A program made the position numbers and the translations under genes. From NCBI RefSeq assembly GCF_022761115.1, contig NZ_JAKWJS010000002.1, positions 186,001 through 250,000 on the forward strand: a stretch of DNA of 64,000 nt. The letters run 5' to 3'. Position 1 is the first letter of the stretch, and each line of letters begins with the position of its first letter. The DNA is from Dyella sp. RRB7. GTDB lineage: Bacteria > Pseudomonadota > Gammaproteobacteria > Xanthomonadales > Rhodanobacteraceae. The notes under the pieces are model-generated. The model was not told the DNA's origin. It made no database searches and saw nothing but the letters and a program-made list of their open reading frames with translations. Below, in pieces: positions 1-64,000 of the stretch.

Positions 1-165
1 GCTAAACCAGTGCTCCAGCACCCCATGGTCGGGCTCGATGCGGGAGGCGACAAGCATGATGAGGGATTTGCGCAATTCATAGCTGTTGGCGACCCTGCCT
101 CCGGTTTTCGCGAGGAGTGGTCGCCGACTGGGCGCTACGCCCATGGACACTATATTGCTCGGCAT
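1..165 (-). CDS. hypothetical protein, N-terminal part (runs off the window)
   Basis: An open frame runs leftward out of the window from an ATG at 165, giving 55 residues. An AGAGGTGA Shine-Dalgarno sequence lies a few bases upstream, which supports the start. The visible part begins MPSNIVSMGV and continues with an amphipathic stretch (YELRKSLIMLVASRIEPDHG). I do not recognise the family; it has no signal peptide or membrane segment so far. The good ribosome site and the absence of a better frame are the only support. Confidence 0.5.
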   Translation of the reverse strand, partial: MPSNIVSMGVAPSRRPLLAKTGGRVANSYELRKSLIMLVASRIEPDHGVLEHWFS

Positions 166-424
166 GATCACCTCTATTGCTTTGCGCCGGCTTCGCGGCC
201 CATGGCTTACCTTTCAAAGGCTCGCCGCTGGATGATCGGCAACGCGCCTCGCCGGCGATAGAACGACTGCGCTCTCTTTTCACAAAATTGTCAGCGCGCC
301 CAAGAGCGTGAACAGGCTTTTACGGGTGATCCTTGAGTGATGCAGCCTCAGCACGGCAGATATCCCGGTTAGCCGCTTCGCGGGCAACAGGGAACAGCCT
401 GGTCGGCCCAGGTGAAAACATCGC
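166..424. other. intergenic stretch, no gene seen
   Basis: The short open frames on both strands here have no credible ribosome sites or recognisable products. It probably carries the promoter of the leftward partial gene and the end of the MFS transcript. Confidence 0.4.
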
Positions 425-1645
425 CTAGGGCGAGTTAGGAACGATGACGCCACCGCGCCGCTTCTCGGTCGCGAAATACCCAAGCGCCAGCAATGGAAGC
501 AATGCTCCCAGCGCGGAAACGCCGGCCCAGCCGAGCCGCGCGAACGCCCAGCCGCTCAACGCCGAGCTGATCGCGCCGCCAGCAAAGAACGTCGCCATGA
601 AGAGCCCGTTGATGCGGCTACGTTGCTCGGCGCCCAGCGAATAGATGGCACGCTGGCTGAAGACCAGGTTGGCGGACACGGCGAAATCGAGCAGAACCGC
701 CGCCGCGACAATCATGCCAAGCGCAAAGCGCGAGTTATGCGGCACGGCGTTGGTAAGCAAAAACGCCAGCGACGCCAGCAGCATGGCGCCCGCGGTACCC
801 TGCCGGCTGAAACCACGATCCGCCAGGCGTCCGGCAAACGGTGGCGCAATCGCGCCGGCCACGCCAGCCAGTGCCACGAAGGCAATACCTTGCTGGCTCA
901 TGCCGAACGGCTCGCCACTGAGCCATAGCGGCACGGCGGTCCAGAACACACTAAAGCTGCCGAACATGGCGGCCTGGTAGAAACCGCGCCGACGCAGCAA
1001 TGCCGTGTCCAGGAAAATGCGCCCGAGCGAACCGAGCAGGCTGCCGTAAGTCAGTGGCTGCGTGGGCGTGCGCCGCGGCAGCGCAAAGGCAAGCACCACG
1101 ATGACCGCGGCCATCAGGGCCGCCGACAAGCGGAATACTTCGCGCCACGACCAGGCATTGGCGATGATGCTCGACACCGGTCGCGCCAGCATGATGCCCA
1201 ACATCACGCCGCTGACCACTCGCCCGACCGCGCGGCCACGCACTTCTTCCGCGACGAAATACGTGATGTACGGCACCAGCACCTGCACCACGGAGGCGAC
1301 CAGGCCAATCAGGAAAGCGATCACCAAATACGCGCCGGCCAGGGTGGTGAGGCTCAACGCGAGCGTGCACAGCAATTCGATCGTGGCGAGCGCCAGCACC
1401 AAGCGCTTGTTCTCGAACAGGTCACCCAGGGGCACGATCATCAACAGGCCGACGCCGTAGCCGGTCAACGGCAAGGTGACCAGCAGGCCACTGGCGGAAC
1501 GTGGCATGCCGAACGCCGCGCTTATCAAGCCGGTAAGCGGCTGGGCATAGTACAGGTTGGCCACGATCATGCCGCAGGCCGCCGCCAGGAGGAATTGCAA
1601 GGCGGCGAGCGACACGACATGGCGGGGGCTGGACAAGGATGACAT
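425..1645 (-). CDS. MFS transporter
   Basis: A 406-residue major facilitator superfamily transporter of the inner membrane, probably a drug or metabolite exporter. About twelve hydrophobic segments are visible. The first loop motif (GDLFENKRLVLA) fits the MFS signature between helices 2 and 3. An upstream in-frame start exists at 1669, but the ATG at 1645 has a GGAG ribosome site six bases before it and is preferred. The gene lies 39 bases behind the DUF3237 gene on the same strand, so co-transcription is likely. The substrate cannot be told from the sequence. Confidence 0.85.
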   Translation of the reverse strand: MSSLSSPRHVVSLAALQFLLAAACGMIVANLYYAQPLTGLISAAFGMPRSASGLLVTLPLTGYGVGLLMIVPLGDLFENKRLVLALATIELLCTLALSLTTLAGAYLVIAFLIGLVASVVQVLVPYITYFVAEEVRGRAVGRVVSGVMLGIMLARPVSSIIANAWSWREVFRLSAALMAAVIVVLAFALPRRTPTQPLTYGSLLGSLGRIFLDTALLRRRGFYQAAMFGSFSVFWTAVPLWLSGEPFGMSQQGIAFVALAGVAGAIAPPFAGRLADRGFSRQGTAGAMLLASLAFLLTNAVPHNSRFALGMIVAAAVLLDFAVSANLVFSQRAIYSLGAEQRSRINGLFMATFFAGGAISSALSGWAFARLGWAGVSALGALLPLLALGYFATEKRRGGVIVPNSP

Positions 1646-1684
1646 GGAAACTCCGTTATACCTCGACAAGGCAGCGTGGCAACG

Positions 1685-2179
1685 TCAGAGCACTTCGAAC
1701 ACGCTGTACACCGGGCCGTAGGCAAAGCGATGGCCCACGCCGATGGCCAGCACGTCGTTCAACCATGCATAGCGACCGGCGGGTGCTTCGAAGATCGGAT
1801 TGATGCGAAAGTAGTAGTCGGCCGGATCCACCTCTTCGCCCTGCTCCAGCCGACGGATGACGTCGGGTTCGCCATGGCGAAGACCGCGGTAAGACATGAA
1901 AACCGGCGTGCCGTCGTCGGTTTGCAGCGTGAGGCGCACATCCAGCGCGACGCTGCCGTCGTTGCGCACCGCCTGCCAGTCGCTGCCACCGTCAAGCACC
2001 TTGCCCGACAGCCGCTCGCCGGCAAATTCGCCCGACGGCACGATGCCAAGGCGGCGGAACAGGCCGGGCGTCGCGCCGAGCGTCACGATCGGCTTGACGT
2101 CCAGGTGCATGACAAACAACGGGCGGGTATGCACGCTCTTGAGCGCGGCAGGCAGTGTCTCGAAACGGGGAGTAGTCAT
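1685..2179 (-). CDS. DUF3237 domain protein
   Basis: A 164-residue cytoplasmic protein matching the DUF3237 family over its whole length. Family-like segments include FVMHLDVKPIVTLGATPG near the N-terminus and ADYYFRINPIFEAPAGRYAW near the C-terminus. No enzymatic role is established for the family. The ATG at 2179 has an AGGTG ribosome site at good spacing; a GTG nine bases upstream lacks one. It sits between the M13 peptidase (59-base gap) and an MFS exporter (39-base gap), suggesting a common transcript. Confidence 0.85.
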   Translation of the reverse strand: MTTPRFETLPAALKSVHTRPLFVMHLDVKPIVTLGATPGLFRRLGIVPSGEFAGERLSGKVLDGGSDWQAVRNDGSVALDVRLTLQTDDGTPVFMSYRGLRHGEPDVIRRLEQGEEVDPADYYFRINPIFEAPAGRYAWLNDVLAIGVGHRFAYGPVYSVFEVL

Positions 2180-2247
2180 CGTATTCACCTGTCAGTGGAC
2201 GTCGATGGAAGATCAAGGCGCGCCGCCAGACACAAAGTCCCCTGCCC

Positions 2248-4251
2248 TTACCAGATGGTCACGCGCTGCGGCGGCGACAGGTACAACTTTTCCCCTGGCG
2301 CGACGTTGAAGGCGCGATACCACGCATCGAGGTTCCGTACGGTGTCCACCCGCAGGGCGCTGAGGGAATGTTCATTGCTTAGCACTTGTCGGCGCATGAC
2401 CTCGCGCGACATTTGCGCATAGCCCAGGAAGAACCGCTGTTCGCCGCTCAGGCCATCGATCACCGTCGCCGCCCGGCCGCCCAGCGATTGCCGGTAGGCA
2501 TCGTGGCTGATCACCACCCCGCCGAGGTCCGCGATGTTTTCCGATAGCGTGAGCTTGCCGTTGGCGTGCAGGCCCGGCAGTGGTTCGTAGCTGTCGTATT
2601 GCTTGACCAGCTTGTCGGCCTGCGCGTCGTAGCGGGCGGAATCGTCCTTGGTCCACCAGTCGCTGACCCGGCCCTGCGCATCGTAATGGCGGCCGTTGTT
2701 GTCGAACTGATGGGTAAACTCGTGCGCCATCAACACGCCGATGGCGCCATAGTTGACGGCCGCGTCCGCCTGCGGGTCGAACAGCGGCGGCTGCAACAAG
2801 GCGGCGGGAAATGCCACGATACGCGTGACAGGGTTGGACCAGCCCACCGTCACCGTGGGCGACAGCAACCATTCGCCACGGTCCACCGGTTTGCCGAGCT
2901 TGGCCAGGCTGCGCTCGTAGTCGAGCTGTTCGGCGCGGTCGATATTGCCGATCAGGTCGTCCCGCGCGACCACCAGGTCGCCATCGTCCTGCCAATGATC
3001 CGGATAACCGACCAGTGGCTTGATCGAGGCAAGCTTCTGCAGCGCCTGCGCCTTGGTGGCCTGCGCCATCCAGCTGTTTTGCGTGATGCGCACGCGATAG
3101 GCCGCCAGGATGGACTGGGCCAGGCGTTCGGCCGCCGTCTTGGAGGCCGGTGGGAAGTAACGCTCCACATAAGCCTTGCCCAGCGCGTCTTTCATGCGCC
3201 AGGCAGTCAGCGATACGCCACGCCGCCAGCGCGGTGAAGGCTGACTGGTGCCCTGCAGCGCCCGGCCGTAGAAGGCAAACTGGGCGTCGTCAAAAGGCGC
3301 CGAGAGATAGCGCGCGTAATGATCCAGCGTCCGCAGCAACAACCAGTCCTTGTGTACCGATAGCGTCGCTTGCGACCAACGCTTGACGATGGCGGCAATC
3401 GGCGCCGGATGGCGCACCACCAGCGTCCCCGCCGCGTCCAACTTCAGCGCTTGCAGGTAACCGGGCCAATCGATGCCTGGCGCCTGCCGGGCCAGCGCGG
3501 TGGCCGTCATGGGGTGGTAGGTAGTGGTGGCATCGAAGGCGGCGCCGCGATCCAGCTCCACCGCGGCAAAATCCGCATCCAGGGCCAGCACGGCCTGTGC
3601 ACGCGCGCGGGTATTGCCCTGGCCGGCCAGTCCCAGCAAGCGTTCCAGGTAATCTCGGTAGCCAACCCGTACGGCGGCCAGGTGCGCGTCGCCGGAAAGA
3701 TAGTAATTCGGGCTTGGCAGGCTCAGCGGGGCCTGCCGAAGCATGACCGTATAGGCCGTCGGGTTGCCGTCGTCGACGCTTACGTCCACATCGACCAGGC
3801 CATCGATGCCGCGCTGCTGCAGGCCAGCCATCACGCGCATCAAAGCCTGATCGTCCGGTGCGTGCATGATGGCATCCAGCGCCGGCATGATCGGGGTCGC
3901 GCCCTTGGCATCGATGGTGCTTTTGTCCATGAAGCTCGCGTAGAACATGCCAAGCCTGGACGCGGGGTCGCGCATCTGCTGTTCCAGGATGTCGCGCTGG
4001 CGCTGCAAGACCAGCGTGCTCAACTGCGAGAACACGCCCACGTCGATGTCGTCCGGCGGTATGCGGGCCTGGTCCAGCCAAGCGCCATTGGCATACCGGT
4101 AGAAATCGTCGCCGGGGCGCACGTGCGCATCCATGCCGGAACGGTCAATGCCTGAACCTTGCGTGGCCATGGCAGCCGTCGCTGCGGCGGTGGCGCAGAC
4201 CAGCAGCGCGAGCACGCCAGTCACCGCCTTGGTGTAAACAGTACGTTTCAT
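2248..4251 (-). CDS. M13 family zinc metallopeptidase (PepO/neprilysin-like)
   Basis: A 667-residue exported endopeptidase of the neprilysin family. A signal peptide (MKRTVYTKAVTGVLALLVC...) is followed by the typical start of the mature enzyme (MDAHVRPGDDFYRYANGAWL). The zinc site is complete: HEFTH at about residues 510-514 and ENIADLGG near 571, whose Glu is the third ligand. The protein ends in Trp, as the family usually does. The ATG at 4251 is chosen because it puts a basic n-region directly before the hydrophobic core; neither it nor upstream ATGs has a clear ribosome site. It likely degrades oligopeptides in the periplasm. Confidence 0.92.
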   Translation of the reverse strand: MKRTVYTKAVTGVLALLVCATAAATAAMATQGSGIDRSGMDAHVRPGDDFYRYANGAWLDQARIPPDDIDVGVFSQLSTLVLQRQRDILEQQMRDPASRLGMFYASFMDKSTIDAKGATPIMPALDAIMHAPDDQALMRVMAGLQQRGIDGLVDVDVSVDDGNPTAYTVMLRQAPLSLPSPNYYLSGDAHLAAVRVGYRDYLERLLGLAGQGNTRARAQAVLALDADFAAVELDRGAAFDATTTYHPMTATALARQAPGIDWPGYLQALKLDAAGTLVVRHPAPIAAIVKRWSQATLSVHKDWLLLRTLDHYARYLSAPFDDAQFAFYGRALQGTSQPSPRWRRGVSLTAWRMKDALGKAYVERYFPPASKTAAERLAQSILAAYRVRITQNSWMAQATKAQALQKLASIKPLVGYPDHWQDDGDLVVARDDLIGNIDRAEQLDYERSLAKLGKPVDRGEWLLSPTVTVGWSNPVTRIVAFPAALLQPPLFDPQADAAVNYGAIGVLMAHEFTHQFDNNGRHYDAQGRVSDWWTKDDSARYDAQADKLVKQYDSYEPLPGLHANGKLTLSENIADLGGVVISHDAYRQSLGGRAATVIDGLSGEQRFFLGYAQMSREVMRRQVLSNEHSLSALRVDTVRNLDAWYRAFNVAPGEKLYLSPPQRVTIW

Positions 4252-4359
4252 AGATTGAAGATGCATGTCGGGGAGCAAGCAGCGCCGCGGCTGTGGTGTC
4301 AGTCGCCGGTGCCAGGTTGGTGGGGCTCGCAGCATGGCGGCCGCCGCGTGCCGGCTGTA

Positions 4360-6603
4360 TTACTCGAAAGAGGGATTCTCCGCGTCGGTGGTCATGGCCG
4401 GCTCCAGTTCGAATACCGCAAACGATGGCGCCGGGCTCACCCATGTGCGCCGCACCAGCCAGCCGGCCATGCCGGCCAGGCGGCTGAACGCGCTTTCGGT
4501 GAACTTGTGCGAGTTTTCGGTATGGATGGATTCGCCCGCCTCAAACGATATCCAGCGGCCGGCCACCGAAACGGTCTGGTCGATGCGGCTGACCAGGTGC
4601 ATCTCGATGCGCTGGCGGGCCGCGTTCCAGCGCACGTTATGGAAAAACGTGTCCAGGTCGAAATTTCCATGCAATTCGCGGTTGATGCGCGCAAGCAGGT
4701 TCTTGTTGAAGCGCGCGGTGACGCCGCCGGCATCGTCGTAGGCATCGATAAGCGTACGCTCGTCCTTCACCATGTCCACGCCAACGATCAGGCGGGCGCG
4801 ATGGCCGAGCCGATCGAGCAGCAAACGCAGGAAGCCAATGGCTTCATCGTGGGTGAAGTTGCCGATGGTGGAACCGGGGAAGAAGCCCACCAGCGGCCGC
4901 TCGAGCAAGGCCGGCGGCAGATCGAAGGGCTGGGTGAAATCGGCGGTGATGGGCAACACCGGCAGCGCGGGATAATCGCGCGCCAATCGGTCCACGGCCT
5001 GGTCCAGCGCGCTCTGGCTAATATCCACCGGCACATAGGCCCCCAGCTGCGGCGCGGCATCGAGCAGCAGGCGCGTCTTGGTGCTCGCTCCGCTGCCCAG
5101 CTCCAGCAAGACGGCTTGCCCGGGAATATCCGCCGCGATGTCCTTGGCAATATCGGCCAACAAGGCGGTTTCCGTGCGCGTTGGATAATACTCCGGGGTC
5201 TGGCAGATGGCTTCGAATATCGCCGAGCCTGCCGCGTCGTAGAAATACTTGGGCGACAGGAATTTGGGTTGCGCACTCAAGCCGGCAATGACATCGCGGG
5301 CGAAGTCCGAAGGCGCATCGCGCGTCTCGTGCGGCGCCGTGGCGGCGACATCACGCGCCAGCCGCACGCCGGCAAACATCCAGCGTTGCTCGGGCCGGTA
5401 GAAGTTGCGGTAGCTGGGCCGTGTATGTCCGGGAGGCGTCACCTGGGCGCCACCGCGCAACACCATTTGACCGGCCATGAACTTGCCGTTGTATTCACCC
5501 AGGGCACCGCGCGCGGGCTGGTAACCGGGATACGGCATGTAGCTGCTCTGCGTCCACTGCCAGGCGCTGTCGAACAGCTGCGCCATGCCGCCCTGGCGCG
5601 CGGCATGCTCCCATTCCGCCTCGGTGGGCAGTCGCGCATGGGCCCACTGCGCATACGCCTGGGCTTCGTAATAGCTCACGTGCTGCACCGGCGCGCGGCG
5701 ATCGACCTGCCGCATGCCATACAGGGTCATGTACTCCCAGCCGTCGTGCGTGCGCTGCCAGTACAGCGGTGCTTCCCAGCCATGGGATTGCAACTGGTCC
5801 CAGCCGTCGGACAACCACAGCTCCGGGCGCTGGTAGCCGAGATCGGCCATGAAGGCCAGCCAGTCGCCATTGGTGACCAGGGTCTCGGCAATCTGGAAGG
5901 GCTCCAGCCAGACCGGGTGGGACGGCCCTTCATTGTCGAAGGCAAAGCCGTCGCCGTCATGCCCTATGCGTACCAACCCGCCCTCGTAGGACTTGAAACG
6001 ATGCGCCAATGACCGCGCCGGCCACGGCGACGCATCGAGGTAGGCCGGCCGCAGCGGCGACTGCGCGAAGAGATGGAGCACGTCCATCTGGATCAGCTCC
6101 TGATGCTGCTCTTCGTGCGCCAAGCCCAGTACGATCAGGTCGTGCCAACGCAGGGCGGCATCGGCAATCATCAGCGCGCGCATGTGCTGGTCCACGTGCT
6201 TGCGGTAGGCCAGCACTTCGTCGATGCCAGGGCGCGTCAGCAGGCCGCGCTGCGGGCGCGGGTGCCGGGCGCCCACAGCGTTGTAGTAGGAGTTGAACAG
6301 GAAGCCGAAGTCCGCATGGAATGGCACATAGTCGGCCCTGGCCTGCCTGAGCACGAAGGTTTCGAAAAACCACGTCGTGTGCGCGAGATGCCATTTCACC
6401 GGACTGGCGTCGGGCATGGACTGCACGGTCATGTCCTCGGCGCTTAGCGTGGCGATCAACGCCTGCGTGCGCGTGCGCACCGAACGGTATGCCTCCAGCA
6501 GGCGGCGACGCGCGTCGTCGCCCGGCAGGTCGCTGGCGTCGCTGGCTGGCGAGGCCACTCCATGCGGACGCGCAATACTCAGGCTTTGGCTGGACGTGGA
6601 CAT
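4360..6603 (-). CDS. egtBD: EgtB-EgtD fusion: ergothioneine biosynthesis sulfoxide synthase and histidine methyltransferase
   Basis: A single 747-residue protein joins two steps of ergothioneine synthesis. Residues about 30-418 are EgtB: a DinB-like domain with iron-binding histidines (HLAHTTWFF near 72-80 and HEEQHQE at 163-169) and an FGE-sulfatase fold ending RWMFAGVRLARD. Residues about 432-747 are EgtD, the SAM-dependent histidine trimethylase (SAQPKFLSPKYFYDAAGS, TPEYYPTRTETALL, then ELGSGASTKTRLLL). No stop and no Met separates the halves, so translation must be continuous. The ATG at 6603 replaces a much longer open frame whose first part is out-of-frame Old Yellow Enzyme sequence. 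It lies 20 bases behind that reductase gene in an apparent operon. egtA, egtC and egtE are not in the window. Confidence 0.93.
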   Translation of the reverse strand: MSTSSQSLSIARPHGVASPASDASDLPGDDARRRLLEAYRSVRTRTQALIATLSAEDMTVQSMPDASPVKWHLAHTTWFFETFVLRQARADYVPFHADFGFLFNSYYNAVGARHPRPQRGLLTRPGIDEVLAYRKHVDQHMRALMIADAALRWHDLIVLGLAHEEQHQELIQMDVLHLFAQSPLRPAYLDASPWPARSLAHRFKSYEGGLVRIGHDGDGFAFDNEGPSHPVWLEPFQIAETLVTNGDWLAFMADLGYQRPELWLSDGWDQLQSHGWEAPLYWQRTHDGWEYMTLYGMRQVDRRAPVQHVSYYEAQAYAQWAHARLPTEAEWEHAARQGGMAQLFDSAWQWTQSSYMPYPGYQPARGALGEYNGKFMAGQMVLRGGAQVTPPGHTRPSYRNFYRPEQRWMFAGVRLARDVAATAPHETRDAPSDFARDVIAGLSAQPKFLSPKYFYDAAGSAIFEAICQTPEYYPTRTETALLADIAKDIAADIPGQAVLLELGSGASTKTRLLLDAAPQLGAYVPVDISQSALDQAVDRLARDYPALPVLPITADFTQPFDLPPALLERPLVGFFPGSTIGNFTHDEAIGFLRLLLDRLGHRARLIVGVDMVKDERTLIDAYDDAGGVTARFNKNLLARINRELHGNFDLDTFFHNVRWNAARQRIEMHLVSRIDQTVSVAGRWISFEAGESIHTENSHKFTESAFSRLAGMAGWLVRRTWVSPAPSFAVFELEPAMTTDAENPSFE

Positions 6604-6623
6604 GGCGTTATTCCCTGGGTAAA

Positions 6624-7748
6624 TCAGGCCACTTCCGTGGCGGACTGTTCGTCGTAGGCGGGGTAGTCGATGTAGTAGCGCTCGTCCCCGCCCCAGAAGG
6701 CCTCGCGGTGATAAGGCGTCAGCGGCAGGTTGCGGCGAAAGCGCTCGGGCAAATCGGGGTTGGACGCAAACCAGCGGCCGAACGCCACCAGGTCCGCATC
6801 GCCACGCTGCAGGATGGCTTCGGCGTCGTCGCGCCTGAACCCACCGGCGGCGATGATCGGCCCCTTGAATACCTTGCGCAGGAACGACGACGCGACCGGC
6901 GGCTGTCCTTCCACCAGCGTCTCGGTGCCCTTCACGCGCGGCTCGATCACATGCAGGTAGGCCAGGCCATAGGCATTGAGGCGATCGGCAAAGTAACCGA
7001 ACGTGGCCTCCGGGTTGCTGTCGGAAATGGCGCCCCACTGCCCGCTGGGCGACACGCGCACGCCCACGCGATCGGCACCCCATACGTCGGCAAAGGCCTC
7101 GACCACTTCCAGCGAGAAACGGGCACGGTTTTCCAGTGAGCCGCCGTAGGCGTCGGTGCGCTTGTTGGTGCCGTCCTGCAGGAAGGTGTCAGCCAGATAG
7201 CCGTTGGCGTTGTGCAATTCCACGCCGTCGAAGCCAGCCTGCTTCGCGCGCTCGGCGGCCTGCTTGAACGAGCGCACGATGGCGGGAATCTCGCCGATCT
7301 CCAGCGCGCGATGCATGGAATTGGGCACCCAGCCGTCCTGCGTGAACACCTGGGTTTCAAATGGCACCACCGACGGCGCGATGGGCGGATGGCCCCACGA
7401 AAGGTCCACGTGTGACTGGCGACCGTCATGCGCAATCTGCATGAAGATGCGCGCCCCTTTGGCATGCACGGCATCGGTGACCTTGCGCCACGCCTCGACG
7501 TGGGCATCCGTATAGATGCCGGGCGCGCCGATGTAGCCGCGGCTGTCGTAGGACGGATGGGCGCTTTCGGTCATCAGCAAGCCGCCCTGCGACGCGCGCT
7601 GGCGGTAGTACTCCACCATCATCGCGCTGGGGCTGTCATCCGGCTCCGAGCGCAGGCGCGTCATCGGCGCCAGCACCACGCGATGGTCCAGGTCGTAACG
7701 GCCCAGGCGAAAAGGCGAAAAGAGTTTCATGGCTTGGGAGGAAGACAT
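6624..7748 (-). CDS. Old Yellow Enzyme family alkene reductase (NemA-like)
   Basis: A 374-residue FMN-dependent flavoprotein that reduces activated double bonds or nitro groups with NAD(P)H. The family core is clear: LFSPFRLGRYDLDHRVVLAPMTRLR at the N-terminus, the substrate-binding pair in FDGVELHNANGYLADTFLQ, then TDAYGGSLENRARF and FGRWFASNPDLPERF at the phosphate-binding end. The ATG at 7748 has an AAGGA site; an inner ATG at 7730 is the alternative. It belongs to the LysR-linked operon, between an SDR and the ergothioneine fusion, which fits a role against electrophile or oxidative stress. Confidence 0.93.
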   Translation of the reverse strand: MSSSQAMKLFSPFRLGRYDLDHRVVLAPMTRLRSEPDDSPSAMMVEYYRQRASQGGLLMTESAHPSYDSRGYIGAPGIYTDAHVEAWRKVTDAVHAKGARIFMQIAHDGRQSHVDLSWGHPPIAPSVVPFETQVFTQDGWVPNSMHRALEIGEIPAIVRSFKQAAERAKQAGFDGVELHNANGYLADTFLQDGTNKRTDAYGGSLENRARFSLEVVEAFADVWGADRVGVRVSPSGQWGAISDSNPEATFGYFADRLNAYGLAYLHVIEPRVKGTETLVEGQPPVASSFLRKVFKGPIIAAGGFRRDDAEAILQRGDADLVAFGRWFASNPDLPERFRRNLPLTPYHREAFWGGDERYYIDYPAYDEQSATEVA

Positions 7749-7824
7749 GGTTCTAATCCTTGAAAAGTACGAGTCATGGCCCGAGCGGCGCGCCCGCCTG
7801 CTGGCGAAGGCGCGCAGCGATCGG

Positions 7825-8571
7825 TTACACCCTGGAACCGCCATCCACCCGCAGGGTGTCGCCGGTGATCCAGCGGGCATCGTCGGAAGCCAGGAAGGTG
7901 ACGGCGCCGGCAATGTCGTCGGGCTGGGCGATGCGCTTGATCGACTGCATGGCCAGGGTGACGTTGCGGCCCTCGTCGGTCTTGGTGAAGTTGGACATGT
8001 CGGTTTCCACCACGCCCGGCGCCACGGCGTTGACGCGGATACCGCGCGAGCCCAGGGCGGCGGCGAAGTGCTTCACCAAGGTGTCGATGGCACCCTTGGT
8101 GGAGGCGTAGGCGGAAAGATTGCCCACCGCCGTGCGCGCAGCCAGCGAGGAGGTGAAGATGATGCTGCTTCCCTCGCACATGGCACCCAGCAACTGCTGC
8201 ACCAGGAAGAACGGCGCGCGCACATTCACCGCAAACTGCTCATCAAAATCGGCAACGGTGGTGTCTTCGATGGTGGCGGCCCGGGAAATGCCGGCGTTGG
8301 CGACCAGGATGTCCAGTCGATCGCCGATGATGGCGCGAACCTTGCGCGCCAGTTCATGCGGCCCGTTCGACGCGCCAAGGTCGGCGCCGACTTTTTCCGC
8401 GCGGCCGCCGGCCTTGCGGATTTCCTCCACCACGGCATCCGCCTCCTGCTGCGAATTGCCGTAATGGACCAGTACCTGCGCACCGGCCTTGGCCAGCGCC
8501 AGGGCGGCAGCGCGGCCGATGCCGCGGGATGCGCCGGTGACCAGCGCGGTTTTACCAGTAAGGTGGCTCAT
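7825..8571 (-). CDS. SDR family oxidoreductase
   Basis: A 248-residue short-chain dehydrogenase. The NAD(P)-binding motif TGASRGIG is at residues 13-20, followed by NAG in ILVANAGIS. The catalytic Ser is in FTSSLAA and the YxxxK motif is YASTKGA. The C-terminus (ASDDARWITGDTLRVDGG) is typical of classical SDRs. A GGAG site precedes the ATG. It is the third gene of the hydrolase-to-egtBD operon, 76 bases ahead of the Old Yellow Enzyme gene. Substrate unknown. Confidence 0.92.
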   Translation of the reverse strand: MSHLTGKTALVTGASRGIGRAAALALAKAGAQVLVHYGNSQQEADAVVEEIRKAGGRAEKVGADLGASNGPHELARKVRAIIGDRLDILVANAGISRAATIEDTTVADFDEQFAVNVRAPFFLVQQLLGAMCEGSSIIFTSSLAARTAVGNLSAYASTKGAIDTLVKHFAAALGSRGIRVNAVAPGVVETDMSNFTKTDEGRNVTLAMQSIKRIAQPDDIAGAVTFLASDDARWITGDTLRVDGGSRV

Positions 8572-8609
8572 GATCGTGCTCCAAATCGTAAAGAGGGAGA
8601 GATAGGGGT

Positions 8610-9008
8610 TCAGGCGTCGAGCTGCTCGATGGCATCCACGCGATCCGGATAGAAGGCCAGGTGCGCCTTGATGGCGGCGACGGCTTCATACGGGTTCTCG
8701 TAGGTCCACACGGCATTGACCGTGCGTTCGCCGCCGACGGGAATGCTGTAGTACGCGCACTCGCCCTTGTACGGGCAGTAGGTAGCGTGATCGGTACGCT
8801 GCAGCAGCGACACGTCCACGTCTTCGCGGGGGATGTACTGCACGGCGGGATAGCTGGCTTCTTGCAGGGTCAGCGCGCGGCGCGTGTCGGCCACGATGCG
8901 TCCGGCCACCTTCACCACCACGCGACGCGGATTGGGCGTGATCGTGATGGGGTGATCGGGACCCGGCTGCTTGACGGTGCGGGTGGATGACGTTTGGGTG
9001 GAAGTCAT
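8610..9008 (-). CDS. DUF427 domain protein
   Basis: A 132-residue protein of the DUF427 family. Family features include RVVVKVAGRIVADT, the TYCPYKGECAYYS Cys-containing segment and AVWTYENPYEAVAAIKAHLAFYPDRVD. A strong AAGGAGAT ribosome site precedes the ATG. The molecular function of the family is not established. It sits 38 bases before the SDR gene and 72 bases after the hydrolase gene, within the LysR-linked operon. Confidence 0.92.
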   Translation of the reverse strand: MTSTQTSSTRTVKQPGPDHPITITPNPRRVVVKVAGRIVADTRRALTLQEASYPAVQYIPREDVDVSLLQRTDHATYCPYKGECAYYSIPVGGERTVNAVWTYENPYEAVAAIKAHLAFYPDRVDAIEQLDA

Positions 9009-9080
9009 GACGGTATCTCCTTTCGCAAGTGTGGCCAGGGTGACGCGGGCTGCCTTGTGAAAAAAAGGCGGATCTGTGCG

Positions 9081-9929
9081 TTACTGCCCAAGGAACGTGC
9101 TGACGTGCTGCACGAACAGCTCCGGATACTGGTACTGCGAGCCGTGGTTGGCGTCCGGATAGAGGATCAGCTGCGCGTTGGGAATGTGCTGCTGCAGGAG
9201 GTAGGAGTTGATGGTGTAGATGATCACGTCCGTTCCGCCGTTGATCACCAGGGTGGGCTGGTGCAGCTGCTTGAGGTAGTCATAAGGGTTCTCGCGCGGC
9301 GCGCCCCACTTGCCCAGCGCTTCGATCTGCGCCGGCGCCACCTTCTCGTTCACCTCCGGATCGCGGTCCTGCGTGCGCAGGCGGAAGCGCTGGAGGAAGG
9401 CGCGGCCGGCCGCCTGGCTGGCCGCGGAGTCGGTGAAGAACACCTTCAGCCACAGGTGATCGGGTTCGTCGTAGGTGGCGCCGAAGATCCGCTGCGCTTC
9501 GGGCGTGAGCGAGGCCATGCCCTCGCCGCTGCGCGGCCCGGTGCCGACCAGGACGAGCTTGCGCACCAGCCGCGGTTCGTCGATGGCCAACGTCTGCGCC
9601 ACCAGGCCGCCGAGCGAGAAACCCAGCACATCGACCTGGGTCAAGCCCAGCGCCTTGATGAAGGCCGCCGCATTCGCCGCCATGCCCTCGATGGTGGTGG
9701 GCACCTCGCCGGAGGAACTGGCGATGCCGGCGTTGTTGAACAGGATCACCTCGCGGTCCTTGGCCAGGCCATCGGTGATGAGCGGATCCCAGTGATCCAT
9801 GGTGCCGGTGAAGTGCATGTTGAGCACCAGCGGTACGCCGCCAGCCTTGCCGAAGCGGCGATAGGCGAAGCGGATGCCGTTGGCCTGGACGTACTGGGTC
9901 GGCGCGGTTTGGTGGGTATACGTGGTCAT
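9081..9929 (-). CDS. alpha/beta hydrolase
   Basis: A 282-residue alpha/beta-fold hydrolase. The nucleophile elbow is GFSLGG within VDVLGFSLGGLVAQTLA; a candidate acid lies in INGGTDVIIY and the His in YPDANHGSQYQYPELF. There is no signal peptide, so it acts in the cytoplasm. The ATG at 9929 has a GGAG site seven bases upstream; a longer frame to 10190 runs over the intergenic regulatory region and is not used. It is the first gene of the operon leading to egtBD and is divergent from the LysR gene. Substrate unknown. Confidence 0.9.
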   Translation of the reverse strand: MTTYTHQTAPTQYVQANGIRFAYRRFGKAGGVPLVLNMHFTGTMDHWDPLITDGLAKDREVILFNNAGIASSSGEVPTTIEGMAANAAAFIKALGLTQVDVLGFSLGGLVAQTLAIDEPRLVRKLVLVGTGPRSGEGMASLTPEAQRIFGATYDEPDHLWLKVFFTDSAASQAAGRAFLQRFRLRTQDRDPEVNEKVAPAQIEALGKWGAPRENPYDYLKQLHQPTLVINGGTDVIIYTINSYLLQQHIPNAQLILYPDANHGSQYQYPELFVQHVSTFLGQ

Positions 9930-10051
9930 GAGGGTAACTCCGGGTGGATGCGAACCAGGATGGGGCCCTTCGCCTGGATAGTCCTGCAAGGCATCGGTCG
10001 CCAGGGCCATGTGTTGCTTCGGAGCGAAATCTAGGCTCACGTGGCGCGCTT

Positions 10052-10092
10052 GAAAAAGACTTTGTAAGCTGGATGGCATGCCTGCCAGGCAT
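10052..10092 (-). promoter_or_regulatory. LysR-type operator and promoter of the hydrolase-egtBD operon
   Basis: Read toward the hydrolase gene, the site is ATGCCTGGCAGGCAT (10092 to 10078), an 11-base spacer, then TACAAAGTCTTTTTC (10066 to 10052). The first part is an interrupted palindrome with the T-N11-A spacing of LysR boxes. TTTTCA (10056-10051) and TAGATT (10033-10028), 17 bases apart, could be the -35 and -10. The same layout occurs at 13837-13876. Confidence 0.7.
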
Positions 10093-10109
10093 GCCCCACG
10101 GAGCCAGCC

Positions 10110-11006
10110 ATGGAATTGCGCCATTTGCGGTATTTCGTCGCCGTCGCCGAGACCGGCAGCCTCACGGTGGCCGCCGAGCGCCGCCTGCATACCTCCCAGC
10201 CTTCACTCAGCCGGCAGATCAAGGACCTGGAGGACCAAGTTGGCGCCGATCTGCTGGTGCGCAGTGCACGCGGCGTCACGCTCACCGAAGCGGGCAAGGT
10301 GTTTTTCGATCACGCGCGACTGGCACTGAGCCAGGTGGATGCGGCGGTGGCCGCGGCCCGCAAGGCGGCACAACCGGGCAAGCAGCGCTTTGCGATGGGT
10401 TTTCTTACCGGGCAGGAAATGTCATGGCTGCCAGAAGCCATGCATATTCTTCGCGCCGAGTTGCCCAACATCGACGTCACCGTGTCGAGCGACTATTCGC
10501 CGGATCTGGCCGATGCCGTGGCACGTGGGCAATTGGACCTGGCGTTCCTGCGCGCCGAGCCGGACTACGACCTGACCTACCAACCGGTGATGCAAGAACC
10601 CCTGGTCGTACTGATGCCGAGCGACCATCGCCTGGCATCGCACCAGACGATTCGTCCGCAGGACCTGGTCGGCGAACCGTTCATCGGCATGGGCAACAAG
10701 GCCACGGTGTTGCGCGCGGTGATCGACGCCTACCTGGAGCAGGCCGGCGTAGCGATCACGCCCGGGCAAGTGGTGGACAACCCGGCCATGGTGATGTCGC
10801 TGGTGGCGTCCACGCGAGGCGTTACCTTGATTCCCGCTTATGCGCAAAACCTCATGCCGTGGTCGGTGGTGAGCCGCCCGCTCGCCGGCCAGGTGCCGAC
10901 CATCGATCTTGCGGTGGGTTACAGCAAGGCCAACCCCTCGCCCATCCTGAAGATGTTCTTGACGCACCTGGACGAACTTATGGCACGCGTCGCCGGCAAG
11001 GCGTAA
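10110..11006 (+). CDS. LysR family transcriptional regulator
   Basis: A 298-residue LysR-type regulator. The N-terminal winged helix-turn-helix is clear (MELRHLRYFVAVAETGSLTVAAERR, then TSQPSLSRQIKDLED), followed by the co-inducer-binding domain. GGAG precedes the ATG. It is divergent from the hydrolase operon, with a LysR-box palindrome between them. The same palindrome plus flanking motif occurs before the MFS gene at 13990, so this protein probably controls both. The inducer is unknown. Confidence 0.93.
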   Translation: MELRHLRYFVAVAETGSLTVAAERRLHTSQPSLSRQIKDLEDQVGADLLVRSARGVTLTEAGKVFFDHARLALSQVDAAVAAARKAAQPGKQRFAMGFLTGQEMSWLPEAMHILRAELPNIDVTVSSDYSPDLADAVARGQLDLAFLRAEPDYDLTYQPVMQEPLVVLMPSDHRLASHQTIRPQDLVGEPFIGMGNKATVLRAVIDAYLEQAGVAITPGQVVDNPAMVMSLVASTRGVTLIPAYAQNLMPWSVVSRPLAGQVPTIDLAVGYSKANPSPILKMFLTHLDELMARVAGKA

Positions 11007-11011
11007 TCGCG

Positions 11012-11608
11012 CTATGCCTTGCCGATGGCGGCGAGCAGATCCTCGCGCCCGTCGCGAAGAATTTCATCGGCCAATGCGGCGTCGACGTCCACCACCGCGC
11101 GTGACAGGAGCAGCGACCCCACCATCTGGCTGAACAGCGCAATGGCTTTCTTGCGCTTGTCCGCCGCATCGGCACCTTCGACGATGTCGGCGAGCTGTTC
11201 GAAGTTATGCGCCAGTCCTCGGGCGTAGCTTTCGCGGGCATCCCTGCCCAGCCGGCGCACATCGCCCGCGAAAACCGTCAAGGGGCAGCCGGCTTCGATA
11301 TCGGCGCGATGATCGGCCGATAGATACCACTCGATCTGGCGCGCCATCGGGTCCAGCGCCTTCTCACGGGATGCCGCAATGGCCGCGTCCCGCTCCTGCC
11401 CGCCCTGCTCCATCGCCTTTTCCAGCACGGCCGCGACCAGGGCGTCCTTGGACTTGAAGTGGTTGTAGAAGCCGCCCTGGGTAAACCCGGCGGCCTTGGT
11501 CAGCTCTGCCAGACCCACCGCCTCCACGCCCCGGGCACGGAACAGTTTTTCCGCAGCGGCGACAATAGCCTTTTTGTTTTCAATGGCTTGCTGCTTGGAA
11601 ACACCCAT
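11012..11608 (-). CDS. TetR/AcrR family repressor
   Basis: A 198-residue TetR-family regulator. The N-terminal helix-turn-helix reads EKLFRARGVEAVGLAELTKAAGFTQGGFYNHFKSKDAL. The C-terminal ligand-binding domain (CPLTVFAGDVRRLG...) resembles the YxaF/LmrA-like type. The ATG at 11608 has an AGGGAG site. It converges with the LysR gene (5-base gap) and is divergent from the chimeric oxidoreductase gene; palindromes between them are likely operators. Confidence 0.92.
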   Translation of the reverse strand: MGVSKQQAIENKKAIVAAAEKLFRARGVEAVGLAELTKAAGFTQGGFYNHFKSKDALVAAVLEKAMEQGGQERDAAIAASREKALDPMARQIEWYLSADHRADIEAGCPLTVFAGDVRRLGRDARESYARGLAHNFEQLADIVEGADAADKRKKAIALFSQMVGSLLLSRAVVDVDAALADEILRDGREDLLAAIGKA

Positions 11609-11655
11609 GGCACGGCTCCCTTCATGGCGGCGCCCGGCGGGCACCGCATCATCAC

Positions 11656-11724
11656 AATGTCGATCACCATTGACATTGCATCAGCGCAACGCCATGCTGA
11701 TGCCGTCGATGGTGATCACCATCG
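11656..11724. promoter_or_regulatory. palindrome cluster, probable TetR operators
   Basis: Three inverted repeats lie in the divergent gap: an imperfect 22-bp one at 11656-11677 (core GTCGATCACCATTGAC), arms GCATCAGC/GCTGATGC at 11678-11685 and 11696-11703, and a perfect 18-bp palindrome CGATGGTGATCACCATCG at 11707-11724. The first and third share the GATCACCAT core, as expected for two sites of one dimeric repressor. Confidence 0.6.
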
Positions 11725-11780
11725 TGTTTCCATTCTAGCGCAAGACCGGCCCAGGTCCAGCGCTAGCCGCCTGAGGACCC

Positions 11781-12530
11781 ATGACTATGCGCACAGTTCG
11801 AATTCACTCGTGGGGCGGGCCGGAGGTGCTGCGCCTGGAAGAACGGCCACCGGAAGTCCCCGGCCCAGGCGAAGTGCGCCTGCGCATCCGCGCCATCGGC
11901 CTCAACCGCACCGAGGCCACCCTGCGCTCCGGCCGCCTGCCGGCCCGGCCGCCGCTGCCCTCCAAGATCGGGTTCGAGGCGGCGGGCGAGATCGATGCGC
12001 TGGGCACCGGCGTCACGGGCTTTGCGGTGGGCGAGCGCGTGGCGGTGATCCCGGCCTTCAACGCCGCGCGATACGCCTTGTATGGCGAGCAGTCATTGGC
12101 GCCCGCGCGCTCACTGGTGCGCATACCCGACTCGGTGCGCGACGAGGAAACCCTGCCAACCGCCGAATACGTCATCAACCGCCTGAACGACTACGACCTG
12201 TCGCACCTGCTGCTGATGGGTACCAATACCGATGTCACCGGCAGCCCCCTGGAGCACCTGGCGGGCGACGGCATGTTCGCGCATTTCCGCAAGCTCTATC
12301 AGGGCACGCTGATCGCCAATGTCGAGATGGACGCCAGGCGCGCCGAGCGGCTGATTGCCGATGACCTCGCGGACATGATCGCGTTTGGACGTCCATACAT
12401 CGCCAACCCCGACCTGGTGGAGCGCCTGCAGTCCGGTGCGCCGCTGAACGACATCGACTGGCCCACCGTATACGCCTCCGGCCCTGCCGGTTACACCGAT
12501 TACCCCGTGCTTGCACGCGCGGCGGCCTGA
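11781..12530 (+). CDS. chimeric ORF: alcohol dehydrogenase N-terminus joined to Old Yellow Enzyme C-terminus
   Basis: A 249-residue open frame made of two unrelated enzyme parts. Residues 1 to about 123 are the GroES-like N-terminal domain of a zinc-type alcohol dehydrogenase/quinone reductase (GPGEVRLRIRAIGLNRTEA, IGFEAAGEIDALGTGVTGFAVGERV). From about residue 125 the sequence is the C-terminal third of an Old Yellow Enzyme (YVINRLNDYDLSHLLL, then DMIAFGRPYIANPDLVERL and YTDYPVL). The dehydrogenase lacks its Rossmann domain; the reductase lacks its FMN-binding front half and catalytic residues. The junction is near 12150. The likely origin is an in-frame deletion between two neighbouring genes. 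Either enzyme activity is unlikely, though the frame is intact and lies behind probable TetR operators. Confidence 0.8.
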   Translation: MTMRTVRIHSWGGPEVLRLEERPPEVPGPGEVRLRIRAIGLNRTEATLRSGRLPARPPLPSKIGFEAAGEIDALGTGVTGFAVGERVAVIPAFNAARYALYGEQSLAPARSLVRIPDSVRDEETLPTAEYVINRLNDYDLSHLLLMGTNTDVTGSPLEHLAGDGMFAHFRKLYQGTLIANVEMDARRAERLIADDLADMIAFGRPYIANPDLVERLQSGAPLNDIDWPTVYASGPAGYTDYPVLARAAA

Positions 12531-12552
12531 CCCTTCCCCTCCGAGGTTTCCC

Positions 12553-12954
12553 ATGTCCAAGACCACTCCCGAACAAAACAAGGCGCTCGTGCTCAAGGCT
12601 TTCGACACGCTGTTCAACCAGCGCGACTACGAAGCGGCGGCCCGGTTCTGGTCCGATCGCTACATCCAGCACAGCGCGCATATCGAGCCGGGTCGCGAAG
12701 GCCTGTTCAACCTGATTCGCAGCGCGCCGGCCAGCCTGCGCTACGAGCCCGGCCTGATCCTTGCCGAAGGCGACTACGTGATCGTGCACGGCCGCTTCTC
12801 GGGCAACGGCCGACCGGCGGCGTGGATTGCGGCCGACGTCGTGCGCATTGAAAACGGCGTACTGGCCGAGCACTGGGACGTACTGCAAGACGAAGCCACT
12901 CAAGCCGAATCCAAGAGTGGCCTGCCGATGTTCGGCACGCACTTTCCTTCCTGA
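12553..12954 (+). CDS. SnoaL-like/NTF2-fold protein
   Basis: A 133-residue nuclear-transport-factor-2 fold protein of the SnoaL-like type (NKALVLKAFDTLFNQRDYEAAARFWSDRYIQHSAHIEPGR, then GDYVIVHGRFSGNGR and DVVRIENGVLAEHWDVLQDE). Relatives are often predicted isomerases or small-molecule-binding proteins; no specific role can be given. The ATG at 12553 has a GAGG site. It lies between the chimeric gene and an SDR, all on one strand downstream of the TetR-controlled promoter. Confidence 0.88.
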   Translation: MSKTTPEQNKALVLKAFDTLFNQRDYEAAARFWSDRYIQHSAHIEPGREGLFNLIRSAPASLRYEPGLILAEGDYVIVHGRFSGNGRPAAWIAADVVRIENGVLAEHWDVLQDEATQAESKSGLPMFGTHFPS

Positions 12955-12970
12955 ATCCGGAGAACCTGTC

Positions 12971-13729
12971 ATGAAGCTCACTGGCAACACTGTTTTCATC
13001 ACTGGCGGCGGCTCGGGCATCGGTCGCGCCCTGGCCGAGGCACTGCACCAACGCGGCAACAAGATCATCATCGCCGGCCGCCGCCGCGCCCAGCTTGACG
13101 AGGTGGTGGCGGCCAACCCCGGGATCGATGCCGTGGAACTGGACGTGGCCAACCCGGCCAGCATCGAGGCCGTGGCCGCCGACCTGATCGCCAGGTATCC
13201 CACCCTCAATGTGCTGTTCAACAACGCGGGCGTGATGCTGATGGACAACGCCGCTGGCGTGATGGACGAAAAGACGCTGCAGACGCATATCGCCATCAAC
13301 CTGCTGGGCCCCATTCGCCTCACCTCGGCCTTGATCGAACATCTCAAGCAGCAGAAGCAGGCCACCCTGCTGTACAACACCTCCACGCTGGCCTTCACGC
13401 CGCTGGCGCCGTTCGCGGTGTATTCCGCCACCAAGGCGGCGCTGCATTCATTCGTGATGTCGCAGCGATTCCTGCTGCGCGACACCTCGGTCAAGGTGCA
13501 GGAGATCGCGCCACCGTGGGTGGCCACCGGCCTGGTGGGCGACGCGAATGACCCGCGTGCGATGCGCCTTGACCATTTTGTCGAAGGCACGCTCGCCGCG
13601 CTGGAGACCGATGCGGAAGAAGTACTGGTGGACGAAGCGCTGGTCTACCGCAACAACCCGGGCCCCAAGGAACACGCCTTCGTCACCGAGCTCAACACCT
13701 TCATGACCAAGGAGCTGGCTGCCGCATGA
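12971..13729 (+). CDS. SDR family oxidoreductase
   Basis: A 252-residue short-chain dehydrogenase of the DltE-like type. The cofactor motif is TGGGSGIG at residues 11-18, followed by NNAGV, a Ser-Thr stretch (NTSTLAFTPLA) and the catalytic YSATKAA. It follows the NTF2-fold gene by 16 bases and ends the TetR-controlled transcript, with a strong hairpin just beyond its stop. Substrate unknown. Confidence 0.92.
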   Translation: MKLTGNTVFITGGGSGIGRALAEALHQRGNKIIIAGRRRAQLDEVVAANPGIDAVELDVANPASIEAVAADLIARYPTLNVLFNNAGVMLMDNAAGVMDEKTLQTHIAINLLGPIRLTSALIEHLKQQKQATLLYNTSTLAFTPLAPFAVYSATKAALHSFVMSQRFLLRDTSVKVQEIAPPWVATGLVGDANDPRAMRLDHFVEGTLAALETDAEEVLVDEALVYRNNPGPKEHAFVTELNTFMTKELAAA

Positions 13730-13739
13730 CGCCATGCAT

Positions 13740-13773
13740 GCACCCTGCCCGCGCGAAATCGCCGGCAGGGTGC
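13740..13773 (+). terminator. terminator-like hairpin
   Basis: A ten-base perfect stem (GCACCCTGCC/GGCAGGGTGC) begins 11 bases after the SDR stop. There is no U tract, so it may be a weak or Rho-assisted terminator. Confidence 0.5.
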
Positions 13774-13836
13774 CCAAGGGTTGACGTGGCGCCACCCGCC
13801 TGCGCGTTGGCATGTAGCACGCGCACCAGCATGGCG

Positions 13837-13876
13837 ATGCCTGTCAGGCATGGTGGCTTGCCTACAAAGTCTTTTC
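13837..13876 (+). promoter_or_regulatory. LysR-type operator before the MFS gene, second copy
   Basis: ATGCCTGTCAGGCAT (13837-13851), an 11-base spacer, then TACAAAGTCTTTTC (13863-13876). Sequence and spacing match the site before the hydrolase operon at 10092-10052. TAGCTT at 13896-13901 is a possible -10. This links the MFS gene to the LysR regulator at 10110. Confidence 0.7.
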
Positions 13877-13989
13877 GTTGATCGCCAGGCCGGCGTAGCT
13901 TGCGCACCCGCAACATGGCCTTGCACCGGATGCGCCACCCGGCGTCGCCGGGCATCCCTTCCTTCAATCCACTACGCAGGTCATCCCCT

Positions 13990-15225
13990 ATGGACGGCTC
14001 GACGTCTCCGGCTGCTTCGGCGGCCATGCATCGCGGATCACTTTACCTCCTTGCCCTGGGTACCTTCGCGGTAGGCACGGAGGGTTTCATGATCGCCGGC
14101 ATCCTGCCCAGGATCGCCAGCGACCTGGCGGTCACCGCGACGGCGGTCGGCCAGCTGGTCACCGTGTTCGCCTTTGCCTATGCGCTCAGCTCGCCCATCC
14201 TCACGGCGCTGAGCGGCCACATGAAGCGCAGCACCGTGCTGGTGGGCGCCATGGGCATGTTCGTGGCCGCCAACCTTTTCGCGGCCATCGCGCCGGGATA
14301 CCCCTGGCTGATGGCGGCACGCGTGCTGCTGGCCTTTTCCGCCGGCCTGTATGTACCGGGTGCCAACGCCCTGGCCGGCGCGCTGGTACCACCCAATCGC
14401 CGGGGTTTTGCCATCGCCATCATCAACGCGGGGCTCACGGTGGCGATTGCCCTGGGCGTGCCCCTGGGGACGCTGGTTGCCACCGTGTTGAGTTGGCGCA
14501 TGACTTTCGTCGGCGTGGCGGTGCTCTCGGCCATCGCGCTAACCGGCCTATGGATCGGCTTGCCCAAGGACATCGGTGCGCACCTGCCGGTAGCGAGCCT
14601 GCGCGAGCGCTTCAACGTCGCGCGTCGTCCCGCGGTGCTGGCTACCTTGCTGGTCACCACGCTATGGGCGACGGGTGCCTACACCATGTACACGTACCTG
14701 GCGATCTTTCTGCGCGAAGTCACCGGCATCCACGGCGCACAGGTGGGCTACATCCTGTTCACCTGGGGCGTATCGGCTGGCGTGGGCGTGCTGTACGGCG
14801 GCAAGCTGGTGGATCGCCTTGGCGCACGCGTCGTGATCTTGCCGTGCCTGCTGCTGGGCGGGCTTTCGTTTGTAGTGCTGTCGGCCACCGCGCACTTCGT
14901 ACCGACGGCCTATGCCCTGGCGCCGGTCGTGCTTGCCGTGGTGGTGTGGGGCCTCACTCACTGGGGCTTCTACCCTGGCCAGCAGGCGCGCCTCATGGGT
15001 ATCGCCGGCCTGCATCTGGCCCCGATCGCGCTGTCGCTCAATGCGTCCTTCATGTACCTGGGTTTCTCGCTCGGCGCCGGCATGGGCTCGCTGATCATGC
15101 TGTACAGCCACGCCGCCAATCTCGGCTGGGGTGCCGCGGCATTCGAGCTGGCCGCCCTGGCCCTGATGACATGGCTCAGCAGGGCTGAAGCAGGCGCCCC
15201 GGCCGAGTCCAGCGGCAACGCCTAG
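13990..15225 (+). CDS. MFS transporter (AraJ/YdhP-like)
   Basis: A 411-residue major facilitator transporter with about twelve membrane helices. The opening LALGTFAVGTEGFMIAGILPRIASDL and the helix 4-5 region (GALVPPNRRGFAIAIINAGLTVAIALGVPLGT) are typical of the sugar-efflux/chloramphenicol-resistance type of MFS exporter. The ATG at 13990 has AGGT upstream; in-frame starts to 13900 exist but would run into the probable promoter. It shares an operator motif with the hydrolase-egtBD operon. The gene overlaps the end of a convergent AraC gene by four bases. Confidence 0.9.
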   Translation: MDGSTSPAASAAMHRGSLYLLALGTFAVGTEGFMIAGILPRIASDLAVTATAVGQLVTVFAFAYALSSPILTALSGHMKRSTVLVGAMGMFVAANLFAAIAPGYPWLMAARVLLAFSAGLYVPGANALAGALVPPNRRGFAIAIINAGLTVAIALGVPLGTLVATVLSWRMTFVGVAVLSAIALTGLWIGLPKDIGAHLPVASLRERFNVARRPAVLATLLVTTLWATGAYTMYTYLAIFLREVTGIHGAQVGYILFTWGVSAGVGVLYGGKLVDRLGARVVILPCLLLGGLSFVVLSATAHFVPTAYALAPVVLAVVVWGLTHWGFYPGQQARLMGIAGLHLAPIALSLNASFMYLGFSLGAGMGSLIMLYSHAANLGWGAAAFELAALALMTWLSRAEAGAPAESSGNA

Positions 15226-15647
15226 GCCGCTTGCGTGCAGTGCGCGCGCCGATAAGCGCCTGGGCTGACACCGACCCTGCGGGTGAAGATACGCGTGAAA
15301 TGGCTTTGGTCGCCGAAGCCCGCGGCCAGCGCAACCTCCACCAGGGACAGGCTTCCGTCGCTCAACAAGTCGTCCGCATACTCGATGCGGCGTGAAAGCA
15401 GCCACTGGTGCGGAGTGATTCCAAGGCTCTTCTTGAATGCGCGGACGAAAGCACTGGGCGACAGGCGACAGGCGGCTGATACCTGCTGCAGCGAAATACC
15501 TCCGGCGAGATGTTCGCGCATAAGCTCCTTGGCGATGCGCTGCTGCCATGGCGCCAGGCCGCAACGCCTGATCCTGGTTACGCTGGACACACCGCCGTAA
15601 GTCAACGCCAGATGGCCGCGCAAGGCGAGCAGCAGATAGTCGACCAC
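15222..15647 (-). pseudogene. AraC family regulator, 5'-truncated
   Basis: The frame encodes the full AraC DNA-binding domain: two helix-turn-helix units (ISLQQVSAACRLSPSAFVRAFKKSLG and SLVEVALAAGFGDQSHFTRIFTRRVGVSPGAYRR). AraC-family regulators of this type are usually about 270-300 residues; only 141 can be started here, from a GTG. Reading upstream in frame, 28 more codons look protein-like (SLAPYFGDAGHANGPV) and then meet a TAG at 15732-15734, with no start codon. The N-terminal sensing domain is missing, so this is probably a truncated gene, though a short DNA-binding protein cannot be excluded. Confidence 0.7.
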
Positions 15648-15790
15648 CGGCCCATTGGCATGCCCGGCATCGCCGAAGTACGGGGCAAGCGACTGGGTAA
15701 CCCTGCGCGCAGGTGAAGCGAATGATCCCGGCTACCAGAAAACACCCGGTAGCTCGAAACATCCACCACTTCATGCAACAGGACATTTAC

Positions 15791-16576
15791 ATGAAACATG
15801 TACTCATGGCCCTCGGAGTCACGATCCTTGGCGCAGCATCCTTGCTTTCCCCCCTGGCCACCTCGGCATCGGAAACCCAAAGCAACGATCTTCACGACAA
15901 GACCGTCGTACTGGTCCATGGTGCCTTTGCCGATGGCTCCAGTTGGTCGAAAGTCATCCCCTTGCTCGAAGCCCGAGGGCTTCATGTCGTCGCGGTACAA
16001 AACCCTCTCTCGTCGCTTGAAGACGATGCGGCGGCGACCAAACATGCCATTGAGCAGGCGCCCGGTCAGGTCGTATTGGTCGGCCACTCGTGGGGCGGCG
16101 TGGTCATCACGCAGGCAGGCAACGACAAGAAGGTATCGGCACTGGTCTATGTCGCAGCCTTTGCCCCTGCTTCAGGACAATCGATCAGCGATATGCTTCA
16201 GGGCCTTCCCGCCCCCGCATGGGCATCGCAGCTTCAGAAGGACTCCGGCAACTTCCTGACGCTTCCCGCGGCGCTCGTCCACTCCGATTTTGCGCAGGAC
16301 GTGACGCCCCAGGAGGCCGACCTGATTGCCGTCACGCAAGGCCCGTGGGCTGCACGCTGCCAGACCGACAAGGTTTCAGAGGCTGCGTGGAAGACCCGTC
16401 CATCCTGGTTTGTCGTCACCGAGAAGGACCACATGATCGCACCTGCACTTCAGGAAAAAATGGCAACCGCCATCGGCGCGCATGTCGTGCGCACCAACGC
16501 CAGCCACGTCGCCATGGTCAGCCAGCCACGCGTAGTGGCGGATGCGATCATTCAGGCCGCCGAACAGGCGCGCTGA
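15791..16576 (+). CDS. exported alpha/beta hydrolase
   Basis: A 261-residue hydrolase with an N-terminal signal peptide (MKHVLMALGVTILGAASLLSPLATSASE), so probably periplasmic. It belongs to the esterase EstC-like alpha/beta family: VVLVHGAFADGSSW forms the oxyanion region, GHSWGG is the nucleophile elbow, and a likely acid and His lie in EKDHMIAP and NASHVAM. The ATG at 15791 puts the signal sequence at the start. Its 5' side abuts the broken end of the truncated AraC gene. Substrate unknown. Confidence 0.88.
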   Translation: MKHVLMALGVTILGAASLLSPLATSASETQSNDLHDKTVVLVHGAFADGSSWSKVIPLLEARGLHVVAVQNPLSSLEDDAAATKHAIEQAPGQVVLVGHSWGGVVITQAGNDKKVSALVYVAAFAPASGQSISDMLQGLPAPAWASQLQKDSGNFLTLPAALVHSDFAQDVTPQEADLIAVTQGPWAARCQTDKVSEAAWKTRPSWFVVTEKDHMIAPALQEKMATAIGAHVVRTNASHVAMVSQPRVVADAIIQAAEQAR

Positions 16577-16589
16577 TCGCTCCAGGAAC

Positions 16590-16614
16590 CGGCAGCCGTG
16601 CAATGCGGCTGCCG
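16590..16614 (+). terminator. terminator-like hairpin
   Basis: CGGCAGCC/GGCTGCCG arms with a nine-base loop, 13 bases after the hydrolase stop. No clear U run follows. Confidence 0.45.
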
Positions 16615-16853
16615 TGCCCCTTCCGCAACACCTTGATGCATCAGCCGGCCAGGCAAAAGGCAATACGCATTTAGGCCGCGTCCTATGTCCTGAAATCAGC
16701 GATTAAAAGACACTGTCGTCATGCCAACCACAGTGTTGTCAATGACTGACGATCACCGGCGGGCACTGCCACCCAACACCATGGACAAGGAAACCTGATA
16801 GCCCATCACCCGTAGGTTGCGAGACGTATCGGCGGGTGCGCCGGAGGACCAGC

Positions 16854-17633
16854 ATGCATACGTACCCGCCCCACCTGTCGAAGCCGCTTTCCGCCATCCT
16901 GGGCCAAGGCCACTTCGAAGCCTACTTTCAACCCAAATTCACGCGGGACTATCGGCTGGCAGGCGTTGAGACGCTTGCGCGGTGGCATCGCAAGGATGGT
17001 CGCCTGTTGACTCCCGGTGAATTCCTTCCGGCATGTATCGATCTAGGGCAGACCATGGCGCTGACCCAGGCCATGGCATTTCAGGCCATTCACACGGCAG
17101 CCTGCTGGCAAGCCCGGCAAGGAGCGCCGCTGAGCGTGGCCATCAATCTTCCGCCGCACTGTGTCAATGCCATTGTCCTGGACTATCTGCGACAGACGTT
17201 GCGGCAACACGGTGTCAGCCATCAGCAGATCATCATAGAGATCCTGGAGGATGCGCTGGAGCAGCCCACGGACACGTTTCTCGCGGCGCTGGAAGCATTT
17301 CGCCAGGAAGGTTTCCGCATTTCCATCGATGACTTCGGCACGGGCACGGCGGGCTTGCGTCGCCTGGTCGACTTTGAGGCGCACGAGGTCAAGATCGCCA
17401 GCTACTTCGTCAAGGGCGTGGGCAAGGATGCACGAAAGGCAACTCTTATCCAAAACATCATCGCGATGGCTGAGCAACTCGGCATGGACACGGTCCTGGA
17501 AGGGCTTGAGGAGCGCAGTGATCTTGCATGGACTTCCCATATCAAGTCGCCGCGCGTGCACCTTCAAGGTTTCATCCTGGCGCGCCCGATGTCATCACAC
17601 GATTTGCTGCTCGGTAGCCAGCAAGCGGCGTGA
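16854..17633 (+). CDS. EAL domain protein (c-di-GMP phosphodiesterase-like)
   Basis: A 259-residue cytoplasmic protein that is almost entirely an EAL domain, with no GGDEF, PAS or receiver domain. Signature sites are changed but mostly present: ETLARW for EAL, AINLPP for the Asn, IEILED for the Glu, SIDDFGTG complete, EVKIAS where KID is usual (Lys kept, Asp lost), LEGLEE for the second Glu and LQGFILARP for the Gln. It may degrade c-di-GMP or act as a binding protein. GGAGGA precedes the ATG at 16854. Confidence 0.88.
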   Translation: MHTYPPHLSKPLSAILGQGHFEAYFQPKFTRDYRLAGVETLARWHRKDGRLLTPGEFLPACIDLGQTMALTQAMAFQAIHTAACWQARQGAPLSVAINLPPHCVNAIVLDYLRQTLRQHGVSHQQIIIEILEDALEQPTDTFLAALEAFRQEGFRISIDDFGTGTAGLRRLVDFEAHEVKIASYFVKGVGKDARKATLIQNIIAMAEQLGMDTVLEGLEERSDLAWTSHIKSPRVHLQGFILARPMSSHDLLLGSQQAA

Positions 17634-17825
17634 AAAGAAGAGGCCTACCGAAACGATCGCCACCCTCAAGAAGCCTGTTTTCGCCCGCAACGCCGAGGCA
17701 GTTAAAGCACCACAAGCCCCCAATCATTGCCGTACACTTGAAACCACATCGTCGTTTCGTACGACCAAGCCATGGCTGCCGACTCGTTCCCGTTACGCTG
17801 GAACGATGGCCTACCGGGGGTAACA

Positions 17826-18605
17826 ATGCCGCTCTTCGACTATCCCGTCGCGGTATTCATCACCACGATACTTGTGCTTCTCATCGCGCACGAAGCGGGC
17901 TATCGGGCACGGCCAGGCATCCAGGGGCGCGACGCCGTATGGATGGACCAGATCCGCGAAATCCGCAATTTCATCGGGCTTCTTCTCAGCCTGCTCATCG
18001 GCTTCGCGATGTCGATGGCCTTGACCATCTACAATCAACGAGAGCAGCTCATCGTCGAGGAAGCCGGTGCGATTCAGTCGGCCTACTTGAGTTCCACGCT
18101 GCAGGACGATGCCGTCCGGCTTCAGTCGGCATCGCTGTTCGACCAATACCTGAAAACGCGCATCGCGGCTCTTGACGAAGATACGCCCCTGGCCGATCGA
18201 ACAGAGTCAATCAGCCAGTCCATGCGCATCCAGCGCCTGATGTGGAAGGGCCTCATGCAGCAGGCACCCCTTCATCCATCGCCCATTGTCGCCGGCTATG
18301 CCGAGGCGCTGAAGCAGATGTTCGGCCACGAAGCGGCCCAGAATGCGCTCTCCCACAACAGGGTACCCCTCGACATCTGGATACTCCTGAGCCTGTTATC
18401 GATCATGATTTCCATCGTTTCAGGTTACGGCGAACAACGTCGCATGCTGATTTCCGGGCTGATACCGGCCCTGATGATCGCCACGGCGTTGTGCCTGATG
18501 GCCGATCTTAGCTCCCCGGTATCCGGCTTCATCCACGTGCGCCCGGAAAGCCTAAGAGCCATGCAAGCCAACCTGGAGCTCATTCGTACGAGACAAGGCG
18601 CATAA
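17826..18605 (+). CDS. DUF4239-like (bestrophin-like) membrane protein
   Basis: A 259-residue inner-membrane protein. Hydrophobic segments lie at about residues 5-20, 48-66, 184-202 and 208-230, with a soluble helical region between (NQREQLIVEEAGAIQSAYLSSTL). This layout fits the DUF4239 family, which is distantly related to bestrophin channels; the role is unknown. The ATG at 17826 is preferred over one at 17772, which would add a poor leader. It stands alone behind the EAL gene. Confidence 0.75.
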   Translation: MPLFDYPVAVFITTILVLLIAHEAGYRARPGIQGRDAVWMDQIREIRNFIGLLLSLLIGFAMSMALTIYNQREQLIVEEAGAIQSAYLSSTLQDDAVRLQSASLFDQYLKTRIAALDEDTPLADRTESISQSMRIQRLMWKGLMQQAPLHPSPIVAGYAEALKQMFGHEAAQNALSHNRVPLDIWILLSLLSIMISIVSGYGEQRRMLISGLIPALMIATALCLMADLSSPVSGFIHVRPESLRAMQANLELIRTRQGA

Positions 18606-18935
18606 CATTCGAGCCTGGCAAGAAGTCACGCTCGCTCGGTCAAGACACCGGAATCTGGGATGCTCAGCCATATGATTCAGGCCGAGAAAAAGAAAGGCCG
18701 CATAGCGCAGTGGTCACCCTGATCTTCAACTCGATCCGCCCCTGCGCCGCAGCTCAGGTAAATACCGCCGCGGCAAACATATCGAAGATGGCGATTTCCA
18801 GTTGCCAATGCGACGAGGCAACCCAATTCGTGCCATCCGCAGTCCATATCGGCCCAGAGATGTGGGCGATGGCTGCGGCTAAAGCCGCCAGGGACCGGGC
18901 GGCCAGAAAAACGTCAAGCGACCCATAATTTCACG
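18606..18935. other. intergenic stretch with a possible gene fragment
   Basis: A plus-strand frame at 18710-18928 has no ribosome site. On the minus strand a protein-like stretch without a start codon (SLDVFLAARSLAALAAAIAH, later SHWQLEIAIFDMFAAAVF) runs between about 18910 and 18755 and could be the relic of a small membrane protein. Nothing certain. Confidence 0.3.
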
Positions 18936-19751
18936 TCAGAACTTGAACAGTCCGCCCAAGATGGGGCCATGGAAGCTGGGATTGGCGATGAAACCGCCAT
19001 TTGAATACTTGACCTTCTCAGCTCTGTATCCAGCCATCACCGAAAAACGCGGATTGAACTTGTAGCCCGCCGCTGCCATCAGGTCCCATGTGTAGTCGGA
19101 GCCGCCAGCCCCAGCGAGCACCCATCCGCTCACGAAAAATTCCGGAGTGAACGCGTGCTGCGCCTTGGCGCCAGCTATCGCATCCACCCAAGTCTTGGAG
19201 CCGTGGAAGCCAAGCAACTCCTGTGCGCCGAGGAAAACGTCGGCGGACGTGCTTACCGACCAGAGCCGGGCACCGGCCATAAGATCGATATTCGATGCGT
19301 CGCTCCAATACACCGAATAGCCAACGGCCGGCGTCCATTGCCAGACTTTTGCGCCGGCGTTTGCGCTCAAGCCGGGCTGCACCGTCACTTTGTCCGAGAA
19401 CTTGACGTAATCCAGATCGGAAAACAGAACAACCCTGCCATTGCGTGCCTCAACGACACCCATGCCGGCAAAGTCGATGACATCCCAGATTCTCGAAAAT
19501 CCAGCCTTCACGTGAAGCTTGAGGCCCGGCCCTGCTCCGACGTCACTGGATACGGATGGCGCCCAGAAGTATGGGGCAATCGTCCATTCCCATTTATTTG
19601 CCTCGGCGGTCGCCGTCAAGGACTCATTGAGATGGGTACTGGCTTCTTCCGCGGCGGCAGTGCCACAAACCATAAGAAGGGAGAGGCATGCGGCCACCAT
19701 CGTGCATACCGCCCTCATTCGCTTGGGGAGAAAACGCCGCTGGCATGTCAT
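18936..19751 (-). CDS. outer-membrane beta-barrel-like protein
   Basis: A 271-residue exported protein: signal peptide (RAVCTMVAACLSLLMVCGTAAAEE), then many short alternating strands (WEWTIAPYFWAPSVSSDV, AGYKFNPRFSVMAGYRAEKVKYS) and a C-terminal Phe (GGLFKF). This pattern fits an outer-membrane barrel, perhaps of the OmpW/porin-like hypothetical type. The upstream ATG at 19751 has a GGAG site. No operon partners; function unknown. Confidence 0.75.
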   Translation of the reverse strand: MTCQRRFLPKRMRAVCTMVAACLSLLMVCGTAAAEEASTHLNESLTATAEANKWEWTIAPYFWAPSVSSDVGAGPGLKLHVKAGFSRIWDVIDFAGMGVVEARNGRVVLFSDLDYVKFSDKVTVQPGLSANAGAKVWQWTPAVGYSVYWSDASNIDLMAGARLWSVSTSADVFLGAQELLGFHGSKTWVDAIAGAKAQHAFTPEFFVSGWVLAGAGGSDYTWDLMAAAGYKFNPRFSVMAGYRAEKVKYSNGGFIANPSFHGPILGGLFKF

Positions 19752-19981
19752 TGAGGCACTCCATGGAAACCCGTGATGGTCAGCATGAATCCTCCATCCA
19801 GCGCGGCAGTGAAAATATAGGACGTGTCCGAAAGCAGACTTAGCCGATGAGGCGCATAGTCAACGCCCCCTTGCTGAAATCCGCGCACCAAGCCACCTCG
19901 ACGCGCGCGAAGACGGTTCGCACTGGGTGACCCAAGCCGCTCGTCAGATCGAGCTTACCTACCAGGGAAGGACCTCAGAAC

Positions 19982-21163
19982 ATGCTTAAAACAACGTCCC
20001 GTATCATCACAAGGCATGCCTTGGCGGCTGCGGTGCTTGCATTGCTGACGACTTTCGGCGGCATGGAAACAGCAAAGGCATGCACGTCGCTGGTCTACCG
20101 TGACACGGCCGGTGGCACCTATGCCGGTCGAACGCTGGAATTACCGATGGAGCTGCCCTACCTCGTGTCTTATCTTCCGCCTGGCATGGAGATAGCGTCC
20201 CACGTGGCCGGACGTGATCCGCTTCGATTTCGAACGAAGTTCGGCATTCTCGCCATCACGGTTCCCAATGGCTCAGTGAAAGACCTGAAGATCGTCGAGG
20301 GCGTCAACGAGAAGGGCCTCACCTTCAGCTTGCTGGCCTTCGCTGGTGCGGCAGGCCCCGCCGACAATGCCGCCAAGACCAAGGCCGCGCTCGCGGCGAT
20401 TGATCTTGGCGCCTGGACCCTGGGTCAGTTCGAGACCGCTGCGGATGTAAAGTCCTCCCTGACCAAGCAAACCGTCGTTCTGTCCGCCCTGCGGGCATTG
20501 GGCGGTGCAAGAACGCCATTTCATTTCGTGGTGCACGACCGCACTGGCGCGTCGATCGTCATCGAGTTCGCCGACGGCAAGCAGACCATTTACGACAATC
20601 CGCTTGGCGTGATGACCAACGGCCCCGAGTTCTCGTGGCACCTGACCAACATGGACAATTATTCATTCCTGACGAATGTCGACAAGTCGACCGGAAAATT
20701 CGGTAGCCTCTCGGTGCGACAGCCGGACTCCGGCATTGCCACCGCAGGCCTGCCCTCATCCAATACTTCCGTCGGCCGATTTGTTCGCGCCGCCTACTAT
20801 GCCGAGTACGCGGAGAAAGTGGCGCCGCCAGCCGCCATGAGCACCCTCGCCCACATCATGAACAACTTCGATCGCCCCAAGAACATCACCATCGATGCGC
20901 GTGGCTCCGGCGGTCTTGAGGTCGAGGGCGCGTCGCCACAGTCAGCCGCCAACTACACGACCGAATATACGTCGTGGACATCGCTGACTGATCTCAACAG
21001 TCGGCTACTTCTCATTCGCACCTACGACGGTACCAACTACGTCAAGTTTGACTTGACGCGACTGGCGGCACTTAAGGAGGTGAGGTTGATACCGCTGGCG
21101 GACGTCGGACAGCTTTCCGTTCTTGATGCAACCGATCAACTCATCGCCGCCCAGGTCCCCTGA
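19982..21163 (+). CDS. choloylglycine hydrolase family protein (linear amide C-N hydrolase), exported
   Basis: A 393-residue Ntn-hydrolase of the penicillin V acylase/bile salt hydrolase family. A signal peptide ends at AKA, so Cys34 (AKA-CTSLVYRDTAGG) becomes the N-terminal nucleophile after cleavage. Other family segments are GRTLE, the Asn in MTNGPEF and the late Arg region. Gram-negative members can cleave penicillin V and, in some species, acyl-homoserine lactones; which applies here cannot be told. An AAGGA site precedes the ATG. Stand-alone, followed by a large hairpin. Confidence 0.9.
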   Translation: MLKTTSRIITRHALAAAVLALLTTFGGMETAKACTSLVYRDTAGGTYAGRTLELPMELPYLVSYLPPGMEIASHVAGRDPLRFRTKFGILAITVPNGSVKDLKIVEGVNEKGLTFSLLAFAGAAGPADNAAKTKAALAAIDLGAWTLGQFETAADVKSSLTKQTVVLSALRALGGARTPFHFVVHDRTGASIVIEFADGKQTIYDNPLGVMTNGPEFSWHLTNMDNYSFLTNVDKSTGKFGSLSVRQPDSGIATAGLPSSNTSVGRFVRAAYYAEYAEKVAPPAAMSTLAHIMNNFDRPKNITIDARGSGGLEVEGASPQSAANYTTEYTSWTSLTDLNSRLLLIRTYDGTNYVKFDLTRLAALKEVRLIPLADVGQLSVLDATDQLIAAQVP

Positions 21164-21202
21164 GGCAATCCACTCCGGCTCCTACCTGCGGACGTCACCC
21201 GC

Positions 21203-21244
21203 GTCGCCCACGGCGCCCCTGGTTCAATTGGCGCCGCGGGCGAC
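21203..21244 (+). terminator. large terminator-like hairpin
   Basis: Arms GTCGCCC-A-CGGCGCC and GGCGCCG-C-GGGCGAC form a 15-position stem with one mismatch around a 12-base loop, 40 bases after the choloylglycine hydrolase stop. No U run. Confidence 0.45.
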
Positions 21245-21396
21245 CAAGTTGAAGATAGCCAATATCTGCTGCGAGGGCGGTCACATGTCTGCGCCGACCG
21301 ATGCGGCGTATCCATGGGCATCCATCAACCCAGGCATCAACCGTCGAGGAAGCAGCCCGTGCCTTGACCGCCGGGCATGCCTTCAATGACCTCAAT

Positions 21397-21693
21397 CTAC
21401 CCTTGGACAAGCATCAGCAGCAGCGTGATCAACGACCCAGTGCCGAGCCCGGCAAGGCAAGTGGTGAACGTCCTGGTCCGCGAGCTGATGATCACGCAGC
21501 CGATGATGACCGCTCCGGCCACGATGGGTCCAATCAGCAGGACGGAATAGACATAGTCGACATCCTTGTACCGATTACTCTGGTAGATCAGCAATCGACC
21601 AAGAAAGATCAGCAGTGGCACAACGCCAAGATAAGCGAGGAACGCTCCAACCCATCCGAGAGAAGGCGCGGGAGTGAGTGTCGATCTTGGCAT
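21397..21693 (-). CDS. small membrane protein, unknown
   Basis: A 98-residue protein with three predicted membrane segments (LGWVGAFLAYLGVVPLLIFLG, YSVLLIGPIVAGAVIIGCVII and a C-terminal LAGLGTGSLITLLLMLVQ). The ATG at 21693 is chosen because it gives a short hydrophilic start; an AAGG lies somewhat far upstream. I do not recognise the family. Neighbours give no hint. Confidence 0.6.
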   Translation of the reverse strand: MPRSTLTPAPSLGWVGAFLAYLGVVPLLIFLGRLLIYQSNRYKDVDYVYSVLLIGPIVAGAVIIGCVIISSRTRTFTTCLAGLGTGSLITLLLMLVQG

Positions 21694-21877
21694 GACGATA
21701 GGTCGACCTTGCAAACAAGCGTTGCCGCCGTGGCCCACCGTGGACGCAGCTGACTAGCGAAGCATAGGAATCGCCGCACAGCACACATATCGGACGCGAC
21801 GCATTTGTGACGACAAGATGGCCTCGTCCTGCGTGCAAAAAACGCTGCATCACCATCGCCAATCCGTCGAACAAGAT

Positions 21878-22075
21878 TCAGATGGATGACGTCTCCGTCG
21901 CTTTCCCTTCGGCCTGATGAGACATCCTCCATTTCAGGCGGAGTTCCTGGCGACGCCGAGGAGAGGAGAAGATGTAGTGATTGAGCGCATCGAGGAATCT
22001 GCTTTGTTGCTCCTTGTTCAGTGCGCTGAAGTCAAGAAGCATCTTGCTGACCCTGTTACCAATCGACCTTTCCAT
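21878..22075 (-). CDS. small hypothetical protein
   Basis: A 65-residue basic protein (MLLDFSALNKEQQSRFLDAL, then HYIFSSPRRRQELRLKWR). The ATG at 22075 has AGGGA just upstream; inner starts are possible. No signal or membrane segment. It is probably a helical cytoplasmic protein. It lies downstream of, and on the same strand as, the first RcsB-like regulator, but 190 bases away. Confidence 0.5.
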   Translation of the reverse strand: MERSIGNRVSKMLLDFSALNKEQQSRFLDALNHYIFSSPRRRQELRLKWRMSHQAEGKATETSSI

Positions 22076-22267
22076 ATCCCTGCACTTCCCTAAATTCACC
22101 GTGTGGTCAGACGCCAACCACAATCTGCACGTGAGCGTAAGGACAAGCAGGGCGAAACATCATAGGACAAGGCTGATGGAATGCGGCGCGGCATATCGCA
22201 TCACGCTAAATGTGATGCAGTGCACATCGCCGGCAACAATGTTGGCATCAGGCCTATCCAGCCCACC

Positions 22268-22957
22268 TCATTCGTCTTCATCGGCGCTGGTCGCGTCCTT
22301 GCGAGAAGCTTGCGATGCCTGGATCAAGCCGTTCGTAATGGCGTACTGAAAAATATCCCGGTCGCCACGCAGACCAAGCTTCTTCATGGCGGACAACTTT
22401 TGCGTACTGATGGTCTTGGGGCTGCGACCAACGCGCTCACCGATCTCCGTCAGCGACAGCCCCTCGGCAAACATGCGCAGCACTTCACTCTCGCGCTTGC
22501 TCAAGTGGGCCGCGCCAGATTTTGCGTCTTCCACCTCGGCCTGATCCACCAATTGCCGCGCATGCGGAGAAAGGTAAGTGCGATTGGCGTAGGCGGCACG
22601 AATCGCCTCTTCAAGGCAATCGTAGTGATCGGCCTTGCTTACAATGGCCGATACGCCCACGTCCATTGCACCACGAAGCAACTGGGGGTTCTCGGCGCTG
22701 GTCAGCAGCGCCAAACGCACTTGCGGAAAGCGACGGCGCAGGAAGCGCAACAACGTGATGCCATCTCCATAGCGCCCCTGGGGCATCGAGAAGTCCGCAA
22801 CCACAACGTCGACCACCTGGTGGCCAAGCAGTTCCACCAGCTGAGTGGAATCGCTGGCCAGCCCCATGATGGTGACGTCCGGCACCTTGGCAAGCACCTG
22901 TTCTGCGCCGGCCAACAAGGCGGGATGGTCATCGGCGATCGCTACTCGAATGCTCAA
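22268..22957 (-). CDS. RcsB-like response regulator (NarL/FixJ type)
   Basis: A 229-residue two-component regulator. The receiver has the acidic pair in VAIADDHPALL, the phosphorylatable Asp in VVVADFSMPQG (near residue 55) and the Lys in IVSKADHYD. The C-terminal LuxR-type helix-turn-helix is LSKRESEVLRMFAEGLSLTEIGERVGRSPKTISTQKLSAM, with the STQK spelling seen in RcsB. The start is probably the TTG at 22957, which has GGAG upstream; an ATG at 23011 would add 18 unlikely residues. It is divergent from a second, related regulator. Confidence 0.88.
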   Translation of the reverse strand: MSIRVAIADDHPALLAGAEQVLAKVPDVTIMGLASDSTQLVELLGHQVVDVVVADFSMPQGRYGDGITLLRFLRRRFPQVRLALLTSAENPQLLRGAMDVGVSAIVSKADHYDCLEEAIRAAYANRTYLSPHARQLVDQAEVEDAKSGAAHLSKRESEVLRMFAEGLSLTEIGERVGRSPKTISTQKLSAMKKLGLRGDRDIFQYAITNGLIQASQASRKDATSADEDE

Positions 22958-23094
22958 GGGAGCTGCTCCGCAGACTGCTGGCAAAGGAAGACACCAAGAC
23001 GATGGTGCCATGCGCGACACGCTAGTATCTATAATACGTCCACGACAGCCATCGACCAGCAGCACGTCGTGACCAGCAGCCTTCGGGAGGGCTT

Positions 23095-23763
23095 GTGGAA
23101 AGTTCACATATCCGGGTCGCCATTGCCGATGACCATCCGGTAATTCGGCTCGGTATCGAAGGGGCGCTGGCCGACATACCCATGCTGCACCTGGTGGGTG
23201 CCTGCAGCAACTCGACCGACCTGATAGCGCTGCTGGACACGAAAGCTTGCGACGTCCTGGTCACCGACTATGCCATGCCCGGCGGCGAGCATGGCGATGG
23301 ACTCGAGCTTATTACCTTTTTGCAGCATCGCTATCCGGCCATGGCGATTGTGGTGCTGACGGGTATCGATCGCCCCGCCGTCGTACAGGCCTTGTTATCT
23401 CAAGGCGTCGTGAACATCGTGAGCAAGGCTGACGATATGACGCACTTGGCCACGGCGGTGCATGCGGCCTATGTGCGGCGGCGCTACTTGTCCCCTGCCC
23501 TCGCCTCATGGGCCGCGCCGGCCAAGCGGACACGGGCGTTGCCCAGGCTGTCACCTCGCGAACGGGAAGTGCTATCGCTGTGCGTGCGAGGCGCCACCAT
23601 CACGGAAATCGCCGAGCGCCTGCAACGCAGCAAGCAGACCGTCAGCACCCAGAAAATCAGCGGCATGGCCAAGCTTGGCATCGAAAAGGACGCCGACCTT
23701 TTCAGGCATGCGACGGAACTGGGGCTCATGGCTGACCCGGACGATACGGATACCACCGGCTAG
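23095..23763 (+). CDS. RcsB-like response regulator (NarL/FixJ type), paralogue
   Basis: A 222-residue regulator closely related to its divergent neighbour. Receiver sites: VAIADDHPVIR, Asp near residue 58 in VLVTDYAMPGG, Lys in IVSKADDM. DNA-binding domain: LSPREREVLSLCVRGATITEIAERLQRSKQTVSTQKISGM. It starts at a GTG with GGAGG five bases upstream. It converges with the hybrid kinase gene (36-base gap), so regulator and kinase are not co-transcribed but are physically linked. Confidence 0.9.
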   Translation: MESSHIRVAIADDHPVIRLGIEGALADIPMLHLVGACSNSTDLIALLDTKACDVLVTDYAMPGGEHGDGLELITFLQHRYPAMAIVVLTGIDRPAVVQALLSQGVVNIVSKADDMTHLATAVHAAYVRRRYLSPALASWAAPAKRTRALPRLSPREREVLSLCVRGATITEIAERLQRSKQTVSTQKISGMAKLGIEKDADLFRHATELGLMADPDDTDTTG

Positions 23764-23799
23764 CCGCTCGGCGCCGAACCGTAGCGCGGCAAGATCCGG

Positions 23800-26700
23800 T
23801 CACGGACCCAATTCGCGCTCGTAGCGGCCAAGCACCGCATCCAGCACCGACACGAGATGGCGCAGGTCGTCCTGAAGCTCGTCGACAGCGTGCTCCATCA
23901 GGAGGATTTCTAAGGTGGAACATTCCTCGGCCTCCTGGGTTTCCTTCAGCATCAACAGCACGCCCTTGAAAGCGTGCACCTTGTCGATGAGCACTTTCCG
24001 GTCGCCTTGCTCCATGGCCTGGATAAGAATCGCCAGGTCATGCCGCCCGTTTTCCACGAATACCCGCCTGACCTTTTCGGAAAACAAGCGGCGCTCCGGC
24101 GCGGCGGCCTGCTCATTCCCCCTTGGCGTTGACGCGGGTGGCGGAGCGACCTTGACCGTATCGTGGGCGTAGCGACCAAGTACTTCGTCCAGACGCTCCA
24201 GCGTCAGCGGCTTGAGCAGCAGGTCATCGATGCCTGCTTCGTTGCATCGCACTTTTTCACTAGCCAGCGCCGTGGCCGTGATAGCAAGAATGGGCAACGC
24301 CACTCCGCGCTCGCGCAAGGCCATGGCCAGCTCGTAACCATTCATCGCCGGCATGTTGATGTCGGTGAGCACCGCCGCATAGGTATCCGGCCGCCACTTG
24401 CGCAGGGCCACGGCGCCATCTTCGGCGGCATCCACGCGAAAGCCCAGTGCTTCCAACTGTTGCTGGATCAACTCGCGATTGACCGGATTGTCCTCCACCA
24501 ACAGCACCGCTCCCCTGCTGCCGGGCGTGACCTGCGGCGGCAGTTCCGCCAACGCAGGGGCCAGCGGCATCTCCTGGATCGCCGCCAGCAGCGCCTTGCT
24601 GGCATAGCAGGACACCACCATCTGGCCCTCCCGCATCACCGGGATCAGCGGCCCGTTGCCTTGCGCGCGGATGACTCGCTCATGCAGCGCAAGCAATCGG
24701 CCCTCGTCTTCCAGCGGCCAGGATCGCGCCTCACCGATGATCAGCAGCAGGCGGCGCTTCGCCTCGCCCTGCAGGTCGGCAGGCTGGGAAATGACGGTGA
24801 CCGATGCGCCCCATGTTTTCAGCAGAGCACCGATCTCGGAACGCCATTCCGCTGCCGCCGACAGCAGGGTGATTTGCCATCCGGCGAGCGGCCTGGTGCG
24901 CGGATGCTCGCCCTCGGCAGGCGTCACCGGGATATCCAGGGTAAAGACGCTGCCCACGCCCTGGGTGCTCTGGGCATGGATCTGTCCACCCAAAAGCTGC
25001 GCCAGTTGACGGCACAGAGCCAGGCCAAGCCCGCTGCCGCCATAGCGGCGGGAAATGCTGGCATCGGCCTGCGAAAAGGGTTCGAACAACTGGCTAAGCT
25101 GCGTTTCACTCATGCCGATGCCCGAGTCCACGACCTGGAAGCGCAGTTGCAAGGCATGCTCGGCACTCGCCTCACCCGCAGCCACGGACAACACGATACG
25201 CCCCGAATCGGTGAACTTCACCGCGTTGCTCAACAGGTTGTGGATGATCTGGCGGATGCGGTGAACGTCCGAGACGTAGCTCTCTTCCAGCGCCGGATCG
25301 ATCGCGTAATAGAGCTGAACCCCCTTGCGCTGCGTTTCCGGGGCATAGAGCAACGCGGCCTGTTCCACCAGGGGCCGCAGCATGAACGGCACCAGATCGA
25401 TATCGAGCTGGCCTGCCTCGATCTTGGAGAAATCCAGGACGTCGCTGATGGTCGCCAGCAAGGCATCGGCCGACAAACGGATACGATCCAGACGTTCGCG
25501 CTGGGGCAGATCCAGCTTCGATCGCGACAGCAGCTCCAGATGGCCCAGCACGCCGTTGAGTGGCGTACGAATCTCGTGGCTCATGGTGGCCACGAAGGCT
25601 GTCTTGGCCCGACTGGCGGATTCGGCGGCAAGACGCGCGCGCTCCGAATCCTGTCGCGCGCGCCGCAGCTTCTCCTCCAGCTCGGCCTGTATCGTCACGT
25701 CGCGCAATACGCAGACCCAGGCGGGATGTTTTCGATAGGCGGCAAGCGCCATGGACACCTGCAGGCTTCGCGGGCGCTTGCCTTCGCCCTTTTCCACCCA
25801 CTGGAACTCCTGCTGTGTCTTCGGCCATTTTGCCTTGGCGTGCACGGCCAGCTGCGCATACAGCTCAGCCATGGCCGCGGCGCCACCATCGCCGGCCATG
25901 TCCCGCGCCACCTCGTTTTCCAGTATCGGCGTGCCGGTGTCCGGATCGAGCAGGCACAGCCCCGCCGGGGATGTTTCGATGATGATCCGGCTCAATTCCT
26001 CGCTTTCATACACGCGCGAGGCATCGGCAAGGGCGGGCTCGAAGACACGGCGGTCCAGCCGCCACAACACCACCCACAGCAGGGCCAGGGTGATCAGCGT
26101 GATGCCCGCGCTGATGGCCAGCCGGCCACCGGTCTGGGCCAGCAAGTCACGCCAGCCATAGCGATAGACCAGGTTCCAGTCCACCTGTGGAAGTGGCGCT
26201 ATCAACAGGTAACTTCCCCCCTCGCGAAAGCGCACTGACGCACCGGCGTCCGCCGGTAGACGCAGATGGGCCAGCAGGGCTTCCGGGGCCACCGGCCACG
26301 AACCACTCTCCGCCACGCGGTCACCCTTGGTGGTGACGATGGCGAATGCACCGGACGAGGTGGCGGCAAGGCGCGCCTTGAGGTTGGCGATGGGCTCGAA
26401 CGTTACCCGCCGGAAATAGGGCTTGCCGTCCACTGCCAGCAATGACGCGCCTACCAGCGACGGCTGCAGGTCCAGCGGATTGACGCCGTAGGCAAAGCGG
26501 GTCCAGCCGTCGCCGGCCGATCCTTGCATGGGGTGGGCGCCATCCCAGCGATCCGCCTGCGAACGAAGTAACGCAAACGCCTCGTCTCGAGTGCTCACCT
26601 TGAGCGCGCGAAGCAGCTCGCCCTCATCGCGCACGCCGGTAAACGCGAACAAGCTGCCCTTAGGTTCGTAGCCGTAGATCGTCACCGAGCCCTTGAATTC

Positions 26701-27195
26701 GCTGGACGTGATGATGGTGGCGGCATAGGCGGAATACTCCTGGACCATACCGAGATAAGCCGCCAGCTGGTCCGGTGCCAGGCTCGCCGTCTCACGTCCC
26801 AACACCAGCCAGGGCACGGAAACCTTGCCCTCGGCGCGGATCAGCAATTGCTCGCCCTGGGCCCGGAATGCCTGCGCCAACGGCGTGCCGTTCTGGATCA
26901 ACATTGCTTGCCGCGTCGCCCAGAGCCTGTCGTTGCTTGCGCTGCTATTGGCGTAGAGACGATCGCGATAGGAAAGAAAGGCGTCGACCGTGGCCCGTTG
27001 ATCCCTGAAGATCTCCGCCTGCTCCACGTGGAAATCGTTGATCTCCGAAAACGCGCTGAACAACGCCGCAAGCAGAACCAGCAACGTGATCAGGCCGCCG
27101 CCGCCAAACAGAAGCCTGCGTTGATGACGGCGCAAGGCCGCCAGCTGATCGGCCGGGGAAGCTGCGCGAGTCAACGGGGCGTCACGGTGATCCAT
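23800..27195 (-). CDS. hybrid sensor histidine kinase with receiver and HPt domains
   Basis: A 1131-residue inner-membrane kinase. Order of parts: membrane helix at about 27-50, a periplasmic sensor of roughly 310 residues, a second helix near 362-384, a PAS-like region, HisKA with the phosphorylatable His near 539 (ATMSHEIRTPLNGVLGH), an ATPase domain (NLLSNAVKF, GGSGLGLALCRQLAQ), a degenerate receiver-like domain, a true receiver (LLVEDNPVNREL, Asp near 944 in LTDINMPAMNG) and a C-terminal HPt with His near 1073 (VHAFKGVLLML). GGAGG precedes the ATG at 27195. It follows a paralogous kinase that lacks the last two domains. The likely targets are the two RcsB-like regulators next door. Confidence 0.9.
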   Translation of the reverse strand: MDHRDAPLTRAASPADQLAALRRHQRRLLFGGGGLITLLVLLAALFSAFSEINDFHVEQAEIFRDQRATVDAFLSYRDRLYANSSASNDRLWATRQAMLIQNGTPLAQAFRAQGEQLLIRAEGKVSVPWLVLGRETASLAPDQLAAYLGMVQEYSAYAATIITSSEFKGSVTIYGYEPKGSLFAFTGVRDEGELLRALKVSTRDEAFALLRSQADRWDGAHPMQGSAGDGWTRFAYGVNPLDLQPSLVGASLLAVDGKPYFRRVTFEPIANLKARLAATSSGAFAIVTTKGDRVAESGSWPVAPEALLAHLRLPADAGASVRFREGGSYLLIAPLPQVDWNLVYRYGWRDLLAQTGGRLAISAGITLITLALLWVVLWRLDRRVFEPALADASRVYESEELSRIIIETSPAGLCLLDPDTGTPILENEVARDMAGDGGAAAMAELYAQLAVHAKAKWPKTQQEFQWVEKGEGKRPRSLQVSMALAAYRKHPAWVCVLRDVTIQAELEEKLRRARQDSERARLAAESASRAKTAFVATMSHEIRTPLNGVLGHLELLSRSKLDLPQRERLDRIRLSADALLATISDVLDFSKIEAGQLDIDLVPFMLRPLVEQAALLYAPETQRKGVQLYYAIDPALEESYVSDVHRIRQIIHNLLSNAVKFTDSGRIVLSVAAGEASAEHALQLRFQVVDSGIGMSETQLSQLFEPFSQADASISRRYGGSGLGLALCRQLAQLLGGQIHAQSTQGVGSVFTLDIPVTPAEGEHPRTRPLAGWQITLLSAAAEWRSEIGALLKTWGASVTVISQPADLQGEAKRRLLLIIGEARSWPLEDEGRLLALHERVIRAQGNGPLIPVMREGQMVVSCYASKALLAAIQEMPLAPALAELPPQVTPGSRGAVLLVEDNPVNRELIQQQLEALGFRVDAAEDGAVALRKWRPDTYAAVLTDINMPAMNGYELAMALRERGVALPILAITATALASEKVRCNEAGIDDLLLKPLTLERLDEVLGRYAHDTVKVAPPPASTPRGNEQAAAPERRLFSEKVRRVFVENGRHDLAILIQAMEQGDRKVLIDKVHAFKGVLLMLKETQEAEECSTLEILLMEHAVDELQDDLRHLVSVLDAVLGRYERELGP

Positions 27196-27248
27196 GGGCT
27201 CTCCCTCCGTCAGTTTTTGACGGGCCATCGGGATGGCCCAGTAAGAAT

Positions 27249-29936
27249 CTAGCCGATCGGCTGTTCGTTCATCATGCACCACGAGGCCTGCCTTGCCATG
27301 CACTGCTGCAAGGCCTGCAGCAGCGCCTCGCCGCTGTAGCAGGAGACCACGGTCGCATTGCCCATCCATACCGGGCTCAACGGGCCGTCGCCGCGCACCC
27401 GGATCAGCTGACGCACCAGTGGCCGCCACGCACCGTCGGGGTCCCAATCCTGCCCTGAGCGTTCGAAAGCGACGAGCACGGCCGCATGCTCGACATCCTG
27501 CGGTTCCAGCTCACTGGTATCGGCGGCCAACCGCACCTCGCATCCCCAGCCGGCAAGGCGCTGCCCAAGCTCATCGCGCCACTTGGTGGCGCTCGACACC
27601 ACCACGGCCCGCAAGCCCAGCAGCGGCGCCTGTCGCGGCGAGGCTTCCAGCCGCGTCACCGGCACCTCGAACGAAAACGCGCTGCCCACGCCCATGGTGC
27701 TGGACACCTCGATGCTGCCGCCCATCAATTCGCACAAACGGCGGCACAGGTACAGGCCAAGCCCGGTGCCGCCGAAACGACGACTGACCGTGCCGTCCGC
27801 CTGCACGAAAGGCTCAAACAGCCGCTGCCGCTGCTCCTCCAGCAGGCCAACCCCTGAATCGACCACCTCGAAACGCAGTGCTTCGCCGGCATCCAGGCGC
27901 TCGGGCGCCACGCGAACGGCGATGCGGCCCGAGGGGGTGAACTTGAGCGCGTTGCTGACCAGGTTGCGCAGCACCTGCTCGATCCGCGTCATATCCCCCT
28001 CGTAGCACGGGCCCACCGACGCATCGAGTCGGAAATCGAGATCGAGTCCCCGCGCCTGCGCCAGCGGCGCAAACAGCAGTGCCACACGCTCGACCAGCGC
28101 ACGCGGCTCGAACGGCACGCGTTCGATATCCAGTTGGCCCGATTCGATCTTGGAGAAATCCAGGATGTCGTTGATGATCGACAGCAGCGAATCGGCCGAC
28201 TGCTTCACATGCCGTAGCCGCTCGCGCTGCCCATCGTCCAGGCGAGAGAGCCCAAGCAACTCCAGATGCCCGATGATGCCCTGGAACGGCGTGCGAATCT
28301 CATGGCTCATCGCGGCCACGAAGGTCGACTTGGCGCGAGCAACCGCCTCCGCTTCCTGGCGCGCACGCTGCTGCTGGCGCTCCAGTTCGGCACGGGCGGT
28401 GCGGTCGCGCATGGCGCAGAGGAACACCGGCCGGTTCTGGTAGATCGCGCGTGCCATGACCACGCTCAGCTCGCGCTCCACGCCTTCCTCCGCGCCTGGG
28501 ATGACCAGTTCGAACTCCCGTGCCTGGGGCAAGCCCGGCGGCATGCTGAGCGCCGTGGCGAAATCGTCCAGCAGATAGCGGTGGAGACAACCGCCCTCGC
28601 GCTCGACGTCGGCGGCGTAGCGGCCCGCCAGGTCATTTTCCAGCACCACGCTGCCATCATCCGCATCGATCAGGCATAGCCCTACCGGCGCCATTTCAAC
28701 CAGCGTCCGGCTGACTTCTTCGCTCTGGTAGACACGGCTCGCCTTGGCGATGGCCGGCGCGAAGACGTGCCGGTCCATGCGTACCAGCAGCGACCACAAA
28801 CCGATCAGCGTCATGGCCGCAATCAGGCTATCCCACACCATGCCCCGCCAGATCTCGCGAAGAATGTCCCGCCAGGTGTAGGTGAGCACCAGCAGCCAGT
28901 CGGTGCCGCCGACCGTCTGCGTAATGAAGAAGCGCCCCCGCAGCCAATGATCGCCGAGCCCGCTGCGCCGTGACGTGCGTGCGCCCGCCGTCGCCAGGGC
29001 CGTGATGTCCATCGTGCTATCGGTAATGGGCTGGGTGCTGAGGATGAGCTGGCCATCCCGCGAGATCAGCATGAAGGTGTCGTCGCTTGCCTCGCGCAAG
29101 ATCCGCACCAGACGCTCGGTCGAATCGAAGGTCACGAATGTGCCAAACAGCTTGCCGTCGTCATAACCCTCGAACGCCGACACGATAGCCGGCTCGCCGG
29201 TATCGGGGCGCTGGCCATGAAACGTCCTGATATCGGAAGCACCCCTGTCGCCCGTGACCGACTTGTCGCCCATCGCCTTGAGCTTGGCGAACAGCCCGGC
29301 GCGATCGTTTGCGCCCACGCCCTGCCGCAGCGACTGCTCATCGAAGCCGCGGCTGAGCACGAAAAACTGACCACTGGGATCATAGAAATAGGAGGCATCG
29401 CCCAAGCCCGGCTCCCCTTCCCTGCTGGACACGGGGGCGATGGCCGACAACGAATCGGTCAGGTCCAGGTAGTACTCCAGCCTGGATTCGGTCCAGCGAT
29501 CCGTATGCAACCCCAGAGCCAACTGCGGCGTGCTGTTGCCGTCGGCACTGATCAGGGCGCGCTCCTGCTGGGTCAGGAAGCGCATCCGCTGGGCACGGGA
29601 TGCCTCGCGATCACCCTCACGCCGATGGCGCCAGGTGTATTCCGTCATATTGAGCGAACGCTCGTAATCGGCAGCGCGATGGGCCAGCAGCGCATCGAGC
29701 GCCAGCCGGCCACTATCGAACTCATCGACGCTGCCGGCCTGGAAATCCTGCACACGCAAAGCCGCCACCGCCAACAGCGCGCCAAGGATCACCGCGCTCA
29801 GCAGACCGCCGCCGCCAAACAGCAGCCGGCGCTGGTGGCGACGCAGCGCCGCCAGATCGCGATCGCCAATAAGCTCGCCGCCCCGGGAGGCATGGGCACA
29901 GACAAGGTGATGCAGCTTGTGCAATAGGTTAAACAT
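27249..29936 (-). CDS. sensor histidine kinase, paralogue lacking receiver and HPt
   Basis: An 895-residue kinase. It shares the N-terminal membrane segment almost exactly with its downstream neighbour (LAALRRHQRRLLFGGGGL), then a periplasmic sensor, a second helix near 360-385, a PAS-like region, HisKA with His near 542 (AAMSHEIRTPFQGIIGH), an ATPase domain (NLVSNALKF, GGTGLGLYLCRRLCE) and the same degenerate receiver-like domain. It stops there. It would need another protein's receiver/HPt, most simply that of the next gene (53-base gap), to reach a response regulator. The ATG at 29936 has only a weak ribosome site. Confidence 0.88.
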   Translation of the reverse strand: MFNLLHKLHHLVCAHASRGGELIGDRDLAALRRHQRRLLFGGGGLLSAVILGALLAVAALRVQDFQAGSVDEFDSGRLALDALLAHRAADYERSLNMTEYTWRHRREGDREASRAQRMRFLTQQERALISADGNSTPQLALGLHTDRWTESRLEYYLDLTDSLSAIAPVSSREGEPGLGDASYFYDPSGQFFVLSRGFDEQSLRQGVGANDRAGLFAKLKAMGDKSVTGDRGASDIRTFHGQRPDTGEPAIVSAFEGYDDGKLFGTFVTFDSTERLVRILREASDDTFMLISRDGQLILSTQPITDSTMDITALATAGARTSRRSGLGDHWLRGRFFITQTVGGTDWLLVLTYTWRDILREIWRGMVWDSLIAAMTLIGLWSLLVRMDRHVFAPAIAKASRVYQSEEVSRTLVEMAPVGLCLIDADDGSVVLENDLAGRYAADVEREGGCLHRYLLDDFATALSMPPGLPQAREFELVIPGAEEGVERELSVVMARAIYQNRPVFLCAMRDRTARAELERQQQRARQEAEAVARAKSTFVAAMSHEIRTPFQGIIGHLELLGLSRLDDGQRERLRHVKQSADSLLSIINDILDFSKIESGQLDIERVPFEPRALVERVALLFAPLAQARGLDLDFRLDASVGPCYEGDMTRIEQVLRNLVSNALKFTPSGRIAVRVAPERLDAGEALRFEVVDSGVGLLEEQRQRLFEPFVQADGTVSRRFGGTGLGLYLCRRLCELMGGSIEVSSTMGVGSAFSFEVPVTRLEASPRQAPLLGLRAVVVSSATKWRDELGQRLAGWGCEVRLAADTSELEPQDVEHAAVLVAFERSGQDWDPDGAWRPLVRQLIRVRGDGPLSPVWMGNATVVSCYSGEALLQALQQCMARQASWCMMNEQPIG

Positions 29937-30802
29937 GACAGACCCAATGGGCTTCAGCCGGCCTTGCACGTCGCATAAAAGCGCACGCCAGCCCCACCGC
30001 ATCGATGTGCTGCCGCGGTGACTGCGCTATGGATGGACCATGACCTGTCGGTGTATTGAGCCGCCTGACTGTTGGCGAGCTCACCCCGTCATGGATCGTT
30101 GTCCGGTATGAAGCGGCAAGGCATATGAAAAGCAAGGCGCTCGCTTCCACGATCTCTGCCTTAGATGGCGTCCATTGCCGGCATTCCCTGATCTATGGCA
30201 TCTGCCCAGGCCGTCCCTGTGGATGGATAGACCCGGACAAAGCCCGCGAGCGTAGGGCGAAGGCTAGGTCGAGGCCGTGCATCGAAATATCGGACACGGC
30301 CTATTTTCTGCTGTGCGCCTCAGGGTGAACCGAAACGACAACACGACGGGCGCCGTAGGCCAGATGCGACAAAGCCCACCGGCCGCGTGGGTGCCGATGG
30401 GCTCTACGTGAATCCACGGGTGCGGATTCCGGTCGGACTGAACACCGATTCCGGCCAGGATTGACCCATGCTGCCGGGAGAACCAGGGTTATCAGCAAAC
30501 AGGTGTTGCCTGCATGCTGAAAATGTCCGCTCCCGATTGCAGGATCAACCGATCAATGCAACCAAGGCGCTTTTTTTTGTTACCGCATGGGACGCCGGGA
30601 GCGGAATCGAAATGCCGCGTGCAACTCTCGGTCCGCTGCACTCTTACGCAATTGCAACAATCTATAAATCTTGTCACCCACTGCGCCAACCGAAGATCCT
30701 TCCGTGCATGGACATTTTCTGCAGGAAATTGACATGCCATGCGCCGTTCACAGCCTTTTCGTCCCAGCATAGTGCACGTTGCTGCTTCGATCAGGAGTGT
30801 CC
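29937..30802. other. long intergenic region with a duplicated non-coding sequence
   Basis: No credible gene is seen in 866 bases. It holds the first copy of the 160-bp repeat (30110-30272) and, near 30366-30410, a GC-rich hairpin region (AGCCCACCGG...TGGGCT). It must contain the promoters of the kinase operon (leftward) and of the metallo-beta-lactamase (rightward). Confidence 0.5.
30110..30272 (-). repeat. 160-bp intergenic repeat, copy 1
   Basis: Closely similar to 44843-45005 in the same orientation. Both start GAAGCGGCAAG, share an identical 18-mer AGCAAGGCGCTCGCTTCC and continue through TGCCGGCATT and AAAGCCC. Both lie upstream of a minus-strand gene, here the sensor kinase, 174 bases from its start. 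Possible cis-acting RNA leader or a mobile repeat. Confidence 0.75.
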
Positions 30803-31687
30803 ATGAAAGCATGGGTCGCCATTGCCCTCACCGCCTCGTTCACCGCGACTGTACACGCCGACCCGGCCGCCTGGACTCAAGCCCAAAAACCCTTTCGCAT
30901 TTACGGCAATACTTATTACGTTGGCACTATGGGCTTGAGCGCCATCTTGATCAGCACTTCCGATGGTCTGGTGTTGATCGACGGCACCCTGCCCCAGAAC
31001 GTGCCGCTGATCGAAACGAATATCCGCGCCCTGGGCTTTCGGGTGGAGGACATCAAGGTCATTCTCAACACGCACCCTCACGGCGATCATGCCGGGGGCA
31101 TTGCCGCGCTGGCTGGTGACAGTGGCGCCAAGGTCATGGCCAGTGCCAAGGCAGCGTGGGCCTTGGAACATGGCGGCGATAATCCCAATGACCCTCAATA
31201 CGGCATGAACGCGCCCTACCCCAAACTCACCAAGGTAACCGTGGTCCAAGATGGCGGCACGGTGACATTGGGATCGCAAACCCTATACATGCATGCGATG
31301 CCGGGCCATACCCCGGGTGGTACCGGCTGGACCTGGCGTTCCTGTGAGCAGGGTCGATGCCTGAACATGGTTTATGCCGACAGCATTTCCCTGTTGAGCA
31401 ATAAAACCTACCGCTACACCGACCCGACTCAGCCCGAACGCCTGGCGGGATATCGCACGACCATCGCCACGTTGCGCCAATTGCCCTGCGATATCCTGAT
31501 GGTGCCGCACCCCGATGCCATCGATTTTCTGGGCAAGCTTCCACAGCTGCAGCCTGACAAACCCAATCCCTGGCTGGACACCAACGCCTGCAGAGCTTAT
31601 GCCGATCAAGCGCAAGCCAACCTTGAGCGGCGCGTGAAAGAAGAAGCCGCGAAACCTGTCGCGAACCACAAAGGTGCCAATGGATGA
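30803..31687 (+). CDS. bla: subclass B3 metallo-beta-lactamase
   Basis: A 294-residue exported zinc hydrolase. After a signal peptide (MKAWVAIALTASFTATVHAD) comes the B3 start PFRIYGNTYYVGTMGLSAILI. Zinc ligands are all present: HPHGDH at 91-96 (His91, His93, Asp95, His96), His169 in MPGHTPGG and His236 in VPHPDAI. The B3 segment GTGWTWRSCEQGRCLNMVYAD is kept, with Gly where GGTS is usual. Family members hydrolyse penicillins, cephalosporins and often carbapenems in the periplasm. AGGAG precedes the ATG. No regulator gene is adjacent. Confidence 0.93.
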   Translation: MKAWVAIALTASFTATVHADPAAWTQAQKPFRIYGNTYYVGTMGLSAILISTSDGLVLIDGTLPQNVPLIETNIRALGFRVEDIKVILNTHPHGDHAGGIAALAGDSGAKVMASAKAAWALEHGGDNPNDPQYGMNAPYPKLTKVTVVQDGGTVTLGSQTLYMHAMPGHTPGGTGWTWRSCEQGRCLNMVYADSISLLSNKTYRYTDPTQPERLAGYRTTIATLRQLPCDILMVPHPDAIDFLGKLPQLQPDKPNPWLDTNACRAYADQAQANLERRVKEEAAKPVANHKGANG

Positions 31688-32206
31688 TGGCCTGACCATC
31701 AAATGTCATTGCTCCACTCGCGCCGATGCCGTTTGCTGGGATGGCGTCACTTCGACGGGTTCAAGCCGAGGCGGACCTTGCCCGGGCACCCAAGCAGGGA
31801 GAACCATGCGTTCATCGCTATTGGAGCAGTGACGCACGCCCTGATGAGGAAGCAAGCATCCGAGCATGGGCTATCAAAATGCACCGGGGATACCGCCTGA
31901 CTTGGCTGCCTGCTTTGCATGGCATGTGGCCAAGGCCCGCAATCTCTAGCCCCTAAGAATGACGCCGGCTTCCAGCCCCAAACCGATCTGCAACATCCAT
32001 CCTCAGGCCATGTTGCCCGGCGTCCGCCCGGCGTAATTTCTTTCGCCCCGCGCGCACGACGAAGCACTTGGTTACTCATGCGGACATTCCCTCACGTCGG
32101 CATCTTGACCCTCGCCTTTTCGACCCTGCAGGATTAGCCGCGAGATAGGCATGGCTCCGGCAACCGAGAGGTTTCGCGGAGAAGACGTCTTCAGGGGAAT
32201 TCGAAC
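31688..32206. other. intergenic stretch, no supported gene
   Basis: Overlapping short plus-strand frames at 31703-31956 have no ribosome site or recognisable product. The right end has AGGGGAATTCGAAC just before the next start. Nothing else recognised. Confidence 0.4.
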
Positions 32207-33280
32207 ATGAAATGGATGTTGCCGATGGCATGCCTGCTGGCAGCCGCTGCTCCGCTATCGCACGCCGCCACTGTACGTGCGGACAAGTTGCCAGCACCGA
32301 AGAACATGGCCTGCCTGCAAATCAAGCAGGCCATTCCTTATACGGTTACCAGAGGCCTTGTGCATATTCCCTGGGACATCGAGCTTGGGCGCGGGGCGTA
32401 TGTTTCCGAACACGAAGACGCCCATGGGGTCTACTACCGGGCGCCGGCCGGAACGATTACCGAGCGACGTGCGGACGAGAAGGAAACGTCGAGGGCGGGA
32501 CGCCGCATGACCTTCGAGGGCGGCATTTATGTCCCCAACGACCCTGCCAGCGCACCGACGCTCTACAAATACTATGCGACGGACACCGTGGCAACGCGAT
32601 CCGCGCCGGACAATACGGACTGCTCAACGCTCACCTATACGCGTGACCCCAACACCCAGAAGGTCAATGTGTGGGCTGTGGGAGCGGCCACCGGTATCGG
32701 AGCCGCGACGGGCATGGCCGTGAGCCGCTCCATTCACCCGCAAATGCATGCCAGCTATGGGCAGGCTGCCGGCGTGGGACTGATTGGCGGCTTGATCGGT
32801 GGATTGATCGTCGGTGCGATCGAGAACAGCAAGGCCGGCGAGATCGTGCCGGGCCCGGAGCTGGAAAGCCAGGCCGGTGAGAAGATCAGGGCGCTGGCCA
32901 CCGACAAGGTGGCCATGACAGAGCGAGGGCAAGCGGCGAGCCCGAATGTCGCGGCCGCCACGCCCACCGCTTCCACCACGCAGATGGCGACAATGCGAGC
33001 CGATGTGGATGAAGAGGTTCACACCGCGACCGGACCGGCGCATGGCGCGACGGTCGCTGCGCCGGCAGCAGCCATATCGCCGGTAGCCACCGTGGCCATG
33101 GTGGATTCGCCAACGACATCGCAAGCACAAGGCGTAGCCAACCAACTGGGATGCGGCTCGGTGAAAGCTAGCGGCACAGGAGGCTATGTCGCAGCTTGCG
33201 GCTCCTACGGCGTTTATATCGACTGCGACACTGGTCGATGCCGTCCAACGCATACAGTCAAGCTGGAAGAAGACAAATAG
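32207..33280 (+). CDS. secreted hypothetical protein with a glycine-zipper segment
   Basis: A 357-residue exported protein. The signal peptide is MKWMLPMACLLAAAAPLSHAA. A glycine-rich hydrophobic stretch near the middle (GVGLIGGLIGGLIVGAIENS) resembles glycine-zipper segments of membrane-inserting envelope proteins. An Ala/Thr-rich linker follows, and the C-terminus has paired cysteines (GCGSVKASG, VAACGSYGVYIDCDTGRC). No known family recognised; periplasmic or outer-membrane associated by inference. AGGGG precedes the ATG. Confidence 0.75.
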   Translation: MKWMLPMACLLAAAAPLSHAATVRADKLPAPKNMACLQIKQAIPYTVTRGLVHIPWDIELGRGAYVSEHEDAHGVYYRAPAGTITERRADEKETSRAGRRMTFEGGIYVPNDPASAPTLYKYYATDTVATRSAPDNTDCSTLTYTRDPNTQKVNVWAVGAATGIGAATGMAVSRSIHPQMHASYGQAAGVGLIGGLIGGLIVGAIENSKAGEIVPGPELESQAGEKIRALATDKVAMTERGQAASPNVAAATPTASTTQMATMRADVDEEVHTATGPAHGATVAAPAAAISPVATVAMVDSPTTSQAQGVANQLGCGSVKASGTGGYVAACGSYGVYIDCDTGRCRPTHTVKLEEDK

Positions 33281-33461
33281 CTGAGCGGGACTGGCCCACT
33301 GCCAAGCTGGCGGTGCTCAGCAGACATCGACCCTGGCGATGTGAGCGTGCGGCCACTCGTAGTGAAACTTGCCAGTTGGAGCGGGTGTCCACTTCCGCCC
33401 CAAAACAGGCACGTTCTTTCGAAAACTCTCTAGCGACCATCCACCATCAAGAGAACACCAA

Positions 33462-34232
33462 ATGCAGACACGCATCCAGGGCACGGTGATGCCCGTGCTG
33501 GAAGTACGGCTTGAACCCAACGACAGCGTCTTCGCCGAGAGCGGAGAGCTTTCATGGATGACCAGCTCGATCCAGATGACCACACACACTCAGATGGGCG
33601 GCGGTGGCGGCCTGCTGGGCATGTTCAAGCGCGTGGTCAGCGGCGGCAGCCTGTTCATGACCGAGTACCGAGCCGTACAGGCACCGGGAGAAGTGGCTTT
33701 CGCCACCAAAGTGCCTGGCCACATCGTGCCGGTACCGGTGAGCCCGGGCAATGAATACCTTGTACATCGGCATGGTTTTCTTTGTGCCACGCCGCAAGTC
33801 ACCATCGGCGTAGGCTTTCAACAGTCACTGGGCGCCGGCATTTTCGGCGGCAATGGTTTCGTGTTGCAAAAACTGGGCGGCACGGGCACAGCGTGGCTCG
33901 AACTCTCTGGCGAACTTATCCGGAAGGATCTGGCGCCCGGCGAAACCCTGCGGGTTCATCCAGGACACGTCGGTGCATTCCAGGCTTCGGTGAGCTTTCA
34001 GATCACCACAGTTCCCGGCATCAAAAACGCGATCTTCGGCGGCGACGGCATTTTCCTGGCGGCGCTTACCGGTCCAGGCACGGTGTGGCTGCAGACGTTG
34101 CCCATCTCGCGCCTGGCGCACCAGGTTGCCGAATACCTGCCCAGCAACGAGGGCGGCGGCGGACGAGCGACCGTCGGCGGCGCGCTACTCGGAGGGATCG
34201 TGGGCTCCCTGCTGAGCAACGATGACAACTGA
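33462..34232 (+). CDS. TIGR00266/AIM24 family protein
   Basis: A 256-residue protein of the AIM24 (TIGR00266) family. Typical segments are VLEVRLEPNDSVFAESGELSWMTSSIQM, GGSLFMTEYRA, GFVLQKLGGTGTAWLELSGEL and the final glycine-rich hydrophobic tail (GGALLGGIVGSLL). Members form trimeric beta-prism structures; the bacterial role is unclear. The ATG at 33462 is chosen to start at the conserved N-terminus; upstream frame to 33369 has no homology. Confidence 0.88.
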   Translation: MQTRIQGTVMPVLEVRLEPNDSVFAESGELSWMTSSIQMTTHTQMGGGGGLLGMFKRVVSGGSLFMTEYRAVQAPGEVAFATKVPGHIVPVPVSPGNEYLVHRHGFLCATPQVTIGVGFQQSLGAGIFGGNGFVLQKLGGTGTAWLELSGELIRKDLAPGETLRVHPGHVGAFQASVSFQITTVPGIKNAIFGGDGIFLAALTGPGTVWLQTLPISRLAHQVAEYLPSNEGGGGRATVGGALLGGIVGSLLSNDDN

Positions 34233-34421
34233 TTTGAAGCAGGAAACGGATGAGCGAGGCAATTTTCGCCTTCGCTCCTCTGAAGACGCTTCGTCGGCGG
34301 GCGATAGACCGGCAACGCGGTTTTCAATTCAGTGGGCAGCGATGGCTGCTTTCGATCCGAAGCGGGCGCTGGTGAGCACCGTCATCATCGCGCCCCATAA
34401 CCTGTGTCAGGTGCCATCAAC

Positions 34422-34751
34422 ATGAAACTCAGTGATCTTGAAAAGTCAGCTCTACAGCTGAACGATCTCTACGAACAGCTTGAGATCAAAAGGTATGGGC
34501 GCATCTGGACCACGGGGGAGCTTGCGCTTGGTTTCGTGGGCGATGTAGGAGATCTAGCAAAACTGATCCAGGCAAACGCTGGTGTCCGAGATATTGATGA
34601 CTGCAAGGCCAAACTTGGTCATGAACTGTCGGATTGTCTATGGTCGATTATTGTTCTTGCAAACAAGTGCGGCATTGATTTGGAGGCGGAGTTTGTCAGA
34701 AACACCAGAGAGTTAGTCGAATACGTATCTGGCGAACTGAGCACACAATAG
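34422..34751 (+). CDS. MazG-like nucleotide pyrophosphohydrolase-type protein
   Basis: A 109-residue helical protein resembling the MazG-like NTP pyrophosphohydrolases. The metal-binding pattern is suggested by GFVGDVGDLAKLIQ followed by KLGHELSDCLWSIIVLANKCGIDLEAEF. Such enzymes clean up non-canonical or excess nucleotides; many small relatives are uncharacterised. The ATG at 34422 is preferred; a GTG at 34404 would add six residues. Base composition is visibly lower in GC than its neighbours, suggesting acquisition from elsewhere. A perfect 13-bp hairpin follows the stop. Confidence 0.75.
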   Translation: MKLSDLEKSALQLNDLYEQLEIKRYGRIWTTGELALGFVGDVGDLAKLIQANAGVRDIDDCKAKLGHELSDCLWSIIVLANKCGIDLEAEFVRNTRELVEYVSGELSTQ

Positions 34752-34783
34752 AAGGTTCCGCAGCGACTAAATCGATGCCATCT

Positions 34784-34817
34784 TTTAAGTGTCCGCAGTC
34801 CATGGCGGACACTTAAA
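34784..34817 (+). terminator. perfect 13-bp hairpin after the MazG-like gene
   Basis: TTTAAGTGTCCGC and GCGGACACTTAAA pair perfectly around an eight-base loop, 33 bases after the stop. The A/T ends make it a plausible bidirectional terminator. Its GTCCGC/GCGGAC core resembles the arms of the short repeat family at 45-53 kb. Confidence 0.6.
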
Positions 34818-35158
34818 CTTGTCATTTCTTGGGATTTTAAATGGTAGCCATAAAGCGTTCGACAGTTGCGGCCCTTACAGAAAGATGGACTCTTTGACCT
34901 TCGGCGCGATCAACCGTGCCAATGGATACACCATCCGCACCGACCACCTCCATACTTTCCTTTACCTGGTTAGCCATTCCCGCCGCCACGTTCTGCCCGA
35001 CGGGTCAATTCAGATATCCCGATACCCCTATCGGCTTCTGACTGCCTCGGATCAGGGGAACCCTGGACGAAAGAAGCTGTCTACCACGGGCCTGCAGCGA
35101 CACGCACTGACGGCATAAGCATGTTTAGTGTGGGTAATGGGCTTAAATTAGGGGTGTG
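34818..35158. other. intergenic stretch, nothing recognised
   Basis: About 340 bases, moderately lower in GC. A 109-residue frame crossing it starts inside the hairpin and has no ribosome site or family. Confidence 0.4.
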
Positions 35159-36229
35159 ATGGAGCGTTCCAGGCAGGTTCGACCTCGACAGGAGGGGGAT
35201 AGTACGCGCGGCCTGGCATTGCTCGACCGCGAAACGCGCGAGACGTTGGGTCGCAGGCGCTGGCGGCAGCCGCCGCTAACGCGCCCGACGCTGGCGTTGG
35301 CTCTGACTTTGGTAGCGGTGCTGCACGTACTGTTCGCGCTGGCACTATGGTACGAGATGCGACCCAAGCCACTGCATCTGGCGGCGGTGAATATCGATAA
35401 GGCGTTGATAGTGCGTCTGATCGATCATTCCAGCAAGCCGCACGCCGCACAGCCACCTGAGCCACCCTCGCTGCCCGAAAAGCTGCCGCCTTCACGGCAA
35501 GTACCGGCTACCCACACCAGCCCAGTCACGCACGAGCAGTCCCGTCGCGACGCCATGGTCGTGCAGGACCATGCAGCGCCCCCTGCCCTGGCAGCCTCCG
35601 TGGCCACGCCATCTGCCATAAGTTTGTTCGCGAAAGACGGTTCGGTGCGACTACCGTCCACGACAGAGGCTACCTCGGCAACAGCAAGCGCCAACGCCGA
35701 ACCGTCCAAGCCTGTGGATGATCGTCAGATCATGCAGCACGACAGCAACCGGATGCACTACAAGGCCACCCGTTTCGAAAAATATTTCCCGCCACCGAAC
35801 GAGACCGCCGGTGGCGCAGTGGGACGCCATATAGGCGATGCGATCAAGGAAATTGCCAAAAGCGTCTGCGATCCCACCAAGAGCAGCACGGCTTCCAACT
35901 TGCTATGCGGCGCACCGCCCCCACCCGCTTCGCCCATGGACAGCGACGAGCGCCTCAACCTGCCGCCGCCATCCCTGGCCAACAATCCGAATCCGCCCAA
36001 GGCGCCGCCACTTTCGAGCTGCATTGACGAGTACAGGGCAGGCAAGCCTCTGTCGTACGGCTGCCCGGTGGAAACGCCTGACCTGGCCTTCAAGGCCGAG
36101 ATGCGTGAATGCATAGATCTGTTTCGTGCGGGCAAGCGCCTCAAGACATGGTGCCCTCTCGATACGCCCAAGCGCGCGGCGGCTGAGTCGTCGACGCAAG
36201 CGGATGCCCCGAGCCCAGGCACACACTGA
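35159..36229 (+). CDS. membrane-anchored proline-rich hypothetical protein
   Basis: A 356-residue protein with one membrane helix near residues 44-64 (LALALTLVAVLHVLFALALWYEM) after a basic cytoplasmic start, then a Pro/Ala/Ser-rich periplasmic region. This topology resembles TonB-like or energy-transducer-type proteins, but no TonB C-terminal domain is seen. The C-terminal half has two related Cys-containing units (SCIDEYRAGKPLSYGCPVETP and ECIDLFRAGKRLKTWCPLDTP), an internal duplication. The ATG at 35159 follows an adjacent GTG. Function unknown. Confidence 0.75.
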   Translation: MERSRQVRPRQEGDSTRGLALLDRETRETLGRRRWRQPPLTRPTLALALTLVAVLHVLFALALWYEMRPKPLHLAAVNIDKALIVRLIDHSSKPHAAQPPEPPSLPEKLPPSRQVPATHTSPVTHEQSRRDAMVVQDHAAPPALAASVATPSAISLFAKDGSVRLPSTTEATSATASANAEPSKPVDDRQIMQHDSNRMHYKATRFEKYFPPPNETAGGAVGRHIGDAIKEIAKSVCDPTKSSTASNLLCGAPPPPASPMDSDERLNLPPPSLANNPNPPKAPPLSSCIDEYRAGKPLSYGCPVETPDLAFKAEMRECIDLFRAGKRLKTWCPLDTPKRAAAESSTQADAPSPGTH

Positions 36230-36270
36230 CCATTGTCGACCACATGTAACGTGCGGACGCCGTAGTAGCA

Positions 36271-36756
36271 CTATTTGACCTGTTCAATCGTCAATGGCAG
36301 GAACCCCGCGCCCTTGCAGTATTGGACCCTGGCCCTGGCGGGCGATCCGATCAAGCAAGCACCCGCAGCATCTGGATTGGCGGGGTTTGCAGCCCTGCAA
36401 TCTCGCACTGCCTTCATTCCGGCATCGACATCGGCGTCGGCCTGCGCATTCGTTTTCGCGAGAGTTGTGGAGTCGATCCGCTCCGCTCTCTGATCCAGAT
36501 ACGACTGAAAATACTTGAGGTCTCGGGAGAGCGTCTGAATCGCCCCTTTGAGTGCGGCTCGTTCATTCGGCGGAGTATTCGGCGGCAGAGCAACTTCAAT
36601 AGCCAACATGGTGCCGAGTTGCTTACCGGTCGCTTCCCGGCAGTAAGCTGCTCTTTGGGCGAGATCGTTGGTCGCCCATGATGATTGGGCGCTTGCGGTC
36701 ACGGTTGCCCCAAGCATCCACGCCATCACGAATCCTGCCCCGGCTACCTGCTTCAT
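36271..36756 (-). CDS. secreted hypothetical protein
   Basis: A 161-residue exported protein: signal peptide (MKQVAGAGFVMAWMLGATVTASAQ), a helical mature domain with cysteines (YCREATGK, VRDCRAANP, GACLIGSPARARVQYCKGAGF). The ATG at 36756 is chosen because it begins the signal sequence. It converges with the proline-rich membrane protein gene. No family recognised. Confidence 0.7.
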   Translation of the reverse strand: MKQVAGAGFVMAWMLGATVTASAQSSWATNDLAQRAAYCREATGKQLGTMLAIEVALPPNTPPNERAALKGAIQTLSRDLKYFQSYLDQRAERIDSTTLAKTNAQADADVDAGMKAVRDCRAANPANPDAAGACLIGSPARARVQYCKGAGFLPLTIEQVK

Positions 36757-37205
36757 GAGCGGACGTCCCCCAAGCAAATCGCGTTGGTCGTGGCTAAGTG
36801 ATGACAAGGGCCGATCGAACAGACTTCCACGCTAAGCACTGCCTAGCTCGCCCGCCTTGGGCGAATGACGATCGCCGGAGGCTGCGGGTCTTGTCAATGC
36901 ATAGGATTTAGCCGCCGTGTATGCGCATGTTCTTTCGATCCAGTTGCGCACTGGCCGTTCGGGCTTCCAACGCCATACAAGCCGGACGAGAATGGCGGGC
37001 GTCTGTTTCCGACCCAAAGCGGGCAGTCGGAGGGGCAGGTAATGCAATGACGACCTACCGAAAGAACCTGTTGACGTGGGCCTTGACGATGGATTTCATG
37101 CGGAAGTTTCGACTTCTGAATGGCCCAGATTATTGAATCAGCCTCACAGTCTCCCCGTTCCTTCGATTGGGCCAATTGCCGCCTAAACAATGGATCAGAG
37201 CATTC
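36757..37205. other. intergenic stretch with one inverted repeat copy
   Basis: No supported gene in about 450 bases. It contains a reversed copy of the short hairpin repeat at 37001-37026. Confidence 0.4.
37001..37026 (-). repeat. short hairpin repeat, reversed copy
   Basis: GTCTGTTTCCGACCCAAAG followed by CGGGCAG: the reverse complement of the repeat family found at 45-53 kb, with diverged arms. Confidence 0.6.
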
Positions 37206-37802
37206 CTACGTTGCCGCCTCACTAACATAGATCGACTTGCGCGGCCGGCGGAATACCCTGCGGAGCATCGGCTCGAAAGCTTCGAGCGACATCGACTTGA
37301 AATCCGGATCGAAAGCAACTTGATCAAATACGCGACAGAATTCCTCCGTCCGCTCGAAACACGAATGACTGCGGAATTTCTCGCGCATGTCCCGATCGAG
37401 GCCGAGGTGGTGGAAGAAGTAATACCCTTGAAAGATCGCGTGATGTTTGACCATCCAATAGTTCTCTGCCGATACGAAGGGCCGCACGATGATGGCCGCG
37501 ACATCGGCATGGTTGTAAGGGCCCAGCGTATCGCCGATATCGTGCAGCAAGGCACAGACGACATATTCCTCGTCCCGTCCCGCCTGACAGGCGCGTGTCG
37601 CAGTTTGCAGGCAGTGCTCTAGGCGATCGATTGGAAATCCGCAATGATCGCCACGGAGCAGTTGGAGGCTCGCAATCAGGCGATGGGGAAGCTCGTTCGC
37701 GAAACGCTGCAGTTCGCCGCCGATCAGTCGCCAGTCATCGTCGGTGCCTTCGGTCATCGCGCGGAACCCGGCGTACTTGTGCCCAATGTGTTCCGTGGCC
37801 AT
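37206..37802 (-). CDS. HD domain protein
   Basis: A 198-residue cytoplasmic protein with an HD metal-binding domain: RLEHCLQTATRA, then CALLHDIGDTLGPYNHADVAA, and VKHHAIFQGYYFFHH. The spacing resembles small HD proteins near PhnZ, a di-iron oxygenase, as well as phosphohydrolases, so the reaction is open. The ATG at 37802 has GGAGGAG upstream. It follows the class II aldolase-like gene by 39 bases on the same strand; such pairs suggest one small-molecule degradation pathway. Confidence 0.85.
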   Translation of the reverse strand: MATEHIGHKYAGFRAMTEGTDDDWRLIGGELQRFANELPHRLIASLQLLRGDHCGFPIDRLEHCLQTATRACQAGRDEEYVVCALLHDIGDTLGPYNHADVAAIIVRPFVSAENYWMVKHHAIFQGYYFFHHLGLDRDMREKFRSHSCFERTEEFCRVFDQVAFDPDFKSMSLEAFEPMLRRVFRRPRKSIYVSEAAT

Positions 37803-37841
37803 AAGTTTTGTCTCCTCCACCATGTGGCATGCGGCGCTGGT

Positions 37842-38621
37842 CTAGTGACGATAGGAAGCATCGACCCGATCCAGCTTGCGCAGCAGCGCCGGCCAGGCCA
37901 ATGCACCCCCCATCGCATGGGTTAACGTTTCAATTTGTTGCTGCGCCGTGGCGAGGATCTGCGGATCGATCGGGATAAGTTCCCCACCGCCGGCTTGCGC
38001 CCGCAGCTGAACCGCGCAGGCGGCTTCGAACGTGTACAAGAGCAGGAAGGCATCAGGTACGTTGTCGGCCACGGTGATCAGGCCGTGGTTGCGCAGCATG
38101 AAGAAATGCTTCTCGCCAATATCTCGCACCAGCCGCGGCCGCTCGTCTTCGCGCAGCGCCACGCCTTCATAATCGTGATACGCCAGCGACGACAGCACGA
38201 AAATGGATTGCTGCGATATGGGCAGCAATCCCTCTTTCTGCGCCGACACGGCGGTGCCGTTGACACTGTGCACATGCAGCACGCACTTGGCGTTTTCTCT
38301 GGCGGCATGAATCGCACTGTGAATCGTGAACCCGGCTGGATTGATCTCGTACGCCGACGCCATGACCTTGTTCCCGTCCAGATCCACCTTGACTAGGCTG
38401 GAGGCGGTAATTTCATCGAAGGTCATGCCATAGGGATTGATCAGGAAGTGATGCTCCGGGCCCGGAACGCGCGCCGACAGATGCGTGAAAATCAGATCGT
38501 CCCAGCCGAAGTGAGCGACCAAACGGAAAGCTGCCGCCAGGGCGACCCGCTGCTCCCATTCTTCCGCCGTTACAAGATCATGAACGCTGCTTTGATCTCG
38601 CGTACTTTCTTGAGCAAGCAT
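37842..38621 (-). CDS. class II aldolase/adducin family protein
   Basis: A 259-residue protein of the class II aldolase/adducin fold (FGWDDLIFTHLSARVPG, YGMTFDEITASSLVKVDLDGN, HSAIHAARENAKCVLHVHSVNG, MLRNHGLITVADNV). Zinc-binding histidines are present in HVHS and in NHGL. Members cleave or modify sugar-phosphate-like or hydroxy acids. The ATG at 38621 has a GAGG site. First gene of a pair with the HD protein and divergent from a TetR regulator, across a perfect palindrome. Confidence 0.9.
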   Translation of the reverse strand: MLAQESTRDQSSVHDLVTAEEWEQRVALAAAFRLVAHFGWDDLIFTHLSARVPGPEHHFLINPYGMTFDEITASSLVKVDLDGNKVMASAYEINPAGFTIHSAIHAARENAKCVLHVHSVNGTAVSAQKEGLLPISQQSIFVLSSLAYHDYEGVALREDERPRLVRDIGEKHFFMLRNHGLITVADNVPDAFLLLYTFEAACAVQLRAQAGGGELIPIDPQILATAQQQIETLTHAMGGALAWPALLRKLDRVDASYRH

Positions 38622-38692
38622 GGCTTTGTCCTCGGTTTTCGAACAGCCTGGATGGGTCACCACACGGTGTATCGACATCTACGCGCACATCA

Positions 38693-38721
38693 TGTAGTCA
38701 CTGACTACATCCAGATATAAT
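38693..38721 (+). promoter_or_regulatory. perfect palindrome and -10 box, probable TetR operator
   Basis: TGTAGTCA-C-TGACTACA at 38693-38709, followed by TATAAT at 38716-38721, 25 bases before the TetR start. An operator overlapping the promoter fits autorepression and control of the divergent aldolase-HD pair. Confidence 0.65.
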
Positions 38722-38746
38722 CACAGTCAATAGATGAGCCGCCGCC

Positions 38747-39412
38747 GTGCCAGCCAAAATTCAGCAAGCTAAACCGCAGCCTTACCACCACGGCGACCTT
38801 CGCCGCGCGCTGATCGAAACGGCGCTGCAATTGGTCACCGAAGAACAGGACTGGACGTTCTCGCTCAGAGAAGTGGCGCGCCGCGCCGGCGTAAGCCATC
38901 GTGCGCCCTACAATCATTTCCCCGAGAAGCTGGATCTGCTTGCCGCAGTCGCCGCGATAGGCTTCGACCGACTGTGGGATGGCCTGCAGCGTGCGGTTGC
39001 CGGCGTGGACGACCCGCAAGCGTCGCTCGTGGCGATCGGCCGAACCTATGTGCATCTCGGGCTCGAAAATCCCGCCCTCTACCGACTGATGTTCGGACCG
39101 GTACTTTCCAATACCGGAGCCAACGATCGCCCCAAGGTGGCCCGATCGGCCGGCGACCGCGCCAGGGCGGTGCTGGACGACGTCATCCTGCAAGGAGCCC
39201 GTTCTGGCGCTTTCGCCGTCTCGCCTGATAACTCGCAGGAGCGAGAGCTGGCCACGCTTTCGGTCTGGTCCGCCACCCACGGCTTGACCATGCTGGTGCT
39301 CGACAACATTCCACGCGCTCACCTGACGGTCGAGGACATGATCGACCGGATGCTGCGCATGGTGCTTGGCGGCCTGCAACAGCCCGCTGCGCCGGCATCG
39401 CGGGTGACGTGA
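38747..39412 (+). CDS. TetR/AcrR family regulator with WHG-type C-terminal domain
   Basis: A 221-residue TetR-family protein starting at GTG. The N-terminal HTH is LRRALIETALQLVTEEQDWTFSLREVARRAGVSHRAPYNHFPEKLDLL. The C-terminal part (NPALYRLMFGPVLSN, then WSATHGLTMLVLDN) matches the WHG-type ligand-binding domain. It is divergent from the aldolase-HD genes, with a perfect palindrome between. Its inducer is probably a substrate of that pathway. Confidence 0.9.
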   Translation: MPAKIQQAKPQPYHHGDLRRALIETALQLVTEEQDWTFSLREVARRAGVSHRAPYNHFPEKLDLLAAVAAIGFDRLWDGLQRAVAGVDDPQASLVAIGRTYVHLGLENPALYRLMFGPVLSNTGANDRPKVARSAGDRARAVLDDVILQGARSGAFAVSPDNSQERELATLSVWSATHGLTMLVLDNIPRAHLTVEDMIDRMLRMVLGGLQQPAAPASRVT

Positions 39413-39493
39413 GACGCCAGGAAACCTATTCGGCGATCGCCAAAGCAGATGACCGTCCCGAACTTCCATCAGTTGGTTGATTCGATTTCTTAG

Positions 39494-39842
39494 GACCAAC
39501 AGCTCTTGCTGACCGATCCCGATGCGCGATCCATGGCTACGCACGGTCGCGGCTCGGGCGTCGTTGGCTACAGCGTGCAGGCCGCCATCGATGCGCAACA
39601 CCATCTGATCGTACCCCACGCGGTCATCAACGAGGGGCACGACCGCCACCAACTTGCCGCCATGGCCGTGCGCGCGCGACGCTATGACGCAAACCTCCTC
39701 CAGCGCCTCCGCGGGACGCTTCAGCAAGCAGGACTTCCGCTATCACGCCGACACCGATACCTATCGCTGTCCTGCCGATGAAATGTCCACGCGGCGCATA
39801 AGCACGCTTGAGAACGATGAGCGGACCTTGCGAACCCGCTAA
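39494..39842 (+). pseudogene. IS1182-like transposase remnant
   Basis: Two frames each carry a piece of an IS1182-type transposase: TDPDARSMATHGRGSGVVGY with GHDRHQLAAMAVRAR in the first, and FSKQDFRYHADTDTYRCPAD in another frame after about 39690. A frameshift, missing ends and a stop just upstream show it is a decayed fragment. No terminal inverted repeats were found. Confidence 0.75.
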
Positions 39843-39959
39843 ACGCCATGCCCGCTAGTTGGCGATATCTGAATGGCGACTCCTGACAGGACGTTGGCAG
39901 TAGTCCTCTTGTACAAAACCTCCTTGCGATTCCTACCGAGATCGAAAAGGAGAAGTTCC

Positions 39960-40358
39960 ATGAAGTTCGCATCCACCCGGCTAATCGCCCGGGACATTCA
40001 GGCCGTCGTCGGTTTCTATGAGAAGTTGACCGACCGAAAGGCGGAGTGGCTTGCGCCTGTATTTGCCGAGATCGTAACGACGGGCGCCACGCTTGCGATA
40101 GGCAGCGCTGAAACAGTTGCGCTATTCAAAGAAGGCACGGTTGAGCCAGCAGCCAACCGCACGGCCATTATTGAGTTTCAGGTGGACGATGTAGAGGCGC
40201 AGTTTGCACGACTCAAGGATGAGCTGGAGGTGGTCCTTGGGCCGAAGATGATGCCCTGGGGCAACCTTGCGGCGCAGTTTCGGGACCCCGAGGGCACCAT
40301 CGTCGGCTTGTACACACCGATAACCGAAGCAGCCAAGAAACGATTTGGTTCGCGTTAG
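39960..40358 (+). CDS. VOC family (glyoxalase-like) protein
   Basis: A 132-residue vicinal-oxygen-chelate fold protein: two beta-alpha-beta-beta-beta halves beginning STRLIARDIQAVVGFYEKLTD and IIEFQVDDVEAQFARLKD, and ending AAQFRDPEGTIVGLYTP. Members include glyoxalases, dioxygenases and antibiotic-binding proteins; the function here is open. AAGGAG precedes the ATG at 39960 very clearly. It lies just after the transposase remnant. Confidence 0.87.
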   Translation: MKFASTRLIARDIQAVVGFYEKLTDRKAEWLAPVFAEIVTTGATLAIGSAETVALFKEGTVEPAANRTAIIEFQVDDVEAQFARLKDELEVVLGPKMMPWGNLAAQFRDPEGTIVGLYTPITEAAKKRFGSR

Positions 40359-40418
40359 TCGAAAAGTCATGGCGCGGGATGTGGCGACTTCTTCATAGGA
40401 AACATGCCTGCTCCGCCT

Positions 40419-40496
40419 GCGGATTCAGTCGGTAGATGCGGCACACTAGAAGACTGCGCGAGCGGCGGAAGTGTTGCCTCCACCGGCTGAATCCGC
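40419..40496. repeat. long imperfect inverted repeat
   Basis: GCGGATTCAGTCGGT (40419-40433) pairs with ACCGGCTGAATCCGC (40482-40496) with one mismatch; the inner GGCACAC/GTGTTGCC segments extend the stem. A 78-bp hairpin-forming element between convergent genes, possibly a terminator or miniature mobile element. Confidence 0.6.
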
Positions 40497-40548
40497 AACC
40501 CAAAGCCGACCTTCCCGGCATTTCTTCTCAAGCTCTCCCCACATGTCC

Positions 40549-41109
40549 CTATGAGTGAACGCGCCGCCACACGACTTCGCCATGGGCGCCCTCGGCAGCA
40601 CCGCTCGACGGCTTGGCGACGCGATAGGTCAATTCGTCGCCATTAATGGTGTAACTCGAATCGCCGCTCTTGCCGTCCCAGTTCGGGAACGATGCGTGCA
40701 AGATCTGGCTGTGCATGAGGTTGGCGTCGGCGCTGACGTGGCCGTAGTGAGCATTGCTATCCATCGAGGCGGCGCGGTACTCCTCGGCCGTTCCCTTGGA
40801 TTTGTCGTTCACCGCGAATGGCATTCGCTTGGCTCGCACAATCTGCATCATGTAGTCGCCCTGGGCATCGATAAGCCACATGCCCTCCGGGTTTGGGCCA
40901 TACAGCTCCACGCGGTGACCATCGGGGTAGACATTGTCGCAGCGGACGAGAGCCCAGGCGCCAATCAGCTCCTTCGGAACCATGGCGCCGCCATGGGTGC
41001 TTTCACTGGGTTTCATCGCCGCATCCTGGGCGGGCGCGGCGGCCAGGATCGGCGATGCGATCGTCGAGGCGAGGCAAGCAGCGAGCACTAAGCGTTTTGC
41101 GCGTGACAT
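40549..41109 (-). CDS. lipocalin-like domain protein, exported
   Basis: A 186-residue exported protein. A signal peptide (MSRAKRLVLAACLASTIASPILAAA) is followed by a lipocalin-like domain (ELIGAWALVRCDNVYPDGHRVELYGPNPEGMWLIDAQGDYMMQIVR, ending YTINGDELTYRVAKP). The ATG at 41109 begins the signal sequence and has AAGG upstream. Divergent from a LysR regulator with a palindrome between them, so it is probably the regulated target. Ligand unknown. Confidence 0.82.
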   Translation of the reverse strand: MSRAKRLVLAACLASTIASPILAAAPAQDAAMKPSESTHGGAMVPKELIGAWALVRCDNVYPDGHRVELYGPNPEGMWLIDAQGDYMMQIVRAKRMPFAVNDKSKGTAEEYRAASMDSNAHYGHVSADANLMHSQILHASFPNWDGKSGDSSYTINGDELTYRVAKPSSGAAEGAHGEVVWRRVHS

Positions 41110-41190
41110 GGCGACACCTTGGGAGTGTGGGGTGGAAGGCATCGTCACCCCGGCCGATCATTTTGATAATGGGCCGCGGTCTTTATTGAC

Positions 41191-41209
41191 CTTCAAATGG
41201 CATTTGAAG
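41191..41209. promoter_or_regulatory. perfect palindrome between lipocalin-like and LysR genes
   Basis: CTTCAAATGGCATTTGAAG: nine-base perfect arms around one G, 40 bases before the LysR start. A likely LysR binding site, though it does not show the T-N11-A spacing exactly. Confidence 0.55.
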
Positions 41210-41248
41210 ATGATCTCACCGGCACCTTTCGCCCCAGGACCGGACCTC

Positions 41249-42172
41249 ATGAATCGCCTCAGCGACATGCAACTACTGGTCGATGCGGCCGACCTGAGCA
41301 GCCTGTCGGCTGCCGGGCGTCGATTGGGGCTCTCGCCTGCCGCCGCCAGCGCCTGTTTGCAGCGGGTCGAAACCATGCTCGGCGCGCGACTCTTCGAACG
41401 TACGACGCGTCAGTTGCGTCTGACCGATGAGGGGCGCATCTACATCGCCTCCTGTCGGGCCGCGATCGAGACCATGAAGGAAGCCGAGCGCGCGGTTCGC
41501 AGCGGCACCGATGGGGTGAGCGGAACGCTACGTGTCTCGGCGCCTTCCGATCTAGGGCGCAACGTACTGGTCCACATCCTCGACAGTTTCATGACCCTCC
41601 ATCCGGACGTGCGCATTGTCCTGACGCTATCGGATTCGCTCTCTCGTTTCGTACCGGACGATATCGACGTGGCCATCCGCGTCGGACCCTTGGAGAACAG
41701 CGACCTGGTCGCGCGTCACCTTGCCGATAGCTGGCGCGTGGTCTGCGCTTCGCCCACATGCATCAAGACCCATGGGATGCCAAAGCATCCCGAGGATCTC
41801 GCCGAATTGCCGACACTGGTGCTAACCACGAATGCCGGCCCACGAAATGAGTGGCGCCTGGGAGAAGTCGTCGTGCGGGTTCGGCGATATCACGAATGCA
41901 CCGACAGCGAAGTCATACGCAACTGGGCTGTTCTCGGTCGCGGGTTCGCCTATCGACAGCTTTGGGCGGTGGCAACGGACGTGCGCGAAGGCCGGTTGAT
42001 GCTCGTCAACGCACCAGCGTGGTCCGCACCCAGTCCAATCCACGCGATGTACCACCCTAACGCCTTTCAGCCGCCGCGTGTACGTAAGTTCGTCGATTTT
42101 CTGCATGCCGAGCTGGCGCTTCGGCTTCGGTCACATGCTGATGAGGCAACCGGGTTTTCTTCGGCGAGGTGA
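41249..42172 (+). CDS. LysR family transcriptional regulator
   Basis: A 307-residue LysR-type regulator of the CrgA-like group. Its HTH is MQLLVDAADLSSLSAAGRRLGLSPAAASACLQRVETMLGARLFERTTRQLRLTDEG, and the effector domain starts at VSGTLRVSAPSDLGRNVL. The ATG at 41249 starts at the conserved N-terminus; the frame stays open far upstream without homology. Divergent from the lipocalin-like gene. Confidence 0.92.
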   Translation: MNRLSDMQLLVDAADLSSLSAAGRRLGLSPAAASACLQRVETMLGARLFERTTRQLRLTDEGRIYIASCRAAIETMKEAERAVRSGTDGVSGTLRVSAPSDLGRNVLVHILDSFMTLHPDVRIVLTLSDSLSRFVPDDIDVAIRVGPLENSDLVARHLADSWRVVCASPTCIKTHGMPKHPEDLAELPTLVLTTNAGPRNEWRLGEVVVRVRRYHECTDSEVIRNWAVLGRGFAYRQLWAVATDVREGRLMLVNAPAWSAPSPIHAMYHPNAFQPPRVRKFVDFLHAELALRLRSHADEATGFSSAR

Positions 42173-42307
42173 TTGTGCCGTCGCAGCCTTGCAGCCGGCA
42201 GCAACAACAAACAGGCCAGCTATGTTGCGCATCGTACAGATGTCAATCGATCCATGGCGCATCGTGCCCTTCCTGGGGTCATTGCCTCGTCTGTGAAGGG
42301 CTCGGCC

Positions 42308-42529
42308 ATGGCTGATGTCGCAGGTAAAACGAGCAATGGCTTCGATTACACGGGGGAATACGTCAGCGCCGTCAGTGACAGTGTTTGCTGGGCCGCAACC
42401 TATCGCCTGGCAGGAATCTACCGAGGCGTGCGCCACGGAAGGGTGTTCGCCGTTTCCAAACTGACAAACATGGAGCTGGCATTGGCGGTCCAGAGCGATA
42501 TCGAGAATGCCTGGGTGAACGAGCACTGA
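42308..42529 (+). CDS. small hypothetical protein
   Basis: A 73-residue open frame (DYTGEYVSAVSDSVCWAATY, then YRGVRHGRVFAVSKLTNMEL). Composition is protein-like and an AAGGG lies upstream of the ATG, but no family is recognised. Low certainty. Confidence 0.4.
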   Translation: MADVAGKTSNGFDYTGEYVSAVSDSVCWAATYRLAGIYRGVRHGRVFAVSKLTNMELALAVQSDIENAWVNEH

Positions 42530-42958
42530 TGCGTCACCCGAACCCCGCCTGCCCGCAATGGGTGGGATGGAACGCCATCCATCGCAGCACACCTGGCGAC
42601 ACAGGCCGGTACGGTGATCCGGTGGCGCATTAGTTGCCGCCAAGGTGCCTTAACTCACGGATAACCGCCAAGGGCGCACGGTAATAGCCGCAGGTAGCTT
42701 GCCCGAACTACTTGCTGGCTGCCGCAAGATCCAGACCGCCATCCATGCGCACATAGGGTCGAGCATTGAGGCAATCATCATGGCTAACCACCGTCCCTTC
42801 GCCTCACCACCCATCTCGATACTTGGCAAGTTCGTCGCATCCATGCGTGGGATGTTGCATCCCCTTATGGGGACACCCCCTATGCAGCCGCTTCCCATCC
42901 TGTCGCGAAGGCAGCAGCTTGCCGCCGTGGTGGACGCAGCCAGGCGAGCGCGACCGCG
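42530..42958. other. intergenic stretch with a weak 60-codon frame
   Basis: A frame from ATG 42780 to a TGA at 42960-42962 (MANHRPFASPPISILGKFVA...) overlaps the next ATG by four bases in the way coupled genes do, but has no clear ribosome site. Otherwise nothing recognised. Confidence 0.3.
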
Positions 42959-43198
42959 ATGATAGTCAATGCCTTCAATCGACTCGTGTTCTTCTTCCGC
43001 CCCTTCCGCAAGGGCGCTTATTGCCACGCGCCGTCCATTGAAGAGCTGTATCTAAGGCGTCAGCGCCCCACAGGGCGATTGTCGCAGGTGATACAGGCAA
43101 GCAGGCGACTCGCTCACCGCCTCCTGCCAAGCATGCGGCAAGGGAGCGAAAGCCGCTTCCGAACAGGAGCGGACACGGAGTCACAGGACTATCGTTGA
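42959..43198 (+). CDS. small basic hypothetical protein
   Basis: A 79-residue frame (MIVNAFNRLVFFFRPFRKGA, then SIEELYLRRQRPTGRLSQ), rich in Arg. It starts in an ATGA overlap with the preceding weak frame and ends three bases before the next ATG. The tight spacing suggests coupling, but there is no recognised family. Low certainty. Confidence 0.35.
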   Translation: MIVNAFNRLVFFFRPFRKGAYCHAPSIEELYLRRQRPTGRLSQVIQASRRLAHRLLPSMRQGSESRFRTGADTESQDYR

Positions 43199-43201
43199 GC
43201 C

Positions 43202-43666
43202 ATGGTTACGCCCACCGAGCCGACAGCCGAAGGCCATAAGCGCTACCCGCAAACGAATGGGTACAACGCCGAGCTGCCACACCCCATCGCGTGCACCTGC
43301 CAACCAACATGCTGGCCACGTTGCGCCGGCGAGTGTGGCTGTGAAGCCTGCAGCGCTCACTTCCTGAAGTTTTGCGACGATGCCGGCTTGGCATCCGATA
43401 CCGGAGAAGTACCTGCCGAGGCGCTCGCGGCTTATCGCCGCGCCCCGCACGACGTGCACTACGGCGAATACAAGGGCATTCGCTACGCACACAGGTACGA
43501 CATCGTGGGTGACCATCGGACCGGCGTCGTGCATCTTCCACTCGGCCCCAAGACTATCGAGGCGGCAGGGGGCGGCACCGACTCCTGGTTGAAGAAAGCC
43601 CGCGATTTGATCGAGGCCCTGTACCGTGAGCGACCCGACCAACTGGACATTCACGATAATGATTGA
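43202..43666 (+). CDS. Cys-rich hypothetical protein
   Basis: A 154-residue cytoplasmic protein with a dense Cys cluster near the N-terminus (CTCQPTCWPRCAGECGCEAC, eight Cys in 20 residues), likely binding zinc or a metal cluster. The rest (HDVHYGEYKGIRYAHRYDIVG, then WLKKARDLIEALYRERPD) is predicted alpha/beta. No family recognised. It converges with the third fimbrial tip gene. Confidence 0.7.
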   Translation: MVTPTEPTAEGHKRYPQTNGYNAELPHPIACTCQPTCWPRCAGECGCEACSAHFLKFCDDAGLASDTGEVPAEALAAYRRAPHDVHYGEYKGIRYAHRYDIVGDHRTGVVHLPLGPKTIEAAGGGTDSWLKKARDLIEALYRERPDQLDIHDND

Positions 43667-43738
43667 GTGCCAGTACGAAGCGGTGTCGAAGTGCCCTGCC
43701 CTACAGCCCTATCCTGCTTCCACATCCCGCTTGTGCCG

Positions 43739-44821
43739 CTACTGGTAATCCAGCAGCACCTGCATCTGGGCGTTCACCGATCCAGGCGTGATGGCACTTC
43801 CGGTCTGGATATATTTGGCGACCAGGGGAACGGTATACGAAGCGGCCGGTTTAACCGAACCCAGCGGAGCAGCGGCGATCGAGTAACGGAACGGCACAGG
43901 TGATCCGCTCGTATCGGTTACCTGGATGCCCACGCCGCTGGCGGTGGAACTTGCACTCAGTGGCAGCACGCCATTGGCACTGGTGCTGGTAATGGCGCAA
44001 GGCATCGGCACCGGCGTGGTCGGGCAAACCGCCGCGCCCACGGGGATAAGGCTATAGCCTATCCGGCTATAGCCAGCGGGACAGTTGTTGAGCGACAAGT
44101 TGAAACTCTGTGCGCCCGCGGTGCTGCCCGCGCCACCGAACACGATTGACATGACCGGAGGCAGGGTAATGGTCTGGCTTGGCGCCGTGCACGTACCCGC
44201 GACAGGGGTAAGGAAATCCTTCATGTAAATCTGAAAACCGTTCGCCGCGCTCGGCTGGCTGCCGGCCGCGCTGGCATCGGTGAACCAATAGATAGTGGCT
44301 CTGTTGAAGGGCGGCGTGGAGCCATAACCGATGGTGTTGCCAGCGATGGCCGCTCCTGTGGACACAAACTGAAATTCCACCGGCTGATTGATGGTGACGG
44401 GTGCGCCGGGCCAGGCAAAACCTGCTGTCACCTGCCCGTTGATAACCACCTGTATGCAGACACCGGGATCTTGGGTGGGGTTGCAGGTTGGGCCGCTGGT
44501 GGCACAGGTGCTTGCACTCGTCACAAAACCGCACTGCCAGAAAGACGCCACACTACATTGCGCGGCACCGCACAGGGCTTGCGGCGTAAGGTAATTGCGC
44601 GCCAGCACCGTGCCCGCCGATGTCGCCTGCGGCATGTAAAGGACGCCTTGACTCACCGACGTGTACGAGCCACCGATCAAGCTGTTGGGCGCGGCATGCA
44701 AGGGCGCCGACAAGGCGACCAGAAAGCCCATTGCCGCCAGCGCATTCATCCACCATCGACGGTGCGCGAATCGGGCGATCGCGGCGACCATCCATGCCAC
44801 CGCGAAACAACACTTGCTCAT
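43739..44821 (-). CDS. fimbrial tip/adhesin protein, third paralogue
   Basis: A 360-residue chaperone-usher subunit. A signal region (ALAAMGFLVALSAPLHA) precedes an N-terminal domain with paired Cys. A C-terminal pilin domain follows (GYSLIPVGAAVCPTTPVPMP, PLSASSTASGVGIQVTDTSG, YIQTGSAITPGSVNAQMQV). It ends LLDYQ, with the penultimate Tyr used for chaperone binding. It is highly similar to the protein at 53227-54288, also at DNA level. AAGGTGA precedes the ATG directly at the edge of the 160-bp repeat. It is 8.4 kb from the main fimbrial operon, so it has its own promoter or was separated by insertion. Confidence 0.88.
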   Translation of the reverse strand: MSKCCFAVAWMVAAIARFAHRRWWMNALAAMGFLVALSAPLHAAPNSLIGGSYTSVSQGVLYMPQATSAGTVLARNYLTPQALCGAAQCSVASFWQCGFVTSASTCATSGPTCNPTQDPGVCIQVVINGQVTAGFAWPGAPVTINQPVEFQFVSTGAAIAGNTIGYGSTPPFNRATIYWFTDASAAGSQPSAANGFQIYMKDFLTPVAGTCTAPSQTITLPPVMSIVFGGAGSTAGAQSFNLSLNNCPAGYSRIGYSLIPVGAAVCPTTPVPMPCAITSTSANGVLPLSASSTASGVGIQVTDTSGSPVPFRYSIAAAPLGSVKPAASYTVPLVAKYIQTGSAITPGSVNAQMQVLLDYQ

Positions 44822-44842
44822 ATCCGGTCACCTTTTCAGCAG

Positions 44843-45005
44843 GAAGCGGCAAGACACGTGGGAAGCAAGGCGCTCGCTTCCGTAAGCCGTGCCCTGAATG
44901 GCATCCACTGCCGGCATTACCTGATTACGGTATCTACCCAAGCTGTCCCAATAAATGGTCAGACCCTTACAAAGCCCACGCGCATAGGTTAAGTCTAGGC
45001 ATCGC
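44843..45005 (-). repeat. 160-bp intergenic repeat, copy 2
   Basis: Second copy of the sequence at 30110-30272, same orientation. It ends about 21 bases before the start of the third tip gene, so it would lie in that gene's leader. A GGAAGC/GCTTCC hairpin is conserved, with G-U pairs replacing G-C in copy 1. Confidence 0.75.
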
Positions 45006-45182
45006 CCTCGACCTATAGGACCCGGCTTAATCCGTTTGCCTGGCACCAACATTGAGGGTTCGGATGAGCGCCCGGAACTGACGTGCGAGTTACGGTGACC
45101 GCTGAACAGCGTTCCGGCACGGACTGAACAACGCGCTGGTGTTGATCCTCGTACTGCTGTTGCCCAATCTGGCCGTCCCAAG

Positions 45183-45210
45183 AGGTCCGGTATGGGTCGG
45201 AAGCGGACCT
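45183..45210 (+). repeat. short hairpin repeat
   Basis: AGGTCCG and CGGACCT arms around GTATGGGTCGGAAG. Member of the 24-bp repeat family; abuts the stop of the next gene. Confidence 0.65.
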
Positions 45211-45575
45211 TACAACCACATCAACTCGGTGATCTGACCTTGCAGTAATTTCAGCTCACCTGTGCCTGGCCCGCCATAGTTGGGCATCTGGCAGATCGAA
45301 TTTGGCCAATACCAACCTTCGTCCGTCCATTCGCACCGAGCACACAATGGGCCAACGAGAACCTCGGCCGCCCCGTCAACCGTTCGCACCTGCATCAAAC
45401 AGCTTGGGCCCTCAAAGAACACGAGGTACAGATACCCTCCCTTCGGATCTGCACCGTAGCAGCGCACATCCCCGAGCTGCCTCATCGAATACCGAGCAAG
45501 GTGCCCAGCCATTTGCGGCGAGAGCGCAGCCTCAAATTTTCGGCATCCGGGCGTGTTCGTCTGAAATGCGCTCAT
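45210..45575 (-). CDS. hypothetical protein
   Basis: A 121-residue cytoplasmic protein (RYSMRQLGDVRCYGADPKGG, then VGPLCARCEWTDEGWYWPNS). No signal peptide and no recognised domain; several Cys and Trp. GGATAAGAG precedes the ATG. It lies among small genes separated by hairpin repeats, between the third tip gene and the main fimbrial operon. Confidence 0.65.
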   Translation of the reverse strand: MSAFQTNTPGCRKFEAALSPQMAGHLARYSMRQLGDVRCYGADPKGGYLYLVFFEGPSCLMQVRTVDGAAEVLVGPLCARCEWTDEGWYWPNSICQMPNYGGPGTGELKLLQGQITELMWL

Positions 45576-45590
45576 CTCTTATCCACCGAT

Positions 45591-45614
45591 GTCCGCTCTG
45601 GGTCGAAAGCGGAC
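45591..45614 (+). repeat. short hairpin repeat
   Basis: GTCCGCT-CTGGGTCGAA-AGCGGAC; perfect seven-base arms. Confidence 0.75.
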
Positions 45615-45726
45615 GCTTTTGAACTTTGGAAGGTCCCCTTACTGGCTCGACCGCCGACCCTGCATCCTTGATCAATGCTGCGTTTGCCCAGCGGTCCACG
45701 ATACGCCGTCGAAAGCCATTGGATGA

Positions 45727-46449
45727 TCAGTGGCAGAACACGGTTCCGTCTCTGGCCTCGCACCGTTCCTGTGTTGACGGGTTGGCCGGTGGAGTCTTTA
45801 CCTGGGGTTTCGCCGCCTCTGCTTTTGCATTCGTCCGCGCCGCGTCCCGGGCTTTCTGAGTGTCCTGAGCTTTTTGGGCGTTCTGGGCGTTCTGCTTGCG
45901 CTGCGCGTTCTGCGCAGCTTGTGCCTGCTGCTCGGCCAGCGCCACGCGCATTTGCGCATTCACAATCTGATGCTGGAGGACAGCGTTCTGCTGCATTAGC
46001 CGTACATTTTCTTCGTTACTGAGGCGAACCTGGGGCGGCCAACCCCTTGGGGCAACCTGGTTGCGCAACTGTAGTTGACGCTGCTGATCGAGGGCCTTTT
46101 GCATCTCTCGGTGCTGGCCTTCCTGCGCGGCAGCCTTCGACACTGCCGGAAGCATGTCCGAGAGCCCGTTCTCAGCGGCATAGCGTTTGGCATCGACGCC
46201 ACGATGGTCGATCAACAAGTTCTTGAGTGTGGCGATTTTCTGTTCGGTGGGTATCTCGACTACCTGTCCTGGCGTCCCCTTGACCGCCAGCGCTGAGTTG
46301 TCGCAAGGCGTGTCCGTATAAACCACCACACCACTCTTACCCTGGCACTTGTAGATGGCCTGCGCATGGCCAATGACCGGACTGGCAAGCAGTATCACTG
46401 CTCCTTGTAGCAGCGCCATCATGCGCGTCATTGATGACATCTTTTTCAC
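45727..46449 (-). CDS. exported DUF4124-domain protein with coiled coil
   Basis: A 240-residue exported protein. The signal peptide (SSMTRMMALLQGAVILLASPVIGHAQ) is followed by a DUF4124-type start (IYKCQGKSGVVVYTDTPCDN). A long Gln/Ala-rich helical stretch (AEQQAQAAQNAQRKQNAQNA) is predicted coiled coil, and the C-terminus has two Cys (ERCEARDGTVFCH). DUF4124 proteins are periplasmic and mostly uncharacterised. The GTG at 46449 has GGAGGG upstream. Confidence 0.8.
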   Translation of the reverse strand: MKKMSSMTRMMALLQGAVILLASPVIGHAQAIYKCQGKSGVVVYTDTPCDNSALAVKGTPGQVVEIPTEQKIATLKNLLIDHRGVDAKRYAAENGLSDMLPAVSKAAAQEGQHREMQKALDQQRQLQLRNQVAPRGWPPQVRLSNEENVRLMQQNAVLQHQIVNAQMRVALAEQQAQAAQNAQRKQNAQNAQKAQDTQKARDAARTNAKAEAAKPQVKTPPANPSTQERCEARDGTVFCH

Positions 46450-46568
46450 CGCACCCTCCCGTGCCGAAAACGTGAGCCGATGGTTTCTCCTGCCTGCGGT
46501 CAGGCTGTCGTGATGGCCTGCTCGCCTTCCCGTCCAATGGACATGACAACCCGTCCCGGGCATTCAGC

Positions 46569-47522
46569 TCACCCGTCCTGTGACTTTCTGCGTGACTTCG
46601 ACCAGAAGATGGCAGCCGATATCGCAAGTACCAGCGCAAAGACGCCAAAGAAGAGTTCACCCAACAAAACGGTCGTACTGCGCGATCGCTCGCCATGATC
46701 TACGCGAAAAATGTCGTCGTTGAAGTTCAGCGCGGAAATGTCGGGGTGGCCAACTTCGTAGGCGATGGGCACCTGCCTATGGGTGCGGGCATAAACGACT
46801 TCGGGATCATTGGATCGATCGGTCGATCCAAGATGCGCATAGCCGTGCACGAGTTGCCATGTGCCCTCTGCTCCGGACGAAGGCGCAAACGCATACTCCA
46901 CGTCGATGCTGCAGGATCGCTTTCCGCAGCCACCGTTATAGATGCGCACGACGTCCGCCATTTCCCGCACGCCGTGTTGCTGGATCTTGGTGTCGATATG
47001 GTCCTGATTGCGTGACCACATCGCGAAGGCAATAAACAGCACGGCCGAAACAACCCCGAAGAATTTGGCGCCAAATGCAAATGACGCCTTGGGGTCATTG
47101 GCGTCGACGTCTGCGCCCGTGCGCTTGAAAACCGCCACCACCGCCATCAGTGCCAAAAAGAGCAGCAGCACAAATCCGACGTCGCCGTGAAAAATGATCG
47201 CGTACGCCGACGACGGATCGGTAAGTACTGGGATACCAACGATAAAGAAGAGTCCCCACAGCAGGCCCAACACCATGGTGACCTTGTTCATGCCGGCTTC
47301 GTCGTCATTGAAAATCGAGCGACTCGGTGTGAACTGGTACGAAGCGCCGCCTTGCGCGCCGCTCCCTTCCTTGGCGGGAAGGCTATCGGTGTAGATCACC
47401 AAGGGACTGGGCGATGCGTGCGAGGTCTTCGCATACGCCTTGCCGCACGAAGGACACTCCCAATCAGGCGCTTGGTCGGTGGGTTTTCTTTGATAACCAC
47501 AGGCCTGGCATACGGTATCCAC
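46569..47522 (-). CDS. zinc-ribbon membrane protein (DUF3592-like)
   Basis: A 317-residue membrane protein. It starts with a zinc ribbon (CQACGYQRKPTDQAPDWECPSCGKAY), then has three membrane helices (GLLWGLFFIVGIPVL, VGFVLLLFLALMAVVAVF, FGVVSAVLFIAFAMW), a soluble domain resembling DUF3592 and a last helix (LGELFFGVFALVLAISAAIFW). The GTG at 47522 has GGAGGG at good spacing; one at 47528 is too close to it. Function unknown. Confidence 0.75.
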   Translation of the reverse strand: MDTVCQACGYQRKPTDQAPDWECPSCGKAYAKTSHASPSPLVIYTDSLPAKEGSGAQGGASYQFTPSRSIFNDDEAGMNKVTMVLGLLWGLFFIVGIPVLTDPSSAYAIIFHGDVGFVLLLFLALMAVVAVFKRTGADVDANDPKASFAFGAKFFGVVSAVLFIAFAMWSRNQDHIDTKIQQHGVREMADVVRIYNGGCGKRSCSIDVEYAFAPSSGAEGTWQLVHGYAHLGSTDRSNDPEVVYARTHRQVPIAYEVGHPDISALNFNDDIFRVDHGERSRSTTVLLGELFFGVFALVLAISAAIFWSKSRRKSQDG

Positions 47523-47582
47523 GTCCACCCTCCCCTAAGAGTCGATGCGATTTACTGGATTGTCTCGTTTTCCGTTAAGAAA

Positions 47583-47606
47583 GTCCGCTTTGGGTCGGAA
47601 GCTGAC
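47583..47606 (+). repeat. short hairpin repeat
   Basis: GTCCGCTTTGGGTCGGAAG-CTGAC. Flanked by TCCGTTA and TAACGGA, which lengthen the stem. Abuts the stop of the next gene. Confidence 0.7.
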
Positions 47607-47840
47607 CTAACGGATGACCCCGAAGATCATCACCAAGAGCACCAGAGCGGAGAGGATCGTGATGCCCTGAGAGGCAACCAAGCTCCAGCCAATGGCAGGT
47701 TGCTCCCTGCAAAGGCGCCTATTGATCGCAACGGCCCCCATCTCGGCACCCCAAAGCTTCCTGAAGCGAAATACGACTATGTTGCTATATGCACCGGTGA
47801 TCGCGATCACAGCTAGCGCTACTAAACGAACTGCATGCAT
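47607..47840 (-). CDS. small membrane protein, unknown
   Basis: A 77-residue protein with an N-terminal helix (VRLVALAVIAITGAYSNIVVF) and a C-terminal one (GITILSALVLLVMIFGVI). GGAG lies before the ATG at 47840. No family recognised. Repeats flank it on both sides. Confidence 0.6.
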   Translation of the reverse strand: MHAVRLVALAVIAITGAYSNIVVFRFRKLWGAEMGAVAINRRLCREQPAIGWSLVASQGITILSALVLLVMIFGVIR

Positions 47841-47891
47841 GTTTGCTCCGTAAAGGAAACGACGTCCATTATTCACATCCTCAACTATTCC

Positions 47892-47915
47892 GTCCGCTCC
47901 GGGTCGGAAGCAGAC
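47892..47915 (+). repeat. short hairpin repeat
   Basis: GTCCGCT-CCGGGTCGGA-AGCAGAC; one arm mismatch. Confidence 0.7.
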
Positions 47916-48019
47916 CTTAGATCATCTTACGGAACACCTGTTGCCTTGGGGTACCCGGTCCTCGCAGCGCCGGCCGATGAGGACTGACGATGGTCGGATT
48001 AATGGATGCGCCCCCTTGG

Positions 48020-49294
48020 TCAGTGCGTTGCATCCGGTGCTTGGGCTGAAAAATCCTTGGCAACTGCAAGCACCCTGTCCAAGAAATCGTCGAAGCCTTG
48101 GCCCTCCTGCTCGCTGTCGCCATCAGCATTGATTTGCCGAACGGCAACGATCTTGGCAGATGGCACCACCACGAGGTATTGGCCGCCATCACCATTGCCG
48201 AAATACGCCGCGGCGGGACCGGTAGTGACCTTGAAAAGGCGATAAGGGCCGATGCCGCGGCCGATAAGGTCGCCTTCATACATTGATCGCCAATTCGGAC
48301 CGAGTGCCTGCTTGATGCCCTCCATCATTGATCCGTTGTCGTCGAAGTGTGCGCCTTGCAGGCCCTTTTCCAGGGCGGCGACGGTCGGCTCAGGCACGCC
48401 CCGTTTTCTCAACATCGCAAAGGCTGCCGGATCGGTGGTGAAATGCCGATACTGCGGCGCAATCCACCAGAGCAAGCCCATGCTGTCCTCTGACTGCGGT
48501 TGCATGAGCGCATCAATGTACGTCGTGGAGAGTAGCTGCTTGCCATGCCAGCTGCCTTTATTCAACACGAGCTCGCCGAGCTTGCCGAGGTCGGCAGCCG
48601 TCAGAGACAGTCCGGCCATGGCGTACGGATGTCCAGCCTTATCCTTTTCCCAGGGGCCTGGGTGAATATCCATGTCTTTGAAGAGGCCATCGCGCAGAAA
48701 TGCATCCATCGGTTTGCCAGCAGCTTTCTCGATGATGCCGCTAAGCAGGTTGACGGCCTTGTTGTTGTAACTGGGCACATCACCCGGCTTGCTGGAAAGC
48801 TCCGCCGCCAGAGCCAATTGAATGGCATCCGGCGCGGGATAGATTTCCACGTCGGTCCGGGGAACATTCTGCATGCCCGAGGTGTGGTTCATGATCATCC
48901 GGATCGTCACCTTGGCCTTTTGCCCTTGACGCCACTCTGGGTAGAAATCGGCGACTGGCTGGTCCAACGACTTGATCCGTCCATCGGCGAGCAGAGGGCC
49001 GATGGCCAACCCCACGATTGACTTGGTCACCGACATCAGCTCAATGGGCCCTGGCACCTTCCCGTTGGCGTAATAGTGGCCGAGCTCGCGATCGGCCTGC
49101 CAGATGACAATGGCGTCGCTTTTTGTGGGAGCGCCACGGTCGAGGAGTTGCTTGAGCGCGCCGTCGTGTACAGGCGATAGCGGTGCGGCAATCGCGGACG
49201 AAGCAGCGAGAAGGCCTAACAAAGTGGTGGCAAGCAGGGTGTTGGTGCAAGGCAGTGCCGCCCACGCAATTAGCCGGTGTGTGAAATCCTTCAT
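48020..49294 (-). CDS. serine hydrolase of the beta-lactamase/PBP-like family, exported
   Basis: A 424-residue exported protein. A signal peptide (LLATTLLGLLAASSAIAAP) precedes a class C beta-lactamase-related domain: SVTK with Ser88 and Lys91, then the Tyr176-Asn pair in PSYNNKA, and typical FYPEWRQGQKAKVTIRMIMNHTSGM. The family holds esterases, DD-peptidases and amidases; true beta-lactamase activity is not implied. GGGAGGAG precedes the ATG at 49294. Repeats lie on both sides. Confidence 0.88.
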   Translation of the reverse strand: MKDFTHRLIAWAALPCTNTLLATTLLGLLAASSAIAAPLSPVHDGALKQLLDRGAPTKSDAIVIWQADRELGHYYANGKVPGPIELMSVTKSIVGLAIGPLLADGRIKSLDQPVADFYPEWRQGQKAKVTIRMIMNHTSGMQNVPRTDVEIYPAPDAIQLALAAELSSKPGDVPSYNNKAVNLLSGIIEKAAGKPMDAFLRDGLFKDMDIHPGPWEKDKAGHPYAMAGLSLTAADLGKLGELVLNKGSWHGKQLLSTTYIDALMQPQSEDSMGLLWWIAPQYRHFTTDPAAFAMLRKRGVPEPTVAALEKGLQGAHFDDNGSMMEGIKQALGPNWRSMYEGDLIGRGIGPYRLFKVTTGPAAAYFGNGDGGQYLVVVPSAKIVAVRQINADGDSEQEGQGFDDFLDRVLAVAKDFSAQAPDATH

Positions 49295-49415
49295 GACTCC
49301 TCCCTGATCAATGATGGAGAACCCATCATAGGTGCCTCCCCGAATCGTTAGTACCTGCCGGACGTCATTCAGCGCCGGACGTCCGTCTCGCGCCCAAAGA
49401 GGGAGCTCAGGCCAG

Positions 49416-49439
49416 GTCCGCTCCGGGTCGCAAGCAGAC
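49416..49439 (+). repeat. short hairpin repeat
   Basis: GTCCGCT-CCGGGTCGCA-AGCAGAC; a degenerate reversed half-copy (GTCCGTCTCGCGCCCAAAGA) starts at 49381. Confidence 0.65.
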
Positions 49440-49646
49440 CTTTTCAACTTATAGCACGTGACGATTCCGCACCGACCGGACGCAGAAGAGTGCCAAGAGA
49501 CCTATGCTGGATTGGGCAGGGTCACTGGTATCGTCAGAAGCAACTAACACTCGTTATACGGCTTGCCAGCCCAAATCAAGGGCGGGCCGCATGAATTGAT
49601 TGCGGCGCACCAAGTCTGCGCCGCAAAACATCACAAGGAAGTGTCA

Positions 49647-50855
49647 ATGCCCCTGTGGATTCGCAACCATATCGCGCTGCTGGTCATGTCGACCGCCTCT
49701 ACTTTCATGGCCATGGATAGCCATGCAGACACCCTTATCGGTAAACCCGCGGATGGCTGCATCGTGGCCGGACAAGGCCAGGGAACGAATCCACCACCCG
49801 TCGAAGCCGGTCCCGCGTTTCCACCTCCGCAGCTACAGATACTCACTCCATACGCACCGACCTACTTCCCCAGTGGTGGGCGGCAATACTTGATCTACGA
49901 ACTGCATATCCAGAACTTCTCGGACACGTCGATGGACATCATGGGTATCGACGTGATCGATGCGAGCACGGCGTCCCATGAACAAGTAACCAGCATCCAA
50001 CCGCATGAGCTGCGCTCCGTATTGCAGCCGGTGGGTGCTGCACCGCGCCCCAAGGACACGACACACGGATACAGTCTTGATGAAGGCCGGACAGTCGTTG
50101 CCTTCCTTTGCCTGGCGTTCGATGGAAAAACGGCGTTGCCATCCAGGATCAGCCATCGCGTTTTCCTGCACAACGCCATAGCCAGCGGCCCGGACATCCA
50201 CGTTGCACCAGGCCCGTTGCCGGTCCTATCCGCACCCGTTGCCGGCACCGACTGGACGGCTGCCGATGGCCCTAGCAATGAATCCCATCATCGCCTTGGT
50301 CTGTTCGTTGCCGGCGGCGCCGCTCAGGTTTCGAGGCGCTACGCCATCGACTGGAAGCAGATCAAGAACGGCTCATCGTTCTCCGGTGATCCCCGTGATG
50401 TGCATGCTTACCATGCCTATGGCCAAGACGTGTTGGCCGTTGCCGATGCGGTAGTCGTTGGAATCAAGGATGGCCTTCCGGACAACGTTCCGCGCACGCC
50501 GGCGGGATTCAATACAGCCGTGCCCATCACCATGGAAACGGTGGCCGGGAACTCCGTAGTTCTCGACCTTGGCAACGGGCAGTTTGGCTACTACGCCCAC
50601 CTGAAGGCCGGCAGTCTCCGCGTCAAGGTGGGCGATCACGTGAGGCGCGGGCAGTTGCTCGCAAACATCGGAAACTCCGGCGACGCGCGGGAACCCCATC
50701 TGCATTTCCAATTGGAAACTAGCACCGACATCCTCAATTCGGAGGGTGTGCCTTATGTCATCGACCACTACAAGGTAAAGACGGAACACGGCTGGGACGA
50801 GCGGAACAGAGAACTGCCCGTTCGGGGAATGATTGTGGAGTTCGGACAACCCTAG
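49647..50855 (+). CDS. M23 (LytM-like) peptidase domain protein, exported
   Basis: A 402-residue exported protein. After a signal peptide (IALLVMSTASTFMAMDSHA) and a beta-rich domain, an M23/LytM domain begins near residue 228. The usual HxGxD reads RYAID (Arg231, Asp235), so the first zinc ligand is replaced; YYAHLK (His318) and HLHF (His351, His353) are kept. It may bind or cut peptidoglycan, or be a regulatory LytM-fold protein. AAGGAAG precedes the ATG at 49647. The only plus-strand gene in this stretch. Confidence 0.82.
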   Translation: MPLWIRNHIALLVMSTASTFMAMDSHADTLIGKPADGCIVAGQGQGTNPPPVEAGPAFPPPQLQILTPYAPTYFPSGGRQYLIYELHIQNFSDTSMDIMGIDVIDASTASHEQVTSIQPHELRSVLQPVGAAPRPKDTTHGYSLDEGRTVVAFLCLAFDGKTALPSRISHRVFLHNAIASGPDIHVAPGPLPVLSAPVAGTDWTAADGPSNESHHRLGLFVAGGAAQVSRRYAIDWKQIKNGSSFSGDPRDVHAYHAYGQDVLAVADAVVVGIKDGLPDNVPRTPAGFNTAVPITMETVAGNSVVLDLGNGQFGYYAHLKAGSLRVKVGDHVRRGQLLANIGNSGDAREPHLHFQLETSTDILNSEGVPYVIDHYKVKTEHGWDERNRELPVRGMIVEFGQP

Positions 50856-50918
50856 GCGAAGTAGCTATAGATAGGCGACTTTGACGGGATATGCCACCTA
50901 TAGGTGATGCTCTGCAAT

Positions 50919-50942
50919 GTCCGTTTTGGGTCGCTAGCGGAC
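50919..50942 (+). repeat. short hairpin repeat
   Basis: GTCCGTTTTGGGTCGC-TAGCGGAC; arms GTCCG/CGGAC. Confidence 0.65.
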
Positions 50943-50991
50943 CCTCAGGAGCACGGTCTTGCGAGATCGAACGCAATGCACTGAGCTGTGC

Positions 50992-51336
50992 TCACGGGCT
51001 CCAGTAGCCCAGCACCGCCCCGATAGAAAAGCCTATAAGACCTGCACCGAGAACACTCCCAGTGGCGATGCACGCCCAAAAAAGCCCTGGCTGCCTCGAG
51101 CGGCTCACTGGGCGATGGCAAAGGAACGTCCACCCTGTTCTGGCATCCATGATTGTGAACAGAAGAATCGCGAGGCCAATAAGCAACCAACCCCACTCCT
51201 GCGAGGCCACATCGGCCTTCTTACCGCTCAGGTAGATGCCACCGACTGCCAGCGCGGCGCATAGCAAGGTGCGTCCGGTCGGAAAGGATGGACCTTCGTC
51301 CTCGACAAGCGCGGTTTGAACTGTCTTTTCGGTCAT
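50992..51336 (-). CDS. small membrane protein, unknown
   Basis: A 114-residue protein with three or four membrane segments (LLCAALAVGGIYL, GWLLIGLAILLFTIM, GLFWACIATGSVLGAGLIGF). GGGGG precedes the ATG at 51336. No family recognised. Confidence 0.65.
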   Translation of the reverse strand: MTEKTVQTALVEDEGPSFPTGRTLLCAALAVGGIYLSGKKADVASQEWGWLLIGLAILLFTIMDARTGWTFLCHRPVSRSRQPGLFWACIATGSVLGAGLIGFSIGAVLGYWSP

Positions 51337-51368
51337 CAAGGACCCCCTGCCTCTCCGGCCAGTGTAGC

Positions 51369-51392
51369 GTCCGCTCCGGGTCGGAAGCGGAC
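51369..51392 (+). repeat. short hairpin repeat
   Basis: GTCCGCT-CCGGGTCGGA-AGCGGAC; perfect seven-base arms, the consensus form. Confidence 0.75.
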
Positions 51393-51441
51393 ATGCAACG
51401 CCTCCGTTAAGCGCGACAAATCTGGTCGCCTTAAATAAGAA

Positions 51442-51807
51442 CTAATCTCGATTCGCACCGAACTTCCACCATGGCCTCTTAGTGGGCACCGGTGATGCAG
51501 GAGGGTCGTTGTGCTTAAACGATGTCTTGAAAGACACATTGCCGTCTTTATGGGTAAAGCTCACGGTCGCCTCGGACCAAGCATTACCTTGGTGCGCCAT
51601 GCGGACGTATAGCTCATCGATCAGGTCGCGGAGCTTCTCTGAGATCGTTGCCGTTCCGGGCTGATCCTCAGCCTTTAGACGGTAATTTATCTGCATACCG
51701 TCCGACTCTATCGTGAGAGTCCCATGCGCCCATTCTGCCGGAACACAGTAGATGACCTCAGTGACCAGCCGAGTGATTACCTCGGAATATTCCTCGATGC
51801 TCCTCAT
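51442..51807 (-). CDS. YezG-like (DUF600) immunity-type protein
   Basis: A 121-residue cytoplasmic protein resembling the YezG/DUF600 fold: an N-terminal helix (EYSEVITRLVTEVIYCVPAEW), a beta-meander and ISEKLRDLIDELYVRM, then a C-terminal strand pair (ATVSFTHKDGNVSFKTSFKH). YezG proteins serve as immunity partners of LXG-type toxins in Bacillus; relatives occur widely without a toxin. No toxin gene is adjacent. The ATG at 51807 has GGGGGAAGG upstream. The assignment is by pattern only. Confidence 0.55.
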   Translation of the reverse strand: MRSIEEYSEVITRLVTEVIYCVPAEWAHGTLTIESDGMQINYRLKAEDQPGTATISEKLRDLIDELYVRMAHQGNAWSEATVSFTHKDGNVSFKTSFKHNDPPASPVPTKRPWWKFGANRD

Positions 51808-51952
51808 ACCTTCCCCCAATTGAGCCTAGCTACCTGATAGATGCGAGCGCGCCCGAGGTTGTACATCTAGGCGGTCCTTTCCAGCGGTGATTCCAGAAGT
51901 ACTACGAGTTCCCGCGTATCCATTTGCCCCCCCTGGCATCCCTTAGGCCGAT

Positions 51953-51976
51953 GTCCGTTCCGGGTCGAAAGCGGAC
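51953..51976 (+). repeat. short hairpin repeat
   Basis: GTCCGTT-CCGGGTCGAA-AGCGGAC; abuts the stop of the next gene. Confidence 0.7.
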
Positions 51977-51979
51977 ACG

Positions 51980-52486
51980 TCAATGTTCGCTTAGCGCCCT
52001 CAGAAGATCCGCCTTTAGTGAGCCGTGCACTTCGCTCTGTATATCCGAAATGCGCCATCCCATTGCTGTCCGCTCTAGAAAATAGGTGAGGCGAACCCGT
52101 GTCTCAGCCACTGGCTTGCACGGCTGCGCCGGCACGCACGCAGCATCCATTTCGACCCTCACAACGTACGGGTCACCCGTGGCTTCGATGTTGACGTTAT
52201 AGAACCCGGAGGGATCCATGTTGTCCCAAAGCGGGTCGTAACCCACCCAGTCAACAGCGCAATCACTCCCCTTGCATGCCCTGGACTTGACCCAAATGGC
52301 GGACAAATCGCTGTCCAGATATTGCTCGAGTACTGCTTTTGGCGCGTCCCCGATCCAAGGCCCTGGCCCGTCAATCATGGTTGCCTCCCATGAATAGTCC
52401 CGGTAAAGCCTTTTCACGGTGTCGGTCGCTTTCGACTCGGGCGTCGAAGCCCATGAACCACCGCTCAGGAATGCCAGCCCAGTCAC
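51980..52486 (-). CDS. exported hypothetical protein (DUF3828-like)
   Basis: A 168-residue frame from a GTG. The mature part (TVKRLYRDYSWEATMIDGPG, then RVRLTYFLERTAMGWRISDIQ) resembles DUF3828-type periplasmic proteins. The start is uncertain: reading upstream in frame gives a better signal-peptide core (LRHLWRVGLFVTGLAFLSGGSWA) but no start codon, and a run of eight G on the coding strand (52521-52528) lies just there. A length change in that run would alter the 5' end. Confidence 0.6.
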   Translation of the reverse strand: MTGLAFLSGGSWASTPESKATDTVKRLYRDYSWEATMIDGPGPWIGDAPKAVLEQYLDSDLSAIWVKSRACKGSDCAVDWVGYDPLWDNMDPSGFYNVNIEATGDPYVVRVEMDAACVPAQPCKPVAETRVRLTYFLERTAMGWRISDIQSEVHGSLKADLLRALSEH

Positions 52487-52549
52487 AAACAGGCCAACGC
52501 GCCATAGGTGCCGAAGAGTGCCCCCCCCTTTGAAGCCAACCCCGACAAT

Positions 52550-52573
52550 GTCCGTTATGGGTCGGAAGCGGAC
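52550..52573 (+). repeat. short hairpin repeat
   Basis: GTCCGTT-ATGGGTCGGA-AGCGGAC. Confidence 0.7.
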
Positions 52574-52592
52574 TTTTCATGGGGTCGCCTCC

Positions 52593-52982
52593 TCACATCA
52601 GCCTGGCACCCAGATAGCTCCAAACCAAGGCGCCAAACATCGCACTGGCTGCAAATATTCGAACGGGCCAGACTTGATGGTAGCCGCCAAGTGCATCCTT
52701 ATATAAATAGAAATATGCAACTCCAACCATCACGGCCGAGCCCACACCCAAGGCCCATGCCAAACGCCCAGGGCGGCTGGGCATCTCAAGGCTTGAAGCT
52801 TGGCTATCCGTACTAGATGGCACTTTCAGTCCACGGACCTTAGAAGCTCGGACTAGGTAGGCGCCGACTATGCACAGAAGGACTCCCAAGGACCGGAGTA
52901 CAAAGTCATCGAAGTAGACGGCTAGAAGTAATGCACCTGCCATGAGCACAACGATGGCCAACACGCACGGGACCAATCTCAT
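52593..52982 (-). CDS. small membrane protein, unknown
   Basis: A 129-residue protein with two N-terminal helices (CVLAIVVLMAGALLLAVYF, SLGVLLCIVGAYLV) and two more near the C-terminus (LAWALGVGSAVMVGVAYFYLY, IFAASAMFGALVWSYLG). The ATG at 52982 has GGGGAG at good spacing. Longer starts would include a copy of the short repeat, so they are rejected. No family recognised. Confidence 0.65.
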   Translation of the reverse strand: MRLVPCVLAIVVLMAGALLLAVYFDDFVLRSLGVLLCIVGAYLVRASKVRGLKVPSSTDSQASSLEMPSRPGRLAWALGVGSAVMVGVAYFYLYKDALGGYHQVWPVRIFAASAMFGALVWSYLGARLM

Positions 52983-53032
52983 CAGTGGCTCCCCATAGGT
53001 CATTAAACGACCGATAGTCGATAGCAGTAAGA

Positions 53033-53056
53033 GTCTGCTCCAGGTCGAAAGCGGTC
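53033..53056 (+). repeat. short hairpin repeat
   Basis: GTCTGCTCCAGGTCGAA-AGCGGTC; flanks GTAAGA/TCTTAC extend the stem. Confidence 0.6.
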
Positions 53057-53226
53057 TCTTACAGAATATAGCCGTAAGAGACCGCCGACACCCGCTGGTC
53101 AGCACCGGCGAGGTGTTTAGCGCTCACTGGAACAGGTGTTCAACCTGACTGGAATACGCCCTAACGCGGCCGCCTTAGTCCGGTGCCAGCGGTCTTGGAT
53201 GCAAGGCGGCCAGCCTTATCACTGCA

Positions 53227-54288
53227 TTACTGGTAATCCAGCAGCACTTGCATCTGACTGCTTACCGATCCAGGCGTGATGGCACTTCCGGTCTGGATAT
53301 ATCGGGCGATAAGGGGAACGGTCCACGAACCGGCCGGCTTAAGCGACGAGGTTATCCCCACGGCGGTGATCGAGTAACGAAACGGCAAGGGTGATCCACT
53401 CGTATCGGTCACCTGGATACCGATGCCAGAAGCGGTGGAGCTTGCACTCAGAGGCAGCACGCCATTGGCGCTGGTGCTGGTAATGGCGCAAGGATTGGGT
53501 ATCGATGTCGTGGGGCAAACCGCCGCGCCCACGGGGATGAGGCTATAGCCTAGCCGGCCCCAGCCGGCGGGACAGTTGTTGAGAAACAAGGTGAAGGGCT
53601 GCGTGCCCGTGGTGCTGCCCACGCCGTTAAACTGGTTCGACGTTACCGGAGGCAGGGTAATGGTCTGGTCTGGCACCGTACATGTGCCCTGGATGACAAG
53701 AACGGAGTTCCATATCCCCACCCTGAAACCATTCCTCTGGGTCGGCAGGGCGTTTGTCGCACTCGCGTCGACGAACCAGTATTGATAGTTTCTACCGCCC
53801 TCGGAGCAGCAAAGACCCATGTTTTGGCTGGTGAGCGGTTTTCCATTGGAAACAACCTGAAATTCCACGGGTTGATTGATGATCACGGGTTGGCCGGACC
53901 AGGCGAAACCCGCCGACAGCTGCCCGTTGATGACCACTTGCGTACAGAGACCGGGGTTGGTGGTTGGCGTGCAGGTCGGTCCAGTGGTGTTGGGGCTGGA
54001 GGAACCGGCTTGAACCTGCCAGAAAGACGCCACGCTACATTGCGCGGCACCGCACAGGTTTTGCGGCGTAAGGTAGTCGCGCGTCAGCACCGTGCCCGCC
54101 GACGCCTGCGGAATATTGAGGTTGCCAGTTTGATTCGTGAAAAAATGCCAACCACCTTTCAAACTGTTTTGGTCGGCATGCAATGGCGCCGACAAGGCCG
54201 CCAGGAGGCCCGCCAAGGCCCACCATCGCCGCCCGCGTAAGCGTGGTCGAGACAGCCGCCATGTCGCCACGAAAGAACACTTGTTCAT
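53227..54288 (-). CDS. fimbrial tip/adhesin protein, second paralogue
   Basis: A 353-residue exported chaperone-usher subunit. Signal region ALAGLLAALSAPLHA; N-terminal domain with Cys pairs; C-terminal pilin domain with GYSLIPVGAAVCPTTSIPNP, LPLSASSTASGIGIQVTDTSG and YIQTGSAITPGSVSSQMQV, ending LLDYQ. Its C-terminal half is nearly the same as in the paralogue at 43739-44821. GGAG precedes the ATG. Last gene of the main fimbrial operon, 194 bases after tip protein 1. Confidence 0.88.
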   Translation of the reverse strand: MNKCSFVATWRLSRPRLRGRRWWALAGLLAALSAPLHADQNSLKGGWHFFTNQTGNLNIPQASAGTVLTRDYLTPQNLCGAAQCSVASFWQVQAGSSSPNTTGPTCTPTTNPGLCTQVVINGQLSAGFAWSGQPVIINQPVEFQVVSNGKPLTSQNMGLCCSEGGRNYQYWFVDASATNALPTQRNGFRVGIWNSVLVIQGTCTVPDQTITLPPVTSNQFNGVGSTTGTQPFTLFLNNCPAGWGRLGYSLIPVGAAVCPTTSIPNPCAITSTSANGVLPLSASSTASGIGIQVTDTSGSPLPFRYSITAVGITSSLKPAGSWTVPLIARYIQTGSAITPGSVSSQMQVLLDYQ

Positions 54289-54482
54289 ATCAAGTCACTC
54301 CTCATGCCTGTTGGCATCAAGCGTCTTACTGATATCTCACCCAAGCCTGGGTTGATGCGAAGCACATCGGCCAGTCGATGCCCCATCGCGATTTACCTTA
54401 TGAAGGCGAGGATGGTTGGTCCTGGAAGCCATGCCCATCGCACGCCGCATCATCGACACGGCCGCGCGATGCCATCGACCAC

Positions 54483-55460
54483 TTACTGGTAATCCATCAA
54501 CACCTGCATCTGGCCGTTCACCGTGCCGGGCGTAATCGTGCTGCCGGTCTGGATATAGCGCGCGCTGAAGGGAAGGCTGTACAAATTACTGGGCGCCGTC
54601 TTCGAATAGGCGCTCAGCGGCAGCGACGTATTGAAGGTTGCCGCCGAGCCGCCGCTCATGACCTGGATACCCACACCCGTCGCCGTCGAACCTGCGCTGA
54701 GTGGCAGCTCGCCGGCATATTGGGTCGCCGCACTGCCGAGCGGTTGCAAGGTATAGCCCACCCGATTGAAACCCGCGGGGCAGCCGGTGAACTGGATGCT
54801 GAAACTCTGGCCGCCTGCGGGGGTGCCTGGGCCGGCAAATTTTGTGGAACTGACCCCCGGCAGCGTGACGGACTGACCTGGAACCGTACAGGTTCCAGCG
54901 ATGGCCTGGACTGTTGCGGCCAGAAAGAACTGGTAGAAAGGGCCTCCTCCAGTAATATTGCCCAAATTAAAAGTGAAGTAAGCGGGAGAACTGCTTGATG
55001 TGCCGGACAGCCCCTTCAAGGAGCCTCCGGTAATAGTCTCGCCGGTGGCCACCAATTGAATCTCAACGGGACGAGTGATGACAGCTGTATAACCCGTAAC
55101 CGCCGGTTGCCCATTAATGAGCATTCGAGTCGTGAGGCCTTTGACGTTAGTCTTGACATCCGACCCGCTAGTAACTCGATCGTTTCCGCCGTAGTCCCAC
55201 AACTCCAGACGCTGTGACGGGCATTGCGTCGAGCCGCATATGGTTTGCGTCGTAACGTAGTCGCGCGCGACCACTGTGCCAGGAGCAACAGTCGACGGCA
55301 CATTGATCGTTCCTTGGCCGAATACATAGGCGGCAAATGCCGGCGACGACAGCGTAGACATCAGCAGTACCGCTGCGACACCGAAACCGGTTCGCCTCGT
55401 GCGTGATTGACGCGCGATCACCGTCCATGCGCAGCGCAATGCGGAAAAATACCTGTTCAT
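54483..55460 (-). CDS. fimbrial tip/adhesin protein, first paralogue
   Basis: A 325-residue exported subunit, more diverged from the other two tip proteins. Signal region GFGVAAVLLMSTLSSPAFA; mature start YVFGQGTINVPSTVAPGTVVARDYVTTQTICGSTQCPSQ parallels theirs; C-terminal pilin part FNRVGYTLQPLGSAATQ and YIQTGSTITPGTVNGQMQVLMDYQ. It follows the usher gene by 155 bases. Probably at the fimbrial tip, with the receptor-binding part N-terminal. Confidence 0.87.
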   Translation of the reverse strand: MNRYFSALRCAWTVIARQSRTRRTGFGVAAVLLMSTLSSPAFAAYVFGQGTINVPSTVAPGTVVARDYVTTQTICGSTQCPSQRLELWDYGGNDRVTSGSDVKTNVKGLTTRMLINGQPAVTGYTAVITRPVEIQLVATGETITGGSLKGLSGTSSSSPAYFTFNLGNITGGGPFYQFFLAATVQAIAGTCTVPGQSVTLPGVSSTKFAGPGTPAGGQSFSIQFTGCPAGFNRVGYTLQPLGSAATQYAGELPLSAGSTATGVGIQVMSGGSAATFNTSLPLSAYSKTAPSNLYSLPFSARYIQTGSTITPGTVNGQMQVLMDYQ

Positions 55461-55615
55461 AGCGAATAAAACCTCATGGATTCCACCGGCGTTCGACGCA
55501 AGCCTTGCCTGTGCTGTTGGCCGTGCCGAATGTGGGCCGGACGCATGCGGTATCGGCGGTCCGATACCAGGTCACGGGAATAAGTTGACGTAAGCGTGTT
55601 CATGGCGAGCACCGC

Positions 55616-58315
55616 TTAGCCTTCGGATGCCAATGCGGCGGACTGGCTGCCCTGCCCCGCTGCCTTGACGGCCACGGGGCTGTGCCATTGACCTGCCACG
55701 CAGGTCGCCTTGATCTGCTGGTACGAGTCGGCCTTGCGACCCTTTTCGCGGACAGGCAATTCGTAGTCGATGCGGCACTCCGTCGGCGCGGCGTCCGACC
55801 ACTTCACCGTCAGCTGGCCCTTGTCGTTCAGGCCGCGCGCCAGGATCTTGCTGGCCTGGCCGACCACGCCGATGACCTTGCCGCTTTCGTCCAGCACATC
55901 CGCACCGAACGGCAGGGCCGAGCCGTCCGCCTGCAGCGCCTTGATCACCGCCGAGCGCCCCACTTCCGTGGCGAACGGAATCATCACCACCGAGCCCGCG
56001 TGCGGCGCCACCTGCTGGCTGGTGGACTGCAGCTCGACGTCGGTCGAAATGCCCTTGGGGTCGATCATTACCGTATTGGCGCTATACGGGGTCAGGTAGG
56101 GCACCACCGCATAGCCGTTGCCGTCAATCTTCAGGCCCGGCTGATTGAGCACCTGGGCGCCTTCCGCACCTGGCGCCTGCACGATGCCGAAGGTCTCCGA
56201 CACCGGCTGCGACAGCGAGATGCCGCCGGGGTGCGCAACGATGGCACCACTGATACCCAGGGAGCCTTGCGAATAGCCGTTGCCCGCCCCGATGCTGCCG
56301 TTGAATTCCGCATGGGAGTCGCGATAGGTCACGTTGGCGCTGCCGCCCGTATTGGAATTGCCGCCGCCTGACGAATGATTAGCGGAAATGCCGTAAGACA
56401 GGCTGTTGTTCTGACCCGTGGTGCCCGACAGGCTGGACTGCAGCGCGTTCTGGCCGCCGGCATGGGTGATGCCCGTGGACAGCGACATGGGCCTGGTTTC
56501 GCCTAGCGGAATGGTGGCGCTGGCGTAGTACTGCGTATCCATCCTGCCGTTGGCATTGCGCTGGCGCGTGGCCTGTACGCTGTAGCCAATGCTGCGGAAG
56601 TTGTTGTTGTAGCCCAGGCTGAAATCGACGTCCGAACCACTGCGGTTCCAGTAGTCCACGGTGGACGCGGATAGGGCCAGCTGTCCGCCCGAGCCACTGC
56701 CCAGCTGCTGCGAGAACGTTACCGAGGCCCGGTTGCGCATCCGCCATACGCTGGTGCTGTCGCTGCCGGGCAGCCGGCGATCCATGTCGCGCGCCTGCGC
56801 TGCGGTCACCAGGTCATAGAAACCGCCGGTGGAATAGCGATAGGCGGCAACGGCGATGTTGGAGCCGGTTTCCACCACGTCCTTGGAGTAGCTGACGCGC
56901 GTGCTGCCGCCATCCATGCGGCCCTGGCCGGGTATGCGCGTGGCGGCCTGCGTGTAGTCGAGGCCAAACGCACCCAGCTTGGTGTTGAGCACGGCGCCGC
57001 CCATGACCGCGCCATAGCCTTCCGCGGCATTGGCACCTGCATAGCCCGTCACCAGATTGGAAAAACCATGCTGCCAGGTGGCCTGCGCAAAGACCGGATC
57101 ATTGGAGTTGGCCATGCGCAACGTGCCGGCCGTGACGCTGTAGCGGTTCACGCCGGGACGCAGCGACAGCGGCACGGCGGCATAGGGCACGTTGTAGGTA
57201 TGGATGCTGCCGTCAGCCTCGGTCACCGTCACGGTGAGGTCGCCGCCATAGCCGGTGGCATAGAGATCGTTGATCTCGAACGAGCCCGGGGCCACCGTGG
57301 TCTCGTAGATGGTCATGCCGTTCTGCGTGATGGTGACCTTGGCATTGCTGTTGGCCACGCCACGCACCGTCGGCGCATAGCCGCGCATGGAGTCGGGCAG
57401 CATGCGATCGTCGGTGGCGATGCGCACGCCGCGAAAATTGACCGAGTCGAACAGTTCGCCCGAGGTGGACGACTCGCCGATGATCAGCTGCGACGTCCAT
57501 GAGGGAATATCGCGCTGCACATAGCTGGCGATGCTCTGGTATTTCTGATGACCCTTCGAAGACCAGGTGTAGGCGCCGTTGTGGCGCAGATGCCAGACGT
57601 CCACGTTGAGGCCGCCAGTGAGGCCCAGATAGCCGGACGTGGTGGTGCTGCCCGACGAACCGTTGGTCTTGTAGCGGAATACGTTGGCGTTGTAGTTGAG
57701 GAAGCTCGCATCCACGCCCTGTTCCCAGTGCTCCGGGCTCACATAGCCACGTGGTGCCCGCTTGAGCGAGACCTGGGGAATGCTAAGGTCCAGGCGCTGT
57801 TCGCCGAAGTCGAACGTGCCGCTAGACCCATCCACCGCCTGGTCGATGGTCAGGCAAGCGTCCGACTCGTCGAGCTTCGACTGCACCTCGGGCGACAGCT
57901 TGGCCACGTCCACGCCGGCAAGCGTCAGCGCCTGGCGATCGAAGCAAGCCAGTGCGTTGGCGTTGGCCGGCGCATGCTCCGCCAGCTTGAACGGCATGTC
58001 GGCACGACCAATCCACAAGCTGTTGACGTAGAGATCCACGCTATAGGTGCCGGGCAACACCACGTTGCCCTTCTCGAAGCGGGAAAGATCGACGGCCTTG
58101 CTGCTGCCTTGAAGCATGAACCCGCTTTCGAACTCCACTTCGCCACCCGGCGCAGAAGCGTCCGCGCCCGTGCTGGGAACAGCGACGGCAGCGGCGGCGT
58201 GCGCCATGAACGGCATTCCGGACAAGGCCGATAGCAGAAGAACATACAGCGTCTTGCGGCGCGGCAAGTTGTACGTGTTGTTGGTACGAAACGTATTCTG
58301 CATGGCCTCAAGCAC
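55616..58315 (-). CDS. fimbrial outer-membrane usher protein
   Basis: An 899-residue usher: signal peptide (TLYVLLLSALSGMPFMAHA), periplasmic N-domain (VEFESGFMLQGSSKAVDLSRFEKGNVVLPGTYSVDLYVN), a 24-strand barrel region with plug (FRGVRIATDDRMLPDSMRGYAPTVRGVA) and C-terminal domains (PHAGSVVMIPFATEVGRSAVIKALQADGSALPFGADVLDESGKVIGVVGQ). Length fits FimD/PapC-type ushers. It pores subunits across the outer membrane. The GTG at 58315 has GAGGG upstream; an ATG at 58303 is the alternative. Third gene of the operon. Confidence 0.95.
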   Translation of the reverse strand: MLEAMQNTFRTNNTYNLPRRKTLYVLLLSALSGMPFMAHAAAAVAVPSTGADASAPGGEVEFESGFMLQGSSKAVDLSRFEKGNVVLPGTYSVDLYVNSLWIGRADMPFKLAEHAPANANALACFDRQALTLAGVDVAKLSPEVQSKLDESDACLTIDQAVDGSSGTFDFGEQRLDLSIPQVSLKRAPRGYVSPEHWEQGVDASFLNYNANVFRYKTNGSSGSTTTSGYLGLTGGLNVDVWHLRHNGAYTWSSKGHQKYQSIASYVQRDIPSWTSQLIIGESSTSGELFDSVNFRGVRIATDDRMLPDSMRGYAPTVRGVANSNAKVTITQNGMTIYETTVAPGSFEINDLYATGYGGDLTVTVTEADGSIHTYNVPYAAVPLSLRPGVNRYSVTAGTLRMANSNDPVFAQATWQHGFSNLVTGYAGANAAEGYGAVMGGAVLNTKLGAFGLDYTQAATRIPGQGRMDGGSTRVSYSKDVVETGSNIAVAAYRYSTGGFYDLVTAAQARDMDRRLPGSDSTSVWRMRNRASVTFSQQLGSGSGGQLALSASTVDYWNRSGSDVDFSLGYNNNFRSIGYSVQATRQRNANGRMDTQYYASATIPLGETRPMSLSTGITHAGGQNALQSSLSGTTGQNNSLSYGISANHSSGGGNSNTGGSANVTYRDSHAEFNGSIGAGNGYSQGSLGISGAIVAHPGGISLSQPVSETFGIVQAPGAEGAQVLNQPGLKIDGNGYAVVPYLTPYSANTVMIDPKGISTDVELQSTSQQVAPHAGSVVMIPFATEVGRSAVIKALQADGSALPFGADVLDESGKVIGVVGQASKILARGLNDKGQLTVKWSDAAPTECRIDYELPVREKGRKADSYQQIKATCVAGQWHSPVAVKAAGQGSQSAALASEG

Positions 58316-58504
58316 CTACGTGCCCTCGTTTTGGATGCGAACAAAAGTTGGAAGCAAACGAACCCTGACGACCCTGTTTCGACGCAGGATTCGTGTTGCG
58401 ATCAACGCGGTGTTTCTGCTGGTTTACGGGGTCGCTCGGGGCGACATGCCGTCGAGCAATGGGTAACAAAGCCGATGAGGATGACCCATCGCTAACGCAT
58501 TCGA

Positions 58505-59254
58505 CTACGGCACCCCCAGTGCACGGGTAGCGGTTACGCCGGAACCGTAGTCATTGATGCTGGTGTACTCGACCTGGGCACCCGAACCTGGCGATGCTTG
58601 CAGGTCTGCGATCGGGAACAACCGGGTGTCACCGGGTGATACGTAATTGCTGCCGGCGTCGTACGTCTTGCCGCCCGCCTTCAAATTCACTTGCCCAAAG
58701 CTGACGACGTAAGGCGTGGGGTTGCTTGCCTTCAAGGCGTAGCCCTTGCCGCTTTCGCCAGGCACCACGGCCCAGCTGACCTTGCCCGGCGCCTCGTCCG
58801 GCTTGCCTTCCAGCCCTTGGGGGCGAAACATCACCTTGATGCGCGAGCGGAACGCCAGCTGCAGCTTGTTGCTGTCGGCAGAGGTCTGCGCCTTCGGCGG
58901 CACTTCAAGCACGTTGAGCCAGAACATGGTTTCCTTGTCCTGCGCCAACGGCTCTTTCGAATAGATCAGGCGCAAGGTCTGGCCCCTGCCCGGATCGAGC
59001 CGGAATACAGAAGGCGCCAGCACGAAGGGCACGTCGATGCTGTCGGGCGACGCATTCGCCTCACCCTTGTCCAGCCATGTCTGCACCAGTGCGGGTGTCT
59101 TGCCATCGTTGGTGAGCTTGATGGTGACCTCGCGTTCCTGAGCGGGGAAGATCACGCGCGTCGCCTCAATCACGACACTCGCCTGGGCGACGCCAGCGAC
59201 AGAAACCGCTGCCAGGGCACCCACCAGACATAGCTTTCGAAATACGTGTTTCAT
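58505..59254 (-). CDS. fimbrial periplasmic chaperone
   Basis: A 249-residue PapD-like chaperone. Signal peptide MKHVFRKLCLVGALAAVSVAGVAQA, then the N-domain (VVIEATRVIFPAQEREVTIKLTNDGKTPALVQTWLD) and the F1-G1 region PPKAQTSADSNKLQLAFRSRIKVMFRP with the conserved subunit-binding Lys/Arg. It holds pilin and tip proteins in the periplasm by donor-strand complementation. It lies between pilin and usher genes. Confidence 0.95.
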   Translation of the reverse strand: MKHVFRKLCLVGALAAVSVAGVAQASVVIEATRVIFPAQEREVTIKLTNDGKTPALVQTWLDKGEANASPDSIDVPFVLAPSVFRLDPGRGQTLRLIYSKEPLAQDKETMFWLNVLEVPPKAQTSADSNKLQLAFRSRIKVMFRPQGLEGKPDEAPGKVSWAVVPGESGKGYALKASNPTPYVVSFGQVNLKAGGKTYDAGSNYVSPGDTRLFPIADLQASPGSGAQVEYTSINDYGSGVTATRALGVP

Positions 59255-59354
59255 CTTTAAGAGTTCCAATCAAAGGCATCAGCGGCATAGAGACCTGCCA
59301 GGTGGAGTCACCGATGCGGTGAGGTAGCCAAAGGCCAGTCCGGGCCGCAGGAGC

Positions 59355-59372
59355 CTCCCCGTTGCCGGGGAG
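59355..59372 (-). terminator. hairpin between pilin and chaperone genes
   Basis: CTCCCCG/CGGGGAG with a four-base loop (TTGC on the plus strand), 16 bases after the pilin stop in the direction of transcription. It probably acts as a partial terminator or mRNA-stabilising stem that favours pilin over the downstream genes. Confidence 0.6.
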
Positions 59373-59387
59373 ACGCCTGCCTGAGGC

Positions 59388-59933
59388 TTACTGGTACGAC
59401 AGGGTGTAAAGCACGCTGGAATTTGCCGAGCCCGCCGAAACCGTGCCGGCGGTGGAGATGTACTGGGCATAGAAATGCAGCGTGGCACTGTTGCCGGAGA
59501 TCGGGACGAGGTCGGTGTTCTGGCTGCCGTCAACTGCGTTGGCCAGGATAGGCTGGGACAAACTGTTGAGCAGCTGGATTTCCACATTGGAGGCCACGCC
59601 GGTAGTACCCGAGAGCAACAGGTAACCATTGGACGTGTCGACGTTCGGGCCTTCGAAATGCGCGCGGACACTGCCGCTGCCCCCGCAGTTGGCCAGGGCG
59701 ATCTGGAATGCGGTCTGGCCAGCGGTCTTGCCAGCGCCGCCGTTGAGCGTAGTGGCCGACACCACCGGAAGTTGGACGCTCTGCGAGGCCGGTGACACGC
59801 TGCCGTTGATCGTGCAGGTATTGGCGGTGACCGAGCCGTTGAAGGTGATGGTGCCGTCAGCCGCATAAGCGGCTGGCGCCAGGGCGACAACACCTGCAGC
59901 GGCAATCATGGCGGAGAGGAGAAGCTTCTTCAT
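59388..59933 (-). CDS. major fimbrial subunit (type 1-like pilin)
   Basis: A 181-residue pilin. The signal peptide is MKKLLLSAMIAAAGVVALAPAAYA; the mature protein starts DGTITFNGSVTANTCTINGS with the Cys pair completed in QIALANCGGSGSV. It ends VLYTLSYQ, with the penultimate Tyr typical of chaperone-recognised subunits. First gene of the operon, so probably the most abundant, and followed by a stable hairpin. Confidence 0.94.
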   Translation of the reverse strand: MKKLLLSAMIAAAGVVALAPAAYAADGTITFNGSVTANTCTINGSVSPASQSVQLPVVSATTLNGGAGKTAGQTAFQIALANCGGSGSVRAHFEGPNVDTSNGYLLLSGTTGVASNVEIQLLNSLSQPILANAVDGSQNTDLVPISGNSATLHFYAQYISTAGTVSAGSANSSVLYTLSYQ

Positions 59934-60374
59934 GGATGTACTCACTTTATAAAGTTGATGGTTGGACGGGTTATCCCCATGAAATGGGCCGCAGCACAGC
60001 CACACCACCCAACCAGCGTGGAATTCACTGCACTCCAGGACGCCATTCCCTAGGCGGGATATCGGATAAGCGCTCCCCCAAGGAGGCCATATCGCAGACC
60101 CGCACCGCAGCGAGGGTTGCCAGATGGATCGACGTGTGAAACGTTCGACTTACCCAACGAGAAGGTTAAAGATCGGTGAGCCCCAAGAAGATCGGACGAT
60201 GCCTAAAAATCCAGGCATTGCCGCAAAAACCCTCCCGAATCAGCAAGAAGGATCGTGGCCAGATCATGGACAAGAAGTGTTTGAGCAAAACGCTCGCGCG
60301 CAAGAACGGCAGTTCATGGCGCGCTACCGGATGCCATCAGCAACCGGGGCAAGCCGCTTCGACAGCGGTAACGC
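59934..60374. other. leader and promoter region of the fimbrial operon
   Basis: No supported gene in 441 bases. Two overlapping plus-strand frames have no ribosome site and run on antisense into the antiporter gene. The fimbrial promoter must be here, since the upstream antiporter ends at 60375 on the same strand. Confidence 0.45.
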
Positions 60375-62012
60375 TCAACCCGCCGTCGAGCGGATGCGAG
60401 CTTCCTGCATATCCAGCAATCGAACTTGCTCACGAGCCAACGTATCGGAAATACGGTGAGTACGCGCGAGATGAAAAACGGCTTCGCGTGATGCCACGAT
60501 GGCGCCAAGTCGCATGCGACGCTCGATCTCGGCTTGTCGCGCCAGTTCGTCCACCGAGACACCTTCGTCGGGCTCGCCAGCGCGCTGGCGCAAGACCTGG
60601 GCCAGACTATCCGCCACCCTGGCATACAAGCCCGCATCACTCACCGGGCTTTCGGCTTGTTGACGCGCAATGCTTTGCAGCGCCGCTTCGAGCATGGCGT
60701 CCTGGGTAAGCGCGCGCTCCTGCTCCGCTCGCCCGCTATCCGGGAATTGCAGGCCATGCAACAGGCGCGGCAAAGCGATGCTGGCCAGCAGCAGCGACAG
60801 CATGATGACCAGGGCAGCCAGCAGAATCGCCAGGTTGCGCGCCGGAAACGGCGAACCGTCCGGCAAGGCCAACGGCAGCGTCAAGACACCGGCCAGCGTA
60901 ACGGCGCCGCGCACGCCCGCCAGCGACATGGCAAGCACAAGTCGTAGCCCGATAGGCGGCACATCGTCTCCCCTGTGCCTGGCGCGCTTCACGTTGATCC
61001 ACAGCGACGCCGATACCCACAAAAATCGGAGGAACACCAGGCCAACACAAATCAACACGCCGTAGGCAAGCAACCAGGGCGGCGAGTGAGCGCCGCTTTC
61101 ATGGGCGGCCTCGGATAGGCCGGCGAGAATGGTGGGCACTTGTTCGCCGAGCAGCACGAATATCACGCCGTTGAGCAGAAACCGCACCATGCTCCACGCC
61201 GCGTGGCGCGCCATGCGCGTTTCCGCCAGGACGCCGCCGGACATCTCGGCATAACTCATCACGATGCCCGCCGCCACCACGGCGAGAATGCCCGAGGCGC
61301 CCACGCGCTCGGCGACGTAGTAGACAAAGAATGGGGTCAACAGGCTCAACAGCACTTCGGTGCCCTGATCCTCGCCCAGGCGACGGGTGATGAACTTGCG
61401 CGCCTTCGCCACCAGATAGGTAAGACCGGCACCCACCACCATGCCCGCCACGGCAACCCACAAGAACGACAGCGCTGCCTGCCGCAGCGAGAACGTGCCG
61501 GTCATGACCGCCGCCACGGCAAAACGAAATGCCACCAGCCCGCTGGCGTCATTGAACAGCGACTCGCCCTCCAGTATCGCCATCATCCGCTTGGGTATGG
61601 CGACCTTGCGGGCAATGGCGGCGACCGCCACCGGATCGGTGGGCGACACGATGGCGGCCAGCGCGAATGCCACCGGAAGCGGCACCGCGGGAATGCTCCA
61701 GTGAATCAGGTAGCCCACGCCGATCACCGTAAAAAAGACCAGGCCGAAGGCCAATTGCAGGATGGCCGATGAATCCCGCAGCACGGCGACCTTGGATACT
61801 CGCCAGCCATCCAGAAAAAGCAGTGGCGGCAGAAACAGCAGGAAGAAGATGTCCGGTTCGAGCACCACGCCACGTTGCAACACGGCGGCGATGACGAAAC
61901 CGAGCGCCATCTGTACGAACGGCAGTGGAATGGCCACGGGAAGCAGGCGAACCAGCATGCCACTGAGCAAGACGGCTACCAGCATCGCGATGATGACGGT
62001 GAAAGTATCCAA
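60375..62012 (-). CDS. Na+/H+ antiporter (CPA1/NhaP family)
   Basis: A 545-residue inner-membrane cation/proton antiporter. About twelve helices are followed by a cytoplasmic tail of about 130 residues. Key family segments are FALAAIVSPTDPVAVAAIARKV, then LEGESLFNDASGLVAFRFAVAA, with the ion-binding Asp in ESLFND, and SLAGVRGAVTLAGVLTLP with the conserved Arg. Role: pH and sodium homeostasis. Starts at a TTG at 62012. No operon partner. Confidence 0.92.
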   Translation of the reverse strand: MDTFTVIIAMLVAVLLSGMLVRLLPVAIPLPFVQMALGFVIAAVLQRGVVLEPDIFFLLFLPPLLFLDGWRVSKVAVLRDSSAILQLAFGLVFFTVIGVGYLIHWSIPAVPLPVAFALAAIVSPTDPVAVAAIARKVAIPKRMMAILEGESLFNDASGLVAFRFAVAAVMTGTFSLRQAALSFLWVAVAGMVVGAGLTYLVAKARKFITRRLGEDQGTEVLLSLLTPFFVYYVAERVGASGILAVVAAGIVMSYAEMSGGVLAETRMARHAAWSMVRFLLNGVIFVLLGEQVPTILAGLSEAAHESGAHSPPWLLAYGVLICVGLVFLRFLWVSASLWINVKRARHRGDDVPPIGLRLVLAMSLAGVRGAVTLAGVLTLPLALPDGSPFPARNLAILLAALVIMLSLLLASIALPRLLHGLQFPDSGRAEQERALTQDAMLEAALQSIARQQAESPVSDAGLYARVADSLAQVLRQRAGEPDEGVSVDELARQAEIERRMRLGAIVASREAVFHLARTHRISDTLAREQVRLLDMQEARIRSTAG

Positions 62013-62392
62013 CGTTAGCCACCCCGTGTAGTCGAAGCGTCGAAGGCGAGCCCGCGGCGCGCGTCGGGGCGATGGTCAATCGCCCATGCCATCTTGCGGA
62101 ACGATGGTAGCGAACGCCCCATGCCGGGGCCAATGATGCGCCGCCGATACCGAGTTAATCGCTTCTTCTTGTAGGCGTAAGCTGAATCGATATCGGGATA
62201 CAAAGCATTAATTCTCATTACACATCATCGCTACAACCGCTTCGAGAAAGTGGCATGGCAACAACTGCAAGGCAGCCGTCGACGCCGTGGGGTCGACACG
62301 TTCCCAGACTCTTGGAAAGAGCGCTTTGCCGGATATGCAGTTGCGGCACCGTGGTCCCATTGATGGACCGTACAAACCGAAAGGAAAAAGCG
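62013..62392. other. divergent intergenic region
   Basis: No gene supported in 380 bases between the antiporter start and the mini-pilin. An A/T-rich stretch at 62200-62225 (AAAGCATTAATTCTCATTAC) may hold promoters. Confidence 0.4.
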
Positions 62393-62725
62393 ATGAACAT
62401 CTCCAAGCGCAAACTCACGGCGTTACTGGCGTTGCTTATCAGCACGTCCCTGGTCGAGCAGGCTTCTGCCTCCCACAACACCATTCACTTCCGCGGCGCC
62501 ATTGTCGAAGCAGCCCAATGCCTGCCCGCCACGCCGTCGCGCAACGCCCAGCCCTCCCTCGCCGTCGTATGCGGGCGCGATCAGCTCGCGTCCCGCGTCA
62601 CGACCCAGGTGGATAGCCACCTTACCGTCTGGAGCCAACCCGAGCACGGCGAGCAAGGCATCACGCTGCATGAGATGGAACATGCCGACTCGGGTGACCA
62701 TCTCATCACCCTGTCTTACTTCTGA
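62393..62725 (+). CDS. small fimbrial-like exported protein (mini-pilin)
   Basis: A 110-residue exported protein. Signal peptide MNISKRKLTALLALLISTSLVEQASA is followed by HNTIHFRGAIVEAAQCLPA, which looks like the first strand of a type 1 pilin, with Cys pairs at QC and VVCG. It ends HLITLSYF, close to the pilin ending TLSYQ. It is shorter than a normal pilin domain, so it may be a terminator or minor subunit, or a relic. AAGGAAA precedes the ATG. It converges with an orphan chaperone gene. Confidence 0.7.
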   Translation: MNISKRKLTALLALLISTSLVEQASASHNTIHFRGAIVEAAQCLPATPSRNAQPSLAVVCGRDQLASRVTTQVDSHLTVWSQPEHGEQGITLHEMEHADSGDHLITLSYF

Positions 62726-62810
62726 TGCGGCAAGGAACCTGCCGGGGCGGATGTTTCATTGTTCCGCCCCGGCCATGCGCAATGCCCTGCCCCGAAAGCA
62801 GGTGCGATGG

Positions 62811-63560
62811 CTAATGAACCACTTTCGCCCTGACTGCCATTGCTCCGGATAGCTTCGCCCGATAGGTATTGACGCCGCCGTAGTCGTTGATGCTCTGGAA
62901 CGTCAACGGCGCATCGGTGGCGGGCGAAGCGTCTTTCAACGGAAAACGGGTGGATTCTCCCGGCGCCAGCATGGTCGGCTTGGCGATGCTGGCGCCGCCC
63001 AGGGCGATGCGGTTGATGGACACGTTATATGCGCTGGCATTGACCACCTTGAGCACAGGTACGCCACCCTCCCGGCCGATGGTCCATTCAAGTTCGGTCG
63101 GCGCGTTGGCTGCCGAACCCTTCAAGCCGGCGGGACGGAAGAACAGCTTGATGCGCTGGCGAACCGCCACTTGCGGCGCCTTGCCTCCTTTGGCGGCCTC
63201 GGGAATCTCCTGCACGTTCAACCAAAGGACGGACTCCCTGTCCTTGGGCAGGGCGTCCCCGCTCTCCGCGTACTGAACGCGCAAACGCTGCTGCGCATTG
63301 GGCTGCATCTTCGCCAGGGGCGGACTGACCACCAGCGGGAGATCGCGCGTATCGCCCGGTGCGTTGCGCTCTATCCATGATCGGATCAACACCCTCGACT
63401 TGCCGTTGTGCACCAGGATCGAGGCACTTCTGTGCGCATCATCGAGGACCATGCGCGTGCTGCTCAACGAGATGGCGGCCTTCGCCATTGTTGCGCATGC
63501 CAGCGTGGCCACAACCATCACGCAAGCGGAAAGATGACGGATATACGGCACCGATGGCAT
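62811..63560 (-). CDS. second fimbrial periplasmic chaperone (orphan)
   Basis: A 249-residue PapD-like chaperone with signal peptide (IRHLSACVMVVATLACATMAKA). N-domain: ISLSSTRMVLDDAHRSASILVHNGKSRVLIRSWIERN; F1-G1 region: AAKGGKAPQVAVRQRIKLFFRPAGLKG. Clearly related to, but diverged from, the chaperone at 58505. No usher gene lies next to it; the convergent mini-pilin is its nearest possible client. The ATG at 63560 begins the signal peptide. Confidence 0.93.
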   Translation of the reverse strand: MPSVPYIRHLSACVMVVATLACATMAKAAISLSSTRMVLDDAHRSASILVHNGKSRVLIRSWIERNAPGDTRDLPLVVSPPLAKMQPNAQQRLRVQYAESGDALPKDRESVLWLNVQEIPEAAKGGKAPQVAVRQRIKLFFRPAGLKGSAANAPTELEWTIGREGGVPVLKVVNASAYNVSINRIALGGASIAKPTMLAPGESTRFPLKDASPATDAPLTFQSINDYGGVNTYRAKLSGAMAVRAKVVH

Positions 63561-63801
63561 GAAATCCTCCAGAGAGACCCTGGGAAACGCGGCATCATGC
63601 GGACTGACGCGTACCCGGGACACAAGTGGTTGGGCTGCGAGGTGTCGGGTGCGTCGATGACGCACTCCACGTCCAGCGCCAGTCAGGATTTCGGAAAGCA
63701 GCCGCTACGGATTTAAGACCAGGCTTAAAAGCAGCAAGAGCCGAAAGCGGCAGCTTTCTTGCGACGATACGGTATCGATTGACCCTCCCTCGCCCCGCCC
63801 G

Positions 63802-64000
63802 TCAGCGTCCGAAAGCGGTACGCGCCAGCTCGACGATCTCGTTGGCCTTGCCGTTGAGCACGGCCTTCATCATCCAGATGCTGAAGCCCTTGGCCTGCTC
63901 CAGCGTTATCTTGGGCGGCAAGATCAGCTCCAGGGGGTCGGTGACCACGTCGATGACCGCCGGACCATCATGCGCGAACGCCTGCCTGACGGCGTCGGCA
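63802..64000 (-). CDS. thiamine-diphosphate enzyme related to pyruvate oxidase, C-terminal end
   Basis: The last 65 codons of a gene that begins outside the window: ADAVRQAFAHDGPAVIDVVT, then DPLELILPPKITLEQAKGFS and MMKAVLNGKANEIVELARTAFGR before TGA. The pattern (PAVIDVVTDP, then PPKI.LEQAKGFS) matches the C-terminus of PoxB-like pyruvate dehydrogenase (quinone)/acetolactate synthase-type enzymes. Only the end is seen, so the exact member is not certain. Confidence 0.75.
   Translation of the reverse strand, partial: ADAVRQAFAHDGPAVIDVVTDPLELILPPKITLEQAKGFSIWMMKAVLNGKANEIVELARTAFGR

Follow-up and report, generated by a model that had tools for sequence, protein, structure and literature searches.

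The window, by which we mean the whole 64,000-nucleotide stretch of the Dyella sp. RRB7 genome analysed here, carries two matching composite sites on either side of a gene for a LysR-type regulator (Table 1). Site 1, on the minus strand at 10092-10058, reads ATGCCTGGCAGGCAT, 11 bases and then TACAAAGTC, with a T run that reaches 10053, and it precedes a row of genes for a hydrolase, a DUF427 protein, a short-chain dehydrogenase (SDR), an old-yellow-enzyme (OYE) flavoprotein and a fused EgtB-EgtD protein. Site 2, on the plus strand at 13837-13871, reads ATGCCTGTCAGGCAT, 11 bases and TACAAAGTC, with a T run to 13875, and stands ahead of a gene for an MFS transporter. The original prediction had described a palindrome with T-N11-A spacing, 11 bases and a second block at both places, with the LysR gene adjoining the first; all of this is present, the lysR start at 10110 lying 17 nt from the palindrome of site 1, and only the outer ends of the sites had been misplaced, by 1-2 bases, which is of no consequence. 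The gaps in the operon measure 72, 38, 76 and 20 nt, the last separating the OYE gene from EgtB-EgtD, and no terminator-like site was found in them on the coding strand. The N-terminal HTH_1 domain and the LysR_substrate domain of the regulator both exceed their Pfam cut-offs, placing it in the LysR type. It contains no cysteine, and among 40 aligned sequences (L037 was omitted because its LysR is frame-shifted) no column has five or more; the cysteines of an OxyR-like thiol sensor are thus not seen, and thiol redox sensing by this LysR is disfavoured. A neighbouring gene encodes a TetR, for which a separate candidate operator is present.

Table 1. Features of the locus (window coordinates).
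Feature	Position	Strand	Basis or remark
Fused EgtB-EgtD (ergothioneine synthesis)	4360..6603	-	TIGR03440 526.9 bits and TIGR03438 375.1 bits, one ORF
OYE-family flavoprotein, N-ethylmaleimide-reductase-like	6624..7748	-	NCBIfam NF007899, 353.4 bits, under cut-off 403
Short-chain dehydrogenase SDR1	7825..8571	-	Pfam, gene maps; commonest target gene in related loci
DUF427 protein	8610..9008	-	Pfam PF04248
Alpha/beta hydrolase, first gene of operon	9081..9929	-	Pfam Abhydrolase_1
Hydrolase operon candidate -10 box TAGATT	10028..10033	-	Footprint columns 60-65
Hydrolase operon likely -35 TTTTCA	17 nt before TAGATT	-	Footprint columns 37-42
Site 1 second dyad GCTTACAAAGT	10059..10069	-	Putative activation site, centre ~-44; 21 bp from primary dyad
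Site 1 primary dyad ATGCCTGGCAGGCAT	10078..10092	-	Putative recognition site, centre ~-65 of hydrolase promoter; core conserved in 36 aligned related loci
LysR-type regulator, 298 aa	10110..11006	+	Pfam HTH_1 and LysR_substrate; no cysteine
Site 2 primary dyad ATGCCTGTCAGGCAT	13837..13851	+	Ahead of MFS gene
Site 2 second dyad GCCTACAAAGT	13860..13870	+	21 bp from site 2 primary dyad
MFS promoter candidate -10 box TAGCTT	13896..13901	+	Spacing as in site 1
MFS transporter, 411 aa, Cmx/CmrA-like drug-exporter branch	13990..15225	+	Pfam MFS_1; NCBIfam best NF033135, 186.6 bits, under cut-off 400

Could such a motif have occurred by chance? The composite motif is expected 0.00 times, as estimated from 100 dinucleotide shuffles of the window. 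Across the whole genome (4,079,393 bases on 19 contigs), ATGCCTGNCAGGCAT with at most one mismatch is found at two places only, both of them the window sites, and the pattern read backwards does not occur. A profile trained on 36 loci of other genomes recovers the same two sites, site 1 at 67.5 bits (E 3e-18) and the MFS site at 39.4 bits (E 1.8e-9), and no further site was seen in this genome by the pattern scan or by the profile search, which pre-filters its candidates. The motif is thus not scattered through the genome, a point on which the original prediction depended, and a chance occurrence is ruled out by the shuffles, the genome scans and the backwards controls.

The site accompanies the LysR gene in relatives. 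Among 40 related loci from 38 genomes (L042 and L044-L047 omitted), 39 have the site upstream of the LysR gene, mostly divergent and within 31 nt, so that the regulator gene lies beside the site as in a LysR-type operator; the distance from the dyad to the lysR start is 5-31 nt in the 36 loci that were aligned. In the fortieth (L020), the site has a 12-nt spacer and is followed first by SDR genes and then by lysR. The site is therefore not lost where these relatives keep LysR, as the original prediction had implied. In a profile search of 233 genomes of the family, run with stricter filters, 19 of 19 LysR-bearing genomes gave a match versus 10 of 214 others, or 3 of 214 when seven genomes with nothing but a weak partial match are set aside. 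The weak partial matches, eight in eight genomes, cover model positions 19-53 or 19-54 (E 0.006-0.009); all eight genomes lack the LysR at E 1e-100, seven have no other match, and the two matches inspected (L182 and L183) both lie at the start of one same protein-coding frame. All seven LysR-bearing genomes outside the training set are matched by the profile (E 3e-18 to 6.4e-4), and the window-derived pattern, with up to three mismatches, turns up in 13 of the 19 LysR-bearing family genomes versus 2 of the remaining 214 (p 4e-15). Each of 37 named LysR-bearing genomes has a regulon of 1-4 sites and no occurrence of the backwards pattern, a count that is partly circular because the pattern was drawn from the same loci; it covers 37 of 45 loci, omitting L010 and L014, which share a genome with L009, as well as L021 and the partial or distant loci L042 and L044-L047. 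Of 73 distinct sites, 68 have a spacer of 11 nt, one of 10 nt and four of 12 nt, a tally biased toward 11 since many loci were fetched using an 11-nt pattern. Besides the Dyella genome itself, G193 is the only family genome with both the LysR gene and an MFS homologue; it keeps both sites, the MFS site being the weaker (E 0.0014, first 39 positions only), and carries the cluster in OYE-egtBD order. The MFS homologue of G053, a genome without a close LysR, has no site within six mismatches at fixed spacer in its 4.2-kb locus.

Is the neighbouring LysR the protein that reads these sites, or is it a bystander to a different regulator, such as another LysR-type protein? Sites are present without a close LysR homologue in three genomes, where they precede GST-egtBD (G173), a zinc-type quinone oxidoreductase/ADH (G053, a weak match at E 0.008) and DUF427 (G074), which suggests that these sites either are relics or may be recognised by some other regulator. 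In two further genomes the LysR proteins have identities of 59% (G102) and 55% (G110), and the LysR gene and the profile match are ~1.1 Mb apart in G102 and 59 kb apart in G110; within six mismatches, only a 12-nt-spacer site is found beside the G102 LysR and none beside that of G110 (L086). These five genomes, three without a close LysR and two with a diverged one, count against exclusive control by LysR. A bystander role nevertheless seems quite improbable to us, given the profile's 19 of 19 against 10 (or 3) of 214, the narrow range of dyad-to-lysR distances and the separate candidate operator of the neighbouring TetR.

How is the site built? In the 36 aligned loci, conservation is limited to a footprint of ~80 nt with sharp bounds inside a variable intergenic region, with the consensus CATGCYTnnnARGYATG, GCTTAcwAAGTCTTTTTCA and then a -10 TAgATT at fixed spacing; the -10 columns are conserved although they lie outside every search pattern. 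We read TACAAAGTC as the right-hand portion of another, weaker dyad, GCYTnnnARGY, which sits 21 bp, or two helical turns, from the first. The earlier parse, a palindrome, 11 bases and TACAAAGTCTTTT, is thus better replaced by a pair of dyads with 21-bp spacing and a -35 region. GCYTnnnARGY is kept at both dyads in 30 of 36 loci, and column shuffles lend the second dyad modest support (p 0.03 and 0.07). The candidate -10 boxes TAGATT and TAGCTT each lie exactly 24 nt past TACAAAGTC, that of the MFS site being the poorer. A simple sigma-70 consensus scan found neither the hydrolase nor the MFS promoter, so both are weak by consensus; conservation in the footprint speaks for them. From the -10 position, with the transcription start estimated at about column 72, the T-N11-A dyad (centre at column 8, -10 at columns 60-65) falls at ~-65 and the second dyad at ~-44, with the conserved block at columns 24-42 near the -35 region; the predicted starts are at about 10021 (minus) and 13908 (plus). 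In this arrangement the two dyads correspond to the recognition and activation sites of a classical LysR operator, the T-N11-A box and the usual positions being those given in PMC8407307.

The footprint also bears on the origin of the pair. If the two copies were a recent duplication, either a mobile repeat or a copied promoter, they need not share regulation, and the near-identical palindromes and the identical TACAAAGTC would be explained. We reject this reading, to which we give hardly any credence, because neither the 11-nt spacers nor the flanks agree between the sites and because conservation across genera and orders is confined to the same operator bases, the surroundings not being conserved.

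We consider it very likely, on these grounds, that both sites are operator-promoters through which the regulator encoded at 10110 activates both units. A LysR tetramer would place one dimer on the strong dyad ATGCYTnnnARGYAT, centred at ~-65, and the other on the weaker dyad GCYTacwARGY, centred at ~-44 and two helical turns away, next to the poor -35 TTTTCA and the conserved -10 TAgATT. The ligand-bound regulator would then activate the hydrolase-DUF427-SDR-OYE-egtBD operon and the MFS exporter, the ligand being perhaps a reactive aromatic, enone or quinone-type compound, and it would probably repress its own gene, since the site 1 dyad sits just before lysR. Alternatively, the regulator might mainly repress both units until a ligand relieves it: a dimer on the second dyad, which adjoins the -35 region, could stand in the way of polymerase. 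This is improbable, in our judgement, in view of the poor -35/-10 pair and of the sites' positions, which are the usual LysR recognition and activation positions given in PMC8407307. With activation as the preferred reading, one signal probably switches on both a membrane exporter and a series of genes for detoxification enzymes that ends with those for the antioxidant ergothioneine.

Whether the egt genes belong to this response deserves separate consideration. The transcript could end, or an extra promoter intervene, before egtBD, leaving a regulon of exporter and reductases without ergothioneine synthesis, and EgtB/D was seen in just 3 of 43 related loci (flanks of up to ~6 kb). We regard this as unlikely, though less so than the other alternatives: only 20 nt follow the OYE gene, the gaps hold no terminator-like site, the OYE-egtBD order recurs in G193, and in G173 a site lies ahead of GST-egtBD. 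Operon continuity and that one relative thus suggest that ergothioneine synthesis may be under site 1 control. The original inference, one regulator for an exporter and an ergothioneine-containing operon, is supported, as far as sequence can tell, by the uniqueness and conservation of the sites and their co-occurrence with LysR.

Across relatives, the sites mostly precede SDR, hydrolase, DUF427 or OYE genes, exporter and ergothioneine genes being occasional members; SDR matches of 35-40% are to be read at superfamily level only. For 7 of 69 distinct sites (window sites counted), the downstream ORFs, crudely called and at most three per site, gave no match to a window protein, and at one of these sites, L040, an SDR was found by tblastn. 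We tentatively propose, as a possibility at somewhat less than even chances, a LysR regulon common to Rhodanobacteraceae-type genera (Dyella, Luteibacter) and Burkholderiales that joins an exporter to enone/quinone-type detoxification (OYE, SDR, hydrolase, GST, quinone oxidoreductase) and, in several lineages, also to ergothioneine synthesis, under an operator whose three overlapping half-sites, CTTacwAAGtCTT, are what a sliding-dimer switch would need. A widespread LysR clade without a name would thereby have a ready-made, highly specific operator and a short target list per genome. If egtBD responds, ergothioneine would be made on demand next to electrophile-detoxifying enzymes, and DUF427, a member of the same operon, would gain a context.

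The class of mechanism is known, whereas no description of the regulon was apparent among the open-access papers searched, as judged by titles and the starts of abstracts; if the reading is true, it would be a LysR-controlled ergothioneine operon. NemR, a TetR-family thiol sensor, controls an old yellow enzyme, and the window regulator is likewise paired with an OYE/N-ethylmaleimide-reductase gene, whereas it has no conserved cysteine. HcaR, whose target is the phenylpropionate dioxygenase operon, is the nearest NCBIfam model and best-scoring named family for the window LysR, yet the score of 264.6 bits is below the equivalog cut-off of 356, so the protein is not assigned to HcaR, and its targets include no such operon. 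The nearest solved structure, the LysR-family protein 7w06 (nearly full-length match, E 1.6e-39), which we take to be an itaconate-responsive regulator, belongs to another LysR subfamily. In classical LysR-type operators, of which those of BenM and CatM are examples, a recognition site with a T-N11-A box lies near -65 and an activation site towards -35. The window resembles these in its T-N11-A dyad at ~-65 as counted from the -10 box, its second site at ~-44 and its divergent regulator gene, but differs from them in that both dyads share GCYTnnnARGY, accompanied by the strongly conserved block AAAGTCTTT, and in having another sequence and other targets.

Is the two-dyad composite operator tied to the LysR-type regulator encoded beside it? 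The arrangement ATGCCTGnCAGGCAT-N11-TACAAAGTCTTTT occurs twice in the window, at both places named in the original prediction: the first site lies between the divergent LysR gene and a unit encoding hydrolase, DUF427, short-chain dehydrogenase (SDR), old-yellow-enzyme flavoprotein (OYE) and a fused EgtB-EgtD for ergothioneine synthesis, and the second lies upstream of the MFS gene. With at most one mismatch, the palindrome is confined to these two places in the whole genome (4,079,393 bases, 19 contigs) and is not spread over unrelated loci; the backwards control, the same pattern in reverse order, gave no match there.

Coordinates of the sites and genes discussed (window unless a locus is named)
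Feature	Position	Strand	Remark
First site	10092-10054	-	before hydrolase unit
Second site	13837-13875	+	before MFS gene
LysR gene	10110-11006		divergent from hydrolase unit
MFS gene	13990-15225		behind second site
EgtB-EgtD fusion	4360-6603	-	single ORF
ADH-OYE ORF	11781-12530	+	ADH N-terminal, OYE C-terminal part
ATGGTGATCACCAT-like palindromes	11657-11670, 11709-11722		between divergent TetR and ADH genes
ADH, OYE counterparts	L091:7863-8849, 6713-7909	-	two separate genes
ATGGTGATCACCAT-like palindromes	L091:8909-8922, 8960-8973		two copies
Orphan site	L093:6102	+	upstream of GST-egtBD; no close LysR in genome
Orphan site	L092:7031	-	upstream of zinc-type quinone oxidoreductase/ADH; no close LysR in genome
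Orphan site	L177:7440-7506	-	upstream of DUF427 beside SDR2-SnoaL-TetR; no close LysR in genome

The expected retention of the site in relatives that carry the LysR gene was borne out. Named genomes, among them Dyella, Luteibacter, Paraburkholderia and Cupriavidus, carry relatives of the LysR at 45 loci, in 40 of which (38 genomes) the gene is complete or nearly so; 39 of these 40 have a site within 2.2 kb upstream of it, at three or fewer mismatches to a degenerate pattern built from such sites, and the backwards pattern was found at none. At the fortieth, L020, a site with a 12-nt spacer is followed first by SDR genes and then by lysR. In 36 of the 40, site and lysR are divergently oriented, with 5-31 nt between them. 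Among 73 distinct sites the spacer measures 11 nt in 68, 10 in one and 12 in four, many loci having been fetched with the 11-nt pattern. One Cupriavidus genome holds three LysR paralogues (L009, L010, L014), each with a site of its own; the variants seen there, TACTAAGTC and TTTAAAGTC, may reflect specificities that have diverged.

Site and regulator also co-occur across the family, counted per genome rather than per locus. The window-only pattern (up to three mismatches) matches 15 of 233 family genomes, its backwards control none; 13 of the 19 genomes with LysR (E ≤1e-100) have it, versus 2 of the 214 others (p 4e-15). A sequence-only profile trained on 36 sites, the window's left out, recovers both window sites (67.5 bits, E 3e-18; 39.4 bits, E 1.8e-9, all profile E-values being rough); the sole further match in that genome up to E 10 is the first dyad read on the opposite strand (E 0.375). 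It matches all 19 LysR-bearing genomes, including seven outside the training set (G000, G069, G102, G110, G111, G120, G193; E 3e-18 to 6.4e-4), the match lying about 1.1 Mb from the LysR gene in G102 and about 59 kb in G110. Among the 214 genomes without LysR it matches 10, or three (G053, G074, G173) once seven with only weak partial matches are set aside. In these three the best matches to the N-terminal 87 residues of LysR are 48-53% identical, and their orphan sites may be remnants, or another LysR-type protein may bind them.

What does the regulon contain? All 37 LysR-bearing named genomes searched carry one to four sites and no backwards match. The 69 distinct sites examined include the pair in the window; behind 62 of them, one or more of the three nearest called ORFs downstream encode a protein homologous to one from the window, most often SDR, hydrolase, DUF427 or OYE. 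At L025, L026 and L033, SDR genes and lysR are co-directional behind the site. One relative, G193 (locus L091), keeps the entire arrangement with a site at both places: LysR, hydrolase, DUF427, SDR, OYE and fused EgtBD on one side, and TetR, ADH, a second OYE, SnoaL, SDR2 and MFS on the other. The MFS homologue (E 1e-100) occurs in 3 of 233 family genomes, the window's own and G193 among them; in the third, G053, LysR is absent at E 1e-50, and its 4.2-kb MFS locus contains no site within six mismatches.

Because egtB/D occurs in only 3 of 43 related loci (L009, L017, L018), in G193, and behind a G173 site with no mismatch to the degenerate pattern (upstream of GST-egtBD), egtBD is an occasional rather than a core member. 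In the window 20 nt separate it from the OYE gene before it, and the gaps of the hydrolase-to-egtBD unit contain nothing terminator-like; egtBD would be co-induced with the rest. The fusion, in the order EgtB-EgtD, recurs at L091, L093, L099 and L179.

On the TetR side, the window ORF joining parts of a zinc-type alcohol dehydrogenase and OYE looks like an in-frame deletion fusion, since the two genes are separate in G193. The ATGGTGATCACCAT-like palindrome, one of whose two window copies is degenerate, is a likely TetR operator.

The open-access literature searched yielded no description of this LysR regulon. The regulator has a two-domain architecture; its closest named model is HcaR, below the cut-off, and its closest solved structure 7w06. 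Judged from its sequence, it is likelier to sense a bound ligand than thiol oxidation, because it has no cysteine and its aligned relatives no conserved one. Given the nature of the target enzymes, our guess is a reactive carbonyl, enone, quinone or aromatic acid.

Conservation across 36 loci falls almost wholly between site columns 0 and 77, no column exceeding 0.45 bits beyond column 80 or 0.3 before column -2. The consensus reads, in order, CATGCYTnnnARGYATG, GCTTAcwAAGTCTTTTTCA (columns 24-42) and TAgATT (columns 60-65). TTTTCA (columns 37-42) is the likely -35, with a 17-nt spacer, and the first dyad would lie at about -65, assuming a start some 7 nt downstream of the -10. In the same loci the downstream sequence most like the dyad block lies 21 positions further on, and 30 of 36 have GCYTnnnARGY at both dyad places. 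Because column shuffles for the second dyad gave p 0.03 for direct similarity and 0.07 for palindromy, the two-dyad reading is likely but not proven. General LysR geometry and a sliding-dimer model are described in PMC8407307; the additional, overlapping dyad AAAGtCTTT within the conserved block would be what such a mechanism needs.
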